A stretch of DNA of 64,000 nucleotides. It comes from Rheinheimera pacifica. GTDB lineage: Bacteria; Pseudomonadota; Gammaproteobacteria; Enterobacterales; Alteromonadaceae. The position numbers and the translations under genes are program-made. The stretch's first letter is position 1. The number at the start of each line of letters is the position of its first letter. This document shows, piece by piece, positions 1 to 64,000 of this stretch. The DNA is taken from assembly GCF_900108485.1 (NCBI RefSeq), contig NZ_FNXF01000020.1, positions 1-64,000 of the forward strand, read 5' to 3'. Under the pieces are notes generated by a model, which had not been told where the DNA came from, ran no database searches, and saw only the letters and a list, made by a program, of their open reading frames with translations.

Positions 1-326
<326 letters not shown>

Positions 327-454
327 AAAGTTCTTTCTGCCACCGAAGTGGCGCTCAGTCTTACTGACTTAAAACATATTTCTATGTAAGTCACTCAACC
401 GATAAATTTCATTTTGTGAAATCCATCATAAGTGCCCACACAGATGATTGATTG

Positions 455-470
455 CGAATTGTTAAAGAGC
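455..470 (-). promoter_or_regulatory. rrn leader boxA antitermination site
   Basis: The reverse strand reads GCTCTTTAACAATTCG, nearly identical to the E. coli rrn boxA core (TGCTCTTTAACAAT). It lies about 130 nt upstream of the 16S 5' end, inside the leader, where NusB/NusE binding starts rRNA antitermination. The leader 327-499 holds no gene. Confidence 0.85.
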
Positions 471-499
471 GTGCTTTGAACTCTCAAAGCGGGAGGCGT

Positions 500-527
500 A
501 TGTTACACTTCCCAGTTTTTAAGTCAA
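500..527 (-). promoter_or_regulatory. rrn promoter, proximal
   Basis: The reverse strand has -35 TTGACT (527-522), a 16-bp spacer and -10 TAACAT (505-500), followed by a G+C-rich stretch (ACGCCTCCCGC) like the stringent-response discriminator of rRNA promoters. Upstream is an A/T-rich UP-element-like stretch. An 8-bp inverted repeat (TGACGATG 531-538 with CATCGTCA 557-564) sits just upstream and could fold in transcripts from the two distal promoters. Confidence 0.6.
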
Positions 528-621
528 GCGTGACGATGATTCTTCATTTAAAAACGCATCGTCACACCAGACTTCTTTACTCATTTCACCGCGTTAAACA
601 CCACCGTGAAGCGAGGGCGCC

Positions 622-649
622 ATTTTAGTGATTTAAGCGGGTCTGTCAA
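622..649 (-). promoter_or_regulatory. rrn promoter, middle
   Basis: The reverse strand has a perfect -35 TTGACA (649-644), a 16-bp spacer and -10 TAAAAT (627-622), then GGCGCCCTCGC as a G+C-rich discriminator. A-tracts upstream (650-672) look like an UP element. It is the best-scoring of the three promoters by eye. Confidence 0.7.
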
Positions 650-743
650 GCGTCTTTTTGAAAGATTTTTGCGAACCGTTTTAACTCACCTGAGACACCC
701 AAACTGCAGCACCCGGCTGCGCGCCCCGCATGACATGGCGCGC

Positions 744-771
744 ATTATAGGTCCTTTTAGAATACCTGCAA
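744..771 (-). promoter_or_regulatory. rrn promoter, distal
   Basis: The reverse strand has -35 TTGCAG (771-766), a 16-bp spacer and a perfect -10 TATAAT (749-744), followed by GCGCGCCATG, again a G+C-rich discriminator. With the two promoters downstream it forms a tandem set driving the leftward rRNA operon. The region 327-838 is otherwise free of genes. Confidence 0.6.
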
Positions 772-838
772 GCGGTTATTTACCGGAAAAGCGTGACTGC
801 TGATTATTTAGCCAAAACACGCTTTTCCCGTCTTTATA

Positions 839-1537
839 TTAAGCAGCAACTTTACGACTATTATACTCAGCCACCATTTGCTGCATTTGTGCATCGTCGT
901 AAGGCATAAGGTTACTCAGGATCATGCGTTTCTCGCCTTTACCTATCAGTTCGCCCTGCTCGCTTAACGAGAACTCCAGTAGAGCATTACCACGTTTACC
1001 ATCTACTGACAGTGAAGATGCGGTAAGGCATAAATCCACTTTTTGTCTGGGCAGACGGGCAAAGCTTAGTGCCATACTCTCGTAGATCACCAGCGGGCGC
1101 TGCGGATTAATCATCACCTGATGCTTTTGCATCAGCGGTAACAGGATATGCGGGAAGTTCTGACCGGAGAATTTTACGTAGTCACGGATCAGTGGCTCAA
1201 TAACAGCTAAGTCATGCTGGCAAGCGCCGTTATGTTGCAAAGACAAGTAGGTTTTATCCTGACTATCACAAATCGTTATCAGGTTATCCTGCTCTTTACA
1301 TTGCAGCAGCACGTCAGCACCCACCATGCCAGAAAACTGGCAGCTAAGTTGCTCAGTAATGCCGTACCGGTTTAGCAAGTACGAAAACAGCAAATCGCCT
1401 GGTACGCAAAACCGTTTCGCCTCTTCGTCATGAATGGGATTAAAGTCTGTTGCCACTTGTTTGGCAAACTCACTGGCCTGTTTACGGCTGAAACTAAAAC
1501 CTGCGCTACTCTGGTTAACATACTTTTCTAACAACAT
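839..1537 (-). CDS. DUF3581 family protein with MaoC-like motif
   Basis: A 232-aa soluble protein of unknown function. The overall pattern is that of DUF3581, found in marine gammaproteobacteria (recognised from memory). Residues about 28-50 hold TDFNPIHDEEAKRF followed by PGDLLFSYLL. This matches the D-x-N-P-x-H hydration motif of MaoC-type hotdog hydratases and thioesterases, so a hotdog fold acting on an acyl-thioester is an inference. There is no signal peptide or membrane segment. It starts at ATG just right of a run of unrelated leftward genes and ends about 70 bp from the distal rrn promoter. Confidence 0.7.
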   Translation of the reverse strand: MLLEKYVNQSSAGFSFSRKQASEFAKQVATDFNPIHDEEAKRFCVPGDLLFSYLLNRYGITEQLSCQFSGMVGADVLLQCKEQDNLITICDSQDKTYLSLQHNGACQHDLAVIEPLIRDYVKFSGQNFPHILLPLMQKHQVMINPQRPLVIYESMALSFARLPRQKVDLCLTASSLSVDGKRGNALLEFSLSEQGELIGKGEKRMILSNLMPYDDAQMQQMVAEYNSRKVAA

Positions 1538-1583
1538 CGATTGCTGACTCTCTTACAATATAAGCAGGCTATTCTACTCAAAT

Positions 1584-3368
1584 TTAGCGGGTTAATGGTC
1601 CAGCCAGTATTGAAACAGCTGTGGCCGGGCCTCTACGGCGCGAAACAAATACGCCTCCGGCCGGCAATTTTTTTGCCTCTGCTTTTGCTGATGCCGCTAT
1701 GGCAGCCACATCATGATGACACACACATAGCACCGGATCGGGTAATACTACTCCTATAGATAAGGTCAGCAAAGGATAAAAGCAGCTATCACCAGAGCGA
1801 TTAACGGCACTAAGCCCGCCCGCTTCGACATGCACTGCATCATAATAATGCACAATGCGCTGATTAAACTCCTGCACTATCTGCTGGCACGCAGTTTGCC
1901 AATTATCACTGGTAAAGATAATAATAAAGTCATCACCACCAACATGGCCAACAAAATTACCCGAGTCGGCCACGGCCTGGCTAATGGTTTCACCCAGCAG
2001 TTGCAACACTAAATCCCCTCTGCTGTAGCCATATATATCGTTGTATGGTTTAAAGTGATTTAAATCTGCATAAGCCAGAGTGAAGTTAATCTGTTGGCTT
2101 AGTAAGCGATCTACTTCCTGATAAATCGGCACATTGCCCGGTAATAATGTTAGTGGATTAGCATAGCGGGCATGTTGCAACTTTCGCTCGGTTATTTTCT
2201 TCAGTAATAGCCGCACTGAGCCAATACCGGCATAACGCTGTGCTGAGGTAACAATAAAAAACCAGTTATTATCACCATCTTCATTACTTGTAACTAACTG
2301 ACTGACATCGTCCAGGCTGGTATGTTCATCTACCACTACCGGGCTTAATGCCATAAGGCGCTTTATTGGTTTTTTTTCATACAACGCCCGGCCATACGGC
2401 ATTGCAAACATTGCCAGCAGCTGGGCCCGGTTTATCATTCCTACCGGAATGCCCGATTCAACAACAGCCAGGCCAGCCCAATCCGGGTTATTGCTAAATA
2501 ATTGCATGACTTCGCCTGCCAGTATCCCACTTTCTATAGCCGGCAAAAACTGAATAATCGCAGACACTTTTTCCGAAGCTGCAGTATAGGGCTGCTTTTG
2601 TTTAACCAGTAAATATCGTCCAGGCGGTGAGGATTCTATTTTTGCAGCTGGCCGTCCGAGCAAAAAGCCCTGGCCATAATCAGCGCCCAGCTCCTGACAC
2701 AGTAATAGCTCTTCCTGGGTTTCGATACCTTCTGCAACGATTTTTGAACCGGTTGCATTTGCCAGTGCCACTATATTTTGCACAAAAGCTCGTTTGGTCG
2801 GGTCGGTATGCAGTTGGCTGATAAAATAGCGGTCAATTTTAACAATATCTGGTTTTAATTCAGACCACAGCTTCAGGCCGGAAAAACCGCTGCCTAAATC
2901 ATCAATCGCGATAGAGAACCCAAGCTCACGGTAATGGTTTACTGCCTTTATTAATACGCTTGGATCTTCAACCTGATATTGCTCTGAAATTTCAATAACA
3001 ACCCGGGACGGATCAAGTTCGACTTGCTGCAATAGCCTGTTTGTCAGCCCGGAGGGATGATCTGATGTTAGTAATAACAAAGGGTTGACGTTCAGAAATA
3101 GTAAGCCAGGCATCTTTGCTCTGGCAAAAGCCTCGATACTTATCTGTCGGCACAACATTTCAAGCGGTTCCAGCATTCCACACATCAGTGCCGCTTTAAA
3201 TAACAGTAAAGGAGAATGTAACGGGCTGTTAGACGGCCCGCGGATCAATGCTTCATAACCCAGCACTTCTGTAGATGACAGATTGAAAATAGGTTGAAAA
3301 AGCGGAGTCAGTGCGCGCTGCCGGATAAGGTGCGACAACTCAGTACAATAATTCGGGTTAACCGTCAT
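1584..3368 (-). CDS. EAL-CBS-GGDEF cyclic-di-GMP signalling protein
   Basis: A 594-aa cytoplasmic protein. An N-terminal EAL phosphodiesterase domain (about 10-245) retains its key motifs: EALIRGP (Glu39), NVNP, VIEISEQ, IDDLGSGFSGL, KIDRYF, VAEGIE and GQGFLLG, so c-di-GMP hydrolysis is likely. A central pair of CBS domains (about 270-400) could bind a nucleotide. A C-terminal GGDEF domain (about 420-590) carries GGDDF instead of GG(D/E)EF and no RxxD I-site, so cyclase activity is doubtful and it may act as a regulatory domain. The start is uncertain: ATG at 3368 is chosen, but an in-frame TTG at 3398 with GAGG about 10 nt upstream is possible. Confidence 0.88.
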   Translation of the reverse strand: MTVNPNYCTELSHLIRQRALTPLFQPIFNLSSTEVLGYEALIRGPSNSPLHSPLLLFKAALMCGMLEPLEMLCRQISIEAFARAKMPGLLFLNVNPLLLLTSDHPSGLTNRLLQQVELDPSRVVIEISEQYQVEDPSVLIKAVNHYRELGFSIAIDDLGSGFSGLKLWSELKPDIVKIDRYFISQLHTDPTKRAFVQNIVALANATGSKIVAEGIETQEELLLCQELGADYGQGFLLGRPAAKIESSPPGRYLLVKQKQPYTAASEKVSAIIQFLPAIESGILAGEVMQLFSNNPDWAGLAVVESGIPVGMINRAQLLAMFAMPYGRALYEKKPIKRLMALSPVVVDEHTSLDDVSQLVTSNEDGDNNWFFIVTSAQRYAGIGSVRLLLKKITERKLQHARYANPLTLLPGNVPIYQEVDRLLSQQINFTLAYADLNHFKPYNDIYGYSRGDLVLQLLGETISQAVADSGNFVGHVGGDDFIIIFTSDNWQTACQQIVQEFNQRIVHYYDAVHVEAGGLSAVNRSGDSCFYPLLTLSIGVVLPDPVLCVCHHDVAAIAASAKAEAKKLPAGGVFVSRRRGPATAVSILAGPLTR

Positions 3369-3495
3369 AACTACAACCGATGTAAGCAACTGCGGCAAAA
3401 GGTTAATGCCTCAGTATGACAACTGCATGACATGACGTTGGTTTTATGACAGTAAAAAAACGGCTAAAACGCTTGCTTTTTACACAGCAAGCAAA

Positions 3496-3515
3496 TACTG
3501 TATATACATACACTG
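3496..3515 (+). promoter_or_regulatory. LexA (SOS) box of sulA
   Basis: TACTGTATATACATACACTG matches the LexA operator (CTGT-N8-ACAG) except for the last base of the half-site (ACAC). It overlaps a plausible -10 (TACTGT, 3496-3501) that lies 17 bp from TTGCTT (3473-3478). LexA binding here would block transcription of sulA. An AGAGG ribosome site follows at 3531-3535. Confidence 0.8.
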
Positions 3516-3540
3516 TATAAATAAACATGTAGAGGTCGAT

Positions 3541-3987
3541 ATGTATAACCGCCCGGTTAATCAACAATTTTATGCTAATACAGCAACTGCTTACATCGAT
3601 AGCCGTCTGTTAAAGATACATTCAGTAACCGATAGTGAAGCCGCTACAGCTAATGCCTCACATCACACTTTACTGCAGCTGATCCAGCAACATCAGCATC
3701 AGCAAGGATGGATTCTGTTAATAGCCCCATCCCATATACCGCATAAAACCTGGGCTGAACAGCACCACGTATCTTTTCATAACGTTTTGATTGTACATCA
3801 GAAGCAAATCAGGGATCTCAGTGCCACTATTCAGCAGGCATTAGTATCAGCGAGCTGCAAAGTCGTTATCAACTTTGCCCGGATGCTGGACCCGCAGCAG
3901 CTCGACATCTGCCGTAAACTGGCGGTAACGCATAACACCTGGTTTTATCAATGCGAACAGCTGCAACAGGAGCACATTACCCATTAA
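3541..3987 (+). CDS. sulA: SOS cell-division inhibitor SulA
   Basis: 148 aa, a little shorter than E. coli SulA (169 aa). SulA binds FtsZ and blocks septation during DNA damage. The central part aligns with SulA by eye: LLQLIQQHQHQQGWILLIAP, then W-A-E-Q...F-HNVLIVHQKQI, and CKVVINFARMLDPQQLDI corresponds to the VVIGWLADDLTEEE segment of E. coli. The N-terminus is poorly conserved, as usual. The LexA box directly upstream supports the call strongly. The gene stands just ahead of ychJ on the same strand (about 70 bp to its likely start), so read-through is possible. Confidence 0.85.
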   Translation: MYNRPVNQQFYANTATAYIDSRLLKIHSVTDSEAATANASHHTLLQLIQQHQHQQGWILLIAPSHIPHKTWAEQHHVSFHNVLIVHQKQIRDLSATIQQALVSASCKVVINFARMLDPQQLDICRKLAVTHNTWFYQCEQLQQEHITH

Positions 3988-4056
3988 TGCATGTTAAACG
4001 CGCGCGACAAAGATGCTAAGATCAGGCCTTTTAAAGAACAGGTAAAGCGGATTAAT

Positions 4057-4530
4057 ATGCAATGTTACTGTGGCTCAGCCAAAGAATTCAGTTTGTGTTG
4101 CCTGCCATTGATATCAGGGCAGGCACGAGCAGAACATTGTGAACAGTTAATGCGATCACGCTACAGTGCTTATTGCCAGCGTAATATCCAATATTTGTAT
4201 CAGACTTACCATCTATCAAAACAGGCGGCTAATTCTGTTGCATCACTGGCAGCTTTTGCCAATAACAGTCACTTTATCAAACTGAGCATTCTTTCCTCAG
4301 AGCAAACAGATAGCGAGGGCTATGTTAGTTTCAGTGTGCGCTATATGCAGCAAAGTACACTGTACGAGTTTGCCGAGCGATCCCGTTTTGTATACGACAA
4401 AGCCTGGTACTACATTGACGGTATATTAAATGATAAAGCGCCGGTAAAAATTGGCCGCAATGAGCTTTGCCCTTGTGGTAGCGCTAAAAAATTTAAGTAT
4501 TGCGTGGTGCACCGTCTATCGGGTAGCTAA
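4057..4530 (+). CDS. ychJ: YchJ family SEC-C motif protein
   Basis: 157 aa from the ATG at 4057. I prefer this start to the earlier ATG at 3991 because the first SEC-C zinc motif begins right after it (CYCGSAKEFSLCC), as in E. coli YchJ. A YchJ domain with the RYSAY signature (about 38-43) follows, then a second SEC-C motif near the C-terminus (CPCGSAKKFKYC followed by VVH). The family binds zinc through SEC-C; its cellular role is not established. In the C-terminal motif the usual CC or CH pair is spread out as C-V-V-H, a small deviation. Confidence 0.88.
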   Translation: MQCYCGSAKEFSLCCLPLISGQARAEHCEQLMRSRYSAYCQRNIQYLYQTYHLSKQAANSVASLAAFANNSHFIKLSILSSEQTDSEGYVSFSVRYMQQSTLYEFAERSRFVYDKAWYYIDGILNDKAPVKIGRNELCPCGSAKKFKYCVVHRLSGS

Positions 4531-4546
4531 CAGCTTTGTTTAATAA

Positions 4547-5023
4547 TCAGGCTGCCTCACTACCATGTAGTTGCTGTAATACTTCATAAAGATCTGCCGG
4601 GTTAGCCTGTGGTTTTTCAGGCGTGGTGTGTTGCAGTCTTCTGCGACTATGCAAACTTAAGCTTTGCCAGACATCATCAGCGATTCGCTGTTTATCATCA
4701 TGCCGGGCTAAAGGCGGCGGACTAAGGTAAGTCGCTAGCTTTAGCTGAGCTAAACCAGTACTTGCCAGAGCCTCGCTATGCTTGAGCATTGTCATCGTAT
4801 CAGTTTCTGTTTGTGCCAGACTACGCGGCAATGCAACACCGAGTTGCTGATATAAATTGAGTTGTGTACTTTGCTCAATAGCATCCGGGGTGAAAAACTG
4901 AGCAGACTCCTCTATGGCCGGTGACAACAGCGCAAGGTACAAAGCAAAATCTGTGCGCTGGGCATTTTGCAGAGCGCGATTTAGTTTTACATCAAGTTGC
5001 CATTCGTTAATTACCATCGACAT
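4547..5023 (-). CDS. Conserved hypothetical protein
   Basis: A 158-aa acidic-to-neutral soluble protein without signal peptide or membrane segment. Leu/Gln-rich helices dominate, and a proline-rich stretch (SPPPLARHDD) lies near residue 100. It may belong to the family named after VC2046/SO_2500 in Vibrio and Shewanella, but that is an unverified recollection. It is convergent with ychJ (16 bp apart) and divergent from the tRNA-Tyr, so it is probably monocistronic. No function can be assigned. Confidence 0.7.
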   Translation of the reverse strand: MSMVINEWQLDVKLNRALQNAQRTDFALYLALLSPAIEESAQFFTPDAIEQSTQLNLYQQLGVALPRSLAQTETDTMTMLKHSEALASTGLAQLKLATYLSPPPLARHDDKQRIADDVWQSLSLHSRRRLQHTTPEKPQANPADLYEVLQQLHGSEAA

Positions 5024-5140
5024 TTTGCGCAGTTATACCGGTTTTGTTTTACTCTTGCTGCATTTATCGGCAGTCAGACAAAAAAGTTTAGTAAATGCCT
5101 TTACATCAAAAGTCAGTTTGATAATATGCCGTCCACTCGT

Positions 5141-5225
<85 letters not shown>

Positions 5226-5345
5226 TTTTCCTGCTTTATCAAGCTAAAACTTCACACTGCACTGCACTCCTGTATTAATTCTCTTGCTAATCACCTTGTT
5301 ATTTCCGACACTTGACTGAATTTAGTTTTAAGCGAAGTGGTGTTG

Positions 5346-6977
5346 ATGAATAACAAGACGCTTGAGAATCAGCGGATACTAATCGTTGACGATCAACGGG
5401 CTTTTCAATTGATGTTTAAAGGCATCCTGTACTCTATGGGAGCAACCAATGTTGCTTTTGCTCCCACCGGTGAGCAGGCACTGGCCAAATGTGCCAATGT
5501 AAATTATGACATCCTGTTTGTTGATTACCATTTGGGTGTAGGGAAAAACGGCAAGCAGTTACTTGAAGATCTGCGGGAAAAAAAGCTGCTTGGGCCACAC
5601 AGTATTTTTATGTTGGTGACCGGCGAAAACACTGTCCCTATGGTGATGAGCGCAGTAGAGTTAGAGCCTGACGACTATCTGGTAAAACCCTTTTCACAAA
5701 ACGTGCTACGCAGCAGAATTCTGCGGATAAAAAGAAAAAAAACTCAACTGGCAGCGGTGTATCAGGCGTTATTCGACGAGCAAGCTGAACAGGTAGTCAC
5801 GTTGTGTCAGCAGGAAATAGGCACTGAAGGCCGGTATCAGCAATTCTGTAAACGTGTGCTGGTAGAAAATCTGATTAAGTTAAACCACCTTAGCGAAGCT
5901 GAACATATATTACAGGAAACGCTGTCACAACGACGCAGTGGCTGGGCATTGCTGCTGCAAGCTAAAGTATACTACCGGCAAAACCGTTATGAAGACAGTA
6001 TGGCCCTGTGTCAGGAAGCGATAGAGAATAATCGTTATTTTGCCGAAGCTTATGATATTCAGGCACAAAATTATCGCGCCATGGGCGAGACGGATAAAGC
6101 CTTTAGCAGCATTCAGGCTGCAGCAGAAATAGCACCTTACAGTATGCAGCGTCAGTACCTGGTAATGGAGATAGCCCGCGATCTAAATAACATCCCCCAG
6201 CAGGTTCTTGCCAGTAAGCAGCTATATGAGATCACCCGCCGCTCTATAAAACAGGATATTATTCACTTACTTAACTATATCCGCACCGTTATCGAAGCCG
6301 CGGTAAGGGCCGACGAACCGGCAAGCCGCAACCGTTACCTGCAAGAGGTGTCGCTTGCTCTGCAAAGAGTTAAACGTGATGAAATGATGACCAGGGAAAT
6401 CAACTTCGATTTATTTGAAGCCCTATGCCAGGCCCGGTTGGAATCATTAAACGGTGCCCAGTACCAGGCAAAAAAAACCTATGCGGCGGTATCTGAAGAA
6501 CTGCATGACCAACATCAGATTTTACCTGACGCGATCTTTTTGCTGAATCAGATTGGCGAATATGAGCAAGCCGCAACTCTACAAAAGCTTTTACCAGCAG
6601 AGCTGATGGCCAACCCGGTGCTGAATTCACTGTTCGGTGATCAGCAACATTTTGTTGATCAGAAACAGCTGCAGTTTGGTGAGTTAAATAAAGCCGGTAT
6701 CAAAAGCTATAAAGAGGGTAATTTTACTGCTGCCGTCAGGCAATTTGAAGCCGCACTGGAAGTGGCACCAATGAATACCGGCAGTGCTTTAAATCTTATC
6801 CAGGCATCCATTCAGCTGTTAAACAGTCAGCAAAGAAATAAATCAAGAGAGTTGTTTGAACGTTGTAAAAAAACATTCCGGGTTGTCGACAATATGCCAT
6901 TACCCGAGCATCATCGCGTACGTTATAAAGAGCTTTTACAGCAATTTGATAAACTACGCGATGAATTCAGACGCTGA
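5346..6977 (+). CDS. Response regulator with TPR repeats
   Basis: 543 aa. The N-terminal receiver domain (about 10-130) has the complete phosphorylation set: acidic pair Asp15/Asp16, phospho-acceptor Asp60 (ILFVDYHLG), Thr92 and Lys114 (LVKPF). The remainder is alpha-helical with tetratricopeptide repeats (clear units near 190-270 and 440-490), so the output is probably protein-protein interaction rather than DNA binding. No partner histidine kinase is nearby. The start is ambiguous: GTG GTG TTG ATG occur in frame from 5337, and I take the ATG. It is convergent with deoC, with no gap. Confidence 0.85.
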   Translation: MNNKTLENQRILIVDDQRAFQLMFKGILYSMGATNVAFAPTGEQALAKCANVNYDILFVDYHLGVGKNGKQLLEDLREKKLLGPHSIFMLVTGENTVPMVMSAVELEPDDYLVKPFSQNVLRSRILRIKRKKTQLAAVYQALFDEQAEQVVTLCQQEIGTEGRYQQFCKRVLVENLIKLNHLSEAEHILQETLSQRRSGWALLLQAKVYYRQNRYEDSMALCQEAIENNRYFAEAYDIQAQNYRAMGETDKAFSSIQAAAEIAPYSMQRQYLVMEIARDLNNIPQQVLASKQLYEITRRSIKQDIIHLLNYIRTVIEAAVRADEPASRNRYLQEVSLALQRVKRDEMMTREINFDLFEALCQARLESLNGAQYQAKKTYAAVSEELHDQHQILPDAIFLLNQIGEYEQAATLQKLLPAELMANPVLNSLFGDQQHFVDQKQLQFGELNKAGIKSYKEGNFTAAVRQFEAALEVAPMNTGSALNLIQASIQLLNSQQRNKSRELFERCKKTFRVVDNMPLPEHHRVRYKELLQQFDKLRDEFRR

Positions 6978-7703
6978 TTACTGCGATAGAAGTTGTTGTG
7001 CCACGTCGTTAGCCAGCGCACTGGCGCCAATGCGCATGCCAGCATTGGTGGCAATTCGCCCGGTAATATCCTCATACAACTGCACCAGTTCAAGCGCCTG
7101 AGCAATACTACGTACACCGCCTGAGGCTTTAAAACCAACAGAGCGGTTTGCCGCCGCTATTACCGTGAGGATAATACGGGCCGCTTCAATAGTAACCCCC
7201 GTGGCTACTTTACCGGTGGATGTTTTGACAAAATCAGCGCCCCCTTCGATTACCAGTTCGGTCGCTTTGGTAATTTGTTGTGCAGTAACCAGCTCGCCAG
7301 ATTCGATAATCACTTTTAGACAGGTGTTGTCACAGGCCTGACGTATATCGTACAAAAAACTTTTAACTAAACCATGCTCGCCCCGCAGCAGAGCTTTATA
7401 GGGCAACACACAATCAATTTCTGTTGCACCCGCCATTCTGGCTTGCTGAATTTGCTCGCATACGATATCGGCAGCTAAATCTGCACCGGGAAAGTTAACC
7501 ACTGTTGCAATGTTAGCCTGTAGTGCCCGTTGCGGCCATCGTTGTAAAGTTGCCAAAAATTGAGGATAAACACAGTAAGCCGCAGGTGTCAGAGCGGGAA
7601 CACTTTCAAGCCACTGGCCAAAGCTGTGTTCTGTTTCATCATCCTGTAAACGGGTAATGTCTAATAATTTTGCCAGTTGTTGCAGGCGTAGCAGGTTTGT
7701 CAT
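6978..7703 (-). CDS. deoC: Deoxyribose-phosphate aldolase
   Basis: 241 aa. A class I aldolase cleaving 2-deoxy-D-ribose 5-phosphate to glyceraldehyde 3-phosphate and acetaldehyde in deoxynucleoside catabolism. Catalytic residues are in place: Asp97 (EIDCVLP), Schiff-base Lys160 (ADFVKTSTGK) and Lys192 (GFKASGGVR). It stands alone here; deoA, deoB and deoD are not adjacent, unlike in enterobacteria. It abuts the end of the response-regulator gene. Confidence 0.95.
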   Translation of the reverse strand: MTNLLRLQQLAKLLDITRLQDDETEHSFGQWLESVPALTPAAYCVYPQFLATLQRWPQRALQANIATVVNFPGADLAADIVCEQIQQARMAGATEIDCVLPYKALLRGEHGLVKSFLYDIRQACDNTCLKVIIESGELVTAQQITKATELVIEGGADFVKTSTGKVATGVTIEAARIILTVIAAANRSVGFKASGGVRSIAQALELVQLYEDITGRIATNAGMRIGASALANDVAQQLLSQ

Positions 7704-7875
7704 AGTAAAAGTCCCGTCGCAAAACAGCGATATTAGCTGTCTGTTCGTTGTAGTAACACCACACTGTTGATGCCGCGGAGCTTAAACCAAATGCCTATAA
7801 AAATGCAAAGCGCTGTCACGAAAAATAATTGAAAATAATTTTGAATCTTTTGCCAGAAGCCCGGTCCTATTTACC

Positions 7876-7955
7876 AGTAGTAGCTAAGTAATACCTTTTT
7901 CTCTCCTGTTTCGATGTCCTAGTGTTTGCGCCGGTCTTGTACCGGCGCTTTTTTT
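7876..7955 (+). ncRNA. Candidate small regulatory RNA
   Basis: The 250-bp gap between two leftward genes holds a strong rightward intrinsic terminator (7928-7955) with no rightward gene to serve. Upstream, TTGAAT (7841-7846) and TCCTAT (7865-7870), 18 bp apart, form a weak promoter. A transcript from about 7876 would be about 80 nt long, with an unstructured pyrimidine-rich stretch (CCTTTTTCTCTCCTG, 7903-7918) containing an anti-Shine-Dalgarno-like CTCTCCT. That architecture is typical of Hfq-dependent sRNAs. I do not recognise the family; the boundaries are inferred. Confidence 0.4.
7928..7955 (+). terminator. Rho-independent terminator
   Basis: GCGCCGGT (7928-7935), loop CTTGT, ACCGGCGC (7941-7948), then seven T. 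The stem is perfect and G+C-rich. On the other strand no U-run follows, so it works only for rightward RNA. The T-run overlaps the stop codon of the ygjP-like gene. Confidence 0.85.
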
Positions 7956-8658
7956 ATAGCTCTAATAAATGTTGATTGTGTTTTAGCCAGGTTTTAGCCT
8001 GCTCCGCTTGCGGATAATGCACACCCACCAATTGCCAAAAACGTGGCGAGTGGTTCAGGTGTTTAAGGTGCGCCAACTCATGCACCACCACATAATCCGT
8101 TACCCAAGCAGGCGCCATCATTAAACGCCAGTTAAACCCCAACTCGGAGTTACTTTTACAGTAACCCCATTTTGTTCGCCAATTGCCCACAAGTATAGTA
8201 CCAGAGCGTATGTTCATCTTGTTTTGCCAATAAAACACCCGTTGGGTAAACCAGCTAAGCGCTTGTTGCTGATACCATTTTTGTAGCAACGCTAGCAGCA
8301 CCTTTTCATAGCGTTGCGGTTGCACACGGGATGACACAATAACCGTAATGTTGTACTCATCGTACAGTACTGCTGATTTCGCTCCCCGCATCCGGGTTAG
8401 TGCGATGGTGTTGTCAAGTAGCGGTAATTGCTGCTCTGCCAGCCATTGTGGCCTGATTTGTAGTTTAACTTGCTGCAGATGTTTTAGTACCCACTGCTGC
8501 TTTTGTTGCACCAGCGCGTTAATGTCTGCCAGGCTATAACCCAGTGGCGCGCGCACTGTCAGCTGGCCCTGCTTAACCTGTAACGCCACGCTACGTCTTC
8601 GTGAGCTGTAATGCACGGTGTAGCTAAATTGCTCGGTTTCCATCATTAACGCTGACAA
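7954..8658 (-). CDS. YgjP-like zinc metallopeptidase (M48/SprT-like)
   Basis: 234 aa. The C-terminal region (about 190-215) has the signature [18 protein letters not shown], the HExxH zinc-binding helix followed by the H-S-x-x-F-W typical of the YgjP/DUF45 family. These soluble predicted peptidases resemble WSS1/SprT; their substrates are largely unknown. A start at TTG (8658) is favoured because GGAG lies six bases upstream; the ATG at 8646 lacks an evident ribosome site. The gene is divergent from xthA. Confidence 0.9.
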
Positions 8659-8780
8659 TTTCTACTCCATACCGGTTTTCTGACTTAGGTTTATCCTGCC
8701 ACCATTGTGCCACAGCATCGGATAAAGTGTTATTATCCGGCTACTTCGCTGCATTAAACAGATTAAGGGCCAACAACAAC

Positions 8781-9587
8781 ATGAAAATTATTTCATTTAA
8801 TATCAATGGAATACGGGCGAGATTGCATCAACTACAAGCACTTATCGATAAGCATCAACCAGATATTATTGGTTTGCAGGAAATTAAAGTTCATGACGAC
8901 GAGTTTCCTTTGGCAGACGTCCAGGCGATGGGCTATCACGTTTATCATTTTGGCCAGAAAGGCCATTACGGCGTGGCTATTCTCAGTAAACAGCCTGCCA
9001 GCAAAATGCAGTATGGTTTTCCTACAGACGAAGCGGATGCTCAGCGCCGCATGCTGATTGGCAGCTTTACTCTGGCCGACGGCACACCGCTAACCGTGCT
9101 CAATGGTTACTTCCCTCAGGGAGAAAATCGCGATCATCCGGTTAAGTTTCCGGCAAAAACCAAGTTTTATGCAGATTTACAACGTTATCTTACCGAACAT
9201 CATACTCCAGACGAGCACATTGCCATTATTGGTGATATCAATATATCGCCAGTTGATCTGGACATTGGTATAGGCGAAGCCAATGCCAAGCGCTGGTTAC
9301 GCGAAGGTAAAACCTCCTTTTTACCTGAAGAGCGGGCCTGGCTGCAGCAACTTAAAGACTGGGGCTTAATTGATACTTTCCGCGCCCTGCACCCGGAAAC
9401 CGGCGCCCAATACAGCTGGTTTGATTATCGTTCTAAAGGTTTTGAGGACAACCGCGGCTTACGTATTGATGTTGTTATGGCTACAGCGCCCCTGGCGGAG
9501 CGTTGTATAGAGAGCAGTATTGACTATGAATTGCGTGGTATAGAGCGCCCTTCAGATCACGCTCCGGTATGGTCAGTATTTAACTAA
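8781..9587 (+). CDS. xthA: Exodeoxyribonuclease III
   Basis: 268 aa from the ATG at 8781, the canonical [14 protein letters not shown] start. This AP endonuclease/3'-5' exonuclease acts in base-excision repair. Conserved residues of the endonuclease/exonuclease/phosphatase fold are present: Asn7-type FNINGIRAR, Glu in GLQEIKV, GDINISP with the catalytic Asp-x-Asn, and the final SDHAPV. The length is normal (E. coli 268 aa). It is divergent from the YgjP-like gene and convergent with yfbV. Confidence 0.96.
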
Positions 9588-9605
9588 GCTAACACTGTGT
9601 GCTAA

Positions 9606-9631
9606 CAGGCAGTGACTACAGCCACTGCCTG
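9606..9631. terminator. Hairpin between convergent xthA and yfbV
   Basis: CAGGCAGTG (9606-9614) pairs perfectly with CACTGCCTG (9623-9631). It sits at the ends of two converging genes and includes the last codons of yfbV. There is only a weak A/T tail on either side, so its action as a terminator is uncertain. Confidence 0.4.
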
Positions 9632-10062
9632 ACAAAAGTTTTATCCAACTGCTGGTAGGCTTTCTTCAATAAAGCTGCAAGGTCCTTGTAGCGCCCGGGT
9701 TGTGGCACGGGAGCCAGCTCTACCCCATGCTGCTGCATTTGCTGCCTTATTTGCTGATACCAGGATGCAATTGACGGAGGCAGCTTTGTTTCAGCACGCA
9801 CTCCAAGCCAATACCAACCTTGTAACGGTAGCGATACTAAAAACAGCATCATCGCCAGAATTTGTGGTAAGAATGCTGCACCTAAATAACTGTATTGTAC
9901 AGCCGCACACAGCAGTGCCAGGCCAGGTAAATAACGACCCGTTACTGATGTTAGCAAAATAACCTTATTTTCAATGAACAGGCTATTAAGCTCTGCCTTG
10001 GCAGGCCACAACTTACTGTACTCGCGCCCGGCGCGTAGGGTTGCATAAAGCGGATACTGCAT
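9616..10062 (-). CDS. yfbV: YfbV/UPF0208 family membrane protein
   Basis: 148 aa with two central hydrophobic segments (about 40-60 and 65-88). It aligns by eye with E. coli YfbV, a protein implicated with MatP in insulating the Ter macrodomain. Shared features are GREYSKLWP near the N-terminus, SLPLQGWYWLG in the middle and KKAYQQLDKTF at the C-terminus. The start is the ATG at 10062, five bases after a perfect AGGAGG; an upstream GTG would overlap that site. Confidence 0.9.
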   Translation of the reverse strand: MQYPLYATLRAGREYSKLWPAKAELNSLFIENKVILLTSVTGRYLPGLALLCAAVQYSYLGAAFLPQILAMMLFLVSLPLQGWYWLGVRAETKLPPSIASWYQQIRQQMQQHGVELAPVPQPGRYKDLAALLKKAYQQLDKTFVRQWL

Positions 10063-10341
10063 TACCACCTCCTACTGAAAACTATGCCTGAACGATAGCA
10101 TAAAACCAGCAACTTTACCCCCGGCATTATTAGCACTTCGCTCGGACGGCCGAATGTGCATGATATTACGGCAAATAAAATTACACTTTACCTAAGCAAA
10201 AAGTAGCGGTTCAATTAGTGGAAACTGAGATTTCAACCGGACTGAGCCATTGTTGTATTGCGAAACTCGCTTTTTACCAGCATTAGCCCCACCTTTAGCT
10301 TAAACACAAACTAACAAAAAATATGCCATAATATTTAGTCT

Positions 10342-10360
10342 TTAAGTTACATTAACTTAA
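10342..10360. promoter_or_regulatory. Perfect palindrome, possible operator
   Basis: TTAAGTTA (10342-10349), spacer CAT, TAACTTAA (10353-10360): two 8-bp arms in exact inverted symmetry, the size of a dimeric regulator site. It lies 9 bp downstream of a CATAAT element and about 280 bp ahead of the EIIA-like gene. The binding protein is unknown. Confidence 0.45.
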
Positions 10361-10387
10361 GCAAGTTAAACAGCGTTACACACAAAG

Positions 10388-10410
10388 TTATCCACAAAAT
10401 CTGTGGACAA
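10388..10410. promoter_or_regulatory. Facing pair of DnaA boxes
   Basis: TTATCCACA at 10388-10396 is a perfect consensus DnaA box. TGTGGACAA at 10402-10410 is the reverse complement of TTGTCCACA, a one-mismatch box in the opposite direction. They are 5 bp apart in an A+T-rich gap. This could be a DnaA-titrating or DnaA-regulated site. Confidence 0.6.
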
Positions 10411-10638
10411 CACAACCCTATATAGCGCAATAAAACCACGGCTGCTGTCAGGTTATTTGCCAGTGAAAATAATGATTTCATGAAAAAATAATACTAAGTT
10501 CGTCAAAATGTCATATTTAACCTAAACAACACTGCTGATATTTTGTTTAACTTTGCCTGTAATCGCACGAATTTATTGAGTAGTCATGCCGGTTTGGATT
10601 AGGATAAGGCCAATGCTCTGTATTAGGACCTCCCCCTG

Positions 10639-11133
10639 TTGCTAAACTGGCTAGCGCAACTAAACGAAATAGAAGGTGTTGCTATAAAAAGCCCGGCCTG
10701 CGGCACCTTGTTGCCAATAAGCTCACACCCTGAGCTGTTGTATAACAGTGGCATTATGCAACAGGCTTTATGTATTAAATTACAGCAAGGCACTGTTGTG
10801 GCGCCGTTTAACAGTCTTTACCAGTGCTGCCTGAATGGCAGGCGCAGGTTGCGGTTTAAACATAGCAGCGGCCTGACTTTGCAACTGGATTTATCCTCAC
10901 ACCTGATCGCGGACTGTAGTCAGGGTATTGAGCATTTGGCTGCGTCAAACCAGCAGCTTAGAGCGGGTCAACCGGTATTAAGGCTGGACCCGCATTATTT
11001 GCAGGCTAGTCAGGGCTGTTATGCAGCGTTGATGATTTTGCCCCACCCTGCTATCGAGGCGATATTTTGCATGCAGCGCTATGTAGCTGCTGCGACAGAT
11101 ACCGCTATAATTATTCAGTTAAAGAACAAGTAA
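10639..11133 (+). CDS. Degenerate PTS EIIA(Glc)-like protein
   Basis: 164 aa. The pattern follows the EIIA domain of the glucose family (Crr): IKSPACGTLLPI, ALCIKLQQGTVVAPF and LRAGQPVLRLD match APLSGEIVNIEDVP, IAIKPTGNKMVAP and VKVGDPVIEFD of E. coli. The segment that should hold the phosphorylated histidine (VHFGIDTV in Crr) reads LQLDLSSHLI, with Asp in place of that His, and the partner His before it is also missing. It cannot be a normal phospho-carrier and may be a regulatory relic. The start is TTG, with AGGA ten bases upstream. It ends 3 bp before yffB, so it is probably co-transcribed with yffB-dapE. Confidence 0.7.
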   Translation: MLNWLAQLNEIEGVAIKSPACGTLLPISSHPELLYNSGIMQQALCIKLQQGTVVAPFNSLYQCCLNGRRRLRFKHSSGLTLQLDLSSHLIADCSQGIEHLAASNQQLRAGQPVLRLDPHYLQASQGCYAALMILPHPAIEAIFCMQRYVAAATDTAIIIQLKNK

Positions 11134-11136
11134 AAT

Positions 11137-11490
11137 ATGACTACGCTATACGGCATTAAAAACTGTGACACCATAAAAAAAGCCCGCAGCTGGCTGGAAC
11201 AACAGCAAATACCCTATCAGTTTATTGACTACCGCGTTGATGGTTTAACAGCCGGGCAGCTGCAGAGCTTTGCCGCCCGGTGCGGTTGGCAAAACCTGCT
11301 TAATACCCGGGGCACAACCTACCGGCAGTTACCGCAGAGCGATAAAGCGGAGCTGACCGAACAAAAAGCACTGGCACTTATGCTGGCACAACCGGCCATG
11401 ATTAAACGGCCGTTACTGGTGCATAATGGTGAACACCATTTAGGCTTTAAACCAGACGACTACCAACAGATTTTTGGACTAAACACATGA
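11137..11490 (+). CDS. yffB: ArsC-family protein YffB
   Basis: 117 aa, thioredoxin-like fold of the ArsC/Spx family. It has KNCDTIKKA (a single cysteine rather than CxxC), the KRPLL motif and the conserved FDYR-like FIDYRVDG segment. The family is related to glutaredoxin-dependent arsenate reductase, but YffB itself is not shown to reduce arsenate. It overlaps dapE by 4 bp (ATGA), the same arrangement as E. coli yffB-dapE, which supports the name. Confidence 0.9.
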
Positions 11491-12629
11491 GCAGCCTGAG
11501 CGCCGTAGTGGCATTAACCCAAGACTTAATTTCCCGTCCGTCTGTCACCCCAGAAGATGCCGGTTGCCAGCAACTGATGGCTGCGCGCCTTGCTGCAGTA
11601 GGCTTTGATATTGAAGTTATGCATTTTGACGATACGTTAAACATGTGGGCCCGCCGTGGTAATGGCAAACCGGTATTTTGTTTTGCCGGCCACACTGACG
11701 TAGTACCCACAGGTCCGGTAGAACAATGGCACACGCCACCGTTTGAGCCCACTATTATCGGCGATACTTTATATGGCCGTGGCGCCGCTGATATGAAAGG
11801 CAGCCTGGCGGCGATGGTAGTAGCAACCGAGCGCTTTTTGCAACGCTTCCCGAGTCCCAAATTCGACCTGGCTTACCTGATCACCAGTGATGAAGAAGGC
11901 CCTTTTATCAACGGCACCAAACGTGTAATTGAAACCCTGGAAGCACGTAACGAAAAAATCAGCTGGTGTATTGTTGGCGAGCCCTCCAGCAGCCAAAAAG
12001 CCGGTGATGTGGTTAAAAATGGCAGGCGCGGTTCTTTAACCGGCCATCTTACAGTAAAAGGCATTCAGGGCCATGTGGCATACCCACAGCTGGCAGATAA
12101 CCCGGTTCATAAAGCCGCTCCGGCCTTAGCCGAGTTAGCGGCCGAACAATGGGACAATGGCAATGCTTATTTCCCGGCAACCAGTTTTCAAATTGCCAAT
12201 ATTCATGCCGGCACCGGTGCCTCAAATGTGATCCCGGGTGAGCTAAAAGTTATGTTTAACTTTCGCTACAGCACCCAAAGCAGCGCAGAGCAACTACAAC
12301 AACGTGTTATCGCCCTGCTGGACAAACATGGTTTGAGCTACGAGCTGGATTGGACACTAAACGGCCTGCCATTTTTAACCGACAGCGGTAGTCTGGTGGC
12401 GGCCACAGTTAAAGCGATTTATCAGGTTCAGGGCTTTGAAACACGGTTGGAAACTACCGGAGGCACCTCAGACGGCCGCTTTATTGCCCCCACAGGCGCC
12501 CAGGTGGTTGAGCTTGGCCCCTGTAATGCCACTATTCATAAAATTAATGAATGTGTGTCAGTAACTGATTTAGAGCAACTGGCCAAAATGTACGAAGCCG
12601 TACTGGAACAGCTTGAATTAAGCCTATGA
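11487..12629 (+). CDS. dapE: Succinyl-diaminopimelate desuccinylase
   Basis: 380 aa, M20 family di-zinc hydrolase. It converts N-succinyl-LL-2,6-diaminopimelate to LL-diaminopimelate in lysine and peptidoglycan synthesis. The metal and catalytic motifs are visible: [28 protein letters not shown], a later GEPSSS segment, and the C-terminal [12 protein letters not shown]. Its length is close to E. coli DapE (375). It overlaps yffB in front and the M15 peptidase gene behind by 4 bp each, forming a coupled operon. Confidence 0.97.
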
Positions 12630-13312
12630 TTGACTGCAGCGATGACATTCTGACCGGCCTGAGCGAGCAGCACCTGCTAACGCGCCCGGACGGTTTTATG
12701 TTGCATAAAGCTGTCGCACAACCCTTTAGTGCATTATGCACTGCAGCAAAAGCAGATGGTATTGAGATAAAAATTGTTTCAGCCTTTCGCTCTTACCAGC
12801 GCCAGGCGGCTATCTGGCAGGCAAAATTAGCGGGGAAAAGGCCTGTTTACGATCAGGATGGGCAAGTAATTGATATCAGCAGCTTAACCGGCAAAGCTAA
12901 ACTTGACGCCGTACTATTGTACTCTGCATTGCCCGGTGCCAGCCGTCATCATTGGGGCACAGAGTTTGATGTATACGATGCTGGCTCAGTGCCACCAGAC
13001 TACAAACCGCAACTTGAGCCGGCAGAATATGGCCCGGATGGCCCATTTTACCGGCTACAACAGTGGTTAAGTGCATATGCCTCTGACTTTGGCTTTTTTT
13101 TACCCTACCGCGAGTTTCAGGGGGGGGTTGCCGCTGAACCCTGGCATATAAGTTACCAACCGCTGGCCAGCGCTTATCTGGCCAGCTTTAATAGCGGAAT
13201 ATTGCGTCAATGCCTGACACAGCATCCTCTGGCCGAGCAGCAATTAGTTTTAACCCACCTCGATGCTATTTTTAACCGCTATATTGCGAACATTTGTCTG
13301 GCAACACCATGA
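12626..13312 (+). CDS. M15 family D-Ala-D-Ala carboxypeptidase
   Basis: 228 aa, VanY/LdcB-type zinc peptidase. It shows SAFRSYQRQ, then [13 protein letters not shown] (the SxHxxGxxxD motif with two zinc ligands) and EPWHISY (third ligand and catalytic region). Such enzymes trim D-Ala or related residues from peptidoglycan peptides. No convincing signal peptide is seen, so the location is uncertain. It overlaps dapE by 4 bp and the next small gene by 4 bp, linking it to diaminopimelate and wall metabolism. Confidence 0.88.
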
Positions 13313-13509
13313 ACTGGCCACTGTTTTGGGCATTAACCCTGGCCTTTGGCCTGGTGATCAGTAATCTTTTGCTGATAAAACACGCGGCAAAGTTAAAAAT
13401 GCCCTCATCACCAAAACAGGCTGAGGGCAATAAAGGTAACGTTACCAAGCAGCATAACACTACTCAGCAGAGCCCTGTTCACGATCAAACGCCGAATAGC
13501 CCTGAATAA
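13309..13509 (+). CDS. DUF2897 family small membrane protein
   Basis: 66 aa from the ATG at 13309, which overlaps the preceding stop codon as ATGA. One N-terminal transmembrane helix (about 4-24) is followed by KHAAKLKMP and a polar tail rich in Gln, Asn and Pro. This matches DUF2897 as I remember it; E. coli has a comparable small membrane gene (ypfN) after dapE. Its last 50 bp overlap the 3' end of yejK on the other strand. Confidence 0.75.
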   Translation: MNWPLFWALTLAFGLVISNLLLIKHAAKLKMPSSPKQAEGNKGNVTKQHNTTQQSPVHDQTPNSPE

Positions 13510-14506
13510 AGCGTTGTAACTGATCGCGCAGATTGGGTGGTGTGCCTTTAATCAAAATGGTATCGCTGTGCGGATCATACTGCACTCTGTCGCCAAGCAA
13601 TTTTTGCTCAAAACTTAACGACAGGCCTGCTCCCTGTCCGGCAAATTTAATCAGTTTTTTCAGCTCTTTTACTTCTACCGGAAACTGCTCTGCCACCTCA
13701 AGCTGTTGCTCCTGGCAATAGCGTAAAAACCCCTGTTGCTCCTGTTCATCAATAACAGCCGACAGCTCTGTTAACACCACATCCTGCCCGGCTTTGGCCC
13801 GCTCTTCACAGTAGCTGAACACTTGTTTGCGGGCATCCGTTTTTTCATTGTTGTCAAACTCGGCAGCGCTAAAGTATTCTTCCACCGACGCCAGTACCAC
13901 TTTACTGTTTACCCGCGCATCGGTACCTTCTTCACAGCCTAAAAAATCAAGAAAGAAATCGGCTACTTTGCGCCCGGCACGGCCACGGATAAAACTAATG
14001 TACTTTCCCTGCTCTGGCGAACTGCCATACTCGGTTAAATCAATACGGGCAGCCAGTTGCATTCTGGCAATATCCAGGTGGCGTGAAGTAGCCAGCTCCA
14101 GATCTTCGCTCAAAGAAAAATGATCCTTGCTGCCTAACAGACAAAACAGCAGGTAATCACTGGCCAGATAGCGATAATGGCAGATCAGCAAATAGCCGCT
14201 TTCCGGTAACTGATGCGCCTGCAGTTGCTGCTCCAGCGCAGCAGTAGAGGTATTGGCCAGCACAAGAAAATCCGAGGTTTGCTTTTGCCAGTCATTTAGT
14301 ACTGTCATAACCTGCGGATCTTTATCGTCGTTAAAAGCAGCATAGCCTTTGGCGGGCTTACCGTTATAAGCCAGGTGCAACTGCTCTACCAAATGTGCCA
14401 CTGCCGCCGTAGGTGCAACCAAAGACGGCCGGTAGTGCGCTTTACTCTGCGTTTGTTCATCCAGCTCAAGGTAATTTATTGCCAACTGCTGCACATCTAC
14501 TGACAT
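13460..14506 (-). CDS. yejK: Nucleoid-associated protein YejK (NdpA)
   Basis: 348 aa, similar in length to E. coli YejK (335). YejK/NdpA proteins localise to the nucleoid and can affect topoisomerase activity. Recognisable segments are KYISFIRGRAGRKVADFFLDFLGCEEG in the middle (a hallmark of the family) and the C-terminal KLLGDRVQYD...ILIKGTPPNLRDQL. It is divergent from yejL with AGGAA before its ATG, exactly as in enterobacteria. Its 3' end overlaps the DUF2897 gene convergently by 50 bp. Confidence 0.95.
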   Translation of the reverse strand: MSVDVQQLAINYLELDEQTQSKAHYRPSLVAPTAAVAHLVEQLHLAYNGKPAKGYAAFNDDKDPQVMTVLNDWQKQTSDFLVLANTSTAALEQQLQAHQLPESGYLLICHYRYLASDYLLFCLLGSKDHFSLSEDLELATSRHLDIARMQLAARIDLTEYGSSPEQGKYISFIRGRAGRKVADFFLDFLGCEEGTDARVNSKVVLASVEEYFSAAEFDNNEKTDARKQVFSYCEERAKAGQDVVLTELSAVIDEQEQQGFLRYCQEQQLEVAEQFPVEVKELKKLIKFAGQGAGLSLSFEQKLLGDRVQYDPHSDTILIKGTPPNLRDQLQRFIQGYSAFDREQGSAE

Positions 14507-14576
14507 AACTTTTCCTGTTTAAAATGAATTCTGTTACTATTCTAACTGTTTAAACCACATGACTTGCGGATAATTC

Positions 14577-14801
14577 ATGCCAATTGTATCAAAGTATTCC
14601 ACCAGCCAGATTGAAAAACTGGTAAATCAGTTACTGGACGTACTGCACAACGAAAAAGCCACCACAGAACTAAGCCTGATGTGTCTGGGTAATGCCATTA
14701 GCCATGTTGTTAACAGCAGCGTACCGGTAGCACAGCGCCAAACTGTTGTTGCCCACTTTAATCAGGCATTAACCGATGCCGTAAATACCAAAGTGAACTA
14801 A
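14577..14801 (+). CDS. yejL: DUF1414 family protein YejL
   Basis: 74 aa, all-helical, matching the YejL family: MPIVSKYSTSQIEKLVNQLL at the start, then KATTELSLMCLGNA. The function is unknown. It precedes yejM by 6 bp, the conserved yejK/yejL-yejM arrangement. Confidence 0.93.
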   Translation: MPIVSKYSTSQIEKLVNQLLDVLHNEKATTELSLMCLGNAISHVVNSSVPVAQRQTVVAHFNQALTDAVNTKVN

Positions 14802-14807
14802 GCGCGT

Positions 14808-16322
14808 ATGGTGCTGGAAAATAATCTGTCACTGGTAAAAAAAGTAAACCGCCTGCTTAACTGGGGCCATTGGTTCAGTTTTTTTAATATTCTGCTGGCG
14901 CTGGCTGTTACATCAGCTTACTGGTTAGCAGAGCCCTCGCCGGTGTCTGTGCTGGGCTGGCTGTATCTGCTGTTAAACTGGATTGGCCACACCGCTTTTT
15001 TGTGTTTTATGTTTTTTATCCTGACTATTTTCCCGGTGTCGCTGGTATTTCCGTACCAGCGCCATGTACGTGGCCTGGCCGCTATACTGGCAACCACGGC
15101 CTTGGTGGTGCTGATTTTTGATGCTTATGTCTATGCCAGCCTTGGTTATCACATCGGCAGTGCCTCAATTGATCAGGCTACCGATCTGCTGCGCCAGCAA
15201 ATAGTCACCAACTTACGTAATTTCGTGCTGATTGTACTGGCCGTTGGCTCTTTGTTGCTGGCCATTGAGTTGACCCTAAGCAACTACTGCTGGAAAAAGG
15301 TAGAACGTTTAAAGCAATCCGGTATCGCAACGCCTTTATTTGCGCTTTTTATCAGCAGTTTTATGCTAAGCCATCTGCTGCATGTTTATGCCGACGCTAA
15401 TCTGAAGTACGACGTCACCAAACAAGACAATGTGTTGCCCTTATCTTACCCGGCCACCGCGAAAACCTTTCTGGCCCGTTATCAGCTGGTAGACTTAAAC
15501 AACCGGGCTCTGGTTCAGTTGGATAAACTCAGCCTGCCAAACCAGTTTATTCATCAGGCGCTGGAGTGTAATGCTGATCATGCAGGTGCACCCACCCTGC
15601 TGCTGGTTACCAGCAACTTTAGTGAGCAGCTGAAAAACGCTGTTGCCAGTAAAGGCTTAAGGCCACTGGAGCAACATTTTGCGCCACGCGCGGTTAATGA
15701 GGCTTTGCTGAACTTACTGTATGGTAAGTTTATGATAGATAACCAAACAGAGCAGCAACTACAGGCAGAGCCGGGCTGGCTAGGTCAGCTTTCTTCCGCC
15801 AATATCAGCATCAACCGCAGCGCTGATACTGAAGTTGCAGACCTGCCCTGGCTACAAACCGGCGTTTCCGGTCAGTTTGCTATTTTATTTGATGACGCCC
15901 CACAGCTGCGCTGGGAAGAATATCAGCAATACAATAATATCGTATTGATGAACATCACCGGCAGCCACAATCAGTTTAATCTGGCGCCGGTTCAGGTTTG
16001 GTCAAACTGGGCTGCTTTGCGCCAGTTACAGCCGCACCAGGTAACCCAGCATCTGGACTGGCTGCCTACATTACTGGCGCAGGCTGGCTGCAGCTCTCAT
16101 GCCAGTTGGCTTGGTGACAACCTGCTTAAACCCCGTTCATTACCCAAACTCAATATCAGTGGCCAGGAAATTATCAGCTTTAAAAAAGACAAGATGGTGA
16201 TATTACGTGCCGATGGCAGTTACGGTGTGTGGTCTGCTGGTACACTACTGCCGCTAAACGATAAACTTGATTTGCCAATGTTGATTGATGCATTAAAACG
16301 GATCGAAACACCCGGCCATTAG
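14808..16322 (+). CDS. yejM: YejM/PbgA (LapC)-type inner-membrane protein, reduced form
   Basis: 504 aa against about 586 in E. coli. The N-terminal DUF3413 membrane domain is well conserved, with five transmembrane helices (about 20-190) starting RLLNWGHWFSFFN. In E. coli this protein senses LPS and controls LpxC turnover via LapB. The periplasmic sulfatase-like domain (about 240-500) is shortened: the usual start of the alkaline-phosphatase core, with a D-S/T metal site, is replaced by LLLVTSNFSEQ, and no metal-binding set is visible. It is therefore unlikely to be an enzyme. It is coupled to yejL. Confidence 0.85.
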   Translation: MVLENNLSLVKKVNRLLNWGHWFSFFNILLALAVTSAYWLAEPSPVSVLGWLYLLLNWIGHTAFLCFMFFILTIFPVSLVFPYQRHVRGLAAILATTALVVLIFDAYVYASLGYHIGSASIDQATDLLRQQIVTNLRNFVLIVLAVGSLLLAIELTLSNYCWKKVERLKQSGIATPLFALFISSFMLSHLLHVYADANLKYDVTKQDNVLPLSYPATAKTFLARYQLVDLNNRALVQLDKLSLPNQFIHQALECNADHAGAPTLLLVTSNFSEQLKNAVASKGLRPLEQHFAPRAVNEALLNLLYGKFMIDNQTEQQLQAEPGWLGQLSSANISINRSADTEVADLPWLQTGVSGQFAILFDDAPQLRWEEYQQYNNIVLMNITGSHNQFNLAPVQVWSNWAALRQLQPHQVTQHLDWLPTLLAQAGCSSHASWLGDNLLKPRSLPKLNISGQEIISFKKDKMVILRADGSYGVWSAGTLLPLNDKLDLPMLIDALKRIETPGH

Positions 16323-16324
16323 CC

Positions 16325-16618
16325 TCAATGCACTGTTTGCGTAGGCCGCCTGGGCGGCCTGCCCGCCAGCTCTAACTCTGCCAGATGCAATATATTGGTT
16401 AATGCGATAGGCACTACCGGCTCAGAAAACCGCTCCAGATAAGCTATCTCAGCCTCTTTTAACATCTGCTGGCATAATTGATCGTACATACTAAAGCCAT
16501 CATATGCCAAAGGCTCATCCAACTCAGCCAGTTTCAGTTCGCGCTGGCGTTGCATAAACCAATGCAATAAAAATTCAAACTGTTTTACCTCTAACCACTG
16601 CCGCCAATCCATACCCAT
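16325..16618 (-). CDS. Hypothetical protein
   Basis: 97 aa, rich in Leu and Glu with aromatic residues (FEFLLHWFMQRQREL); a soluble helical protein with a basic proline-containing tail (GRPPRRPTQ). I do not recognise the family. It starts next to a region that also serves the DUF2061 gene and ends 2 bp from yejM convergently. Codon use looks like that of its neighbours, which supports it as a real gene. Confidence 0.55.
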   Translation of the reverse strand: MGMDWRQWLEVKQFEFLLHWFMQRQRELKLAELDEPLAYDGFSMYDQLCQQMLKEAEIAYLERFSEPVVPIALTNILHLAELELAGRPPRRPTQTVH

Positions 16619-16737
16619 CTCCGATAGCGTGTTACGACATCATTCATAAAAACGATTAACTTAAGCGGGTTTATTCACTTTAAACAATATTAAGAACCGT
16701 TATCATTTGGTCTATAGCGATTACAGAGGATACCACC

Positions 16738-16944
16738 ATGACAAAGACTATTACTTTTGCTGTTATGCATTTCACCATTGCTTTTGCCGTTACTTACCTG
16801 ATCACCGGCAGCTTTGTGCTAGGCGGCCTGATCGCGGTGGTAGAACCTGCAGTAAATACTGTCGGTTACTTTTTCCACGAAAAAATCTGGCAAAAACTTG
16901 GCAATACCAACCCGGTCGGCAAAAAAATAGAGTGTATAAATTAA
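16738..16944 (+). CDS. DUF2061 family membrane protein
   Basis: 68 aa with two hydrophobic segments (about 5-25 and 28-45) and the family signature H-F-T-I-A-F...EPAVNTVGYFFHEKIW. The function is unknown. AGAGGATACC provides the ribosome site before the ATG. A longer overlapping frame from 16707 is out of phase and lacks the motif. Confidence 0.88.
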   Translation: MTKTITFAVMHFTIAFAVTYLITGSFVLGGLIAVVEPAVNTVGYFFHEKIWQKLGNTNPVGKKIECIN

Positions 16945-16981
16945 CTGGCCAGCTATTAGCGGCAATATGTTAAACAACACT

Positions 16982-17899
16982 TTACCATTGTGTTTGCTGC
17001 TGTGGTGTCAGAAAGCTCCAGGCAAGAATACGGCTGACTTTTTGCCCCTGGCGCATCTCTATCACTTCAGATTGCACAGCGCCGACACTACGCAATAGTT
17101 TTTTTAGTACGCTCACATGCTTTTGCTGTGACACCAAAGTACTGAACCATGATACCTGTTGTTTGAACAGCTGGCTTTCAGTAATCATCTGGCTGATAAA
17201 TTTAAGCTCTCCGCCTTCGCACCACAACTCATGTTGTTGCCCGGCAAAATTGCGCTGATGCCCCTGTCCGGCTTTACCAAGGTTAGCCCATTTTCGGCTA
17301 CTGGCCGCTTCGGCTTCTGCCGAAGATGCAAAAAACGGCGGATTACACATGGTCAGATGAAAGCGCTGGTCGCCTTTAATTACCCCACTGAAAATGGCCT
17401 TTACATCGTGCTGCTGCACAATATTAATATGTGATTTAAGCACCGGGTTAGCCGCAACAATAAGTGCTGCGGCCTTTACTGCCACAGCATCAATATCGGT
17501 GCCACACACCTGCCAGCCGTAGCTCTGGCTGGCGATAACCGGATAAATAACATTAGCGCCGGTACCAATATCCAGCAACTTAATTTGCTTGCCGGTTGGC
17601 AAACCGCTATAGCTGCGCGCCAGTAAATCTGCCAGATAATGCACATAATCTGCCCGGCCCGGAATAGGCGGGCACAAATAACCTGGCGGTAACTGCCAGT
17701 ATTTCACCTGATAATATTTTGCCAGCAAAGCCTGATTAAGCAACACCACGGCCTGATTATCGGTGAAATCGATGGTGGGCTCCGCCGACGGATTCAACCG
17801 GACATAAGCTTCAAGTTGCGGTAAGGCTGCAATCAGCGCAGCAAAGTCGTAACGGCCCTGATGAAGATTACGCGGATGGAGTAACTGTTGTGAAGACAC
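16982..17899 (-). CDS. rlmF: 23S rRNA (adenine1618-N6)-methyltransferase
   Basis: 305 aa. A Rossmann-fold SAM methyltransferase that modifies A1618 of 23S rRNA. Visible are HPRNLHQGRYDF at the N-terminus (typical of RlmF), LLDIGTGANVIYP (SAM motif I), GTDIDAVA, and the catalytic CNPPFF for base N6-methylation. The start appears to be GTG at 17899; no strong ribosome site was found. It is divergent from cvfB. Confidence 0.94.
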   Translation of the reverse strand: MSSQQLLHPRNLHQGRYDFAALIAALPQLEAYVRLNPSAEPTIDFTDNQAVVLLNQALLAKYYQVKYWQLPPGYLCPPIPGRADYVHYLADLLARSYSGLPTGKQIKLLDIGTGANVIYPVIASQSYGWQVCGTDIDAVAVKAAALIVAANPVLKSHINIVQQHDVKAIFSGVIKGDQRFHLTMCNPPFFASSAEAEAASSRKWANLGKAGQGHQRNFAGQQHELWCEGGELKFISQMITESQLFKQQVSWFSTLVSQQKHVSVLKKLLRSVGAVQSEVIEMRQGQKVSRILAWSFLTPQQQTQW

Positions 17900-18036
17900 T
17901 TTATGACAGAGCCTGTATCAGGAAAAATTTCGCTAAGTTTATCATGCTATGGCTAATATGAAGCAGTACCGCAAAAAAACCGCTACAATAGCCGCCATTG
18001 TAATCTGCCCGCTTGGGGCGCACTTTTGGATACTGC

Positions 18037-18870
18037 ATGCTGGCTCTTGGAAAAGTTAACCGTTTAACGGTAAAAAAACAGGTTAAATTTGGCTTCTATC
18101 TGGATGGGTTAAGCTGGGGCGAAATTTTGCTGCCCAATAATGTGGCTCCGGCGGGCCTGGAGATTGGCCAGCAACTGGATGTATTTTTATATCTGGACTC
18201 AGAAGATCAGCTTATTGCAACCACTGAACAACCGAAAATTAAAGTGGGTGAAGTGGCCCAGTTACAGGTTATTGCTACCACTAAAGTGGGCGCTTTTGTT
18301 AACTGGGGCCTTAAAAAAGATTTACTGGTGCCTTTTAGTGAGCAGCAAATTCCGCTGAAAGAAGGCAATAAATACTTGCTATATTGTTATGTCGATAACA
18401 GCAACCGCATCGTGGCCTCCAGCAAACTCGACCGCCACTTGCACAAAACCACACCAGTATATAACCCCGGTGACAAGGTAGATATTATTGTCAGTGAACA
18501 AACTGACATTGGCTATAAAGCTATCGTAAATCATCAGCACTGGGGCGTGTTGTACAAAAATGAGGTGTTTAAACCACTGCGCCGTGGCGAAAAAATGCAG
18601 GCTTTTATTGTTAAAGTACGCGACGACGGCAAAATTGATCTGCGGTTGAATGCCACTACTTATAAGCAAGCACTGGAACTTACGGAGCAGGTTTTGAAAA
18701 AACTGCAACAAAACGGCGGCAAGCTGGCGCTAACCGACAAGAGTTCTCCGGAGTTGATTTACGCTACCTTTGGTGTTAGCAAAAAAGCTTATAAGCAAGC
18801 TATCGGGACTTTATACAAAGATAAGAAAATCGTTATTCTGGAAGCCGGTATCATTCTGGTAAACAGTTAA
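18037..18870 (+). CDS. cvfB: CvfB-type S1 domain RNA-binding protein
   Basis: 277 aa from the ATG at 18037 (MLALGKVNRL); an in-frame TTG at 18013 is less likely. The protein shows repeated S1-like beta-barrel segments: about 60-130 (KVGAFVNWGLKKDLLVPF) and 145-205 (DIGYKAIVNHQHWGVLY). A winged-helix end (FGVSKKAYKQAIGTLYKDKKI) follows, the layout of CvfB/YitL. Staphylococcal CvfB binds RNA and affects virulence gene expression; the role in gammaproteobacteria is unclear. Confidence 0.88.
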   Translation: MLALGKVNRLTVKKQVKFGFYLDGLSWGEILLPNNVAPAGLEIGQQLDVFLYLDSEDQLIATTEQPKIKVGEVAQLQVIATTKVGAFVNWGLKKDLLVPFSEQQIPLKEGNKYLLYCYVDNSNRIVASSKLDRHLHKTTPVYNPGDKVDIIVSEQTDIGYKAIVNHQHWGVLYKNEVFKPLRRGEKMQAFIVKVRDDGKIDLRLNATTYKQALELTEQVLKKLQQNGGKLALTDKSSPELIYATFGVSKKAYKQAIGTLYKDKKIVILEAGIILVNS

Positions 18871-18890
18871 AAGGGCCATATGGCCCTTTT
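18869..18890. terminator. Bidirectional terminator
   Basis: AAAAGGGCC (18869-18877), ATAT loop, GGCCCTTTT (18882-18890). The A-run and T-run on the two sides let the hairpin act for both cvfB (rightward) and csbD (leftward), which converge here. Confidence 0.75.
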
Positions 18891-18902
18891 AACCTGGTGG
18901 CA

Positions 18903-19094
18903 TTACTCTCTGAAGCGCTTAAACTCATCTTCAGCTTCTTCGCGAGTCATGCCGTAATGTTCCTGCATTTTGCCGCAGAATTTTTCAAAGCGGCCATTTA
19001 CTTCGGTCAGATCATCATCGGTTAACTTGCCCCATTTCTCTTTCACAGAGCCTTTAACCTGACGCCATTTGCCTTCTGCAATATCACTATTCAT
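18903..19094 (-). CDS. CsbD family stress-response protein
   Basis: 63 aa from the ATG at 19094, which has GGAG six bases upstream. It has the CsbD pattern: a G-K-W-R-Q-V-K-G-S-V-K-E-K-WGKLTDDDL core, then NGRFEKFCGKMQEHYGM. Proteins of this family are small, hydrophilic and induced by general stress; the molecular role is unknown. The 230-bp A+T-rich stretch to its right (19095-19325) holds its promoter and no other gene. Confidence 0.93.
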   Translation of the reverse strand: MNSDIAEGKWRQVKGSVKEKWGKLTDDDLTEVNGRFEKFCGKMQEHYGMTREEAEDEFKRFRE

Positions 19095-19325
19095 AATTTG
19101 CTCCACTGTTAGTTAGCTACTAAACGCTGCGATACGTTTGGACAATCCCCCGCGTATTGCAGCAGCAGTATTAGTAAAGCAAAGCGCATACCAAAAATGG
19201 GATTTAAAATAATGCTATATTTTTCATAACGTTAAAATTAATCCAAATCAATTTGTTAAATTATATTTAATAAACATAAGTAGCTTTTACCGGTGCTATT
19301 GCAACTTTTTCCGGAATATAAACTG

Positions 19326-20567
19326 CTAAGCACTGCGGTTTTGCGGTTTAGACAACACCAAATGTACAGCACTGGTAGCACGCTCTCTAAAACCGCCTTC
19401 ACAGTAGCAAAGATAAAAGTGCCACAGCCGGACAAAGTTATCGTCATATCCCAGCTGATGTACCTTATCGCGGGCATGCATAAAATTATCGCACCAGTCT
19501 CTTAGGGTCCTGGCGTAATCAAAACCAATATCCTGCAGATGGCGCACAACCAGGTCAGTTTTACGGCCAATGGCATCGGTCATCCGGCTGACCGAAGGTA
19601 AACAACCGCCTGGAAACACATAACGCTTGATAAAATCAACTTCACGCACGTATTGGCTGTAGCGCTGATCAACGATGGTAATAGCCTGTAGCACCATTAA
19701 ACCGTCTGGTTTTAACAGGCTGGCGCATTTCTCAAAATAGGTATCCAGATAGTCTTCGCCCACCGCTTCTATCATTTCTATCGACACTAACTTGTCATAC
19801 TGGCCGGTCAGATCGCGATAATCATCCAGTAACAGAGTAATTTGCTGCTGTAGCCCCAACGCCTCAATACGAGCCTTGGCGTAGTCATACTGCTGCTGTG
19901 AAATAGTCGTGGTGGTGACTTTGCAGCCGTAGTGCTGCGCGGCAAATATCGCCATACTGCCCCAACCTGTGCCTATTTCAATCAGGTGGTCGTCGGGTTT
20001 TAACTGCAGTTTTTCACAGATCATTTGCAGCTTATGCAGCTGTGCCTGTGCCAGATCGGCTGCAGCATCAGGATAAACAGCACTGGAATACATCATGCTA
20101 TTGTCGAGAAATAGCCGGTACATATCATTGCCAAGATCATAGTGTGCTGCAATGTTCTTTCTGGCTTGCTGTTTTGAATTACGGTTGCGCCAGTTCAGTA
20201 GTTTTAACAGCGGCCGGCCTAAGCGCGTTATGGTTGAATCCAGCTTATCCAAAGTGGCAAGGTTAAGAGCAAAAATACGCACCAGCGCCGTTAAATTGTC
20301 ACAGCGCCACCAGCCATAAATATATGCCTCGCCTCCGCCTACGGAGCCAGCCATCACCATTTTCTGGTAAAAGCCAGGATCAACTACGGTAATAACGGTT
20401 TTTAGTTCGGCGTGCTCGTCACCAAAGCGCAGGCATTGGTTACCTTCTACCACGGTGATATCGCCATGTTTTAGCTGGCTAATAAAATCCAGCGCAAATT
20501 TGCGGCATAAGCGGTCAAACCAGCTCAGATTATCAAAAACTGAAACTTCAGTAAGGCTCATGGTCAT
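19326..20567 (-). CDS. Cyclopropane-fatty-acyl-phospholipid synthase family methyltransferase
   Basis: 413 aa from the ATG at 20567, overlapping the DUF1365 stop as ATGA; a longer frame has no support. SAM-dependent methyltransferase of the Cfa family: RKNIAAHYDLGNDMYRLFLD, LIEIGTGWGSMA (SAM motif), ISQQQYDYAKARI, EMIEAVGEDY and YVFPGGCLPS are typical. It modifies unsaturated acyl chains of membrane lipids. As the last gene of the ybgA-phr cluster it probably makes a modified fatty acid with its DUF1365 and FAD oxidoreductase neighbours, not simply stationary-phase cyclopropane acids. Confidence 0.9.
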   Translation of the reverse strand: MTMSLTEVSVFDNLSWFDRLCRKFALDFISQLKHGDITVVEGNQCLRFGDEHAELKTVITVVDPGFYQKMVMAGSVGGGEAYIYGWWRCDNLTALVRIFALNLATLDKLDSTITRLGRPLLKLLNWRNRNSKQQARKNIAAHYDLGNDMYRLFLDNSMMYSSAVYPDAAADLAQAQLHKLQMICEKLQLKPDDHLIEIGTGWGSMAIFAAQHYGCKVTTTTISQQQYDYAKARIEALGLQQQITLLLDDYRDLTGQYDKLVSIEMIEAVGEDYLDTYFEKCASLLKPDGLMVLQAITIVDQRYSQYVREVDFIKRYVFPGGCLPSVSRMTDAIGRKTDLVVRHLQDIGFDYARTLRDWCDNFMHARDKVHQLGYDDNFVRLWHFYLCYCEGGFRERATSAVHLVLSKPQNRSA

Positions 20568-21328
20568 GCATTTGTATCCTTCGTCTTGGGGTGGGCATGC
20601 ACAGGGATCCCTTTTAAATAGAGCTTCACTGCATGCCAGTATATTCGCAGTACTACCTGTACGTTTTGCCATGGCTGGCGGATCAGCCATTTTCGCCGCC
20701 AGGCAGCGCTGAGTTCATGCCGGGTTAAGCTGATCCAGGCGCTGAAAATTTGCTTATCTGCCTCAGTATTGCGAATACTGCATTGTAAATGTTGATCCGG
20801 AGTGCTGATTTGCCAATGGTATTGCATCTTCATTGGATGAAATGGCGATACATGAAACGCTTTCTCGTGCACAAAATGATGTAAACCGGCATCCAAAGCA
20901 TGCAGCGGCATAGTCTGCAAATAATAATGCCGCTCATTCCAGGGCGTATTGGTTACTTCGGCCAACAAATAGCAAAAATGATCTTGTTCATCATAGCAGT
21001 AGTAAAGTGTTAACGGGCTGAAATACAGCCCCCAATTAGCCAGTGGCGTCAATATATACACTTTTGCCGGTGTAGTGGTGCCACCAAGCTCAGCGACTTT
21101 GCTACATACGGCGCTGTGTACACTGCCGCTGCCTGGCAGATAATCCTTGCGCCGAAAGCTAAGCGCGCCGAAGCGTTCAAACGCAATACCACTGGCTTGC
21201 AACGAGGTTTTATCCAGCATACTGCAATCAAGCCAGTAGTGCGCCAGCGGGTAGCTAAAGCCATACTCGAGCGGGGATACGCGCAAATGCCCTACTTCGC
21301 CCTGATATACCGCATGACCGGAGTGCAT
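20564..21328 (-). CDS. DUF1365 family protein
   Basis: 254 aa. The DUF1365 signature is clear: GEVGHLRVSPLEYGFSYPLAHYWLD-type start (H-x-R-x-x-P-x-x-x-F-x-Y), YILTPLANWGLYFSPLTLYYCYD (NPVSFYYCYD in relatives), EVTNTPWNERHYYL and KAFHVSPFHPM. The family always travels with the flavin oxidoreductase and Cfa-like genes and is thought to join them in fatty-acid modification. The ATG overlaps the preceding stop (TAATG) and its stop overlaps the next ATG, so the three genes are translationally coupled. Confidence 0.92.
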   Translation of the reverse strand: MHSGHAVYQGEVGHLRVSPLEYGFSYPLAHYWLDCSMLDKTSLQASGIAFERFGALSFRRKDYLPGSGSVHSAVCSKVAELGGTTTPAKVYILTPLANWGLYFSPLTLYYCYDEQDHFCYLLAEVTNTPWNERHYYLQTMPLHALDAGLHHFVHEKAFHVSPFHPMKMQYHWQISTPDQHLQCSIRNTEADKQIFSAWISLTRHELSAAWRRKWLIRQPWQNVQVVLRIYWHAVKLYLKGIPVHAHPKTKDTNA

Positions 21329-22584
21329 TAATAATCCACACCTAATAACGCAGCAACCTCTACCGCGCTTCTGGCACCGTCTTCATGAAAGCCGTTATGC
21401 CAGTAGGCACCGCAATAATAAGTATGATGATGGCCATTGATTTTATGCCGCTGCTGCTGTGCGGCCAAAGTGTAATGGTTGTATACCGGATGATCGTACT
21501 GGAAAACGCGGATGATTTTAGCCGGGTCAATAGCCTGAGTATTGTTCAGCGTGACACAAAACGTGACCGGAGCGCTGATACCTTGCAGCAAATTCATGTT
21601 ATAGGTAAGCGTAGCGCGATCCTTTACATTGGCATCCAGATTATAATTCCAGGCAGCCCAGGCGCGCTGCCGTTTGGGTAATAGGCGGGTATCAGTATGC
21701 AGCACCACTTCATTCTGCTGGTAAGCAATACCGCCTAATACTGCACGCTCTTGTTCTGTAGCGTTATCACCAAGCAAGCGCAGTGCCTGGTCGCTGTGGC
21801 AGGCCAGGATCAGCTTATCGTACTGTTCGGTGCGCCCATCAGCAAAGCTCAGTGTTACGCCGTGTTCATTGCGCGAAACAGCACTAATCTGCTGCTGTAG
21901 TTTTACCTTGTCATGCCCCAGTTTTGCCAGTAGAGCCTGTACATAGCTCCTTGAACCGCCTTTTATTACCGACCACTGCGGCCTGTCAGTAATATTTAGC
22001 AGACCATGGTTATTAAAAAACCGCAGGAAGAAACGCACCGGGAATGCCGGCATATCAGCCAGGCCTGCCGACCAGATCGCAGCGCCCATTGGCATTAAAT
22101 AGTTATCACGAATGCCATTACCAAAATCATGTTTCAGTAAAAAATCACCCAGTGCCAGATCCAGATCGGGATCATTTGCCGCCAACAAGCGTTTACCCAG
22201 TTTATTAAAGCGCATAATGTCACTAAGCATTAACCAGAACGACGGCCGTAATACATTACGGCGCTGAGCAAATAAACTGGCCAGGGTATTGCCGTTGTAT
22301 TCCAGATCCTGCGCACCGTTTTTTACCGAAAAACTCATTGTGGTGTGCTCAAACGCCACACCGAGCTCAGCAATAAAACGGTTAAAAATAGGATAAGTCC
22401 AGTTGTTAAACACTATAAAACCGGTATCAATAGCATACGACTTACCCGCAACTTCAACGTCTGTAGTCGCCGTATGGCCACCAAGGTAATCGTTCGCCTC
22501 CAGTACCGTTACATCATGTTTTTGCTGCAACAAGTACCACGCCATCATGCCCGAAATACCACCACCCACCACCGCTATGCGCAT
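21328..22584 (-). CDS. FAD-dependent amine oxidase-like oxidoreductase
   Basis: 418 aa. The N-terminal dinucleotide-binding motif IAVVGGGISGMMAWYLL is followed by LEANDYLGGHTATTD, and the C-terminus has YYCGAYWHNGFHEDG, typical of the flavoproteins (annotated as amine oxidase or NAD(P)-binding protein) encoded with DUF1365 and Cfa-like proteins. The substrate is not proven and is presumably a membrane acyl chain. There is a 35-bp gap to the upstream SnoaL-like gene and a 1-bp overlap with DUF1365. Confidence 0.9.
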   Translation of the reverse strand: MRIAVVGGGISGMMAWYLLQQKHDVTVLEANDYLGGHTATTDVEVAGKSYAIDTGFIVFNNWTYPIFNRFIAELGVAFEHTTMSFSVKNGAQDLEYNGNTLASLFAQRRNVLRPSFWLMLSDIMRFNKLGKRLLAANDPDLDLALGDFLLKHDFGNGIRDNYLMPMGAAIWSAGLADMPAFPVRFFLRFFNNHGLLNITDRPQWSVIKGGSRSYVQALLAKLGHDKVKLQQQISAVSRNEHGVTLSFADGRTEQYDKLILACHSDQALRLLGDNATEQERAVLGGIAYQQNEVVLHTDTRLLPKRQRAWAAWNYNLDANVKDRATLTYNMNLLQGISAPVTFCVTLNNTQAIDPAKIIRVFQYDHPVYNHYTLAAQQQRHKINGHHHTYYCGAYWHNGFHEDGARSAVEVAALLGVDY

Positions 22585-22619
22585 ACTGCTCCCTTATACC
22601 ACTCTATCTTTTAGCTAAA

Positions 22620-23063
22620 TTACTGCCCGTTGGCCATACGCTGTTTTACTTTACCGGTTAACCAGCCAATAACAGGCAAATGCCGGTACACCATTTCGTT
22701 TAAATCATAGTAATCACGATGATAAATAATCAAACCGTCCTGCCAGCGCAACACACTGCAACCGTGCACTATTATGGTTTTACCTTTACCAATTGCCGGG
22801 TGGCTAAACTGCATTTGCCAGCTGAGAAAGCCATGCTCCCCCTGCTCCATTTGCTGCAAGCCGGTAAATTCACAGTGCAGCAAACGGGCGTAGGCATGAT
22901 CAAAATACTCTGTCAGTGCGGTGCGGCCATGTAGCTCATGTACCGGGTCAATAAAGCTGACGTCAGCATGATACAACTGTGGCAATTTCTGCATATTCTG
23001 GCTGGACAAACCATTGTAAAACGCCAGAAATTGTTCAATGCGTGGAGCTGCTGCAGTATTCAT
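22620..23063 (-). CDS. SnoaL/NTF2-like protein
   Basis: 147 aa, a single nuclear-transport-factor-2-like fold: FLAFYNGLSSQNMQKLPQLY, DVSFIDPVHELHGRTAL and DYYDLNEMVYRHLPVIGWL. Such proteins are small isomerase or hydrolase scaffolds of varied use. Members with this C-terminal P-x-x-GWLxGKVK-like end occur beside photolyase in singlet-oxygen clusters. The ATG overlaps the phr stop codon by 4 bp. Confidence 0.82.
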   Translation of the reverse strand: MNTAAAPRIEQFLAFYNGLSSQNMQKLPQLYHADVSFIDPVHELHGRTALTEYFDHAYARLLHCEFTGLQQMEQGEHGFLSWQMQFSHPAIGKGKTIIVHGCSVLRWQDGLIIYHRDYYDLNEMVYRHLPVIGWLTGKVKQRMANGQ

Positions 23064-24481
23064 GCTTTTTTCTTTACCTCTGCAAAAAGCGCTAATGTGT
23101 GTTTACGTGCTTCACCGTGATCAACAACCGGCGCCGGATAACCGTTAGCAGTGCCAGCCCCGTGTGGCCAATGTACTGCTTTACCTTGCAGCTTACTTAG
23201 CTGTGGCACATAGAAACGGATAAAGTCACCGTTTGGATCAAACTTTTCACTCTGGCTGACCGGATTAAAAATACGAAAATAAGGTGCAGCATCGGTACCG
23301 GTAGATGCAGCCCATTGCCAACCGCCATTATTGGCCGCAAAGTCACCGTCAATCAGCTTTGACATAAAGTATCGCTCGCCCCAGCGCCAGTCGATGTGCA
23401 GATCTTTTACCAGAAAGCTTGCCGTAATCATGCGCAGCCGGTTATGCATCCAGCCGGTTTGGTTTAACTGGCGCATCGCTGCATCCACAATCGGATACCC
23501 GGTCATACCATCACACCAGGCTTTAAACAGCAAAGGATTGTTACTCCAGCGAATAGCGGCGGTTTCAGCCTGAAATGGCTGATGTTTTATTAAATCAGGG
23601 TAAGCCAGCAAAATGTGTTTATAAAACTCACGCCAGATAAGCTCAGACAACCAGACTTCAGCACCGCTTTTATCCTGCTGCCAGCTGTCGGCGGCCTCCA
23701 GTTGCAAACGTGCAATACACTGTGCGGCAGAAACAACACCTATTGCCAAATAAGCCGACAGTTTTGACGTACCTTCTATGGCTGGAAAATCACGCGCTGT
23801 TTGATAGTCTTGCACCTTTTCGCGGCAAAAGGCTCGCATTAGTTGCAATACGTCTTGCTCTGCAACCGGCCACTCTGCAGAGCTGTTATCGCCGGCTTTT
23901 AACGGCGGAAAATCCGGCAGCTTAAGCTCAACTTGCGCCACTGGTTTAGGCCTGGCATAACAGCTGACGCCGTGCTGCTTTAACTGCGCCAGCCAGCTGC
24001 GCTTAAACGGGGTAAACACCTTGTAGATATCACCCTGCTGAGTGCGTACAGAGCCGGGTGGCATAATGCACTGCGTATCAAAGCGGATAAACTGGCCATT
24101 TAGTGCCAGCACAGCTTGGTCAACCGCGTTGTCACGCTGCTGCTCACGCAGTTCATATTCACTTTGCACAAATACTTTTAATAAAAAATGCTGCCCCAGC
24201 TGCTTAAACACAGCGGGTATTTGCTGGTAACTGCTACCTTCTACAGCTAGTAAAGGGATATTAAGCGTTGCCAGTTCTTGTTGTAGTTGCTTTACCCGCC
24301 GGCGAATAAGATCCTGCTTAATTGGCGCCATATCATGCAATTGCCAGGTTTTTGGCGTGGCAATATACAAAGCAATAACCACGGCACCGGTTCTGGCGCC
24401 ATCTTCTGCTGCACTACTAAGCACTGCATTATCAAAACTACGTAAATCGTTGCGTAACCACACCACATTCAGCTGCTGCAT
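23060..24481 (-). CDS. phrB: Deoxyribodipyrimidine photo-lyase
   Basis: 473 aa, class I CPD photolyase, which uses FAD and an antenna chromophore to split cyclobutane pyrimidine dimers with blue light. It shows VVWLRNDLRSFDN at the start, WLSELIWREFYKH, DAAMRQLNQTGWMHNRLRM and the FAD/DNA region DWRWGERYFMSKLIDGDFAANNGGWQW-type segment with the conserved Trp residues. Its length equals E. coli PhrB. It lies 1 bp after the ybgA-like gene, the same partner as in E. coli ybgA-phr. Confidence 0.96.
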   Translation of the reverse strand: MQQLNVVWLRNDLRSFDNAVLSSAAEDGARTGAVVIALYIATPKTWQLHDMAPIKQDLIRRRVKQLQQELATLNIPLLAVEGSSYQQIPAVFKQLGQHFLLKVFVQSEYELREQQRDNAVDQAVLALNGQFIRFDTQCIMPPGSVRTQQGDIYKVFTPFKRSWLAQLKQHGVSCYARPKPVAQVELKLPDFPPLKAGDNSSAEWPVAEQDVLQLMRAFCREKVQDYQTARDFPAIEGTSKLSAYLAIGVVSAAQCIARLQLEAADSWQQDKSGAEVWLSELIWREFYKHILLAYPDLIKHQPFQAETAAIRWSNNPLLFKAWCDGMTGYPIVDAAMRQLNQTGWMHNRLRMITASFLVKDLHIDWRWGERYFMSKLIDGDFAANNGGWQWAASTGTDAAPYFRIFNPVSQSEKFDPNGDFIRFYVPQLSKLQGKAVHWPHGAGTANGYPAPVVDHGEARKHTLALFAEVKKKA

Positions 24482-24482
24482 A

Positions 24483-25424
24483 TCAGGCCCTCAGCCCCAG
24501 GTTCTCCGGATAAGGTGAGAAGTAGCGCTGGGCGCTGATATAAGCGTTAGGGAACTGCTTTAAATGATGCTGCAATAAGGTCAGTGGTGCCATTAGCGGC
24601 ACAAAGCCCTGGCGGTAGCGATGGATCAGCTCAGACAGCTCTTGCTTCGCTTCTGCCGTTAAACCATGTTTTAAAAAGCCCTGCAAATGCTGCAGCACAT
24701 TGGTATGTTGCTTGCGGGTAGCGATATTTTTCAGTGCCTGCATTAAATCCTGCAGATAACGCTGTTGTAATTCCTGCGCTGAAAACAGTTTCGCCTGGGC
24801 AACCAGCCGGCCCAATTCGCGATATGCCACCGGGCTGTGCGCCATAACCAGAAATTTATAGCGGCTGTGAAATGCCACCAGCTTACCGACAGAAAAACCG
24901 TCTTGCATACTCTGCTGATAGTCGTAGCAGCTAAATACGCGGCAGATAAAATTTTCTTTTAGTTCTGCATCGAATAAACGGCCATCTTCTTCTACCGGCA
25001 ACCAGGGATAGTGCTGCATCAATTGGCGGGTATAAAGGCCTACCCCCAGCTTGCCAAGCTGCTGGCCGGCAGCATCAAACAACCTTACCCGCTCCATGCC
25101 ACAACTGGGTGATTTGGCACAGACGATATAACCACAAAGATCTGCTAACTCAGGCAGCTTTTTCGCGGTAAAGTCCAGCATGGCAGCGGTGTGATCAATG
25201 GCACTGTTATTACTTTGCACCAGATGAACATTGTGCCCGTCGTCCAACTGCAGCCTGATTGCCGGGCGCGGCGAGCTCATACCAATAGCCATTTCCGGAC
25301 ATATTGCTACATATTCAACTAAAGGTGCCAGTTGCTGTAAACAAAAAGCTGATGCTTTGTGTCCGCCATCGTAGCGCACTTTGTCACCCAGCACACAGGC
25401 ACTGATCCCTACTTTTATCGTCAT
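24483..25424 (-). CDS. DUF523-DUF1722 protein (YbgA-like)
   Basis: 313 aa. An N-terminal DUF523 domain (about 1-150) has cysteines at ISACVLGDKVRYDGGHK, the CPE of AICPEMAIG and CAKSPSCGMERV, suggesting a metal centre. A C-terminal DUF1722 (YbgA) domain has FHSRYKFLVMAHSPVAYRELG. The function is unknown; the fused form occurs next to photolyase in many proteobacteria. It is the first gene of the six-gene leftward operon that ends with the Cfa-like gene. Confidence 0.9.
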   Translation of the reverse strand: MTIKVGISACVLGDKVRYDGGHKASAFCLQQLAPLVEYVAICPEMAIGMSSPRPAIRLQLDDGHNVHLVQSNNSAIDHTAAMLDFTAKKLPELADLCGYIVCAKSPSCGMERVRLFDAAGQQLGKLGVGLYTRQLMQHYPWLPVEEDGRLFDAELKENFICRVFSCYDYQQSMQDGFSVGKLVAFHSRYKFLVMAHSPVAYRELGRLVAQAKLFSAQELQQRYLQDLMQALKNIATRKQHTNVLQHLQGFLKHGLTAEAKQELSELIHRYRQGFVPLMAPLTLLQHHLKQFPNAYISAQRYFSPYPENLGLRA

Positions 25425-25454
25425 AATATTACCGTTTAATTCAAGCTAATATTA

Positions 25455-25482
25455 ATTACAGCAGGCGAAACAATTTGGATCG
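25455..25482 (-). promoter_or_regulatory. Possible ECF-sigma promoter of the ybgA-phr operon
   Basis: The reverse strand has CGATCC (25482-25477), a 16-bp gap, then TGTAAT (25460-25455), about 30 bp upstream of ybgA. TGATCC is the reported -35 core for ChrR-controlled RpoE sigma factors in related clusters, so this is suggestive only: one mismatch in the -35 and a loose -10. Confidence 0.3.
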
Positions 25483-25512
25483 GAAAATTTTAGCCGCGCA
25501 GTGTTATATGCA

Positions 25513-25549
25513 TAAAAAAACGGCAAGTTGCCTGCGCAACTTGCCGCTT
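25513..25549 (-). terminator. Terminator of the pheST-ihfA operon
   Basis: On the reverse strand GCGGCAAGTTG, a short loop and CAACTTGCCG are followed by TTTTTTT. A perfect 10-bp stem starts about 20 bp after the ihfA stop codon. Confidence 0.9.
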
Positions 25550-25571
25550 TGTTATTCACAATAACAATAGC

Positions 25572-25868
25572 TTATTTTTTGCTGGTGCCAACCTCAACAC
25601 GGGATTTTAGCTTTTGTCCCGGCCGGAAAGTCACAACACAACGGGCTGAGATAGGAATATCCTCACCCGTCTTTGGATTACGGCCAGGGCGCTGATTTTT
25701 AACCCGCAGGTCAAAATTGCCAAAGCCAGATAACTTAACCTGATCCCCCGCTTCCAGAGCTGCGCGGATCTCTTCAAAAAAAGCTTCCACTATTAATTTG
25801 GCATCGCGTTTGCTAACGCCAAATTTTGTAAACAGACGTTCTGCTAAATCGGCTTTGGTAAGCGCCAT
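25572..25868 (-). CDS. ihfA: Integration host factor subunit alpha
   Basis: 98 aa, normal length. A DNA-bending HU/IHF-family protein acting as a heterodimer with IhfB. It has [13 protein letters not shown], the beta-arm tip [12 protein letters not shown] with the intercalating proline, and [14 protein letters not shown]. It sits 2 bp after pheT, the conserved pheST-ihfA order, and ends at a strong terminator. Confidence 0.97.
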
Positions 25869-25870
25869 TC

Positions 25871-28258
25871 TTAATCCCTCAACGTTGCGTTGAACTCTTC
25901 ACCAAGCGCGTTAACTACTTGATTTACCAACTGTTGGATATCTTTATCTTCCAGGGTACGCGCTATATCCTGCAGGGTCAGAGCAATGGCCAGCGATTTA
26001 AAACCCTCTGCCACACCCGGTCCTGTGTACACGTCAAACAATTTTAGGTCAACTAATTGATTTCCGCCAACTTTTTTTATAGTAGCAGCTATATCCGCAA
26101 AACGCACCTCTGATTTCACTACCAGCGCTAAATCGCGCCGATTGGCAGGGTACTTAGACAGTTCACGTGCCTGCACTATATCACGCAGACCAAGCGCAGC
26201 GACATTAAGTTCAAACAGATAGGCTTTACCTTTAATACCCAGTTTACGCTCGGCCTCCGGGTGCAGTGCGCCTACATAGCCGGCTAACATATCGCCACGA
26301 TAAATCGCGGCTGTCTGCCCCGGATGCAAAGCACTGTGCTCAGCGGTAACAAAGCGGAACTGCTCAGTGGCTGACGTTTGCGCTAACAGCGCCTCAACAT
26401 CGCCTTTAACATCATAGAAATCCGCAGTACGGCTTTCCATGTTCCAGTGTTCGTTATGCATAGAGCCAACAATCACACCGCCAATCACGGCTTCCTGGCG
26501 CACACCGCCTTCTGCTGTCGCATCAGGTATAAATTTAAGGCCATACTCAAATAAACGAATACGGCTTTGCTGGCGGTTCTGGTTATATTGCACTGTTTGC
26601 AACAAACCCGGCCATAAGTTTAACCGCATAGCCGACATATCGGCTGAAATGGGGTTAGGCAACACCAGTGCAGTTTGCTGTGGAAACAGCTGCTGCTGTA
26701 CTTTCGGGTCAACAAAGCTATAAGTAATCGCTTCCTGATACCCACGGTCTACCAGCACGGTGCGCAAACGCTGAACATTCAGCTCTGCCTCGTTAAAGCT
26801 GCGCATTTTCAGTGCCGCCTGTGGCGCGACATTCGGAATACTGTTGTAACCATATACCCGGGCGACTTCTTCAATTAAATCTTCAGCAATACTGATATCA
26901 AAGCGGTAACCCGGAACACTAACCTGCCAACCATCGGCTGTTTCATTTACATTCAGCCCCAAACGGCTGAAAATAGCCGTTACCTCAGCTTTAGCAATGC
27001 TAATACCCAAAATGCGCGCCAGCTTGGCTTCTGTCAGGCTGATATTAGCAACTGCAGGTAAATGCTGCTCAGATACCGCTTCAACAACCGGCCCGGCTTC
27101 ACCACCACAAATTTGTAGTAATAACGCCGTTGCCCGTTCCATCGCGGCATGTTGTAACTGCGGGTCAACGCCGCGCTCGTAGCGGTGTGATGCATCAGTG
27201 TGTAAACCGTATTGGCGCGCTTTACCGGCAATGGCCAGTGGAGCAAAGAATGCGCTTTCTAAAAATACGTCTTTAGTTTGTGCGGTAACACCGCTATGCA
27301 AACCACCAAACACACCGGCCATCGCCAGCGCTTTGCTGTTATCGGCAATAAGCAGGGTATTGGCTTTTAGCGTGACTTCGCTTTCATCCAGCAATACCAG
27401 CTTTTCGCCCTCGGTTGCCAGACGTACGTTGATGTCACCGTCTATATTGGCCAGATCAAAGGCATGCATCGGGTGGCCCAGCTCCAGTAGCACGAAATTG
27501 GTAATATCAACCACCGCATCAATGCTACGCACGCCACAACGGCGCAGTTTTTCAGTCAGCCACAAGGGGCTTGGTGCCTGTACATTTACATTACGTACAA
27601 TACGGCCTAAATAACGCGGACAAGCATCCGGGGCGCTTAACGTAATGCCTTTTTTATCACTGATTGCCGCTGCAACCGGGGTAATTTGCGGCTCGCATAC
27701 GGCTTGCTTATTTAACACGCCAACTTCACGCGCCAGGCCTTTAATACCTAAGCAGTCGGCACGGTTTGGTGTTAAATCTACTTCAATAATATGGTCATCC
27801 AGTTGCAGATACTGGCGGATATTCTGCCCTACCGGTGCATCGTGCGGCAGTTCGATAATGCCATCAGAATCCTCAGCCATACCAAGCTCTGATAATGAAC
27901 ACAACATGCCGTTTGAGGGCTGACCGCGCAACTTAGCAGCTTTAATGGTAAAATCGCCCGGCAATACGGCGCCCACAGTCGCCACTGCCACTTTTAAGCC
28001 TTTACGGCAGTTTTTAGCACCACACACAATATCCAGCAGCTCGTTGCCGCCAACATTCACTTTGGTTACCTGTAACTTATCGGCATCCGGGTGCTGGCCA
28101 CATTCAACCACTTCGCCCACCACTACACCACTGAATTGTCCGGCTACGGTTTCAATACCGTCAACTTCCAGGCCTGCCATAGACAGCTGTTCAGATAAGG
28201 TGTTGGTGTCAATGGCTGGATTTACCCACTCGCGTAACCAGGCTTCACTGAATTTCAT
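25871..28258 (-). CDS. pheT: Phenylalanyl-tRNA synthetase beta subunit
   Basis: 795 aa (the same length as E. coli). It shows the N-terminal tRNA-binding/EMAP-like domain (about 40-150, with [10 protein letters not shown]), the B3/B4 editing domain (with [11 protein letters not shown]), the B5 domain (RILGISI...), the catalytic-like core and the C-terminal ferredoxin-fold anticodon domain ([14 protein letters not shown]). With PheS it charges tRNA-Phe. It is co-transcribed with pheS (15-bp gap) and ihfA. Confidence 0.98.
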
Positions 28259-28273
28259 CTAAATTAACTCCGC

Positions 28274-29278
<1,005 letters not shown>

Positions 29279-29378
29279 TTAAATCGTGTCAAAGCCGCCA
29301 ATGATACACCAGAATTACCGCTAAACGCAGGCTGTTAAGGCATTTTTTCTAAAAAGCAGGCTGAAATAATGTTACAGA

Positions 29379-30074
29379 TTAACTGAGGATTTCTTTAACA
29401 AAAGGAATTGTCAGCTTGCGCTGATGCACTATGGTAGCTTTATCCAGTTTATCCAGAATAGACACCAGAGCGCGAATATCACGATCCTGATGGTTTAATA
29501 AATACCGCGCCACTTCATCCGGCAGCTCCATACCACGCAGGCGGGCTTTTTGTTGCAGCAGCTTGTGCTTGTCTTCATCGGTAAGCAAACGCAGCTGAAA
29601 CCCGGTACAAGCCTGCAGGCGCGAGACTAAATCGGCCAGTTGCAGACCAAGTTGCTGCGGCGCTTCGTTGCCAACAATAATCAGGGCTTTACCCTGCTCG
29701 GCCATCCGGTTGTATAAATCAAATACCGCCGTTTGCCAGCTTAATTCACCGGCAATAGCCTGAATATTATCCAGACACACCAGATCAAGCTGTTCTAAAT
29801 CATCCAACAAACGCGGGCTTAACAGACGCCAGTCGTCCAGTGTTAGCAATTGGCTGGTCAGGCCCTGCTCTTGCGCCTGCACGCAGGCAGCATATAACAA
29901 ATGTGACTTACCACTGCCACTGGCACCGAACAGATAAACCGGACTTTGATTGGCCGGTTTTTGCAGATAATTTTTTAAAAACGCTACCGCAGCGGTTTGC
30001 CCGGCAGCATAAAAACTGTCGAGCGTTTCATCTTCCGGCAAGGTTACTGCCAGCGTATATTGCAACGGCTGCAT
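29379..30074 (-). CDS. hda: DnaA regulatory inactivator Hda
   Basis: 231 aa, a DnaA-homologous AAA+ protein that, with the DNA-loaded sliding clamp, stimulates ATP hydrolysis by DnaA. Visible are FGASGSGKSHLLYA (Walker A), LVCLDNIQAIAG (Walker B region), VSRLQACTGF and the C-terminal helices. The N-terminus reads QYTLAV where E. coli has the clamp-binding QLSLPL, a divergent version of that motif. The ATG shares one base with the end of the DUF2066 gene upstream, so the two are coupled. Confidence 0.95.
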   Translation of the reverse strand: MQPLQYTLAVTLPEDETLDSFYAAGQTAAVAFLKNYLQKPANQSPVYLFGASGSGKSHLLYAACVQAQEQGLTSQLLTLDDWRLLSPRLLDDLEQLDLVCLDNIQAIAGELSWQTAVFDLYNRMAEQGKALIIVGNEAPQQLGLQLADLVSRLQACTGFQLRLLTDEDKHKLLQQKARLRGMELPDEVARYLLNHQDRDIRALVSILDKLDKATIVHQRKLTIPFVKEILS

Positions 30075-31132
30075 CAGGGCCTCAGATAGCGATATGTCGC
30101 CAACGTTGGCTGCGCAGGTTCATTGGCTGCTATAGCGTCATTAGCGGGTTGCGGCTGTAACTGCTTGTTAAACCGTAACGCGTTAAGTAAGCCGTCGGCA
30201 GAAATACCCGAGCGCATCGTAAAGCGCGCCACGCCAGCGTGATAATTGCTGACAGTAACCTGCGACACCCCGACAACCTGTTGCAACAGACGCTGCACCT
30301 GTACAATATCGGCCAGATCAGTTAGCTGTTGTACTTGCAGTACAAACTGCGCGCCGCTTTCACCCGATAGCACACTGGCATAGCGTTCAGACAGTTGGGC
30401 AGCCAGCACTCTGGTAAACTGTTGCATCAGGGTGGCTTCATCTGCAGCGGTAATTTCATCACGTAAGGTTCGGCCATCATCCTGGCGCTGCCAGTTTAGC
30501 CGCAGCTGTTCTTTGCCATCCACACTCTGGCGCTCAATGGTACCTATGATCACGATGTCTGCAGCATAGCGGCTGCTGGCATCAACAACAGGTTGCCAGA
30601 AGCCGGCCCAGACGTCGGTTTCTGCTAAATTAAGCAAATCGTCCATATCGTACAATGGCAGCATTAATGGCAAAGCCGCCTGGCGAAACGCCTGCTGCAT
30701 TGCCACATTCAGTTGATGGCTGCTCTGGCGCACAAACTGACGTTCTGCACCGTTTTGCTCAACCAGCCAGACTAGTGTATCCGGGCGTAAAGCCCCCCAC
30801 ACCGGCACGCCTTGCTGCTGTAATAACTGGTTTACTTTATCGGCATCCAGCAATACCCGCATCCGGTTACCACCGGCCTGGCGCACATTTTCAAATTGTT
30901 TAACATAGCCGGCAGCTTTGGCCAGCTCAGCCTTTACCTGTGGTAACTCTGTTACCCCGGCTTTACCACTGACACGCACCAGCACTTGCGCCAACGCCTG
31001 ACGCTGCCATTCATTGCCGGATGTTGTTGAGTCAACATCAGCCTGATATAAATCAGCGATTTGGGTAGCAAAAACTGTCTGTGCAGCAAAGATGCCCAGT
31101 AAAAATCCAATAAGCGAAAAATAGTGTTTCAT
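30074..31132 (-). CDS. DUF2066 family exported protein
   Basis: 352 aa with an N-terminal signal peptide (FSLIGFLLGIFAAQTVFA, cleaved near residue 22). The DUF2066 body includes RVSGKAGVTELP near 50 and the paired LVWLVEQNG and DIVIIGTIERQ segments. The family is conserved in gammaproteobacteria and has no known function. It is followed directly by hda, overlapping by one base. Confidence 0.88.
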   Translation of the reverse strand: MKHYFSLIGFLLGIFAAQTVFATQIADLYQADVDSTTSGNEWQRQALAQVLVRVSGKAGVTELPQVKAELAKAAGYVKQFENVRQAGGNRMRVLLDADKVNQLLQQQGVPVWGALRPDTLVWLVEQNGAERQFVRQSSHQLNVAMQQAFRQAALPLMLPLYDMDDLLNLAETDVWAGFWQPVVDASSRYAADIVIIGTIERQSVDGKEQLRLNWQRQDDGRTLRDEITAADEATLMQQFTRVLAAQLSERYASVLSGESGAQFVLQVQQLTDLADIVQVQRLLQQVVGVSQVTVSNYHAGVARFTMRSGISADGLLNALRFNKQLQPQPANDAIAANEPAQPTLATYRYLRP

Positions 31133-31142
31133 TAGGTGTAAC

Positions 31143-31280
31143 CTCAGGCCAATACCGGGAAAATACCTTTTAAACCGGCACCGATAAATTCAACCGCAAT
31201 GGCAGCCAGTATCAGCCCCATTACCCGGTAATCCAATCAATATTTTCAGGTAGTTTTGTATTTGCAGCATAACCAAACTC
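31143..31280 (-). pseudogene. Relic of a MarC-family membrane protein gene
   Basis: Read leftward, a frame ending at 31143 gives RVMGLILAAIAVEFIGAGLK and then GIFPVLA before a stop. That is the C-terminal helix of MarC/YhgN-type multi-pass proteins (R-x-MGLILAAIAVEFI). Just upstream, in another frame, MLQIQNYLKILIGLPG would be the preceding part, so a frameshift separates the two, and the first roughly 150 codons are absent. It lies between the purC terminator and the DUF2066 gene. The family assignment is from memory of the C-terminal motif. Confidence 0.55.
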
Positions 31281-31341
31281 CGTTATTTATGCCTGCAATA
31301 GCTGCAGTGTAATGACAAAAGCTAACCGGTTTCAATGCGTT

Positions 31342-31375
31342 AAAAAAAATAAAGCCACCTTACGGTGGCTTTATC
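31342..31375 (-). terminator. Terminator of purC
   Basis: On the reverse strand AAAGCCACC, loop GTA, GGTGGCTTT is followed by ATTTTTTTT. It lies about 15 bp after the purC stop codon. Confidence 0.9.
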
Positions 31376-31388
31376 GGGAACTTAATCT

Positions 31389-32105
31389 TTAATCCAGCTT
31401 AACACCCAGGCGGTTAGCCACTTCTTCATAGGCTTCTACCACACCACCTAACCCCTGACGGAAGCGGTCTTTATCCAGCTTTTTGCGGGTAGCTTTATCC
31501 CATAAACGGCAACCATCCGGTGAAAACTCATCGCCCAGCACGATTTCACCGTTAAAAACACCAAACTCCAGTTTAAAATCAACCAGCATCATACCGGCTG
31601 CATCAAACAGCGCAGCTAATACTTCATTGGCTTTAAAAGTAAGTTGTTTCATTTTTGCCAGCTGCGCTTCCGTTGCCCAGTTAAAGGACACCGCCAATGA
31701 CTCATTCACCATAGGATCATGCAGCGCATCGTTTTTCAGGAACAGTTCAAAGGTTGGTGGCGTTAGCGCCATACCTTCAGTTACCCCCAGACGACGCACT
31801 AAAGAGCCGGCAGCAAAGTTGCGCACTACGCATTCAACCGGGATCATCTTAAGCTTTTTTACCAGCACTTCATCGTCAGACAGCAGCTGTTCTACCTGGG
31901 TAGGAATACCCGCCGCCTGCAATTTTTGCATAATAAAATAGTTAAACTTGTTGTTAATCATCCCTTTGCGGTCAAGCTGTTCAATACGCTCACCATCAAA
32001 AGCTGAAGTATCATTACGAAAGTGTAACACCAGCAAGTTGTCATCTGTTGTGTTGTATACCGTCTTAGCCTTACCACGGTATAACTCGGTTGTCTTCTGA
32101 ACCAT
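31389..32105 (-). CDS. purC: Phosphoribosylaminoimidazole-succinocarboxamide synthase
   Basis: 238 aa (E. coli 237). SAICAR synthase of purine biosynthesis, joining CAIR with aspartate using ATP. Family motifs: [45 protein letters not shown], and [13 protein letters not shown]. It is followed by its own terminator and preceded at 92 bp by bamC on the same strand. Confidence 0.98.
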
Positions 32106-32196
32106 TCTAAAACTCCAGCCGCGCAGCGAAAAATTCAGCCGCAGAGTATAAAGATCTTTGCTCTTTATTCAACTGCGTTTTCTGTTTGCTTTGTAA

Positions 32197-33255
32197 TTAA
32201 AGCTCAACCCTTGCCTGCCGTACAGCCTGCACGAACGGCTCATGTAATGTCAGCACCGTTTCGGCGCTCAGCGCTTCGCCATTGCTGTTTTGCATAATAA
32301 TGGCAGTACCGTTGTCATTACGTTTCAGCACCAGCTGATACTCACCGTCCTGCAACGGCAACTGGATGGGTGCATCTTTACCCCAAATACTACTCCAGAA
32401 GCTCTGAGTCGGTTTTTCGTAAGTCAGATAATAGGTAAACGCCGAGCGGTTCATATCGGTTACCGTTAAATTTAATGCCGTGAATACTGCTTCAAGTTGC
32501 GACCACACCACATCAACTGACTGGCTACTTAATAAGGCAGCGTTACCGTCCTTATCTAACCCTGGCTCGACAGAAACGTCAGGTGCTTTGGCCCTGTTTG
32601 CCAGAGCAATTGCAATTTCCTCTTTGCCAACCCGGTCAATAATCTGGTTGAGCAAGGCAACTTCCTGACGATGCGCTTCGCGGCCAGCCAGTTTTTTTTC
32701 GGCAACAAAATGTTCATGCTCAAGCATAGTTACCGTTAAACTGGCAGAGCGGCCATGCGGGCGTGGCTCGAATAATAATTTAAAACGCGCCTGCTCGGTT
32801 GCTGAGGCTGATTTCCAAAACCAAAAGCCGGTTTCATCTGAACGCGTTATCCAGCCGGTAGTATATTCCAGCCCTTTCTCGTCAGTTTGCTGCAGGGTTA
32901 CACCTTTTTCAGCAAATTGGGCGGTTAAGGCCTGCTGTAAAAAAGGAATGAGATCGCCGGTAAAGTCATTACGATCAAACCAGACACGCGCCAGGCGTTC
33001 GCCCTCTTCTACCCGGCTGCTGGACGCTGTAGCCAGCACCAGCGATGGTGCTTTTATTTCAACATCAACCCCTGCAGCGTCTGTAGGTGGGATATCGAAC
33101 TGGCCTGGCCTGGCTGGTTGTTGTAATCCGGCCGGTACTTTAATGCTCTCAAGGCTGCGTTGCTCTGCGCTGGTATCAACCTGACTGCTGTCAAACATGG
33201 AACAACCTGCCAGCAACACGCTGACAGCAATACTACTTTTGGCCCAATATTGCAC
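32197..33255 (-). CDS. bamC: Outer membrane assembly lipoprotein BamC
   Basis: 352 aa. The lipoprotein signal peptide ends in VLLAGCS, with Cys18 the lipidation site. The rest fits BamC of the outer-membrane beta-barrel assembly complex: an unstructured N-terminal stretch rich in Pro, then two helix-grip domains (about 100-210 and 230-350; LARVWFDRNDF is a typical entry). The start is GTG with AGGAG seven bases upstream. The dapA-bamC-purC order is conserved with E. coli. Confidence 0.93.
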   Translation of the reverse strand: MQYWAKSSIAVSVLLAGCSMFDSSQVDTSAEQRSLESIKVPAGLQQPARPGQFDIPPTDAAGVDVEIKAPSLVLATASSSRVEEGERLARVWFDRNDFTGDLIPFLQQALTAQFAEKGVTLQQTDEKGLEYTTGWITRSDETGFWFWKSASATEQARFKLLFEPRPHGRSASLTVTMLEHEHFVAEKKLAGREAHRQEVALLNQIIDRVGKEEIAIALANRAKAPDVSVEPGLDKDGNAALLSSQSVDVVWSQLEAVFTALNLTVTDMNRSAFTYYLTYEKPTQSFWSSIWGKDAPIQLPLQDGEYQLVLKRNDNGTAIIMQNSNGEALSAETVLTLHEPFVQAVRQARVEL

Positions 33256-33285
33256 TTAACTACTCCTAATAAATAACGCTATGCA

Positions 33286-34170
33286 TTATGGCAGCTCAAT
33301 ATCAGCCTGCTTTAATGCCTGTTCGATTACCGCCGCATGAATTGGTTCCAGTTGCGTTAAGGGTAACCGCATCATGTCAGAACCTATCAAGCCCATTCTG
33401 TGCAAAGCCCACTTGGCTGGAATGGGGTTAGCTTCAATAAATAAATCGTGGTGCAGTGCCTGCAGTTTTTTGTCAATTGCCTCAGCTTCTGTGCGGTTGC
33501 CCTGCATAGCGGCCTGACACAAATCAGCCATCAAACGCGGCGCTATATTGGTAGTAACAGAAATAACACCATGGCCACCTTGCAGCATAAATTCAGCTGC
33601 CGAAGCATCATCGCCACTTAGCAGCACAAAATCATCTGAACAGTGCTGCTGTAGTTGCGCCAAACGCTGCATTGAACCGGTGGCTTCTTTAATACCAACA
33701 ATATTTTTTGTTTTTGCCAGCTCAGCTACGGTTTCAGGTAATAAATCCACCCCGGTACGGCCAGGTACGTTGTACAGCAATATCGGTTTATCTGTCGCCT
33801 CTGCTACCGCATTAAAATGCAATACCATGCCTTTTTGCATCGGTTTGTTGTAAAACGGCGTTACCGTTAAAAAACCGGCGATGGGCAATTTTGATAACGC
33901 TTTAGTGCGCTCTACTGCTTCTGCGGTGGCGTTAGCGCCATTACCGGCAATAACAGCAATAGCACCATTAACCTGCTTGCATACTGCAGCAATAACCTGT
34001 AACTGGTCATTAAAAGCAATAGTGGCAGCCTCACCGGTAGTGCCCATTATTACCAGGCCCTGAGTGCCATTTTTCAAATGAAAATCAACCAGCGCACTTA
34101 AGCCTGTGTAATCAATTTCGCCCTGAGCCGTCATCGGCGTTATCAGTGCAACCCAGCTTCCTGTAAACAT
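33286..34170 (-). CDS. dapA: 4-hydroxy-tetrahydrodipicolinate synthase
   Basis: 294 aa from the ATG at 34170 (MFTGSWVALITPM); the longer frame to 34245 lacks homology. First committed step of the lysine/diaminopimelate pathway, condensing pyruvate with aspartate semialdehyde. It shows GTTGEAATI, LLYNVPGRTG with the catalytic Tyr, GIKEATGS with the Schiff-base Lys, and LSGDDASAAEFM. With dapE and lysC it is the third lysine-pathway gene in the window. It is divergent from gcvR. Confidence 0.98.
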   Translation of the reverse strand: MFTGSWVALITPMTAQGEIDYTGLSALVDFHLKNGTQGLVIMGTTGEAATIAFNDQLQVIAAVCKQVNGAIAVIAGNGANATAEAVERTKALSKLPIAGFLTVTPFYNKPMQKGMVLHFNAVAEATDKPILLYNVPGRTGVDLLPETVAELAKTKNIVGIKEATGSMQRLAQLQQHCSDDFVLLSGDDASAAEFMLQGGHGVISVTTNIAPRLMADLCQAAMQGNRTEAEAIDKKLQALHHDLFIEANPIPAKWALHRMGLIGSDMMRLPLTQLEPIHAAVIEQALKQADIELP

Positions 34171-34349
34171 GTAAAGCACAACCCTTTTTACGTTAAGGGC
34201 GCCTATGTTAAAGACAGCAGGCAGCAAACACAAGAATGGATCCATGCTTATTGCAACTTGGTACCCAAGGATGAAATATTCCAGCCTTGTGCTACACTGC
34301 CGCGCATCGTTTTACTTAGTCTGTTTTATGTTTCTGCCGGGATTTTATT

Positions 34350-34877
34350 ATGTCGCAACAACTTGTTGTCACCGCCATCGGAACCGATCGTACGGGTATT
34401 GTCAGTAAACTGGCTCGTCTGGTTACTGACTGCAATTGCAATATTATTGATAGCCGCATGGCTATTTTCGGCGGCGAATTTACCTTTATTATGCTGTTGT
34501 CCGGTGATCCTGCGGCTATTAGCCGGATTGAATATTTATTACCCAACCTGGGGCTGGAGCTTGATCTGACTACTATGACAAAACGTACCAGTGCCCATCA
34601 GCGCAAGCCGGTAGCTGCACACTATGTGCTCGAATATACCGGGCCGGACCGGGTTGGAACCCTTGGCGCCATTACCGGCCTGTTGGCAAGCCGGCAGGTA
34701 TACATTGGAGCCCTGCAATCAGAAAGCCGGCCCGGTACTGATAGCAATCAAACCGTAATGCACACGTTGATGACACTGGAGTTACCTGAAGGCGAACAGC
34801 CAGAACAGATAAAAGCAGACATTACAGCGTTAATGCAAACAATGAATTTAACCGGCAGTTTTCATGCCCAAACCTGA
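34350..34877 (+). CDS. gcvR: GcvR-type ACT-domain regulator
   Basis: 175 aa with two ACT domains (about 4-75 and 92-170): QQLVVTAIGTDRTGIVSKLA and YTGPDRVGTLGAITGLLA. In E. coli GcvR antagonises the activator GcvA of the glycine-cleavage operon. It lies between dapA (divergent) and bcp (same strand), as in enterobacteria, which supports the name. It ends 13 bp before the bcp start. Confidence 0.88.
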   Translation: MSQQLVVTAIGTDRTGIVSKLARLVTDCNCNIIDSRMAIFGGEFTFIMLLSGDPAAISRIEYLLPNLGLELDLTTMTKRTSAHQRKPVAAHYVLEYTGPDRVGTLGAITGLLASRQVYIGALQSESRPGTDSNQTVMHTLMTLELPEGEQPEQIKADITALMQTMNLTGSFHAQT

Positions 34878-34890
34878 AATGGAGTGCCTA

Positions 34891-35355
34891 ATGACTTATT
34901 TAAGCGCCGGTGCCAACGCGCCTGACTTTACCCTGCAAGACCAACAGAATAATCCGGTACAGTTATCTGCATTGCTAAAACAACAACGGGTATTAGTGTA
35001 TTTTTACCCCAAAGCGATGACTCCGGGTTGCACGGTACAAGCCTGTGCTTTGCGCGACAGTAAAACAGAGCTGGCAGCCAAAGGCGTAACCGTGGTGGGG
35101 ATCAGCACAGATGCACCGGCCAAACTGGCGAAGTTTGCGCAGCGTGACCAGTTAAATTTTACCCTGCTTTCGGATGAAGATCATAAAGTTGCTGACGCCT
35201 TTGGCGTATGGGGCGAGAAAAAGTTTATGGGCAAAGTGTATGACGGTTTACACCGCATCAGTTTCTTAATTGCTCAGGATGGTAAGGTAGAAAAAGTTTT
35301 TGACAACTTTAAAACCAAAGATCACCATCAGGTGGTATTAAATTATTTAGGCTGA
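34891..35355 (+). CDS. bcp: Thioredoxin-dependent peroxiredoxin Bcp/PrxQ
   Basis: 154 aa from the ATG at 34891 with GGAG seven bases upstream. Peroxiredoxin fold with APDFTLQDQ, the active site YPKAMTPGCTVQACALRD (peroxidatic Cys in TPGCT, resolving Cys five residues later as in PrxQ) and GISTDAP. The usual K-D in the YPKDxTPGC motif is K-A here. It detoxifies hydrogen peroxide and organic hydroperoxides. It is co-directional with gcvR. Confidence 0.95.
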   Translation: MTYLSAGANAPDFTLQDQQNNPVQLSALLKQQRVLVYFYPKAMTPGCTVQACALRDSKTELAAKGVTVVGISTDAPAKLAKFAQRDQLNFTLLSDEDHKVADAFGVWGEKKFMGKVYDGLHRISFLIAQDGKVEKVFDNFKTKDHHQVVLNYLG

Positions 35356-35487
35356 CCCTGTTAACGATACGCCGTGCCTGCACTGTATTTGGTCTTAATT
35401 TTGCCGTAGTGCATGGCGTAACCTGCTATGGTTTTTACAGTTAATTTGTTTTAATCCTTGATTATCCAATCTTTACAGGAGTACCAC

Positions 35488-36594
35488 ATGCAAAAACATT
35501 TAATGGCAGTGCTTATTGCTCTGGCAATAGTTCCGGCTGCACAGGCCGCTGATCTGACGACAGAAAAAACGCCTGTGACCGTAAACAGTGTAACCTCCGG
35601 GCTGAAACACCCCTGGGGTATGGCTTTTTTGCCTGATGGCAAAGTACTGGTTACAGAGCGTAATGGCGGCATGCTAATTGTTGATGCAGAAGGTAACAAA
35701 AGCGCGCCGCTGGCGGGTTTACCTGACATTGATGCCCGTGGTCAGGGTGGTTTACTGGATGTAGTACTGTCGCCCGATTTTGCTACCGACAACACGGTAT
35801 ACTTTAGTTTCAGTGAGCCTGGTGCTGATGGCAGTAGCACAGCAGTGGCCCGCGCCAAATTAGGCACCGACAAACTGACAGATGTGAAAGTGATTTTTAG
35901 CCAGCAGCCCAAATATAAAAGCAACCACCACTTTGGCAGCCGTCTGGTATTTGATAAAAACGGCGAATTGTTTATTACCACAGGTGATCGCGGCAGCCAG
36001 CGTGATCAGGCACAAAAGCTGGACAATCACATAGGTAAAGTGATCCGCATTAATACCGACGGTACACCGGCAAAAGACAACCCTTATATTAAAGACAGCA
36101 AGGCCAAGCCGGAAGTCTGGTCTTATGGCCACCGCAATATTCAGGGCGCAGCACTGCACCCGCAAACCGGCGCACTGTGGACACACGAGCACGGCCCTCA
36201 GGGCGGCGATGAAATTAATATTGCCCAGCCGACTAAAAATTACGGCTGGCCGCTGATCACTTACGGTGAAGAATATGGCGGCGGCGTAATTGGCAAAACA
36301 GAGCAGGATGGCCTTGAGCAACCGTTACACTACTGGGTACCGTCCATAGCACCAAGTGGCCTGATATTTTACACCGCAGATATGTTCGGTGAGTGGAAAA
36401 ACAATATGCTGGTGGGCTCATTAAAATTTGGTCAACTGGTGCGCCTGGAGCTTGATGGCGATAAAGTAAGCCACGAAGAGCGCATTATGATTGGCCACCG
36501 CATCCGTGACGTTGAACAAGGGCCAGATGGTGCAGTTTACTTACTGACTGATAGCTCTGACGGCCAGTTATTACGTTTAACGCCGGCGAAATAA
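35488..36594 (+). CDS. PQQ-dependent sugar dehydrogenase (Asd/YliI type)
   Basis: 368 aa from the ATG at 35488 (AGGAG upstream). The signal peptide is MQKHLMAVLIALAIVPAAQA, so the enzyme is periplasmic. It is a six-bladed propeller of the soluble glucose/aldose dehydrogenase family: HPWGMAFLPDGKVLVTERNG, GQGGLLDVVLSPDF, VYFSFSEP, HFGSRLVFD, VWSYGHRNIQGAALHP, GPQGGDEINI and YHW-like PLHYWVPSIAPSG. Such enzymes oxidise aldose sugars with the cofactor PQQ. No PQQ synthesis genes are in the window, and the next gene, 4 bp away, matches the PQQ importer. Confidence 0.92.
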   Translation: MQKHLMAVLIALAIVPAAQAADLTTEKTPVTVNSVTSGLKHPWGMAFLPDGKVLVTERNGGMLIVDAEGNKSAPLAGLPDIDARGQGGLLDVVLSPDFATDNTVYFSFSEPGADGSSTAVARAKLGTDKLTDVKVIFSQQPKYKSNHHFGSRLVFDKNGELFITTGDRGSQRDQAQKLDNHIGKVIRINTDGTPAKDNPYIKDSKAKPEVWSYGHRNIQGAALHPQTGALWTHEHGPQGGDEINIAQPTKNYGWPLITYGEEYGGGVIGKTEQDGLEQPLHYWVPSIAPSGLIFYTADMFGEWKNNMLVGSLKFGQLVRLELDGDKVSHEERIMIGHRIRDVEQGPDGAVYLLTDSSDGQLLRLTPAK

Positions 36595-36598
36595 TCCA

Positions 36599-38635
36599 GT
36601 GAAAAAAGTAAAATCTACCGCCAGCCTGCCGGCATGGTCAGCGCTGGCGCTGGCTTTGCCATGCCTGTTCAGCCACAGTGTACGCGCTGAAGAAACCGAA
36701 GTTATTGTGATCAGTGCCTCAGCACAGCCAGAATCCTGGTTAAACAGCGCCGCCTCGGTAGAGCGTAGCCCGCTGCCTGCGCAAGGTATTATTATCGACA
36801 GCGCGCAGATATTTGGTGCCATTAGCGGAGTGCAGGCAGACAGCAGAGCTAATTTTGCCCAGGACACCCGTGTCAGTATCCGTGGTTTTGGCAGTCGCAG
36901 CGCTTTTGGCATTCGCGGCCTGCACCTGCAGCAGGATGGTATACCGCTGTCTACGCCTGATGGCCAGGGCCAGCTATCCAGTGTTTTGCTAGACAGCGTA
37001 GCACAGGTAGAAGTGCTAAAAGGCCCGCTGGCGGCACTATATGGTAATGCCTCTGGTGGCGTTATATCACTGTATAGCCGCACACCGGTGCAAAACGCGG
37101 TGACGGCCAGTGTGGCAGGCAGTGAGCAGCACCGGCAGTATCAGCTGCAGGCCGACTGGGTAAGTGGTGATCATAGCCTGAGTACAGCAGTTAAGCAGTT
37201 TCGCACCGATGGCTACCGGCCGCACTCTGCTGCAGAAAAACAGCAGGCTCAGCTGCTGTACAAAACGCTGCTGGCTAATAGTGTCAACCTTAGCGCCCGG
37301 CTGGATTACGCCAGAGATCCTAGCCTGCAAGACCCACTGGGTATTACACTTAGCGCCTGGCAGCAGAACCCACAGCAAACAGATAGCGCAGCTGAGCAGT
37401 TTGATACAGAAAAAAACAGCCGGCACCGCCAGCTTAGTCTGAGTTTATCGGCCTATGATGACCCGGATCGCTGGCAGTTGGGTAGCTGGCTTGGTGACCG
37501 GCAGGTAAACCAACGTCTGGCCTTTACCGGCAGCGCGCTATCGTCTGCCGGTGGCGAAGTGGTGTTGCAACGCCAGTTTAAGGGTATCAATGGCAGCTAT
37601 CGCTTGCTGCACGGCGATACCTACAGCATACGCGCCGGCGGCAGCCTGGTACAGAGTGACGACGAACGCCTGGGCTTTGTTAATGACTTTGGCCAGCGTG
37701 GCGACCTGCGCCGTGACCAGACCGACAGTGCCAATAATACTGATGCGTTTGTCCGCTTTAACTGGCAACCGGCAGCATTGTGGCAGGTTCAGGGTGGCTG
37801 GCGTTACAGCGAGTTAAAACTCAGCATTGCCGACCGCTTTATTTTGCCACAAAACCCTGACGACAGCGGCGTTAAACAATTTTACAACGACGCCTTTGCG
37901 CTGGGTTTAAGCTATCGCATTGCAGCGGGTTTTAGCTGGTTTGTTAGCGCTGGTACCGGCTTTGAAAGCCCCACTCTGGCGGAAATTGCTTATCAGACAG
38001 ATGATACCGGCGTGAATCTGGCGCTAAACGCCAGCACCAACCAACAATGGGAAAGCGGCTTTAAATGGTTAAGTGACGGCTTAAGCGCCAGCCTGAGCTA
38101 CTTTAACGTTGACAGTAAAAATGAGCTGTTAGTTGACAGCAACACTGGCGGTAGAACCAGTTACCGTAATGCCGCCAAAACAGAGCGCCACGGCGCTGAG
38201 TTGCAACTTAACTGGCAAACTAATGCTTACTTGCGCCAGCAACTGACAGCCAGTTATCTGTCGGCAAAGTTTGCAGATGCCGGGCTTGATGGCAAACGCT
38301 TACCAGGCATAGCCGACAGCCAGCTGCACTGGCAACTAGCCCTGCAGCCGTGGCAAGACAGCACTGAATTTGCCCTGCACAGCCAGTATCGCAGTAAAGT
38401 GTATATTGATGATACCAACAGTAACAGTGCGCCCTCAGCGCTGACATTTTCACTTAGTGCACGCCATAGCCAGCAATGGCAACAGCTTAATCTGGCTTAC
38501 TGGCTGGTACTGGATAATGTCAGTGATAAAGATTACGTTGGCTCTGTTATTGTAAACCAGAGCAATGGCCGCGCCATTGAACCGGCACCGGGCCGTCAGC
38601 TCAGTGCCGGTATCAGCGTCGGTTATAACTGGTAA
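36599..38635 (+). CDS. pqqU: TonB-dependent PQQ receptor PqqU (YncD-like)
   Basis: 678 aa outer-membrane receptor with signal peptide (MKKVKSTASLPAW...SVRAEE), TonB box TEVIVISA, a plug domain (about 60-165) and a 22-strand barrel ending in Trp. It resembles E. coli YncD/PqqU closely along its length, compared from memory: VSIRGFGSRSAFGIRGL, GPLAALYGNASGGV, DFGQRGDLRRD, AGTGFESPTLAEIAY, LVDSNTGGRTSYRNAAKT and KDYVGSVIVNQSNGR. YncD imports pyrroloquinoline quinone. The GTG start lies 4 bp after the sugar-dehydrogenase stop without a clear ribosome site, which suggests translational coupling. Confidence 0.88.
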   Translation: MKKVKSTASLPAWSALALALPCLFSHSVRAEETEVIVISASAQPESWLNSAASVERSPLPAQGIIIDSAQIFGAISGVQADSRANFAQDTRVSIRGFGSRSAFGIRGLHLQQDGIPLSTPDGQGQLSSVLLDSVAQVEVLKGPLAALYGNASGGVISLYSRTPVQNAVTASVAGSEQHRQYQLQADWVSGDHSLSTAVKQFRTDGYRPHSAAEKQQAQLLYKTLLANSVNLSARLDYARDPSLQDPLGITLSAWQQNPQQTDSAAEQFDTEKNSRHRQLSLSLSAYDDPDRWQLGSWLGDRQVNQRLAFTGSALSSAGGEVVLQRQFKGINGSYRLLHGDTYSIRAGGSLVQSDDERLGFVNDFGQRGDLRRDQTDSANNTDAFVRFNWQPAALWQVQGGWRYSELKLSIADRFILPQNPDDSGVKQFYNDAFALGLSYRIAAGFSWFVSAGTGFESPTLAEIAYQTDDTGVNLALNASTNQQWESGFKWLSDGLSASLSYFNVDSKNELLVDSNTGGRTSYRNAAKTERHGAELQLNWQTNAYLRQQLTASYLSAKFADAGLDGKRLPGIADSQLHWQLALQPWQDSTEFALHSQYRSKVYIDDTNSNSAPSALTFSLSARHSQQWQQLNLAYWLVLDNVSDKDYVGSVIVNQSNGRAIEPAPGRQLSAGISVGYNW

Positions 38636-38657
38636 CCTTATGCTAATCGGGCGGCTC

Positions 38658-39731
38658 CTAATCGGTCGGCTCAGAGTATGGATGTACTCTGGTCGACCAG
38701 GCATTCACAGTAGCTTTAACCAAGGAGGCCAGCGGAATGGCAAAGAAAATACCCCAAAAGCCAAACAGACCGCCAAAAAACAGCACGGCAATAATAATAA
38801 ATACCGGGTTTAAATCTACCGCTTCAGAAAACAGCAACGGCACCAGTAAATTGCCATCCAGCGCCTGGATAATGCCATATGCCAGCATCAGATAACCAAA
38901 CTCGGCTGTTGGGCCCCACTGAAAAAATGCCACCAATGCTACCGGCAAGGTTACTACCGCTGCACCGACATAGGGAATTAACACTGACAACCCCACCAGC
39001 ACACCCAGTAACAACGGATAGTTCAGCCCAAACAGCGCAAACACGGCATAGCTAACCGTACCGACAATCAGGATTTCAAGAATTTTGCCCCGGATATAGT
39101 TCATAATTTGGGTATTCATTTCATGCCATACCTGGGTAATAAGCTTGCGCTCTGTTGGCAGCCACTGGGCAAAACTGGCAGTTAACTGAGCCTTATCTTT
39201 AAGCATAAAAAATACCATTAGCGGCACCAATACCAGATAAATCAACAGCGCCACTAAATCCACAATCGAAGCCAGCGACAACTCCAGCATATTACGGCCA
39301 AATGCCATCACCCGCTCGTCAACCGAGTGCATTAAAATATTAACTTGTTCAACACTGACAATACCGGGGAAGTTTTCAGGCAGCTCAAGCATATAAGCCC
39401 GGCCCTGCTCTATCATCTGGGGTAAATCGCGCAGTAAATTACGCCCCTGATACCAGAAAATGGGAATAATCCACATCAGAGTCAGTGTAGCCAGGCCGAC
39501 AAAACCCGCTACCACCGCTATTGTACTGACACCACGTGACAAGCCTAATCTGCTAAGCCGTACGACCGGCCATTCCAGCAAATAAGCGAACGCGATGGCC
39601 ACCAATACCGGCGCTAAAATGCCGCTTAGCCAGTAAATAGCCATAAAACCAATCAGTAATAACAGGAACAACGTAACAACCTGAGGATCAGAAAACTTAT
39701 TGGCGTACCACTTCTTCAGCCAGTCGAGCAT
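38658..39731 (-). CDS. perM: AI-2E family transporter PerM
   Basis: 357 aa, multi-pass inner-membrane protein of the AI-2E transporter/PerM family. About eight transmembrane segments, the typical long periplasmic stretch near 80-150, and the C-terminal signature VGLSVLIPYVGAAVV and LVPLLFSEAVDLNPV. It is a predicted permease of uncertain substrate. It is divergent from bepA (207-bp gap), as in E. coli, and convergent with pqqU. Confidence 0.93.
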   Translation of the reverse strand: MLDWLKKWYANKFSDPQVVTLFLLLLIGFMAIYWLSGILAPVLVAIAFAYLLEWPVVRLSRLGLSRGVSTIAVVAGFVGLATLTLMWIIPIFWYQGRNLLRDLPQMIEQGRAYMLELPENFPGIVSVEQVNILMHSVDERVMAFGRNMLELSLASIVDLVALLIYLVLVPLMVFFMLKDKAQLTASFAQWLPTERKLITQVWHEMNTQIMNYIRGKILEILIVGTVSYAVFALFGLNYPLLLGVLVGLSVLIPYVGAAVVTLPVALVAFFQWGPTAEFGYLMLAYGIIQALDGNLLVPLLFSEAVDLNPVFIIIAVLFFGGLFGFWGIFFAIPLASLVKATVNAWSTRVHPYSEPTD

Positions 39732-39937
39732 ATTATTACTCCGTGTTACAGGGGGTTAAACGATTGCAGCAGTATTTTGAGTATACCGGAGATCACAGAT
39801 AATTTGGCAGTTAACACGCTGAGCTGACAAAATATATGGTAAATTAGCACAACACAAACACTGGAACTAATCAGCAAAATAGCAGACAAAGTCTGCATTG
39901 TTGATCTGACACACAGAAGAGCCCGGGCGTTGTTATC

Positions 39938-41383
39938 ATGAAATTTTCAGCAGTAATCAACTCTTTAACATCCTGCCTGTTTGCAGCCAGCCTGATTAGC
40001 TCAGTGTGCGCTGCCAGTAGCTTGCCGGATTTGGGTGGTAATGGCTTTAGCGTCATTACACCTGATAAGGAAAAACAGCTTGGCGATGTGATGATGCGCC
40101 AAACCCGCGGCAGTTTGCCTATGGTGTACGATCCGCTGCTTGACGAATATATCAACTCTCTGGGTAACCGTCTGGTAGCACGGGCAAACGACGTGCGTTT
40201 TCCGTTTAAATTTTACTGGGTGCAAGACAAAAATATCAACGCCTTTGCCACCTTAGGTGGCAATATCGCTTCGCATACCGGTACCCTGGCCATCGCGGAT
40301 AGCGAAAGTGAGTTTGCCTCTGTTATGGCGCACGAAATTGCCCACGTAACCCAGCGCCATATTGCCCGGTTTGTGGAAGCACAAAGCCAGAAAGCGCCAT
40401 TAACACTGGCCGGTGTGTTAGGCGCTATCGTGCTGGCCACCGTTAACCCGGAAGCTGGTATGGCCGCAATGATGGCAACTCAGGGCGCAGCGCAGCAAAG
40501 TGCAATAAACTTTACCCGCAGCAACGAGCAGGAAGCCGATCGCATTGGCATGCAGGTTATGGCAGATGCCGGCTTTGACCCTTATGCTGTGCCTAACTTT
40601 TTCCGTAAGCTGACAGAACAAAACCGTTTTATCAGTCAGCAGCTGTCTTTTCTACAAACCCACCCATTATCGCAAAACCGGGTAAGTGACACGCGGATGC
40701 GGGCCGAACAATTTCCACAACGCTTTATTCCTGACAGCCAGGATTTTACCCTGAGCAAAGCCAGGGTATTGGCGCGTTATCAGTACAATAAAAAAGATGC
40801 AGAGCAGGTGTTTCGTAAAAAGCTGGGCGAACCCGGTGGTAATACCAAGGCAAACCAATACGGCCTGGCTATCACCTTGCTCGATACCGGCAAATTGGAC
40901 CAAGCCCGCAAACTGATCGAACAGTTACTGGAAAAAGACGAGCATAACTTGTACTACATTGATGTTTATACTGACATTTTACTTGAGCAAAAAGAGTACC
41001 AGCTTTGTCTTGAGATGCTTGAACAGCAATATCTGTTAAGACCAAATAATCAGGTGGTTACATTAAACTACGCCAATGCGGCGATGAAATCCGGCGGCCA
41101 TCATCTGGCAATTCATTTGTTGAAAAGCCTGCTGTTTTACAAAAACGACAACATACTGGCCTACGATTTACTGGCAGATGCCTACAAAGCCTTAGGGGAT
41201 TTTGGCAAATATTATGAGGCCAAAGCCGATTTAGCTTATCAGTTGGCCAACTATCCCAAAGCCATTGATGATCTTAATGAAGCGCTAAATCATCTTAAGC
41301 CGGAGCAAAAGCTGGAAAACCGCCGGCTCGAAGCAAAGAAAAAACAATTACAGGCCGAATTTAACCGCCTGCAGCGTATGTAA
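39938..41383 (+). CDS. bepA: Periplasmic M48 metalloprotease BepA
   Basis: 481 aa, with a signal peptide cleaved after about residue 26 (SLISSVCAAS). M48 zinc protease domain with MAHEIAHVTQRH (HExxH) and NEQEADRIGMQVM (third ligand), followed by TPR repeats (about 300-470). BepA degrades misassembled outer-membrane proteins and assists LptD maturation on the BAM complex. E. coli BepA is 487 aa. Followed by arsC as in enterobacteria. Confidence 0.96.
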   Translation: MKFSAVINSLTSCLFAASLISSVCAASSLPDLGGNGFSVITPDKEKQLGDVMMRQTRGSLPMVYDPLLDEYINSLGNRLVARANDVRFPFKFYWVQDKNINAFATLGGNIASHTGTLAIADSESEFASVMAHEIAHVTQRHIARFVEAQSQKAPLTLAGVLGAIVLATVNPEAGMAAMMATQGAAQQSAINFTRSNEQEADRIGMQVMADAGFDPYAVPNFFRKLTEQNRFISQQLSFLQTHPLSQNRVSDTRMRAEQFPQRFIPDSQDFTLSKARVLARYQYNKKDAEQVFRKKLGEPGGNTKANQYGLAITLLDTGKLDQARKLIEQLLEKDEHNLYYIDVYTDILLEQKEYQLCLEMLEQQYLLRPNNQVVTLNYANAAMKSGGHHLAIHLLKSLLFYKNDNILAYDLLADAYKALGDFGKYYEAKADLAYQLANYPKAIDDLNEALNHLKPEQKLENRRLEAKKKQLQAEFNRLQRM

Positions 41384-41415
41384 CGCTCAGGCCCTGCCGT
41401 AACAGGAATACACCC

Positions 41416-41763
41416 ATGATAAAAATTTTGCATAACCCGCGCTGCTCAAAAAGCCGCGAAGCGCTGGCTCTGCTGCAACAACAAGCACAGCCGGTTGAGG
41501 TAGTTGAGTATTTAAAAAATCCACTGACAGCGAACGAGCTGACAACCTTATTAGGCATGCTGGGTATACCGGCACGCCAGTTGCTGCGCAGTAAAGAAGA
41601 CGAATACAAACAACTGGGGCTGGACAATATGGCCCTGAGCGAGCAGCAGCTGATTGAAGCAATGGTGCAACAGCCCAAACTGATGGAGCGACCGGTGATT
41701 ATTAACGGTAATAAAGCCGTTATTGGCCGGCCGGCCAGCAATATTCTGTCGTTGTTATCATGA
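41416..41763 (+). CDS. arsC: Glutaredoxin-type arsenate reductase-like protein (YfgD)
   Basis: 115 aa, ArsC family: LHNPRCSKSREALALL holds the catalytic cysteine, and MERPVIINGNKAVIGRP is the C-terminal Arg-Pro motif. The position after bepA corresponds to E. coli yfgD. No arsenic efflux or arsR gene is next to it, so a dedicated arsenic role is not shown. It overlaps wrbA by 4 bp. Confidence 0.9.
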   Translation: MIKILHNPRCSKSREALALLQQQAQPVEVVEYLKNPLTANELTTLLGMLGIPARQLLRSKEDEYKQLGLDNMALSEQQLIEAMVQQPKLMERPVIINGNKAVIGRPASNILSLLS

Positions 41764-42338
41764 GCTGCCGCGTACTGATTTTATATTATTCACGCCACGG
41801 TGCAGTGGCGGCGCTGGCAGACAAAATTGCTATTGGTGTACAGCAAAGTGGCGCCGAAGCGCTGGTGCGGTGTGTTCCGCCACTGGACAAACAACACGCC
41901 AGCCGCCATGCCGTAGTTGATATTAAAGAGCTTGCCAGCTGTGACGGCCTGGCTTTTGGCAGCCCGGTGCGGTTTGGCAATATGGTAGCTGATGCCAAAG
42001 CATTCTGGGACAACACCACCAGTATCTGGCTTAAAGGTGAGTTAATTGACAAACCTGCCGGTGTGTTTACGTCGTCAGGCAGTATGCATGGCGGTAATGA
42101 AGCCACCCTGCTTAGCATGAGCCTGCCGCTGCTGCATCATGGTATGCTGCTAACGGGTATTCCCTACAGCGAGCCAGAGTTACATCAGACGCAAACCGGC
42201 GGCACTCCTTACGGCCCAACGCATGTCAGTGGCCACCATGCTGATGATAAACTCAGCGTTGATGAACAGCGGCTGGCCATTGCCTTTGGTAAACGGCTGG
42301 CTACATTAAGCCTGCAATTAAAACAACACAGGTTATAA
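41760..42338 (+). CDS. NAD(P)H:quinone oxidoreductase, WrbA-like
   Basis: 192 aa, flavodoxin fold: LILYYSRHGAVAALADKIA binds FMN phosphate, followed by FGSPVRFGNMVA and FTSSGSMHGGNEATLLSM. WrbA proteins are tetrameric FMN enzymes reducing quinones to protect against redox cycling. The usual GSPTRFG is GSPVRFG here. Co-transcribed with arsC and followed 3 bp later by the DUF2069 gene. Confidence 0.92.
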   Translation: MSCRVLILYYSRHGAVAALADKIAIGVQQSGAEALVRCVPPLDKQHASRHAVVDIKELASCDGLAFGSPVRFGNMVADAKAFWDNTTSIWLKGELIDKPAGVFTSSGSMHGGNEATLLSMSLPLLHHGMLLTGIPYSEPELHQTQTGGTPYGPTHVSGHHADDKLSVDEQRLAIAFGKRLATLSLQLKQHRL

Positions 42339-42341
42339 ATT

Positions 42342-42761
42342 ATGCAACCAGGCAGTACTGCGCCGATGTCGGTTAAAACAACACGTTACTTATTAATGGG
42401 CCGCATTGGTTTTTTTGGTTTGTGGTTATTACAACCGCTGTGGATTTTATGGCTGGCACCGCCACAAATGGGTAATGCCTATGTATTACTTGCTTTACTC
42501 TGGCTGCCGCTGTGGCTGCCATTGTATGGCATTGTCAAAGGCCATGCTTATACCATGGCCTGGGCCAACTTTATTGTGATGATTTATTTTTTGCATAGCC
42601 TGACTAACCTTTGGGTAAGCAGCGGTATGCATCAGCTATTGTCAGTAGTGGAACTGGTACTGGCCAGCCTGATGTTTGTTGGTTGTACTTACTATGCCCG
42701 CCACCGTGGCCAGGAGCTTGGGCTAAAAATACCGAAGCTGAAAGACGACCCCAGACGTTAA
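42342..42761 (+). CDS. DUF2069 family membrane protein
   Basis: 139 aa with four hydrophobic segments (about 20-40, 46-64, 70-92, 99-117). The DUF2069 pattern includes LPLYGIVKGHAYTMAWANFIVMIYF-like helices and a short basic C-terminal tail. The function is unknown; it follows wrbA in many gammaproteobacteria. It overlaps the end of the next leftward gene by 4 bp. Confidence 0.85.
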   Translation: MQPGSTAPMSVKTTRYLLMGRIGFFGLWLLQPLWILWLAPPQMGNAYVLLALLWLPLWLPLYGIVKGHAYTMAWANFIVMIYFLHSLTNLWVSSGMHQLLSVVELVLASLMFVGCTYYARHRGQELGLKIPKLKDDPRR

Positions 42762-43510
42762 TGCTCTAACGGCCGCCCCATATAAAACGCCAGCCGTTGC
42801 TCAATAAAGCCGCTGGCGGTTATCTGCTGCAGCGTATCGTACAGCAACTGCGCATTTTCCGGGTTATGCCGGCTTAAGCCGCAATATACTGTTGGTGCTT
42901 TTGACCATAACGGATCCGCACTAAAGCTCTGATCATCCAGTGTTTTGACAAAAAAATGGTAAGACAAATCAACTGTCATCACCACATCAAGTCGCCCTTG
43001 TTTTAAGCGTAATAAATTGCTTTCTAACGAGTGGGCATCATCACGGATCACATCACCACTTTGAAATACCTGCTCCAGCTCCGGGTAGGTAAAACCACGT
43101 GTAGTCCCGACTCTTTTGCCTGCCAGATGTTGGATGGCAGTAATCGGCTCGCTTTCGCGGCGGCGCACCAGCAGTTGCCGGGTACTAAATAGTGCTGTGC
43201 TCCACAGCAGCTTATCAGGTTCATTTACCCAGTCTGGGTTTAAAAAACAGGCAATTTCAGCCTGCCCCTCAATCAGCCAGGGCTCAACTCTGGCCCGGGG
43301 TAAATTTATATATTGTACTGTGCGGTTAATACGCAGGCCCAACTCGTCAATAATATCTTTGCTCAGGCCTGCTTGCAGTTCGTTGTCGGCATTAAAAATT
43401 GCATAAGGAGCAGTATTGGTTTCACTGACAATGGCAGAAAGCGGCGCTTTATCAGGCCATGCTGTAGCAGCATAAAACAGCAGAATCAGTAACAATGCAG
43501 CTATTGGCAT
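42758..43510 (-). CDS. Periplasmic solute-binding protein (family 3)
   Basis: 250 aa with an N-terminal hydrophobic signal (PIAALLLILLFYAATAWP). Two-lobed periplasmic-binding fold of SBP_bac_3: PYAIFNADNELQAGLSKDIIDELG, then GKRVGTTRGFTYPELEQVF and RLDVVMTVDLSYHFFV. No ABC permease or ATPase genes are adjacent, so it may be a sensor-like or orphan binding protein, as is common in Alteromonadales. The ligand is unknown. Confidence 0.8.
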   Translation of the reverse strand: MPIAALLLILLFYAATAWPDKAPLSAIVSETNTAPYAIFNADNELQAGLSKDIIDELGLRINRTVQYINLPRARVEPWLIEGQAEIACFLNPDWVNEPDKLLWSTALFSTRQLLVRRRESEPITAIQHLAGKRVGTTRGFTYPELEQVFQSGDVIRDDAHSLESNLLRLKQGRLDVVMTVDLSYHFFVKTLDDQSFSADPLWSKAPTVYCGLSRHNPENAQLLYDTLQQITASGFIEQRLAFYMGRPLEH

Positions 43511-43586
43511 TAGCTTAACTCCCCGGGCAGGCTGTTACTGGCTTCTGCGTTAGTTTTTAACTTAATTTGTTGGTTGCAAATACAGC

Positions 43587-44786
43587 CTAGTCGCTTTCTT
43601 CCAGCCATTCCACTTTTTCTATCTGGCTGAAGCGGCTGCTTATTTTATGCGCTGACGTATGGATCTGTTTTACGTCAGTCGCGGCCTGATCAATATGCTT
43701 AGCCAGGTTATCAAAGCGGCCACGGAAGCGATCAAAGTCTTCTGCCAGCTTAACCAGGTGCTCCTGAATTAAATGGATCTGGCGGCGGGTGGCGTCATCT
43801 TTTAATACACTGCGGGCCGTGGTGAGCACGGCCATTAACGTGGTTGGCGAGGTTAGCCATACCCGGCGCCGGTAAGCTTCCTCTACAATATCAGCATGGT
43901 AAGCATGCAACTCAGCAAAAATGGCCTCGGCGGGTAAAAACATTATCGCGCCATCTGAGGTTTCGTTGGCAATAATGTATTTATCGGCAATATCGTTAAT
44001 ATGCTTTTTAATATCGAGCTTAAACTGGCGCTGCGCCAGCTTACGCTCTTCCGGGCCAAATTGCGGATCGGTCATCTTTTTATAGCTTTCCAGCGGAAAC
44101 TTGGCATCGATAACAATGTTGCCACTGGGCTTGGGTAAAAACAGCACACAATCGGCAATACGGCCATTACTTAAAGTATGTTGTAGTGAAAAATGCTGTT
44201 CGGGCATCACATTGCGGATCAGCGCGGTTAACTGCACTTCGCCAAAAGCACCGCGGGAGCGCTTATCAGCCAATACCTCCTGCAGGCTGACAACGTTAGT
44301 AGATAGCTCGGTAATTTTTTTCTGGGCATCATCAATCAATGCTAACCGTTTAACGATATCGGTAAAGGTTTGGTTCGTTTTTTCAAAGCCTTCACTTAAA
44401 CGCCGCTCTACCTGACCGGCAATGTCTTTTAAGCGCTGATCAATGCTTTGTGTTAATTGCTTTACCTGCTCAGCCAGCATAATTGCTTGTTGCTGCAGGT
44501 TTTTGCTTAGTTCAAAACGGGCTGATTGCTGGGTGTCAGTTATTTTTTGCAATACCTGCAGTAAATGCTCTTGCTGCTGATGTTGTAAATGCTGGCGCTG
44601 CAAATGCTGCTGTTCCAGCAACTGCTGCTGAAACTGCCCCTGCTGTTGCACCAGTTCGAGCTTATGCTGGGCCAGCTGCTCTGCCAGGTCACTGCCCGGC
44701 GCACGGCGCAATAATAACAGCAGCAATAGCACGATATTCAGTGCCAGCACCGCTGTTATCAGATAAATCCAGTGTTGTAATGTCAT
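43587..44786 (-). CDS. rmuC: DNA recombination protein RmuC
   Basis: 399 aa. N-terminal membrane anchor (about 5-26), then a long Gln/Leu-rich coiled coil (about 35-150, with LEQQHLQRQHLQHQQQE), then the RmuC nuclease-like domain (about 170-370: SRGAFGEVQL, DCVLFLPKPSGNIVIDAKFP, GAIMFLPAEAIFAELHA). RmuC limits inversions at short repeats. E. coli RmuC is 475 aa, so this is on the short side. AGAGG precedes the ATG. Confidence 0.93.
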   Translation of the reverse strand: MTLQHWIYLITAVLALNIVLLLLLLLRRAPGSDLAEQLAQHKLELVQQQGQFQQQLLEQQHLQRQHLQHQQQEHLLQVLQKITDTQQSARFELSKNLQQQAIMLAEQVKQLTQSIDQRLKDIAGQVERRLSEGFEKTNQTFTDIVKRLALIDDAQKKITELSTNVVSLQEVLADKRSRGAFGEVQLTALIRNVMPEQHFSLQHTLSNGRIADCVLFLPKPSGNIVIDAKFPLESYKKMTDPQFGPEERKLAQRQFKLDIKKHINDIADKYIIANETSDGAIMFLPAEAIFAELHAYHADIVEEAYRRRVWLTSPTTLMAVLTTARSVLKDDATRRQIHLIQEHLVKLAEDFDRFRGRFDNLAKHIDQAATDVKQIHTSAHKISSRFSQIEKVEWLEESD

Positions 44787-44863
44787 AAAACCTCTGCTGT
44801 GGCCAAACCATTGCCGCTCATGTTACGTATAACAGGCAACTATACAACTTTATCAGCAGCACT

Positions 44864-45442
44864 ATGAAAGAACTGGCATTATTTCCGCTAAACAGTTTTA
44901 TCTTACCTGAGGGCCGCATGCGCTTGCGCGTGTTTGAGCGCCGCTATGTGCGGTTAGTCAGCGAAGCCAGTGCCGGTAAACGCGATTTTGCCCTGGCGCA
45001 AATTAACCCTTATGTCAGCGGGCAACATGCTGATCGTATTTTGCCACTGGCAACACGGGTAAAAATTGAAGATTTTGAGCAATTAGAAGATGGCTTGCTG
45101 GGCATCACCATTACCGGTATTGAGCGGGTAAAGATTGCCCGCCGCTGGCAGGAGCCTGATCAGTTACACGTTGCGATGACAGAACCGTTGGCGAATTGGG
45201 CCACCGCAGATGTCAATGCTGAATACACGCCGCTTATCAGGCAACTGCAAAAACTGCTGCAAGAGTACCCGGCATTAAACCAGCTTTACCCAACGCCTAA
45301 ATATACTGACGCGGCCTGGCTGGCCTCACGCTGGCTGGAGCTTATTCCTATGCAACCGGCACTTAAGCAAAAGCTGGCGCAGGAAAACAGCCCGGCACCT
45401 TGTCTGGACAGCTTACAGGCCTGGTTGTCGCATCAGGCCTGA
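44864..45442 (+). CDS. LON peptidase substrate-binding domain protein
   Basis: 192 aa consisting of a single LON N-terminal (PUA-like) domain: LALFPLNSFILPEGRMRLRVFERRYVRL, LATRVKIEDFEQLEDGLLGITITG. No ATPase or protease domain is present. The family is widespread and its role unclear (protein or peptide binding is assumed). It overlaps the next leftward gene by 10 bp at the 3' end. Confidence 0.9.
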   Translation: MKELALFPLNSFILPEGRMRLRVFERRYVRLVSEASAGKRDFALAQINPYVSGQHADRILPLATRVKIEDFEQLEDGLLGITITGIERVKIARRWQEPDQLHVAMTEPLANWATADVNAEYTPLIRQLQKLLQEYPALNQLYPTPKYTDAAWLASRWLELIPMQPALKQKLAQENSPAPCLDSLQAWLSHQA

Positions 45443-45846
45443 GCGTTGCGCACCCGCTGATAAGCAGCTTGTTCGTCGTCAGTTAGCAAGGCAACCAGTT
45501 GCCAGATGCCTTGCTGTGATTGCAGTGTATAAGAGGTGTGGCAGGTAAATAGCACCTGTTCGTCCTTGCCATAAAAATACCAGTACAGGCTGACAAACCT
45601 TAAACTTTCTGACAACCTGACCTGGCTTTGTAAACGAAAGTCTGCCCGTGCCACCCCTACCTGACGATACTGCTCAAATTGCTGTTCAAAATACTGCCGC
45701 AGGCTTTCGGGCTCAGAAAACATTATTTTGCTTTCGTCAGCTAATAGCAGGCAAGGTAATGAGACCAACTCCAGTAAGGGCGGTAACTGATATCGGGAAT
45801 AGGCGTCGGCATAACGCTGAAAAAACGGCTCAATATTTTGTGGCAT
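45433..45846 (-). CDS. NTF2-like hypothetical protein
   Basis: 137 aa without signal peptide. It appears to be a nuclear-transport-factor-2-like fold: FQRYADAYSRYQLPPLLELV, DESKIMFSEPESLRQYFEQQ, a beta-rich middle, and the ending LVALLTDDEQAAY. The function is unknown. It starts directly after the queE stop codon on the same strand, so it is probably co-transcribed with queE. Confidence 0.68.
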   Translation of the reverse strand: MPQNIEPFFQRYADAYSRYQLPPLLELVSLPCLLLADESKIMFSEPESLRQYFEQQFEQYRQVGVARADFRLQSQVRLSESLRFVSLYWYFYGKDEQVLFTCHTSYTLQSQQGIWQLVALLTDDEQAAYQRVRNAQA

Positions 45847-46512
45847 TTAGCTGATCCCTAAATATTTATGCACCTGCACACTAAGCCGCCAGTTATGTTT
45901 TTTACACATAGCTATTGCCAGTTCGGTTGCCCGGCGCTGCTGACTGATCGGCTGCAGATAAATCAGCTTAGCTTTAGTATCAGTATGTTGCAATAACTGC
46001 AACAGTTCATCGACATGTTTTTCCATCGCAACCGGATGTTTAATCTCGTTGGCTCTGTCCAGCGCGCTTTGCAAAACCTTGTAGCCCCCAGCCATATTCA
46101 CCTTGGGTGATACGGTAACCCAGGTTTGCGCTGGTGCTTTAATGGTAAAAGTACCACTGGTTTCAATTTGCGTACTGTAGCCATTTTGGTGCAGCAGTTC
46201 GCACAGGGGGTTAAGATCATACATGCATGGCTCACCACCGGTGATCACCACATGCTTCGCCTGATAGCCTTCTTGAATAAACCGCGCCAGTAACTCTGCC
46301 GCGGTAACTTGTGCCCAATGCTCTGTCTCGGCCGTTTTAATTACAATATCGCCCAGCGGCATTGCCAGTTCGTCTTTAATATCCCAGGTGTGCTTAGTGT
46401 CGCACCAGCTGCATCCCACCGGGCAGCCCTGCAACCGGATAAAAATGGCTGCTGCGCCGGTAAAACTGCCCTCGCCCTGAATGGTTTCAAAAACCTCGTT
46501 AACTTTATACAC
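45847..46512 (-). CDS. queE: 7-carboxy-7-deazaguanine synthase QueE
   Basis: 221 aa, radical SAM enzyme making 7-carboxy-7-deazaguanine in queuosine synthesis. The cluster motif is CPVGCSWCDTKHTW (CxxxCxxC), preceded by ETIQGEGSFTG and followed by VVITGGEP. E. coli QueE is 223 aa. The start is GTG at 46512. It is divergent from queC across 113 bp that must hold both promoters. queD is not in the window. Confidence 0.96.
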   Translation of the reverse strand: MYKVNEVFETIQGEGSFTGAAAIFIRLQGCPVGCSWCDTKHTWDIKDELAMPLGDIVIKTAETEHWAQVTAAELLARFIQEGYQAKHVVITGGEPCMYDLNPLCELLHQNGYSTQIETSGTFTIKAPAQTWVTVSPKVNMAGGYKVLQSALDRANEIKHPVAMEKHVDELLQLLQHTDTKAKLIYLQPISQQRRATELAIAMCKKHNWRLSVQVHKYLGIS

Positions 46513-46625
46513 TCTGTGCTTTGCCCTTTAGCCTGTGGCTGAATTACAGTACAATGCGCGCCCGGCTTCAGGGCCGGCAGCATTAATTGAAAATTTAAGC
46601 CGTATTATACAAGAGAGAGCCTGCT

Positions 46626-47294
46626 ATGCCGAACAAAGTTGTGGTGATTTACTCCGGAGGGATGGATTCCTTCACTGTGTTACACAAAGCCGTGCAGGCC
46701 GGCCATGATGTGTACGCCTTGTCTTTTAATTATGGCCAGCGCCATGTAAAAGAGCTGCAGTGTGCCGCACAGGTGTGTCAGGAGCTGGGTATCAAACATA
46801 AAATTGTTGATATCTCCGCTATTAACCAGCTTTTAGCCGGTTCGTCGTTAACCGATGATATTGATATTCCGGAAGGCCATTACGCAGCTGATAATATGAA
46901 GTCTACCGTGGTACCCAACCGCAATATGATTTTACTGTCACTGGCGGTAGGTTACGCGGTATCGCTGGGCGCATCGCAGGTGTATTACGGTGCGCACTCG
47001 GGTGATCATTTTATATACCCCGATTGCAGGCCGGAATTTGTGCAAAAAATGCATGATGTTTGCCAAATAGCTAACTACGAACCGGTCGATATTATCAGCC
47101 CTTATCTGGCGCAAACCAAAATAGAGATCCTTGCCGATGGCCTGGCCATGGGGCTGGATTACAGCAAAACCTGGACCTGCTACAACGGCCGCGAAAAAGC
47201 CTGTGGTAAATGTGGTTCTTGTCAGGAGCGGTTAGAAGCCTTTACGCTGAATAACGTCACAGATCCGCTGCCGTATGAGCAAAACCTGAGCTAA
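46626..47294 (+). CDS. queC: 7-cyano-7-deazaguanine synthase QueC
   Basis: 222 aa. ATP-dependent conversion of carboxy-deazaguanine to preQ0. The PP-loop [10 protein letters not shown] is N-terminal, with [11 protein letters not shown] following it, and the C-terminal zinc site reads [14 protein letters not shown] with an earlier Cys in TWTCYNG. The usual length (E. coli 231). It works directly downstream of QueE in queuosine synthesis. Confidence 0.97.
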
Positions 47295-47321
47295 TACCAC
47301 GCAACTGGTTATAACATATAG

Positions 47322-47345
47322 AAAAGCGGCCTTGTTGCCGCTTTT
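47322..47345 (+). terminator. Terminator after queC
   Basis: AAAAGCGGC (47322-47330), loop CTTGTT, GCCGCTTTT (47337-47345), with G-T-T-G-T after it. It is about 28 bp past the queC stop. Confidence 0.7.
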
Positions 47346-47388
47346 GTTGTCTCTATAATGGCGTAAAATTGAATTATGGCGCTATTTT

Positions 47389-48633
47389 ATGTTGGCTTTC
47401 TGGTTTGCAATTCCGTTTTGGCAAAGAGTGCTGGGAGCCCTGTTATTGGGTGTCACTACCGGTGTCCTACTGGGTGAAACGGCTACCGTCTTTAAACCGT
47501 TAGGCACCTTATTTATTAATGCCATTCGTATGCTGGTGGTGCCGCTGGTATTTTTTGCCCTGATCAGCAGCATTACTTCACTGGCCGACAACGGCAAAAT
47601 GCAGCGGCTGGCATTTAAAACCGTGGGGTTATTTTTACTGACCGCCTTTATTGCCAGTTTAATTGGCTTAACGGTAGGTTCGCTGGTGAACTGGGGCGAT
47701 GCCGTACAATTAACCGCTGCAGAGATAAAACCGCGCGACATTCCACCAGTAGCCGATGTACTAACCAACCTTATTCCTACCAACCCGCTGGCCGCTATGG
47801 TAAACGGTAATATTCTGCAAATTATCGTTTTTGCTGCCTTAGTGGGTATCGCCATTAATAAAATTGGCGAAAAAGCCGCACCGATGAAAAAAGTGCTGCT
47901 GTCCGGTGCTGATATTATGTATCAGATCACCCGTATGGTGCTGGAGTTAACCCCGCTTGGCGTATTTGGTTTAATGGCCTGGGTAGTGGGTAATTATGGC
48001 CTGGACACTTTGTTACCGCTGGGCAAATTTATTCTGGCCATTTATCTGGCCTGTACTATCCATATTGTATTTACCTATGGCGGCCTGGTTAAGCTGTTTG
48101 GTGGTATGCGCGTACGTGATTACTTTAAAGCCATTTTACCGGCGCAATTAGTAGCCTACAGCAGCGCCAGCAGCTACGGCACCCTGCCGGTAAGCCATAA
48201 AGTGGTAACCGAAAACTTAGGTGTATCAAAAGATTATGCCAGCTTTGTACTGCCACTGGGCGCTACCATTAATATGGACGGCTGTGGCGGTATTTACCCG
48301 GCCATAGCAGCCATTTTTATTGCCCATCTGTATGGTATAGACCTGACAACAGTCGATTATTTACTGATTGCCGGCACAGCAACACTGGCCTCAGTCGGTA
48401 CTGCCGGCGTACCGGGTACTGCTATGGTCATGCTAACAGTAACCTTAAGTGTGGTGGGTTTACCGATTGAAGGCATCGCTTTTATTGCTGCGGTAGACAG
48501 GATTATCGATATGATGCGCACCGCCACCAATGTAACAGGCGATACCATGGTGGCGCTGGTGATTGGCCGCTCGGAAGGTTTGGTACAAACTCCCGCAGAG
48601 CCGACACAACAAAATACTGCAGTAGTATCTTAA
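47389..48633 (+). CDS. Dicarboxylate/amino acid:cation symporter
   Basis: 414 aa, DAACS/GltP family secondary transporter with eight membrane helices and two re-entrant loops: NAIRMLVVPLVFFALISSI, SSASSYGTLPVS (serine-rich hairpin), NMDGCGGIYPAIAAIF and GTAGVPGTAMVM. It takes up glutamate, aspartate or C4-dicarboxylates with Na+ or H+; the substrate cannot be told from sequence alone. The ribosome site is weak. An out-of-frame ATG lies at 47376. Confidence 0.92.
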   Translation: MLAFWFAIPFWQRVLGALLLGVTTGVLLGETATVFKPLGTLFINAIRMLVVPLVFFALISSITSLADNGKMQRLAFKTVGLFLLTAFIASLIGLTVGSLVNWGDAVQLTAAEIKPRDIPPVADVLTNLIPTNPLAAMVNGNILQIIVFAALVGIAINKIGEKAAPMKKVLLSGADIMYQITRMVLELTPLGVFGLMAWVVGNYGLDTLLPLGKFILAIYLACTIHIVFTYGGLVKLFGGMRVRDYFKAILPAQLVAYSSASSYGTLPVSHKVVTENLGVSKDYASFVLPLGATINMDGCGGIYPAIAAIFIAHLYGIDLTTVDYLLIAGTATLASVGTAGVPGTAMVMLTVTLSVVGLPIEGIAFIAAVDRIIDMMRTATNVTGDTMVALVIGRSEGLVQTPAEPTQQNTAVVS

Positions 48634-48654
48634 ATGATGCTACTGCAGTGCTTA

Positions 48655-50007
48655 TTACGCTGCGCTAAACAAACTTTGGTGCAGCTGTTTTACCACTGCC
48701 GGGGCATCGGCATCCTGCACTAAAAAGCACAGGTTATGTTTAGAGGCGCCATGGCAGATCAGCCGCATATTAATACGCTCCAGCGTATTAAATAAATCGC
48801 CGGTCACGCCTTTGCTGCTGTGCAGATGGTTGCCAATCACGGCAATCAGGCTTAACCCCTGCTCCACAGACACCTCACAAAAACTGCGCAGCTCTGCCAG
48901 TGCCGGCTCTATCGACGCACTAAAAGCACTGCTCATACCGCCTTCATCTAACGTTAGCGCGACGCTGATTTCAGAAGTTGTCACTAAATCGACCGAAATC
49001 TGGTGCCGGCTTAAAATATCAAACACCCGGGTTAAAAAACCGGCAGCGTGCAGCATAGCCGGACTTTTTACGGTGATCAGCGTTTGGGCTTTTCGAAGTG
49101 CAATCGCACGATACGGCGGGCGCTCTTTAACTTCTTTGGCTATCCAGGTGCCGCCGGCTTGTGGCTCGCGGCTGGAGCCGACAAACACACCAATATTACG
49201 CCGCATTGCCGGTATCAGCGTTGCCGGGTGTAGTACTTTGGCACCAAAGGTGGCCATTTCGGCGGCTTCATCAAAGCTGATTTCTTTAATGCAGCGCGCC
49301 TGATCGGTTAAGCGCGGATCGGTAGTAAAAATACCGACCACGTCGGTCCATATTTGTACCACAGCAGCATTTAGTGCTTCACCCAATAAAGCTGCACTGT
49401 AATCGGAACCGCCACGGCCAAGCGTAGTAGTCTGGCCGATATCATCAGCGCCAATAAAGCCCTGGGTAACTACTACGTTATCCGCCAGCAAGGGCTGTAA
49501 CTGAATTGCACACAACTCACTGATTTGCGTAATTTGTGGCTCGCCTTTACCAAAGCGGCTGTCGGTGCGCATTACCCGGCGGGCATCAAAGCATAAACCT
49601 GCGGCACCACGCTCACGTAGCACCTGAGCAAACAGCACTGAGCTTAAGCGCTCACCGAAAGATTGAATTTCGTCTTTATGCGCACCGCTGTATACCGCGC
49701 CGCCCTGCTCTATCAGCTCCTTTAGTGCCGACAGCAGCTGATCAATATCGGCTGCTACGGTATCGGGCTGCTGCAAACGGTTTAATACCGCCAGCGTAAT
49801 ACGCTCGATACCCTGATAACAGGCATAGCGCTCGGTAACATCGGTATGTTTGGTAATATCAACTAACAGGTTAGTGACGCCGGAACTGGCGCTAACCACC
49901 ACTAAACGGATAGCCGGTTCAGCCAGAATAATGTCAGCACAACGCGACATAGCATCGAAGTCTGCGACACTGGTGCCGCCGAATTTTGCAACAATAAGTT
50001 TGGACAA
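48655..50007 (-). CDS. lysC: Lysine-sensitive aspartokinase III
   Basis: 450 aa. Amino-acid kinase domain (about 4-290: VAKFGGTSVAD, GRGGSDYSAALLGEAL, TTDPRLT) followed by two ACT domains (about 310-445). Phosphorylates aspartate, the first step toward lysine, threonine and methionine. The length and monofunctional form fit LysC (E. coli 449). The start is TTG, with AAGGAG eight bases upstream, inside the expression platform of the lysine riboswitch, so lysine likely represses it both by riboswitch and by ACT feedback. Confidence 0.96.
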   Translation of the reverse strand: MSKLIVAKFGGTSVADFDAMSRCADIILAEPAIRLVVVSASSGVTNLLVDITKHTDVTERYACYQGIERITLAVLNRLQQPDTVAADIDQLLSALKELIEQGGAVYSGAHKDEIQSFGERLSSVLFAQVLRERGAAGLCFDARRVMRTDSRFGKGEPQITQISELCAIQLQPLLADNVVVTQGFIGADDIGQTTTLGRGGSDYSAALLGEALNAAVVQIWTDVVGIFTTDPRLTDQARCIKEISFDEAAEMATFGAKVLHPATLIPAMRRNIGVFVGSSREPQAGGTWIAKEVKERPPYRAIALRKAQTLITVKSPAMLHAAGFLTRVFDILSRHQISVDLVTTSEISVALTLDEGGMSSAFSASIEPALAELRSFCEVSVEQGLSLIAVIGNHLHSSKGVTGDLFNTLERINMRLICHGASKHNLCFLVQDADAPAVVKQLHQSLFSAA

Positions 50008-50116
50008 GGGTGCCTCTCCTTATAAAACATAATAAGCAGAGCATGGCATTTGCTAACAGCAAAACGAGAATGGCACAGATTGCTTCTGTAATTTCTGTAA
50101 ACTGTAGTTAACAAAG

Positions 50117-50284
50117 GCCAGAAGCTCTCCACCGAAATTCAGGTGACAGTCGCAAGGATTCAGCCTTAACGACCGAAAAGTGCAGCTCTATAACTGCGCT
50201 TTTCTCGGCGTTAGTCCCCCTTATTCAGGCTGCGATGTATAGACATCTGTCCTGAACTACCTGGCTAACGCGCCTCTTCTGGTC
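50117..50284 (-). promoter_or_regulatory. Lysine riboswitch (L box)
   Basis: On the reverse strand the core runs GACCAGAAGAGGCGCGTT..., GCCAGGTAGT, AGGGGGACTAACGCCGAG, a long stem, then CGGTCGTTAAGGCTGAATCC, GACTGTCACCTG, GGTGGAGAGCTTCTGGCC. These match the five-stem lysine aptamer (compare CCAGAAGAGGCGCGTTGCC and GTGGAGCACTTCTGG upstream of E. coli lysC). P1 forms from CCAGAAG and CTTCTGG. It lies about 110 nt ahead of lysC. No clear U-run terminator follows, so control is probably translational. Confidence 0.95.
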
Positions 50285-50475
50285 TATCAGATATGATTGA
50301 CGGGCGACACCTTACCTTGTTTTGACTGAACAGGCAATAGCCTTTTAGCCGTCTAAAAAATAGTTACTCAGGTAACGCCCGCTGTCGTCTCTGCCAGCGC
50401 TTATAACTACGCGCTATGGTAGCGGTTTAAACTGAACAAATCCTTAGCCGAAGTGAAATAAAGCAGTAAAATAAT
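50285..50475. other. Gene-free stretch upstream of the lysine riboswitch
   Basis: About 190 bp that must contain the lysC promoter and the 3' region of the DUF3081-like gene. I see no convincing -35/-10 pair and no open frame. Confidence 0.5.
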
Positions 50476-50745
50476 TTAGTGCTGCCGGTTAATGTTACGC
50501 AGCTGTGCCATAAATTCATCCATATCGGTTTCTGATTTCGCATCGCTGTGCCATTTGTTATGAAATCCCAAGGTTAACTGCACCTTGCCATTGCTAAAAT
50601 ACACCTCGTAACCATCAAAGCCGGAATTTACCGTCACGCCTTCGAGCTCAAAACCTGCGCCAAGCTCGTTGTTAATCGCTTTGCCGTGTTTTTCAATTTT
50701 ACTAAACACGCTGAATAAAAATTTAGCATCCAGTTCATTTTGCAT
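50476..50745 (-). CDS. DUF3081-like small protein
   Basis: 89 aa from the ATG at 50745 (AGGAG ten bases upstream); a longer frame to 50808 has an unlikely N-terminus. The core NELDAKFLFSVFSKIEKHG, then a GFDGYEVYF segment and VQLTLGFHNKW resembles DUF3081 of Vibrio and Alteromonadales as I remember it. Soluble, function unknown. It is divergent from the secreted protein gene, with 98 bp between. Confidence 0.68.
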   Translation of the reverse strand: MQNELDAKFLFSVFSKIEKHGKAINNELGAGFELEGVTVNSGFDGYEVYFSNGKVQLTLGFHNKWHSDAKSETDMDEFMAQLRNINRQH

Positions 50746-50843
50746 CTGTAGTTTGCTCCTGTCTGTGTTGGCTAAAGAGTAACACCGGTTTGCAGCCAAT
50801 ACGCACAAAGGTTATAGTCCGGCGGTCTTATAAGGAGAAATAT

Positions 50844-51446
50844 ATGTACAAGACTCTGATTACAACCACTATTGCCCTGACATTTTCTGCCGCTATTTCG
50901 GCTAATATCGTTCAGCCGGCGCCACTGGTATCCATAACCAGCCACGATGCTTACTTCGACAACCTGCGCGCCCACTGTGGTAAAGCCTATGAAGGCAAAG
51001 TCAGCATTGATAATCCACAAAGTGGTGGCTTTGAAGGCCGCTTAGTAATGCATGTGCGTAATTGTACAGACACTCAATTACAAATTCCGTTTCATGTGGG
51101 TGATGATCACTCCCGCACCTGGATTATTACCAAAACCGGCTCAGGCCTGAGTTTAAAGCATGATCACCGCAAAAAAGACGGCAGCCATGATGTCTCTACC
51201 ATGTACGGCGGGCACACTACAGATGCCGGCTGGGCGAATGTGCAAAGCTTTCCGGCCGATCAGTATTCAAAAGAGCTGTTCTCGCGTTTAGGTAACCCGC
51301 AGTCAAATACCAATATCTGGCAAATGTATATTTACCCGCAAACCTTTAGCTACCGCCTGATCCGCGAAGGCCGCGAGTTCCGGGTAGATTTTGATTTAAC
51401 CAAACCGGTTGCCCTGCCGCCAACGCCATGGGGCTATAAAGACTAA
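50844..51446 (+). CDS. Secreted hypothetical protein
   Basis: 200 aa from the ATG at 50844, preceded by AAGGAG. The signal peptide (YKTLITTTIALTFSAAISA) ends near residue 21. The mature part has two cysteines (in RAHCGKAYEG and HVRNCTD) that could form a disulfide, and many histidines and charged residues (DDHSRTW, KHDHRKKDGSHD). It seems to be a conserved periplasmic protein of unknown function in marine bacteria; I cannot name the family. Confidence 0.75.
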   Translation: MYKTLITTTIALTFSAAISANIVQPAPLVSITSHDAYFDNLRAHCGKAYEGKVSIDNPQSGGFEGRLVMHVRNCTDTQLQIPFHVGDDHSRTWIITKTGSGLSLKHDHRKKDGSHDVSTMYGGHTTDAGWANVQSFPADQYSKELFSRLGNPQSNTNIWQMYIYPQTFSYRLIREGREFRVDFDLTKPVALPPTPWGYKD

Positions 51447-51580
51447 TCCCCCGGCACAGGCGACCGGTAAACTGGTCGCCTGATTTCAGTTACGCTAAGA
51501 TAAACTGATTTTGCCCAACTGGCGCCGCCACAGCGTGTCAGGTAAAGCAGCAAACAACAATAAAAAAACACGGAGCCACT

Positions 51581-53293
51581 ATGATTATCCTTTCCCGCTT
51601 TAGCGCACTTGCTACTGCGCTGACAGCCCTGGCGGTATTAACCGCCTGCTCAGAGCAACCGGCCAGTGAAAAAACAGCAGATGTCAGCCCTACAACAAGC
51701 CAAACTGCAACTAAAAGCTCTGAATTACAGTTTAGCGAAGTCAACCCGCGTTTAGGTGAATACATTAAAACACTGTCAGCGGATGAATTTCAGGGCCGCG
51801 CGCCGGCGACAAAAGGCGAAGAGTTAACCGTTGCCTTTTTAGAAGATAACTTTCGCCGCATCGGTTTAAAACCTATTGATGGCGACAGCTATAAACAGCC
51901 GGTATCACTGGTGCAGATTGACCCGGTTCAGGTATCAGCCATGACACTAAAAGGCGATAAGTTACCGGCGCAGTTTAACTATCGTGACGATATGACAGCC
52001 TGGACCACCCAGGTAACCGAACAGGTTGAAGTAACCGACAGCGAAATGGTGTTTGTCGGCTACGGTATTGTCGCGCCGGAATACGGCTGGAACGACTACG
52101 AAGGTTTGGACGTAACAGGCAAAACTGTGGTGATGTTTGTTAACGATCCAGGCTTTGCTACCCAGGACCCGGCATTATTTAACGGCAATGCCATGACCTA
52201 CTACGGCCGCTGGACCTACAAATTTGAAGAAGCTGCCCGCCAGGGTGCCGCTATGGCACTAATTATTCATGAAACCGCACCGGCCAGTTATGGTTGGGGC
52301 GTGGTAGCCCATGGTTCGCCGATTAAATTTGATTTAATCAACGAAAACAAAAATATGGATCGCGCCAAAGTAGAAGGCTGGGTAACCACTGAAGCCGCCG
52401 AAAAGCTGTTTGCTAATATCGGCACCGATCTGGCCAGCATGCATAAAAAAGCCCTGCAAAAAGATTTTGCACCTGTCGCACTTAATGCAACCGCTTCTGT
52501 CAGTGTACAAAATAACCTGCGCGAACTGGTTTCCAGCAATGTGGTGGGCTATATCGAAGGCAGCAAATATCCGGATGAATATGTGCTGTATATGGCGCAT
52601 TGGGATCACCTGGGCATGGACTTCTCTAACCCGAAAAACAAAGTATTTAATGGCGCTCAGGATAATGCGTCCGGTACCGGCGGCTTGCTGGCGCTGGCTG
52701 AATACTTTACCCAGCAACCTAAGCCAGAGCGCTCGGTCGTGTTTGTCGCGGTAACCGCCGAAGAGCGCGGCTTGCTAGGTTCTGCCTGGTATGCCGCTAA
52801 CCCGGTATTCCCACTGGAGAAAACCGTGGTGGGCATTAATATGGACGTAATGAACGTTTATGGCCCGATGAAAGATATGGTGATTGTTGGCCTGGGTAAT
52901 AACAACGCTGAAGATATCCTCATTAAGTACACCGAACAGCAAGGCCGTTATGCCGTGCGCGAACATAACCCGGAAGCCGGTATCGCGTATCGCTCAGATC
53001 ACTTTAATTTGTCGAAAAAAGGCGTGCCAATCCTTTACGCAAAAGGCGGTAACGACCACTTTGAAAATGGTGCAGAATGGGGTAAAGCCCAGCGCGCAGA
53101 ATACAATACCTGCTGTTACCACAAGGTAAACGACGAGTGGAACGACGACTGGGATTTACGCGGTGCGCAGCAAGACTTATTCCTGTTTTATCAGGTTGGC
53201 AACGAGTTGGCTAACAGCCGCCAATGGCCAAACTGGAATCAGGGCAACGAATTTAAGGCAATACGCGATGCCTCAGCCGATGCCCGCAAGTAA
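51581..53293 (+). CDS. M28 family metallopeptidase lipoprotein
   Basis: 570 aa. The lipoprotein signal peptide ends LAVLTAC with Cys23 the likely lipid anchor. A PA-type insert lies at about 130-290. The M28 catalytic core has all five zinc ligands: AHWDHLG, GAQDNASGTGG, TAEERGLLGS, INMDVMN and YRSDHFNLS. Such envelope aminopeptidases digest peptides outside the inner membrane. It is preceded by GGAG and followed by a strong terminator. Confidence 0.92.
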   Translation: MIILSRFSALATALTALAVLTACSEQPASEKTADVSPTTSQTATKSSELQFSEVNPRLGEYIKTLSADEFQGRAPATKGEELTVAFLEDNFRRIGLKPIDGDSYKQPVSLVQIDPVQVSAMTLKGDKLPAQFNYRDDMTAWTTQVTEQVEVTDSEMVFVGYGIVAPEYGWNDYEGLDVTGKTVVMFVNDPGFATQDPALFNGNAMTYYGRWTYKFEEAARQGAAMALIIHETAPASYGWGVVAHGSPIKFDLINENKNMDRAKVEGWVTTEAAEKLFANIGTDLASMHKKALQKDFAPVALNATASVSVQNNLRELVSSNVVGYIEGSKYPDEYVLYMAHWDHLGMDFSNPKNKVFNGAQDNASGTGGLLALAEYFTQQPKPERSVVFVAVTAEERGLLGSAWYAANPVFPLEKTVVGINMDVMNVYGPMKDMVIVGLGNNNAEDILIKYTEQQGRYAVREHNPEAGIAYRSDHFNLSKKGVPILYAKGGNDHFENGAEWGKAQRAEYNTCCYHKVNDEWNDDWDLRGAQQDLFLFYQVGNELANSRQWPNWNQGNEFKAIRDASADARK

Positions 53294-53310
53294 AAATACC
53301 CGCTGATACC

Positions 53311-53336
53311 AGGGCAGCCCAGGCTGCCCTTTTTTA
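53311..53336 (+). terminator. Terminator after the M28 peptidase
   Basis: GGGCAGCC, loop CA, GGCTGCCC (53312-53329), followed by TTTTTT. It ends 18-42 bp past the stop codon. Confidence 0.92.
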
Positions 53337-53452
53337 TTGCTGCTATTTTTATCCCACAGCTGCATAGAGATAACCCAGCCCAACTGATATATTCATAATC
53401 TATTCAGTAAGTTCAGCTTACTGTCGGTTCAATTGACTAAAGGATCATACCC

Positions 53453-56041
53453 ATGCGCTGGTGGCATAAAACGCTGCTTACAGGCTTAGTGCTCATGCTG
53501 CTGTTACTGGCTACGGGTTACTGGTACCTGCAAAAAACGCTGGCCGCTCTGCCCGTGCAAAACCTGCATTATGACGTTAAAGCCCTGTCGCTGCGCCAAC
53601 TGCAGCTAAGCCATGTCAGCTTCAACATTGCCGCAGCCAATGTGCATGTGCAGCTGAATGACGTGGCACTTAGCTGGCAGTTTCCGGCCTGGTTTAGTCT
53701 GGCACTTGATCATGTGCATTTGGGTAGCGGCAATATAACCCTTACCAATTGGCCACCGCCTGATAGCAGTGCAGAAGAGGTACCACAGCCTGCTTTTAGC
53801 TTGCCAGAAAACTGGCAACTGCCAGCCATATTGCCAGGCAGCGTTTCGCTGCAACAGCTTGGTATTCACCTGCCCTGCGGCCAGAACCGCTGCAGTTATC
53901 AGCTGCAGGCCGAGCTGAGCATTGTGCAGCAAAAACTGCAGTACCAACTTACTGTTGCTGATGCTGCCATTGCCGACGCTACCAGCAGCGATATAGTGCG
54001 GCTAAAACTGAGCGGCGATTATCAGACTATACAAAACCTGCCACTGCTTAATGCGCACCTCACGCTGGACGACAGCGCCTGGCTTGAGCTCAGCCAGCAG
54101 CTGTCAGCCCAGGGCAATGTTAACGCCAGCGGTGAATTTAAACTGGATATAGCCCCGCCTTCGCCCTGGCTATTGCAACAATTTAAACTGTGGCAAATTG
54201 AACTGCCGGTAGATGCTTTAGCCCAGTTTACCGCACCGGTAACAGTGCAAAGTAACTGGCAACTGGCACTGCCGGAACACCTTAGCCTGGCCAGCCTTAG
54301 CCAGCAAGCCAGCGGCAGCTGGCAGCTAAGTGCTAACCTGCCCACACCGCTTAGCCTGCCGGGCATAGGCCAGTTACAAGGCACTGTTGTTGCCAAACTG
54401 GGCCTTGAGCAAGGCGAGCTGACCCAATATCAGCTAAATAGCCAGCTAACCTTACTAAAACCACAGTTGTCAGGTGATTTGCTGCAATTGGGTCTCAATG
54501 CCGATGCGCTGCATATAACAGTTAATGCCGATGGCAAAAGCCAACCACAACTTAACGCTCTGCCACTCTATGTTGCACTTAACAGCGAAGGTAAAACTGC
54601 GCTGGGCTTAACCAGCAATGTTATGCTTAACCTTACGCCGCCAATCAGTGCACAACTGCAACAGGCAAAGCTAAGCCTGAAGCAGCAACTGTTTAACCCG
54701 GCGCCAGACACTAAACTGAGCGAAATAGCGCTTAACAGCGACTTCAATGCCTACTGGCTGGCCGACAACTGGCAGCTGGATATCCAGCAGTTAACCGCCA
54801 GTATCGCCAGCCTGAGCACACCGGATATTAAGGGCCGCAATATTAAACTCAGCCTTAGCCCTGGCCAGTTTAGTGGTGATGACCGCTTTAGCCAGGTAAA
54901 GCTGCACGCAGATATCAATCTTAGTGCGGCCGAGCTTGAACATCCACAGCTAAAAACCCAAAGCTGGCAGTGGCAAAGCAAACTCAGGGGCGATCTTAGC
55001 GCCTTGACGCTGGATGGCAATATAAGCAACGCTGCCAGCCTGGGGCTGAAACATCAGCTGCGCTATCAACAGGATCAGCTTGAGCTTAGCTGGCAACTGG
55101 ATGATATGTTTTTGCTGGCCGGTAATCCGCTGGCAGCAACCTTAACCGACTGGCCTGCTTTACTTGAGTTTAACCGTGGCCGCATTGCTGGCACAGGTGA
55201 ATTAACCCTGCTACCGGCGCTCAGTGCCAGTGCTAACGTTAATTTATCTGGTGTCAGTGGTATTTATGATCGCAGCCTGTTTAAAGAGCTAACCGCAGCG
55301 CTGCAGTTAAACTATCAGGCCGATACAGTACAACTGGGTGCAAAGGACGCCACCATAGCGGAAATTGAGCACGGCGTGGTAGTCGGGCCGCTAAAACTAA
55401 ATGCACAGTACACCGCCAATACCGATGCCATTACTGCCGGTAAACTGGATATCCAGCAGTTACAACTACTGGCTATGGGCGGGCAGGTGCAGGTGCAGCC
55501 GGTACTACTGGATTTAACCCTGGCAGAGCAGCAGGTATTACTACAGTTAAAACAAATTGATTTAACCCAGTTGCTGCAACAACATCCTACTACCGATCTT
55601 ACCGGTAATGGCCGTATCTCCGGCACTATTCCGCTGCTGCTGGGCCGTAATGGTGCCAGTGTAAAAGATGGTAGCATTGCCGCAGAAAGCCCGGGCGGCA
55701 AGTTACAGTATCGCCCGCCTACAGCGCAATCTATGGCAGCAACCAACCAGGGTATGAAAGTGGTTTTGGAGGCACTGGACGATTTTCATTATTCGGTGTT
55801 ATCGAGCAATGTCAGCTATGATACCAGTGGTAAATTGTTGCTGGGGCTAACATTGAGAGGACAAAACCCGGCGCTGGAAGCTGGCCGGGCGATAAACCTG
55901 AATATCAATCTGGAAGAGGATATACCGGCGCTGATCACCAGCCTGCAGCTTAGCAGCAAAATCAGCGATAAAATAAAGCAACGGGTGCAACAACGTTTAC
56001 AACAGTCAGGCGCAAAACGCGCTAACGGAGTACAACAATGA
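53453..56041 (+). CDS. ydbH: YdbH family intermembrane phospholipid transport protein
   Basis: 862 aa. One N-terminal membrane anchor (about 5-27) and a very long beta-rich periplasmic part with repeated Gln/Leu-rich strands, typical of AsmA/TamB-like bridge proteins. The C-terminal YdbH-type domain (about 640-850) has NLSGVSGIYDRSLF, DLTGNGRISGTIPLLLG and LGLTLRGQNPALEAG. In E. coli YdbH acts with TamB and YhdP in phospholipid transport to the outer membrane and pairs with YnbE. It overlaps ynbE by 4 bp. Confidence 0.92.
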   Translation: MRWWHKTLLTGLVLMLLLLATGYWYLQKTLAALPVQNLHYDVKALSLRQLQLSHVSFNIAAANVHVQLNDVALSWQFPAWFSLALDHVHLGSGNITLTNWPPPDSSAEEVPQPAFSLPENWQLPAILPGSVSLQQLGIHLPCGQNRCSYQLQAELSIVQQKLQYQLTVADAAIADATSSDIVRLKLSGDYQTIQNLPLLNAHLTLDDSAWLELSQQLSAQGNVNASGEFKLDIAPPSPWLLQQFKLWQIELPVDALAQFTAPVTVQSNWQLALPEHLSLASLSQQASGSWQLSANLPTPLSLPGIGQLQGTVVAKLGLEQGELTQYQLNSQLTLLKPQLSGDLLQLGLNADALHITVNADGKSQPQLNALPLYVALNSEGKTALGLTSNVMLNLTPPISAQLQQAKLSLKQQLFNPAPDTKLSEIALNSDFNAYWLADNWQLDIQQLTASIASLSTPDIKGRNIKLSLSPGQFSGDDRFSQVKLHADINLSAAELEHPQLKTQSWQWQSKLRGDLSALTLDGNISNAASLGLKHQLRYQQDQLELSWQLDDMFLLAGNPLAATLTDWPALLEFNRGRIAGTGELTLLPALSASANVNLSGVSGIYDRSLFKELTAALQLNYQADTVQLGAKDATIAEIEHGVVVGPLKLNAQYTANTDAITAGKLDIQQLQLLAMGGQVQVQPVLLDLTLAEQQVLLQLKQIDLTQLLQQHPTTDLTGNGRISGTIPLLLGRNGASVKDGSIAAESPGGKLQYRPPTAQSMAATNQGMKVVLEALDDFHYSVLSSNVSYDTSGKLLLGLTLRGQNPALEAGRAINLNINLEEDIPALITSLQLSSKISDKIKQRVQQRLQQSGAKRANGVQQ

Positions 56042-56226
56042 TACAACAACTTAGTGGAGCAGTCGTTCTGGCACTGTTACTGGCCGCCTGCACCCCCAAA
56101 GTGCAGGTGGCTTTGCCAGCCGAACCGATTAACATCAACCTGAATGTGAAAATTCAGCACGAGATCTATATTAAAGTCGATAAACAGCTGGATGAATTGT
56201 TCAGCGATGACAGTGGTTTATTCTAA
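56038..56226 (+). CDS. ynbE: YnbE family lipoprotein
   Basis: 62 aa. Signal peptide to LLLAAC (Cys18 lipidated), then VQVALPAEPININLNVKIQHEIYIKVDKQLDELF. In E. coli YnbE is an outer-membrane lipoprotein that caps YdbH and completes its bridge. It overlaps the ydbH stop codon (ATGA). The next gene, ydbL, follows within 10 bp. Confidence 0.93.
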   Translation: MIQQLSGAVVLALLLAACTPKVQVALPAEPININLNVKIQHEIYIKVDKQLDELFSDDSGLF

Positions 56227-56233
56227 GGAGCAC

Positions 56234-56590
56234 ATGATGAAACGTTTTACTAAATTAAAACTGCTACTGTTACCTGCGCTGTTTGCCATTAGCCTGCCGG
56301 TACTGGCAATGAACTTACAGCAAGCAATGTCGGCACTGGGCCAGGCCAAAGCACAGGGCCTGGTTGGTGAACAGGCTAACGGCTATTTAGGTGTTGTTAA
56401 TAACAGTGGTGACGCCGCCAATATTGTAAAACTGATTAACGACGCCCGCCGGGCTGAATACGCCAAACTGGCACAACAAAACAACATAGCGGTAGCAGAT
56501 GTAGAAGCAATGGCAGGTAAAAAAGCCCTCGAGCGCACCAGCGCCGGTCATTATATTCTGCTTGACGGTAACTGGATTAAAAAGCCCTGA
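56234..56590 (+). CDS. ydbL: YdbL family periplasmic protein (DUF1318)
   Basis: 118 aa from the ATG at 56234, four bases after AAGGAG; an earlier frame overlapping ynbE is not needed. The signal peptide ends PVLAMN. The body AMSALGQAKAQGLVGEQANGY, IVKLINDARRAEYAKLAQQ is typical of DUF1318. E. coli YdbL modulates the YdbH-YnbE complex. This is the third gene of the conserved ydbH-ynbE-ydbL operon. Confidence 0.93.
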   Translation: MMKRFTKLKLLLLPALFAISLPVLAMNLQQAMSALGQAKAQGLVGEQANGYLGVVNNSGDAANIVKLINDARRAEYAKLAQQNNIAVADVEAMAGKKALERTSAGHYILLDGNWIKKP

Positions 56591-56620
56591 ACCCCGGCTC
56601 TTTAAGCCTGGTACTTTCCA

Positions 56621-56649
56621 CACCGGCATCTTCAGGTAAGATGCCGGTG
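56621..56649. repeat. 12-bp perfect hairpin between ydbL and the TPR-GGDEF gene
   Basis: CACCGGCATCTT (56621-56632), loop CAGGT, AAGATGCCGGTG (56638-56649). The stem is very stable but there is no U-run after it, so it is not a standard terminator. It ends 29 bp before the start codon of the diguanylate cyclase gene. Confidence 0.6.
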
Positions 56650-56678
56650 CATGCCCTTTCTTGGCATAGGATGTATCT

Positions 56679-58568
56679 ATGCTGCTAAAACCTTATATCA
56701 GTTTTGTGTGGTTATTTTTTGTCAGTTTATACAGCACTGGCGCGCTGGCTCAATCACAGCAGTTTGACGCGCTGGTTAAACAAATAGAACGTGGCGAACG
56801 GCCTTTTTTCAGCATAGCTGATTATCAGCAAGCACTGCTTGAGCTTGAAACCGCCATGCCCGCCAATGACAGCAAACGCAGCAGTATGCTCAACCGGCTG
56901 CGCTGCACTTTGGCGTATTTTGATAAACCAGAGCAAGGTATTAGTTTTAGCGATGAAAAGCTCAGCCAGGCAAAAGCACAGCAGGATCACGAAGCATTGG
57001 CCGATTACTATGTCTGCCGTTATTACCTTTACAGCCAACTGGGGCAAACCCAGCTGGCAGAGCAAAATGCTCAGCTTAGCTATGACGCCGCCAGTGCCAG
57101 TGAAAACCCGCTTAGTATTGCCATTAGTTTAAGTTTGCTGGGTAATATTGCCTCTTACCGCGGTAATTATGCCGATGCCATGCAGCATTATGTCAGCGCG
57201 TATCAGCTGCAGCTTAGTTTGGGATACCAGTCTTATATCAGTGACGTTGTGCTGGCCATAGCCGCCACTTATCGCCGCATGGGTTTGTATCAGGAGGCGT
57301 TGAACTATCTGCAGCAGGCAGAGCAGGAGTTTAGCGCACCACAGGAGCAATTTCGTCTGGCGATGATCTTAAACGAGAAAGCCTTCTCTTATGCTGAAAT
57401 GAACCAGCCACAGCAGGCGCTGGAACTATTTGAACAAGCATTACAGGCGTATAAAAAACTGAATGAACCCTTATGGCAAACCTATATAAAGGTAAACCTG
57501 GTATGGGTATATAACCTGCTGCAGCAATATGACAATGCCCTGGCATTTCACCGCCAAGCACTTGAAGAGCTAAACAGCAGCACAGTGCCGGATCAGTCTT
57601 CGCTTGCCACTTATAAGGGGCTGTTAGCGCTGTATCACAGCGAAACGCTTCTAGCCCTGCAACAGCCCGAGGATGCATTGCATCAGGTTACACTGGCCGA
57701 GCACCACCTCAGTACAGATGACAACCCGCGTTACCTGCTTATGCGCTATCAGGTAAAAGCCAAGGCACTGGCGGCTTCCGGCGACACTGCAGCGGCTTAT
57801 CAAATGCTGCAACGCTACGTTACGCTTAATCAGCAACAACAACAGCAAGCCAAAGAGCAACAAAGTAATTTGCTGCGTATCCAGTTTGATTCAGCCCATC
57901 AGCAAGAGCACAACCAGCAACTGGCGGCAGAAAAAGCGCTTATGCAACGGCATGTCAGCACCTTGCAACTGGCGCAGCGCTGGCAGTACGTGGCACTGAG
58001 CTTAATTGCGTTACTGCTGCTGATTTTATTTATTGCCGCCTTATCACTAAAACGGCGCAACCGCAGATTGCATAATCTTGCCATGACCGACGAGTTAACC
58101 GGTATTGCTAACCGGCGGCGCATTATGTTGCTGGCCGAGCAAGAGCGGGTAAAAGCGCGGGATACCGCCCTGCCACTGAGTTTTCTGATCCTCGATCTGG
58201 ATCACTTTAAACAGGTAAATGACCGTTACGGCCACGAAGCCGGCGATTTAGCCCTGCAGCAATTCAGCCTTACTGTCAGCAGTTTATTGCGTGAGCAAGA
58301 CCACTTTGGCCGTACCGGTGGCGAAGAGTTTTTGATTGTGCTGCCAGACACCGAACTGCAACATGCAGAAGTCATCGCTGAGCGCTTACGCAGTGCCGTT
58401 GCAGCTATTTGCGTTAGTAACAGCAAAAACCCTTTTTCTATTACCTGCAGTTTGGGTATTACACAAAGCCGCCCAGATGAGTTATTAAACATTACGCTGG
58501 GCCGCGCCGATGATGCGCTGTATCAGGCTAAAGATGAGGGCAGAAACCGGGCTGTCAGCCTTGTATAG
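56679..58568 (+). CDS. TPR-repeat membrane diguanylate cyclase
   Basis: 629 aa. A signal peptide (SFVWLFFVSLYSTGALA) is followed by a periplasmic region of TPR repeats (about 30-400), a coiled coil (about 385-430), one transmembrane helix (about 440-462) and a C-terminal GGDEF domain (about 470-627). The active site is GGEEF, and the inhibitory I-site RxxD lies five residues before it (REQD), so c-di-GMP synthesis with product inhibition is expected. The periplasmic TPRs may sense a protein or peptide ligand. Together with the EAL-CBS-GGDEF gene it is one of two c-di-GMP proteins here. Confidence 0.93.
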   Translation: MLLKPYISFVWLFFVSLYSTGALAQSQQFDALVKQIERGERPFFSIADYQQALLELETAMPANDSKRSSMLNRLRCTLAYFDKPEQGISFSDEKLSQAKAQQDHEALADYYVCRYYLYSQLGQTQLAEQNAQLSYDAASASENPLSIAISLSLLGNIASYRGNYADAMQHYVSAYQLQLSLGYQSYISDVVLAIAATYRRMGLYQEALNYLQQAEQEFSAPQEQFRLAMILNEKAFSYAEMNQPQQALELFEQALQAYKKLNEPLWQTYIKVNLVWVYNLLQQYDNALAFHRQALEELNSSTVPDQSSLATYKGLLALYHSETLLALQQPEDALHQVTLAEHHLSTDDNPRYLLMRYQVKAKALAASGDTAAAYQMLQRYVTLNQQQQQQAKEQQSNLLRIQFDSAHQQEHNQQLAAEKALMQRHVSTLQLAQRWQYVALSLIALLLLILFIAALSLKRRNRRLHNLAMTDELTGIANRRRIMLLAEQERVKARDTALPLSFLILDLDHFKQVNDRYGHEAGDLALQQFSLTVSSLLREQDHFGRTGGEEFLIVLPDTELQHAEVIAERLRSAVAAICVSNSKNPFSITCSLGITQSRPDELLNITLGRADDALYQAKDEGRNRAVSLV

Positions 58569-58663
58569 CCCGACTTTAGTCTAATACCTTCCCTGTTAAC
58601 ATTTTTGTACTATGCTCAGCTGACCCTAACCATAATTATATCAATACCTACAGAGGCTAAAAG

Positions 58664-60349
58664 ATGAATGCCATTTTTCTGATGTTGATGGGGCTTGGCG
58701 CAATGGCGCTTGGTTACTTCGTCTATTCCAAGTTTATTTGCGAAAAAATATTTAAAGTTGATCCTAACTTTCGTACTCCTGCCCATGAAATGCAAGACGG
58801 CGTAGATTACGTTCCCACTAACAAATATATCCTTTGGGGCCACCACTTTACTTCTGTTGCCGGTGCAGCGCCTATTATCGGCCCGGCTATTGCCGTGATC
58901 TGGGGCTGGGTGCCCGCGTTTTTATGGGTAGTATTTGGTACTATTTTCTTTGCTGGTGTGCATGACGCCGGTGCTATCTGGGCCAGCAGCCGCAACAAAG
59001 CAAAATCTATCGGTGCCTTAACCGGCGATATCGTTGGTAACCGTGCCCGTAGTATCTTTATGATTGTTATCTTTTTAGTATTGCTGATGGTAAACGCCGT
59101 TTTTGCCGTGGTTATCGCCGGCCAGCTGATTAGGTTCCCAAGTGCCACTATCCCGGTGTGGGGCGCTATTGTGGTTGCACTGATTATCGGCCAGCTGATT
59201 TACCGTAAAAATATGAGCTTACTGCTGGTGACCATCGTCGGCGTGGTTGCGCTGTACGGCATGATCTACATTGGCCCTACCCTGCCACTATCGTTACCGG
59301 AAATGGTTGGCCCGCTGAGCGATAACCAAACCTGGATCATCATGCTGTTCGTATACGCCGCTATTGCGTCCTTACTGCCGGTTTGGATGCTGCTGCAACC
59401 ACGTGACTACATCAACGGTATTCAACTGTTTATCGGCTTAATTCTGTTATACGGCGCGGTAATTATTTCCGGCCCGGATGTAGTAGCTCCGGCCTTTAAT
59501 ACTGATGTTCCGGAAGGCACGCCATCTCTTATTCCGCTACTGTTTGTTACCATTGCCTGTGGCGCCATCTCGGGCTTCCACGGCCTGGTATCCAGCGGTA
59601 CAACGTCTAAGCAACTGGATAAAGAACCCGATGTGCGCTTTGTCGGTTACTTTGGTGCCGTAGGTGAAGGTTCATTAGCGTTAGCCGCTATTATTGCCGC
59701 AACGGCCGGTTTTGCGACATTGGCCGACTGGCAATCTATTTACCACAGCTTTGGCCAGGGTGGTGTGTCGGCCTTTATTACCGGTGGCGCGAATATTCTG
59801 CAAGCCGGTATCGGTTTAGACACCGTGCTGTCGCAAACACTGTTAACAGTAATGGTCGTGTTGTTTGCCGGTACCACTATGGACACCGGTTTACGTCTGC
59901 AGCGTTACATCTTCCAGGAATGGGGCAGTATTTATAACATTGGCTGGATGCAAAAAGCGCCTCCTGCCACCTTGTTAGCGGTAGGTTCCTGTTTACTGCT
60001 GGCATTTGGTGCCGGTGGTGATGGTTCAGGCGGTATGTTGATATGGCCACTGTTTGGTACCACTAACCAGTTACTGGCTGGCTTAACCTTACTGGTTATC
60101 ACCGTTATGCTGGTTAAACTGCGCCGGCCAATGTGGTACACACTGGCACCGTTAGTTTTCCTGCTGATCATGACCACGCTGGGCCTGCTTATTCAGCTTA
60201 AGAGCTTCTACGACAAAGGCGACTGGTTCCTGTTCACTATGGACTTAATTGTACTGGTAGCAGCCATTCTGGTATCACTGGAATGCAGCTCGGCATTAAC
60301 CAAACAACTTAAAGCCAATAAAGCTAACCCCGCTGCTGACGAAGCATGA
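58664..60349 (+). CDS. cstA: Carbon starvation protein CstA family transporter
   Basis: 561 aa, multi-pass inner-membrane protein. Family landmarks: HHFTSVAGAAPIIGPAIAVIWGW (CstA N-terminal core), FAGVHDAGAIWASSRNKAKSIG, and SGFHGLVSSGTTSKQL. E. coli CstA and BtsT transport pyruvate or peptides; this shorter form (561 against about 700 aa) lacks extra C-terminal helices. AGAGG precedes the ATG. It overlaps the next small gene by 4 bp and forms a three-gene operon with an ArsA-like ATPase. Confidence 0.94.
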   Translation: MNAIFLMLMGLGAMALGYFVYSKFICEKIFKVDPNFRTPAHEMQDGVDYVPTNKYILWGHHFTSVAGAAPIIGPAIAVIWGWVPAFLWVVFGTIFFAGVHDAGAIWASSRNKAKSIGALTGDIVGNRARSIFMIVIFLVLLMVNAVFAVVIAGQLIRFPSATIPVWGAIVVALIIGQLIYRKNMSLLLVTIVGVVALYGMIYIGPTLPLSLPEMVGPLSDNQTWIIMLFVYAAIASLLPVWMLLQPRDYINGIQLFIGLILLYGAVIISGPDVVAPAFNTDVPEGTPSLIPLLFVTIACGAISGFHGLVSSGTTSKQLDKEPDVRFVGYFGAVGEGSLALAAIIAATAGFATLADWQSIYHSFGQGGVSAFITGGANILQAGIGLDTVLSQTLLTVMVVLFAGTTMDTGLRLQRYIFQEWGSIYNIGWMQKAPPATLLAVGSCLLLAFGAGGDGSGGMLIWPLFGTTNQLLAGLTLLVITVMLVKLRRPMWYTLAPLVFLLIMTTLGLLIQLKSFYDKGDWFLFTMDLIVLVAAILVSLECSSALTKQLKANKANPAADEA

Positions 60350-60618
60350 GTTTAGACAAATTTAAGGCCTGGTTCCGCCAGGCCAGTTTTTACGCAGAAG
60401 AAGCCTACAATGCGCCCTATCGCAGTGCGATAGCGCGCGCAAGGCGTGAACAGGACGACCTGTTTATGCTGCTGATATTTTCTGAAATGATGGGCGTGCC
60501 CAACCCCGCCAGTTACTACACCCTTGAGTTACAACCTTTATTAATGGAACGCTTCCATGACTGGCATACCCGTATGGGCATGGAGCATTCGCCACTGGAT
60601 AATTTCAAATGTTGTTAA
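60346..60618 (+). CDS. Cory-CC-star family small protein
   Basis: 90 aa, soluble, rich in aromatic and charged residues: FRQASFYAEEAYNAPYRSAI, a DDLFMLLIFSEMMGVPNPASYY segment, and it ends in the vicinal cysteine pair FKCC directly before the stop. That C-terminal CC is the hallmark of the family named cory-CC-star in databases, as I remember it. No biochemical function is known. It overlaps cstA by 4 bp (ATGA) and the ArsA-like gene by 10 bp, so all three are translationally linked. Confidence 0.8.
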   Translation: MSLDKFKAWFRQASFYAEEAYNAPYRSAIARARREQDDLFMLLIFSEMMGVPNPASYYTLELQPLLMERFHDWHTRMGMEHSPLDNFKCC

Positions 60619-61613
60619 CCGACAAACGTGTGCTGCTGTTTGGTGGCAAAGGTGGCGTGGGTAAAACCACCAGTTCCTCTGCCATGGCAGTGCTGGCAAG
60701 TATGCGCGGCAAAAAGGTGTTGCTGGTATCTACCGATCCGGCGCACAGCCTGGCCGATGCTTTTGACCGTGAAATTGGCGACAATATTACCCGCTTAGCC
60801 CCTGATTTAGACGGTTTAGAGCTGGACCCGGACCGCGAGGTAGAGCAGCACCTGGCCAAAGTTACTGCCCAGCTAAAGCGCTTTACCCGGCCTGAAATGT
60901 ACAGCGAAATTGAACGGCAAATGCGCTTAACCCGTCAATCGCCCGGTGCGCAGGAAGCGGCGATGCTTGAGCGCATTGCTAACGTGATTGAGCTGGGGTT
61001 AAAAGACTACGATTTAGTGATTTTCGACACCGCCCCAACCGGCCATACACTGCGGCTATTAAGCCTACCCGAAGCCATGGCAGCCTGGACGCAGGGCCTG
61101 CTGAATGCCAATAAACGCTCAGAAAAACTCGGTGACGTACTGGGCCATTTAACGCCCAAAGCTGGGCGCGATGTAGACAACCCGCTGGCCGATCCTAACC
61201 AAAACGCTACCGACGGTATGGATGCACGCAATAAAGCCATTACCGAAGCCTTACTGGCCCGCCAGCGCTTGTTGCAACGCACCCGCGAAGTGTTAACCGA
61301 CAGCAGCCGCACTGCCCTGTTGTTTGTGTTAACGCCAGAAAAACTGCCAATACTCGAAACCGGTCGCGCAGTACAAAGCTTATTGCAGGAAAAACTGCCG
61401 CTGGCAGGTTTAATAGTAAACCGCATACTGCCCGACAGTGCCGACGGCGACTTCCTCGCCGCACGGCGTGCGCAGGAAAAAGTGCATTTAGCCCAGATAG
61501 AACACGATTTTGCCAAACTACCGCGTTACAAAGTGCCACTGCAAGCTACTGATATTCAGGGCTTAACGGCATTGCAGCATATGGCAACCTTACTGGAGCA
61601 AGCCGGTTTATAG
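60609..61613 (+). CDS. ArsA/GET3-type ATPase
   Basis: 334 aa, single-domain deviant Walker P-loop ATPase: LFGGKGGVGKTTSSSAMA (with the extra lysine of the ArsA/Get3/MinD group), STDPAHSLADAFD (switch I, as in ArsA and GET3) and FDTAPTGHTLRLLSLP (switch II). ArsA pumps arsenite with ArsB and GET3 delivers tail-anchored proteins; neither partner is present here. No CxxC zinc pair of GET3 is seen. Its coupling to CstA and a CC-ending small protein suggests a role in that transporter's maturation or regulation, an inference. Confidence 0.92.
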   Translation: MLLTDKRVLLFGGKGGVGKTTSSSAMAVLASMRGKKVLLVSTDPAHSLADAFDREIGDNITRLAPDLDGLELDPDREVEQHLAKVTAQLKRFTRPEMYSEIERQMRLTRQSPGAQEAAMLERIANVIELGLKDYDLVIFDTAPTGHTLRLLSLPEAMAAWTQGLLNANKRSEKLGDVLGHLTPKAGRDVDNPLADPNQNATDGMDARNKAITEALLARQRLLQRTREVLTDSSRTALLFVLTPEKLPILETGRAVQSLLQEKLPLAGLIVNRILPDSADGDFLAARRAQEKVHLAQIEHDFAKLPRYKVPLQATDIQGLTALQHMATLLEQAGL

Positions 61614-61639
61614 CCGGCTAACTCGTCTAACACTGTTGA

Positions 61640-62017
61640 TTACTGGCTGCTCTCACGTAGCGCAACTTTAATAACATATTGAAAGTTATCAACTTCAGCA
61701 GAGTGCCAAAAGTTTTTGAAGTTAAATATTCTGGCTGAATCATAGCTAATTTCTAAAGTTCGGCCATCCAACCAATTAATAGCCAGATTATCAGCCTTGT
61801 CAGCCGTAAAAATTGGCTCGGCATCCTTATAACTTGCACCGGAAACTACAATGTAAACTTGCTCTGCATAGCCTGTGGTAGCACCACAATTTCTGCGTAT
61901 ATGTACAGCAGCAGTTTTTTGTTCTTCGTCAGCAGCTTGGCGAATAATTTCATCTACACACGGGTCAACGCAGGCTGATAGAAAAATGGCTATTGCTGAT
62001 AAAAATAGAATTCTCAT
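61640..62017 (-). CDS. Small lipoprotein of unknown function
   Basis: 125 aa with a lipoprotein signal ending FLSAC (Cys16). The mature part has a second Cys (VDPCVDE) and a third (IRRNCGATTG), followed by a beta-rich domain (VYIVVSG, LAINWLDGRTLEISYDSARIF). It resembles small envelope proteins often met in accessory regions, but I cannot name the family. A+T-rich compared with the arsA-like gene it converges with. First of the suspected cassette genes counted from the left. Confidence 0.7.
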   Translation of the reverse strand: MRILFLSAIAIFLSACVDPCVDEIIRQAADEEQKTAAVHIRRNCGATTGYAEQVYIVVSGASYKDAEPIFTADKADNLAINWLDGRTLEISYDSARIFNFKNFWHSAEVDNFQYVIKVALRESSQ

Positions 62018-62021
62018 AATT

Positions 62022-62074
62022 ACCTACGTTTAAAGCCGACGCGCGGTACGCGTCGGCTGATTTTGATTGTTATC
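62022..62074 (-). repeat. attC-like imperfect palindrome (d)
   Basis: On the reverse strand it begins GATAACAATC, where TAA is the stop codon of the YcxB-like gene. It then contains a perfect 10-bp stem AGCCGACGCG/CGCGTCGGCT (62034-62043 and 62049-62058) and ends ACGTAGGT just before the lipoprotein start codon. The layout is close to that of integron attC sites (TAACAA...AGCCGACGC...GCGTTAGR) but the right end lacks the conserved GTT. Confidence 0.45.
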
Positions 62075-62591
62075 TATATTTTTCTACCTGCGCTTGTAAG
62101 TCTGCTCTTTCCATCTCTGATGAGAAAGACGCTGATGGAATAATCAAGGCAAGAAGCTTGTCCAAAAAAATATATAGATCACCGTTATTTTCTTCTATTG
62201 CTTCAACGCATTCCCATTTATAGAAACATCTTCCAAGTGGGTTTATTTCTACAATTCCGTCAGGGCTAAATTCTATCGTTTTTTCTCCGAGCATTAATCC
62301 ATTGTCATTCGGCACACTTGACTGTCGGAGTTTACGCATATTGATATAGTAAGCGACTATAAATACAACAAGAGGAAAAGCCACTACCGCGGCTGATGGC
62401 CAATGAAAACTGGATAATGAGATTGAATCGATCTGAAAAATAAACATAAAAGCCATCGCTAAGATACACCAGATAACCATGATTTTAAGAAAACCTGAAC
62501 CTTTCATCTGCTGTGGTTTGCATAAGCGCTTGAACGCATAATCAGTGTAGTTAAGGTAGTCTTTCTTTGTGACTTTTATTGTTTTAATCAT
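62070..62591 (-). CDS. YcxB-like membrane protein
   Basis: 173 aa with two transmembrane helices (about 37-56 and 67-88), then a beta-rich C-terminal YcxB-like domain (SPDGIVEINPLGRCFYKWECVEAIEENNGDLYIFL), the hallmark of that family. Function unknown. The genes on either side are unrelated. The stop codon lies in the TAACAA of the following palindrome. Suspected integron cassette gene. Confidence 0.75.
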   Translation of the reverse strand: MIKTIKVTKKDYLNYTDYAFKRLCKPQQMKGSGFLKIMVIWCILAMAFMFIFQIDSISLSSFHWPSAAVVAFPLVVFIVAYYINMRKLRQSSVPNDNGLMLGEKTIEFSPDGIVEINPLGRCFYKWECVEAIEENNGDLYIFLDKLLALIIPSASFSSEMERADLQAQVEKYR

Positions 62592-62605
62592 GATTCAAAT
62601 ATTTC

Positions 62606-62663
62606 CATTTACGTATAAGATCAAAGCCTGCTGCGTACCGCCCTTCAGCTCTTATTTGTTATG
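62606..62663 (-). repeat. attC-like imperfect palindrome (c)
   Basis: On the reverse strand it begins CATAACAAATAAGAGC and ends GATCTTATACGTAAATG. The two ends are complementary apart from a few bases (CAT..AC..ATAAGA with TCTTAT..GTAAATG). The stop codon of the zinc-ribbon gene is the TAA of CATAACA. The inner part has GCGGTACGC. The span is 58 bp, in the range of short attC sites. Confidence 0.45.
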
Positions 62664-63015
62664 TTGCCTTAAATCCCAAAGTGTTAATTCTGGCCCCACA
62701 ATAAAAGCAGTTTGTGCGCCGTTTTGAAATTCTATGACCGCAATCTGAGCATTCTGTGGGTTGCGATACCTTGCCGTCCAGCTTTCCATCGCGTAAATCA
62801 ATCTCTTCAATTTTTTTCATAATCTGCGACTGCGTAATACCTAATTCGGTTAGCAATTCCAGTGCGGCCAGATTCATTATGTATAATTGGTCAATTTTCT
62901 CTGACAATGTATCGACATGAGCTTCATTCTGAAGAGCCCGGACTGAAGTCTGGCTACCTTCAACCGAATTTTTGGAGATCCTTAAATCCTGAAATAAGTT
63001 TGTTAAAAACTGCAT
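62659..63015 (-). CDS. Zinc-ribbon hypothetical protein
   Basis: 118 aa from the ATG at 63015 (GGAAGGAAA upstream). A helical or coiled-coil N-terminus (about 1-75) is followed by a C-terminal zinc ribbon CSDCGHRISKRRTNCFYCGAR with four cysteines in C-x2-C...C-x2-C spacing. No function can be assigned. An upstream extension to 63090 is unlikely. Suspected cassette gene; its stop codon is part of the next palindrome. Confidence 0.68.
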   Translation of the reverse strand: MQFLTNLFQDLRISKNSVEGSQTSVRALQNEAHVDTLSEKIDQLYIMNLAALELLTELGITQSQIMKKIEEIDLRDGKLDGKVSQPTECSDCGHRISKRRTNCFYCGARINTLGFKAT

Positions 63016-63083
63016 GTTAAATTTCCTTCCTACCAAGCACCGACCTAAGCAATAATTTGGCATTGACCAAAAAAAGAATAGTA

Positions 63084-63180
63084 CATTCACCTATCATCCT
63101 GAGGGACTACAGATTGGCCGCTACCGCGGCCAGAAGAGCGATTTTACCTATTGACTCAGGGCAGGCTCATATGTGTTATG
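63084..63180 (-). repeat. attC-like imperfect palindrome (b)
   Basis: On the reverse strand it begins CATAACACATATGA, 5 nt after the stop codon of the DUF1349 gene, and ends TGATAGGTGAATG. The ends are largely complementary when folded. An inner perfect hairpin GGCCGC-TACC-GCGGCC lies at 63116-63131. The span is 97 bp. Confidence 0.4.
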
Positions 63181-63185
63181 TGAAT

Positions 63186-63815
63186 TTAAACCGCGTGTGC
63201 TAACCATTTACAAGGCTCTAGACTCATTTCGGTAAACTTTGCTGTAAACGATGATTCAGAAGGACTACATGCATAAACGCCAAAACTCACCGTATTTTGT
63301 GCCGCTAACGGTGGATTACATTTACCCATTTCTATCGTAGTCTCTCCCAGCTGATGCAAGTGAAATATCCGCATTTGCTTGAAAACTTGGCCATCAAACG
63401 ATGACTCGATGAGGAAATCTGGACCTCGACGATTTAAACGATACCAAATTTCTTTGGGGAGCGAGATGTCAGAGGTTGCCCAATCTGAGTAACCTAAATT
63501 TGTAACCACACTACCGAGTCTGGAAAACTCTTGATTTTCATACTCAATGGAAGCTTTGAACCAATTTTCATTATCGAGGTAAATGATCAATCCACATTGG
63601 TCAAACTGAGCTTGGTAAGCAAAACTTACCTTCGCTGTAAATGTGAAATTTTCTTCTGACTCGATTAATAATGCAGGGGCATTATCATTACGGAAACCGT
63701 AATAAGAGCGTTGCCAAAAATCTGTGTTCGGCTCCGTTGTTATCGACACTAATTCCGAAGTTACTTCACTAACTTTCGGCTCAGAAGTCCACTTTCCGAC
63801 AGTAAAATTTACCAT
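63186..63815 (-). CDS. DUF1349 domain protein
   Basis: 209 aa, a beta-sandwich of the DUF1349 (YesU-like) family: TTEPNTDFWQRSYYGFRND, FTFTAKVSFAYQAQFDQCG, LIIYLDNENWFKASIEY and VSFGVYACSPS. Proteins of this fold bind or act on carbohydrates in some bacteria; the role here is unknown. There is no signal peptide. Codon use and base composition are more A+T-rich than those of the housekeeping genes. Suspected cassette gene. Confidence 0.85.
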   Translation of the reverse strand: MVNFTVGKWTSEPKVSEVTSELVSITTEPNTDFWQRSYYGFRNDNAPALLIESEENFTFTAKVSFAYQAQFDQCGLIIYLDNENWFKASIEYENQEFSRLGSVVTNLGYSDWATSDISLPKEIWYRLNRRGPDFLIESSFDGQVFKQMRIFHLHQLGETTIEMGKCNPPLAAQNTVSFGVYACSPSESSFTAKFTEMSLEPCKWLAHAV

Positions 63816-63850
63816 TACAAAATCTCTTTATTGTTTCCCGTAATCTGCTT

Positions 63851-63931
63851 GTTCACGTAACACCCCGCGCATGCGCGCAAACTTGTGAGCGTTGCAGGGG
63901 CCGCAGGCCCAGAATGACAAGGATTGTTAGC
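63851..63931 (-). repeat. attC-like imperfect palindrome (a)
   Basis: On the reverse strand it begins GCTAACAATCC, with TAA the stop codon of the edge gene, and ends GGGGTGTTACGTGAAC. TAACA-x-x-CC pairs with GG-x-x-TGTTA. This is the only one of the four with a GTT in the right half. Inner GGGCC-TGC-GGCCC and GCGCGCATGCGC symmetric segments lie between. Confidence 0.4.
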
Positions 63932-64000
63932 TGTTGAGTTCGTATTTAAATTCATTTAAAACGCTCATTTGTTGGGAAAACAGTTCAATAGATTCAGCCA
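63927..64000 (-). CDS. Partial CDS cut by the window end
   Basis: The reverse strand gives an open frame from the window edge ending AESIELFSQQMSVLNEFKYE then LNS and a TAA at 63929-63927. The stop sits in a TAACAA motif like those of its neighbours. Only 24 codons are visible, so no family can be given. Confidence 0.5.
   Translation of the reverse strand, partial: AESIELFSQQMSVLNEFKYELNS

Follow-up and report, generated by a model that had tools for sequence, protein, structure and literature searches.

The window analysed here, the 64,000 nucleotides that form positions 1-64,000 of contig C46 (66,800 bp in total) of the Rheinheimera pacifica assembly (G000), ends in a run of small leftward genes beside an ArsA-family ATPase gene, which raises the question of how this run was assembled and where the integrase that could have done so is encoded. 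The first-pass annotation read the run as the distal end of a chromosomal integron cassette array with intI and attI beyond 64,000. The ArsA-family gene (60609..61613, plus strand; PF02374, E 1e-75) belongs to the conserved chromosomal flank and marks the distal array end. It is present in 23 of the 31 genomes of the genus (E<=1e-60), and among the best 80 of 142 loci its closest relatives are those of HGW-Gammaproteobacteria-15 (hereafter HGW-15; 99%) and Rheinheimera oceanensis (98%), with lower identity for the ArsA of other Rheinheimera and of Arsukibacterium.

Five minus-strand genes follow: a lipoprotein-like gene that is the terminal resident of the array (61640..62017; an ORF with a lipoprotein-like signal read by eye), a YcxB-like cassette gene (62070..62591; PF14317, 24.0 bits against a cut-off of 23.3), a zinc-ribbon cassette gene (62659..63090; PF13248, 25.0 bits, below the cut-off of 27), a DUF1349 cassette gene (63186..63815; PF07081, E 1e-64) and the 3' end of a DUF6000 cassette gene (63927..64000), which is complete in the contig (63927-64598; E 1e-37). 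Beyond the window, a 573-aa gene (C46:64679-66400, equivalent to L027:4679-6400) and, from there to the contig end, a 100-aa zinc-ribbon-like gene are also leftward, both with family matches below the cut-offs. The leftward orientation and A+T richness ascribed to the five genes, the last of them cut by the window edge, were confirmed: the GC content of 61614-64000 is 40.3% compared with 48.0% for the whole window, and none of 124 windows of the same length is equally low. Counted outward from arsA, gaps A to E measure 26, 52, 67, 95 and 111 bp, the value for the zinc-ribbon gene depending on a GTG start that is uncertain and, if wrong, would make its gap wider; the proposed spacing of 50-170 bp accordingly fits the last four gaps and fails for the first. 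The DUF1349 gene is sporadic, with matches in 3 of 196 genomes of the family, the own genome included (E<=1e-20). The lipoprotein gene, with a 92% homolog at the same locus in genome G016 and short remnants in R. oceanensis, is an old resident of this locus. Conservation of the five genes in a fixed order in distant relatives, which the first-pass annotation had set down as contradicting its reading, was not found: of seven array proteins used as tblastn queries, DUF6000 alone has a counterpart at the corresponding position of HGW-15 or R. oceanensis (an 88% homolog at the same locus in the latter). An Rfam scan of 56,000-64,000 yielded weak matches only, far under the gathering scores. The N-terminus of the 573-aa protein resembles Avs1c of AVAST type 1 defense (E 2.5e-8, 34 bits against a cut-off of 70; E 3.4e-4 in PADLOC).

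For the recognition of attC sites, a pair profile was built from an alignment of 30 sites, all from outside the window, the ends of which pair as a 7-bp R box, an unpaired spacer and a 5+3-bp L box with one extrahelical base. For this structure, itself derived from the same 30 sequences, paired cells amounted to 89.3% compared with 65.4% after shuffling, the covariation score to 0.603 compared with 0.157, and cells changed on both sides to 118 compared with 43.9. Three of the five measures exceeded all 500 shuffles, with far lower values for slid versions; the remaining two, pair count and pair types, were at the shuffle level (78 and 245 of 500). With a covariance model made from joined halves (R1), cmsearch missed most of the known long sites, probably owing to its short scanning range; the model worked in the genome search. 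With 150 of 2438 candidates scored, the genome yielded at least 44 attC matches at E<=1, and 61 matches scored >22 in the genome stretches scanned, a count in which overlapping contig ends may be included twice.

Within the window, where scoring was by the pair-profile scan rather than by the covariance model, the site in gap E (63855..63932, minus strand) stands out, with R and L boxes, the extrahelical base and a score of 28.5 that none of 400 random stretches equaled; the next best site of the 64 kb scored 14.5, and of ten whole-window shuffles one reached 30.1 and the other nine 14.1-19.5. This site matches attCs elsewhere in the same genome at 89-92%. Gap C contains a probable decayed attC (62613..62664, minus strand) with CTT for GTT in the 3' core and a marginal score of 2.4 (6 of 400), and gap B a weak, decayed one (62021..62075, minus strand; equaled by 42 of 400) that retains the 5' half TAACAA, has an altered 3' core and shares 83% identity with an HGW-15 attC over 60 nt. 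Gaps D and A are at background by the profile (337 and 273 of 400 random stretches as high), and there is no attC between arsA and the lipoprotein gene. The attC-type palindrome anticipated in each gap is therefore clear in one only, and the attC search of the window end that the first-pass annotation had proposed bears out its array at 63855-63932, the distal gaps holding decayed sites or none. Further attCs lie past the window at 64,613 and 66,386 of C46; the reading as a leftward cassette array that abuts the ArsA-like gene with its distal end thus stands.

Gap D is filled by a copy (63090..63182, minus strand) of a noncoding repeat of approximately 112 bp that begins with TAACA, is oriented like an attC and is dispersed in the genus, with 62 matches in 17 of the 31 genomes (other copies include L031:5730-5844 and L149:6284-6395). 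We rejected an attC with a changed core, given these 62 matches and their alignment, which point to a separate repeat; a 32-aa peptide was also rejected, with no NCBIfam match and no codon periodicity (0.115, 0.109, 0.122). An attC on the same strand lies within about 1.5 kb of the repeat in 14 of 30 fetched loci and one on the opposite strand in 0 of 30. The repeat is found downstream of attI sites lacking intI in L218, L219, L220, L149 and L189, as well as in the array described here, and in mid-array in the HGW-15 integron (L148). In L184:755-805 onward (G021), the repeat start seems, by eye, to run into a canonical attC 3' half, a possible hybrid.

Where does the array begin? The genomes of HGW-15 and R. 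oceanensis carry, no more than 3.8 kb past arsA, F179, a gene for a DUF3667 protein and an HlyD-like gene (the HlyD label being our own assignment), with an F179-arsA spacing of 3.2-3.8 kb on a single contig. The F179-DUF3667-hlyD block of the R. pacifica genome is located at C25:43123-45933, 1.1 kb from the contig end, and C25 ends in a DUF7668 cassette, an attC and then a cassette common to the ends of C46 and C31, identical over 362 bp. Most likely, C25 continues into C46, a join that we infer, as no single contig reads through it; the assembly broke here because the cassette is duplicated. The route could also lead via C31, in which case there could be extra cassettes between C25 and C46. 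The joined order would be hlyD-DUF3667-F179, the attI module, the DUF7668 cassette, the duplicated zinc-ribbon-like cassette, the 573-aa gene, DUF6000, DUF1349, zinc ribbon, YcxB-like, lipoprotein and arsA. Four attCs of this array score >22 (one on C25, three on C46), all in one orientation; contigs of this draft break in shared cassettes, so that attC counts per array are uncertain. Such breaks at shared cassette sequence are seen at the contig ends C46/C31/C25, C31/C40/C10 and C17/C12, the shared lengths being 362 identical bp for C46/C31 and, from overlap positions, about 381 and 330 bp for the others. A join of C46 with C17, the contig that carries an intI fossil, was rejected because the end of C17 overlaps C12.

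Directly behind F179 lies a region of approximately 217 bp (C25:45934-46149) that is 85% identical to the region beside the intact intI of R. oceanensis and has at its end the core AAAGCTGTTA, where the first cassette is attached. By sequence, this region appears to be the attI site at the array start, with recombination there putative. In HGW-15, the match at the F179 locus extends only to position 196, and the attI core has accordingly been lost. A sigma-70 scan of the module found nothing above threshold (0 found); hexamers of the form TTGAT[TA]-N17-TAnnnT, below the scanner threshold, are present in 36 of 39 aligned attI modules, and the module may have a promoter function.

No IntI match was detected in the 4.3 kb upstream of the F179-side module or on C25 or C46, the contig gap remaining between them. 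No full-length IntI was found in the assembly either: none exceeds the TIGR02249 cut-off (best 143 of 265 bits), which 28 of the 31 genus genomes do have an IntI to pass, and what was found are fragments on C17, C34 and C24. The integron locus proper of this genome, acnD-prpF-intI on C17, is separate from the array and its intI is a fossil; the intact intI genes of HGW-15 and R. oceanensis are likewise at acnD-prpF, on contigs other than those of arsA. The attI query (see below) matches one place only in the R. pacifica genome, the attI of C17 being of a different type. Three genomes retain an isolated, stop-free piece of the IntI C-terminus (107 bits; model positions 248-314), at L036:3779-3979, G015:C15:38816-39016 and G008:C30:36423-36623.

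These data bear on the proposal of the first-pass annotation that the array is part of a complete sedentary integron, its intI and attI lying just beyond 64,000. Genes and attCs do run on leftward past that position, but the opposite flank is F179, with an attI-like region and the first cassette and no integrase; the fragments are on C17, C34 and C24, and C17 runs into C12. With the contig gap as a small opening, the proposal was not borne out, and we regard it as scarcely credible. A complete integron has intI next to attI; here, attI is at the array start and intI is not beside it. Clusters of at least two attCs without a nearby intI are defined as CALINs, for which an attI is not required (PMC9024848). 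With at least two attCs in one orientation and no intI nearby, within the limit set by the contig gap, the array is a CALIN as judged from its sequence features.

We then asked how far such attI sites extend through the genus. A 226-bp attI query (L118:4310-4535) searched in the 31 genomes gave 46 matches in 23 of them: 18 beside intI, 26 orphan, one intermediate (L243, with a broken intI 4.4 kb upstream and attCs in between) and one undecidable (L235, which starts at a contig edge). Flanks were inspected for 41 of the 46 matches (42 rows, one match having two locus ids); IntI adjoins 13 of these 41, once only as a remnant of residues 1-54, and the remaining five matches have an IntI match within 131 bp by coordinates. 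Of the six ORFs used as integrase queries, the one from L138 (414 aa) is, by length and match, no integrase, and its single match among the orphans (L237) is, by position, the prpF-like neighbor. The 26 orphans occur in 18 of the 31 genomes, each with at least 2.36 kb upstream free of IntI matches; four of them are partial, matching <70 of the 226 bases. A same-strand attC is present within 4 kb downstream in 16 of the 26 (score >24; the weakest 24.2), three of the other ten having <0.9 kb downstream to inspect, and no opposite-strand attC was detected across the 42 rows. By upstream flank, the orphans fall into 14 groups, four of which are common to at least three genomes: behind F179 (4 genomes), a peptidase-like gene of ~813-828 aa (5), pgsA with a tRNA-like sequence (4) and a secreted-looking protein of ~510-547 aa (3), the last three labels coming from reading of the translations.

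Cassettes might alternatively have landed ectopically at a non-classical site of the attG type, with no attI involved. Such insertion has been described (Loot et al. 2024, via citing papers), and Xanthomonas is known to have CALINs at conserved loci (PMC12444791). However, an attG site is neither attI nor attC, and here an attI homolog of ~217 bp, identified by sequence only, is located exactly at the array start; furthermore, related orphan copies exist at 25 further sites, and the attCs, where found, lie on one side and one strand. We consider this explanation very unlikely.

Comparison of the shared loci shows turnover behind conserved flanks. At the F179 locus (group A: the R. pacifica genome, G005, G016 and G024), the attI region starts 5-8 bp past the F179 ORF in 4 of 4 genomes and the upstream 2.6 kb aligns throughout; for groups A, B, C and T in general, 2.2-2.7 kb of upstream flank can be aligned. 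Beyond the core, on its downstream side, five of the six group A pairs have 0 bp in common (with 846 bp available on the R. pacifica side in three) and the sixth has 263 bp, at least 185 bp of which are the gap-D repeat. In group B (5 genomes), nine of ten pairs share <=203 bp and the tenth 639 bp, beginning at least 1.4 kb on, whereas in group T (4 genomes, the G029:C10 module retaining positions 116-178 only) five of six pairs share 0 bp and the sixth 90 bp. The group C sequences become homologous again about 1 kb or more further on, at the start of the right flank. The conserved flanks with differing contents suggest cassette exchange after local loss of the integrase, probably by an IntI acting in trans. 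Homologous recombination of whole loci could be an alternative way to swap contents.

In a tree of 39 modules, built from a short alignment (~113 bp) and with many low supports, the modules of groups B and C are sorted by locus, three members of group T fall together with a second G002 module, and group A is placed near the intI-side attI of R. oceanensis and the remnant in G016. The intI-linked attI of G020 groups with four orphans from the same genome (support 0.98), as if the modules had been copied within the lineage. Altogether, G020 has five related attI modules (L231, L232, L233, L234 and L199), only one of them beside intI, which could show how attI sites are copied.

The array could also be what is left of a complete integron, in which an intI beside F179 captured the cassettes in cis and was then deleted, with nothing added later. 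Consistent with such decay, the match at locus A (query 3-219 in G005) covers the intI-adjacent part in addition to the attI half, R. pleomorphica carries, on G018:C26, an attI and five attCs without intI beside prpF, the usual intI locus, and the intI on C17 of the R. pacifica genome is a fossil. Nevertheless, the junction without intI is near-identical in four genomes, which places the loss before they diverged, and yet the content behind attI differs in every locus A pair, save for the gap-D repeat in one; in addition, 15 of the 18 genomes with orphan attIs have an IntI over the cut-off elsewhere. Decay of this kind with no later additions appears to us unlikely.

Collectively, what is observed is a set of one-way attCs, an attI homolog without intI, a separate broken intI locus and differing cassettes at the same site. 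The explanation that we favor, and hold to be probable, is that the array grew from an attI without an intI of its own, was filled in trans by an IntI encoded elsewhere, has its distal cassettes locked and is now frozen in this strain. The IntI encoded elsewhere, that of the acnD-prpF integron of the relatives and in earlier times also of the R. pacifica lineage itself, would insert cassettes at the orphan attI in trans; the decayed cores of the oldest, distal attCs would lock those cassettes in place; and the array would now be frozen because no full-length IntI was found. More tentatively, and with somewhat less than even expectation, Rheinheimera may possess a distributed integron, in which one integrase serves many satellite attI modules (~110-220 bp, possibly with Pc) that lack intI, are maintained next to resident genes at conserved loci and have spread as units, many CALINs of this genus then being working docking stations filled and emptied in trans. 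Orphan attIs at conserved loci, with kept flanks and exchanged cassettes, would constitute a third route to CALINs. If this is true, a search for attI only beside intI misses docking sites.

CALINs, fossil intI genes and conserved CALIN loci are already known (PMC9024848; PMC12444791). CALINs have been explained as decayed integrons (PMC9024848) and, in newer work, as the product of insertions at attG sites (cited in PMC12901181), and their cassettes can be mobilized in trans by IntI (PMC9668308; PMC12444791). The array differs from a CALIN as so defined in that it starts at a recognizable attI, with further sites of this kind at conserved loci. Among the matches listed, literature searches (subscription papers lying mostly outside their scope) returned no description of orphan attI modules on the chromosomes of a whole genus, and a single precedent for a solo or orphan attI site that lacks intI, the Shewanella prophage M16-3, described as carrying a CALIN with its own attI (PMC9892861). 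The likeness is that of an intI-less cassette cluster that starts at attI, with a complete integron elsewhere (PMC9892861). Nevertheless, M16-3 is one prophage, the attI of which is the same as that of its complete integron, whereas in Rheinheimera there are 14 locus groups in 18 of 31 genomes. Xanthomonas is similar in having an inactivated intI at a fixed locus and CALINs at other conserved chromosomal loci, although the available text of that study mentions no attI at its CALINs (PMC12444791). The closest comparison within the genus is the sedentary integron at acnD-prpF, which shares with the array the attC family and, in R. oceanensis, the attI family as well, but has an intI, intact in HGW-15 and R. 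oceanensis and broken in the R. pacifica genome.
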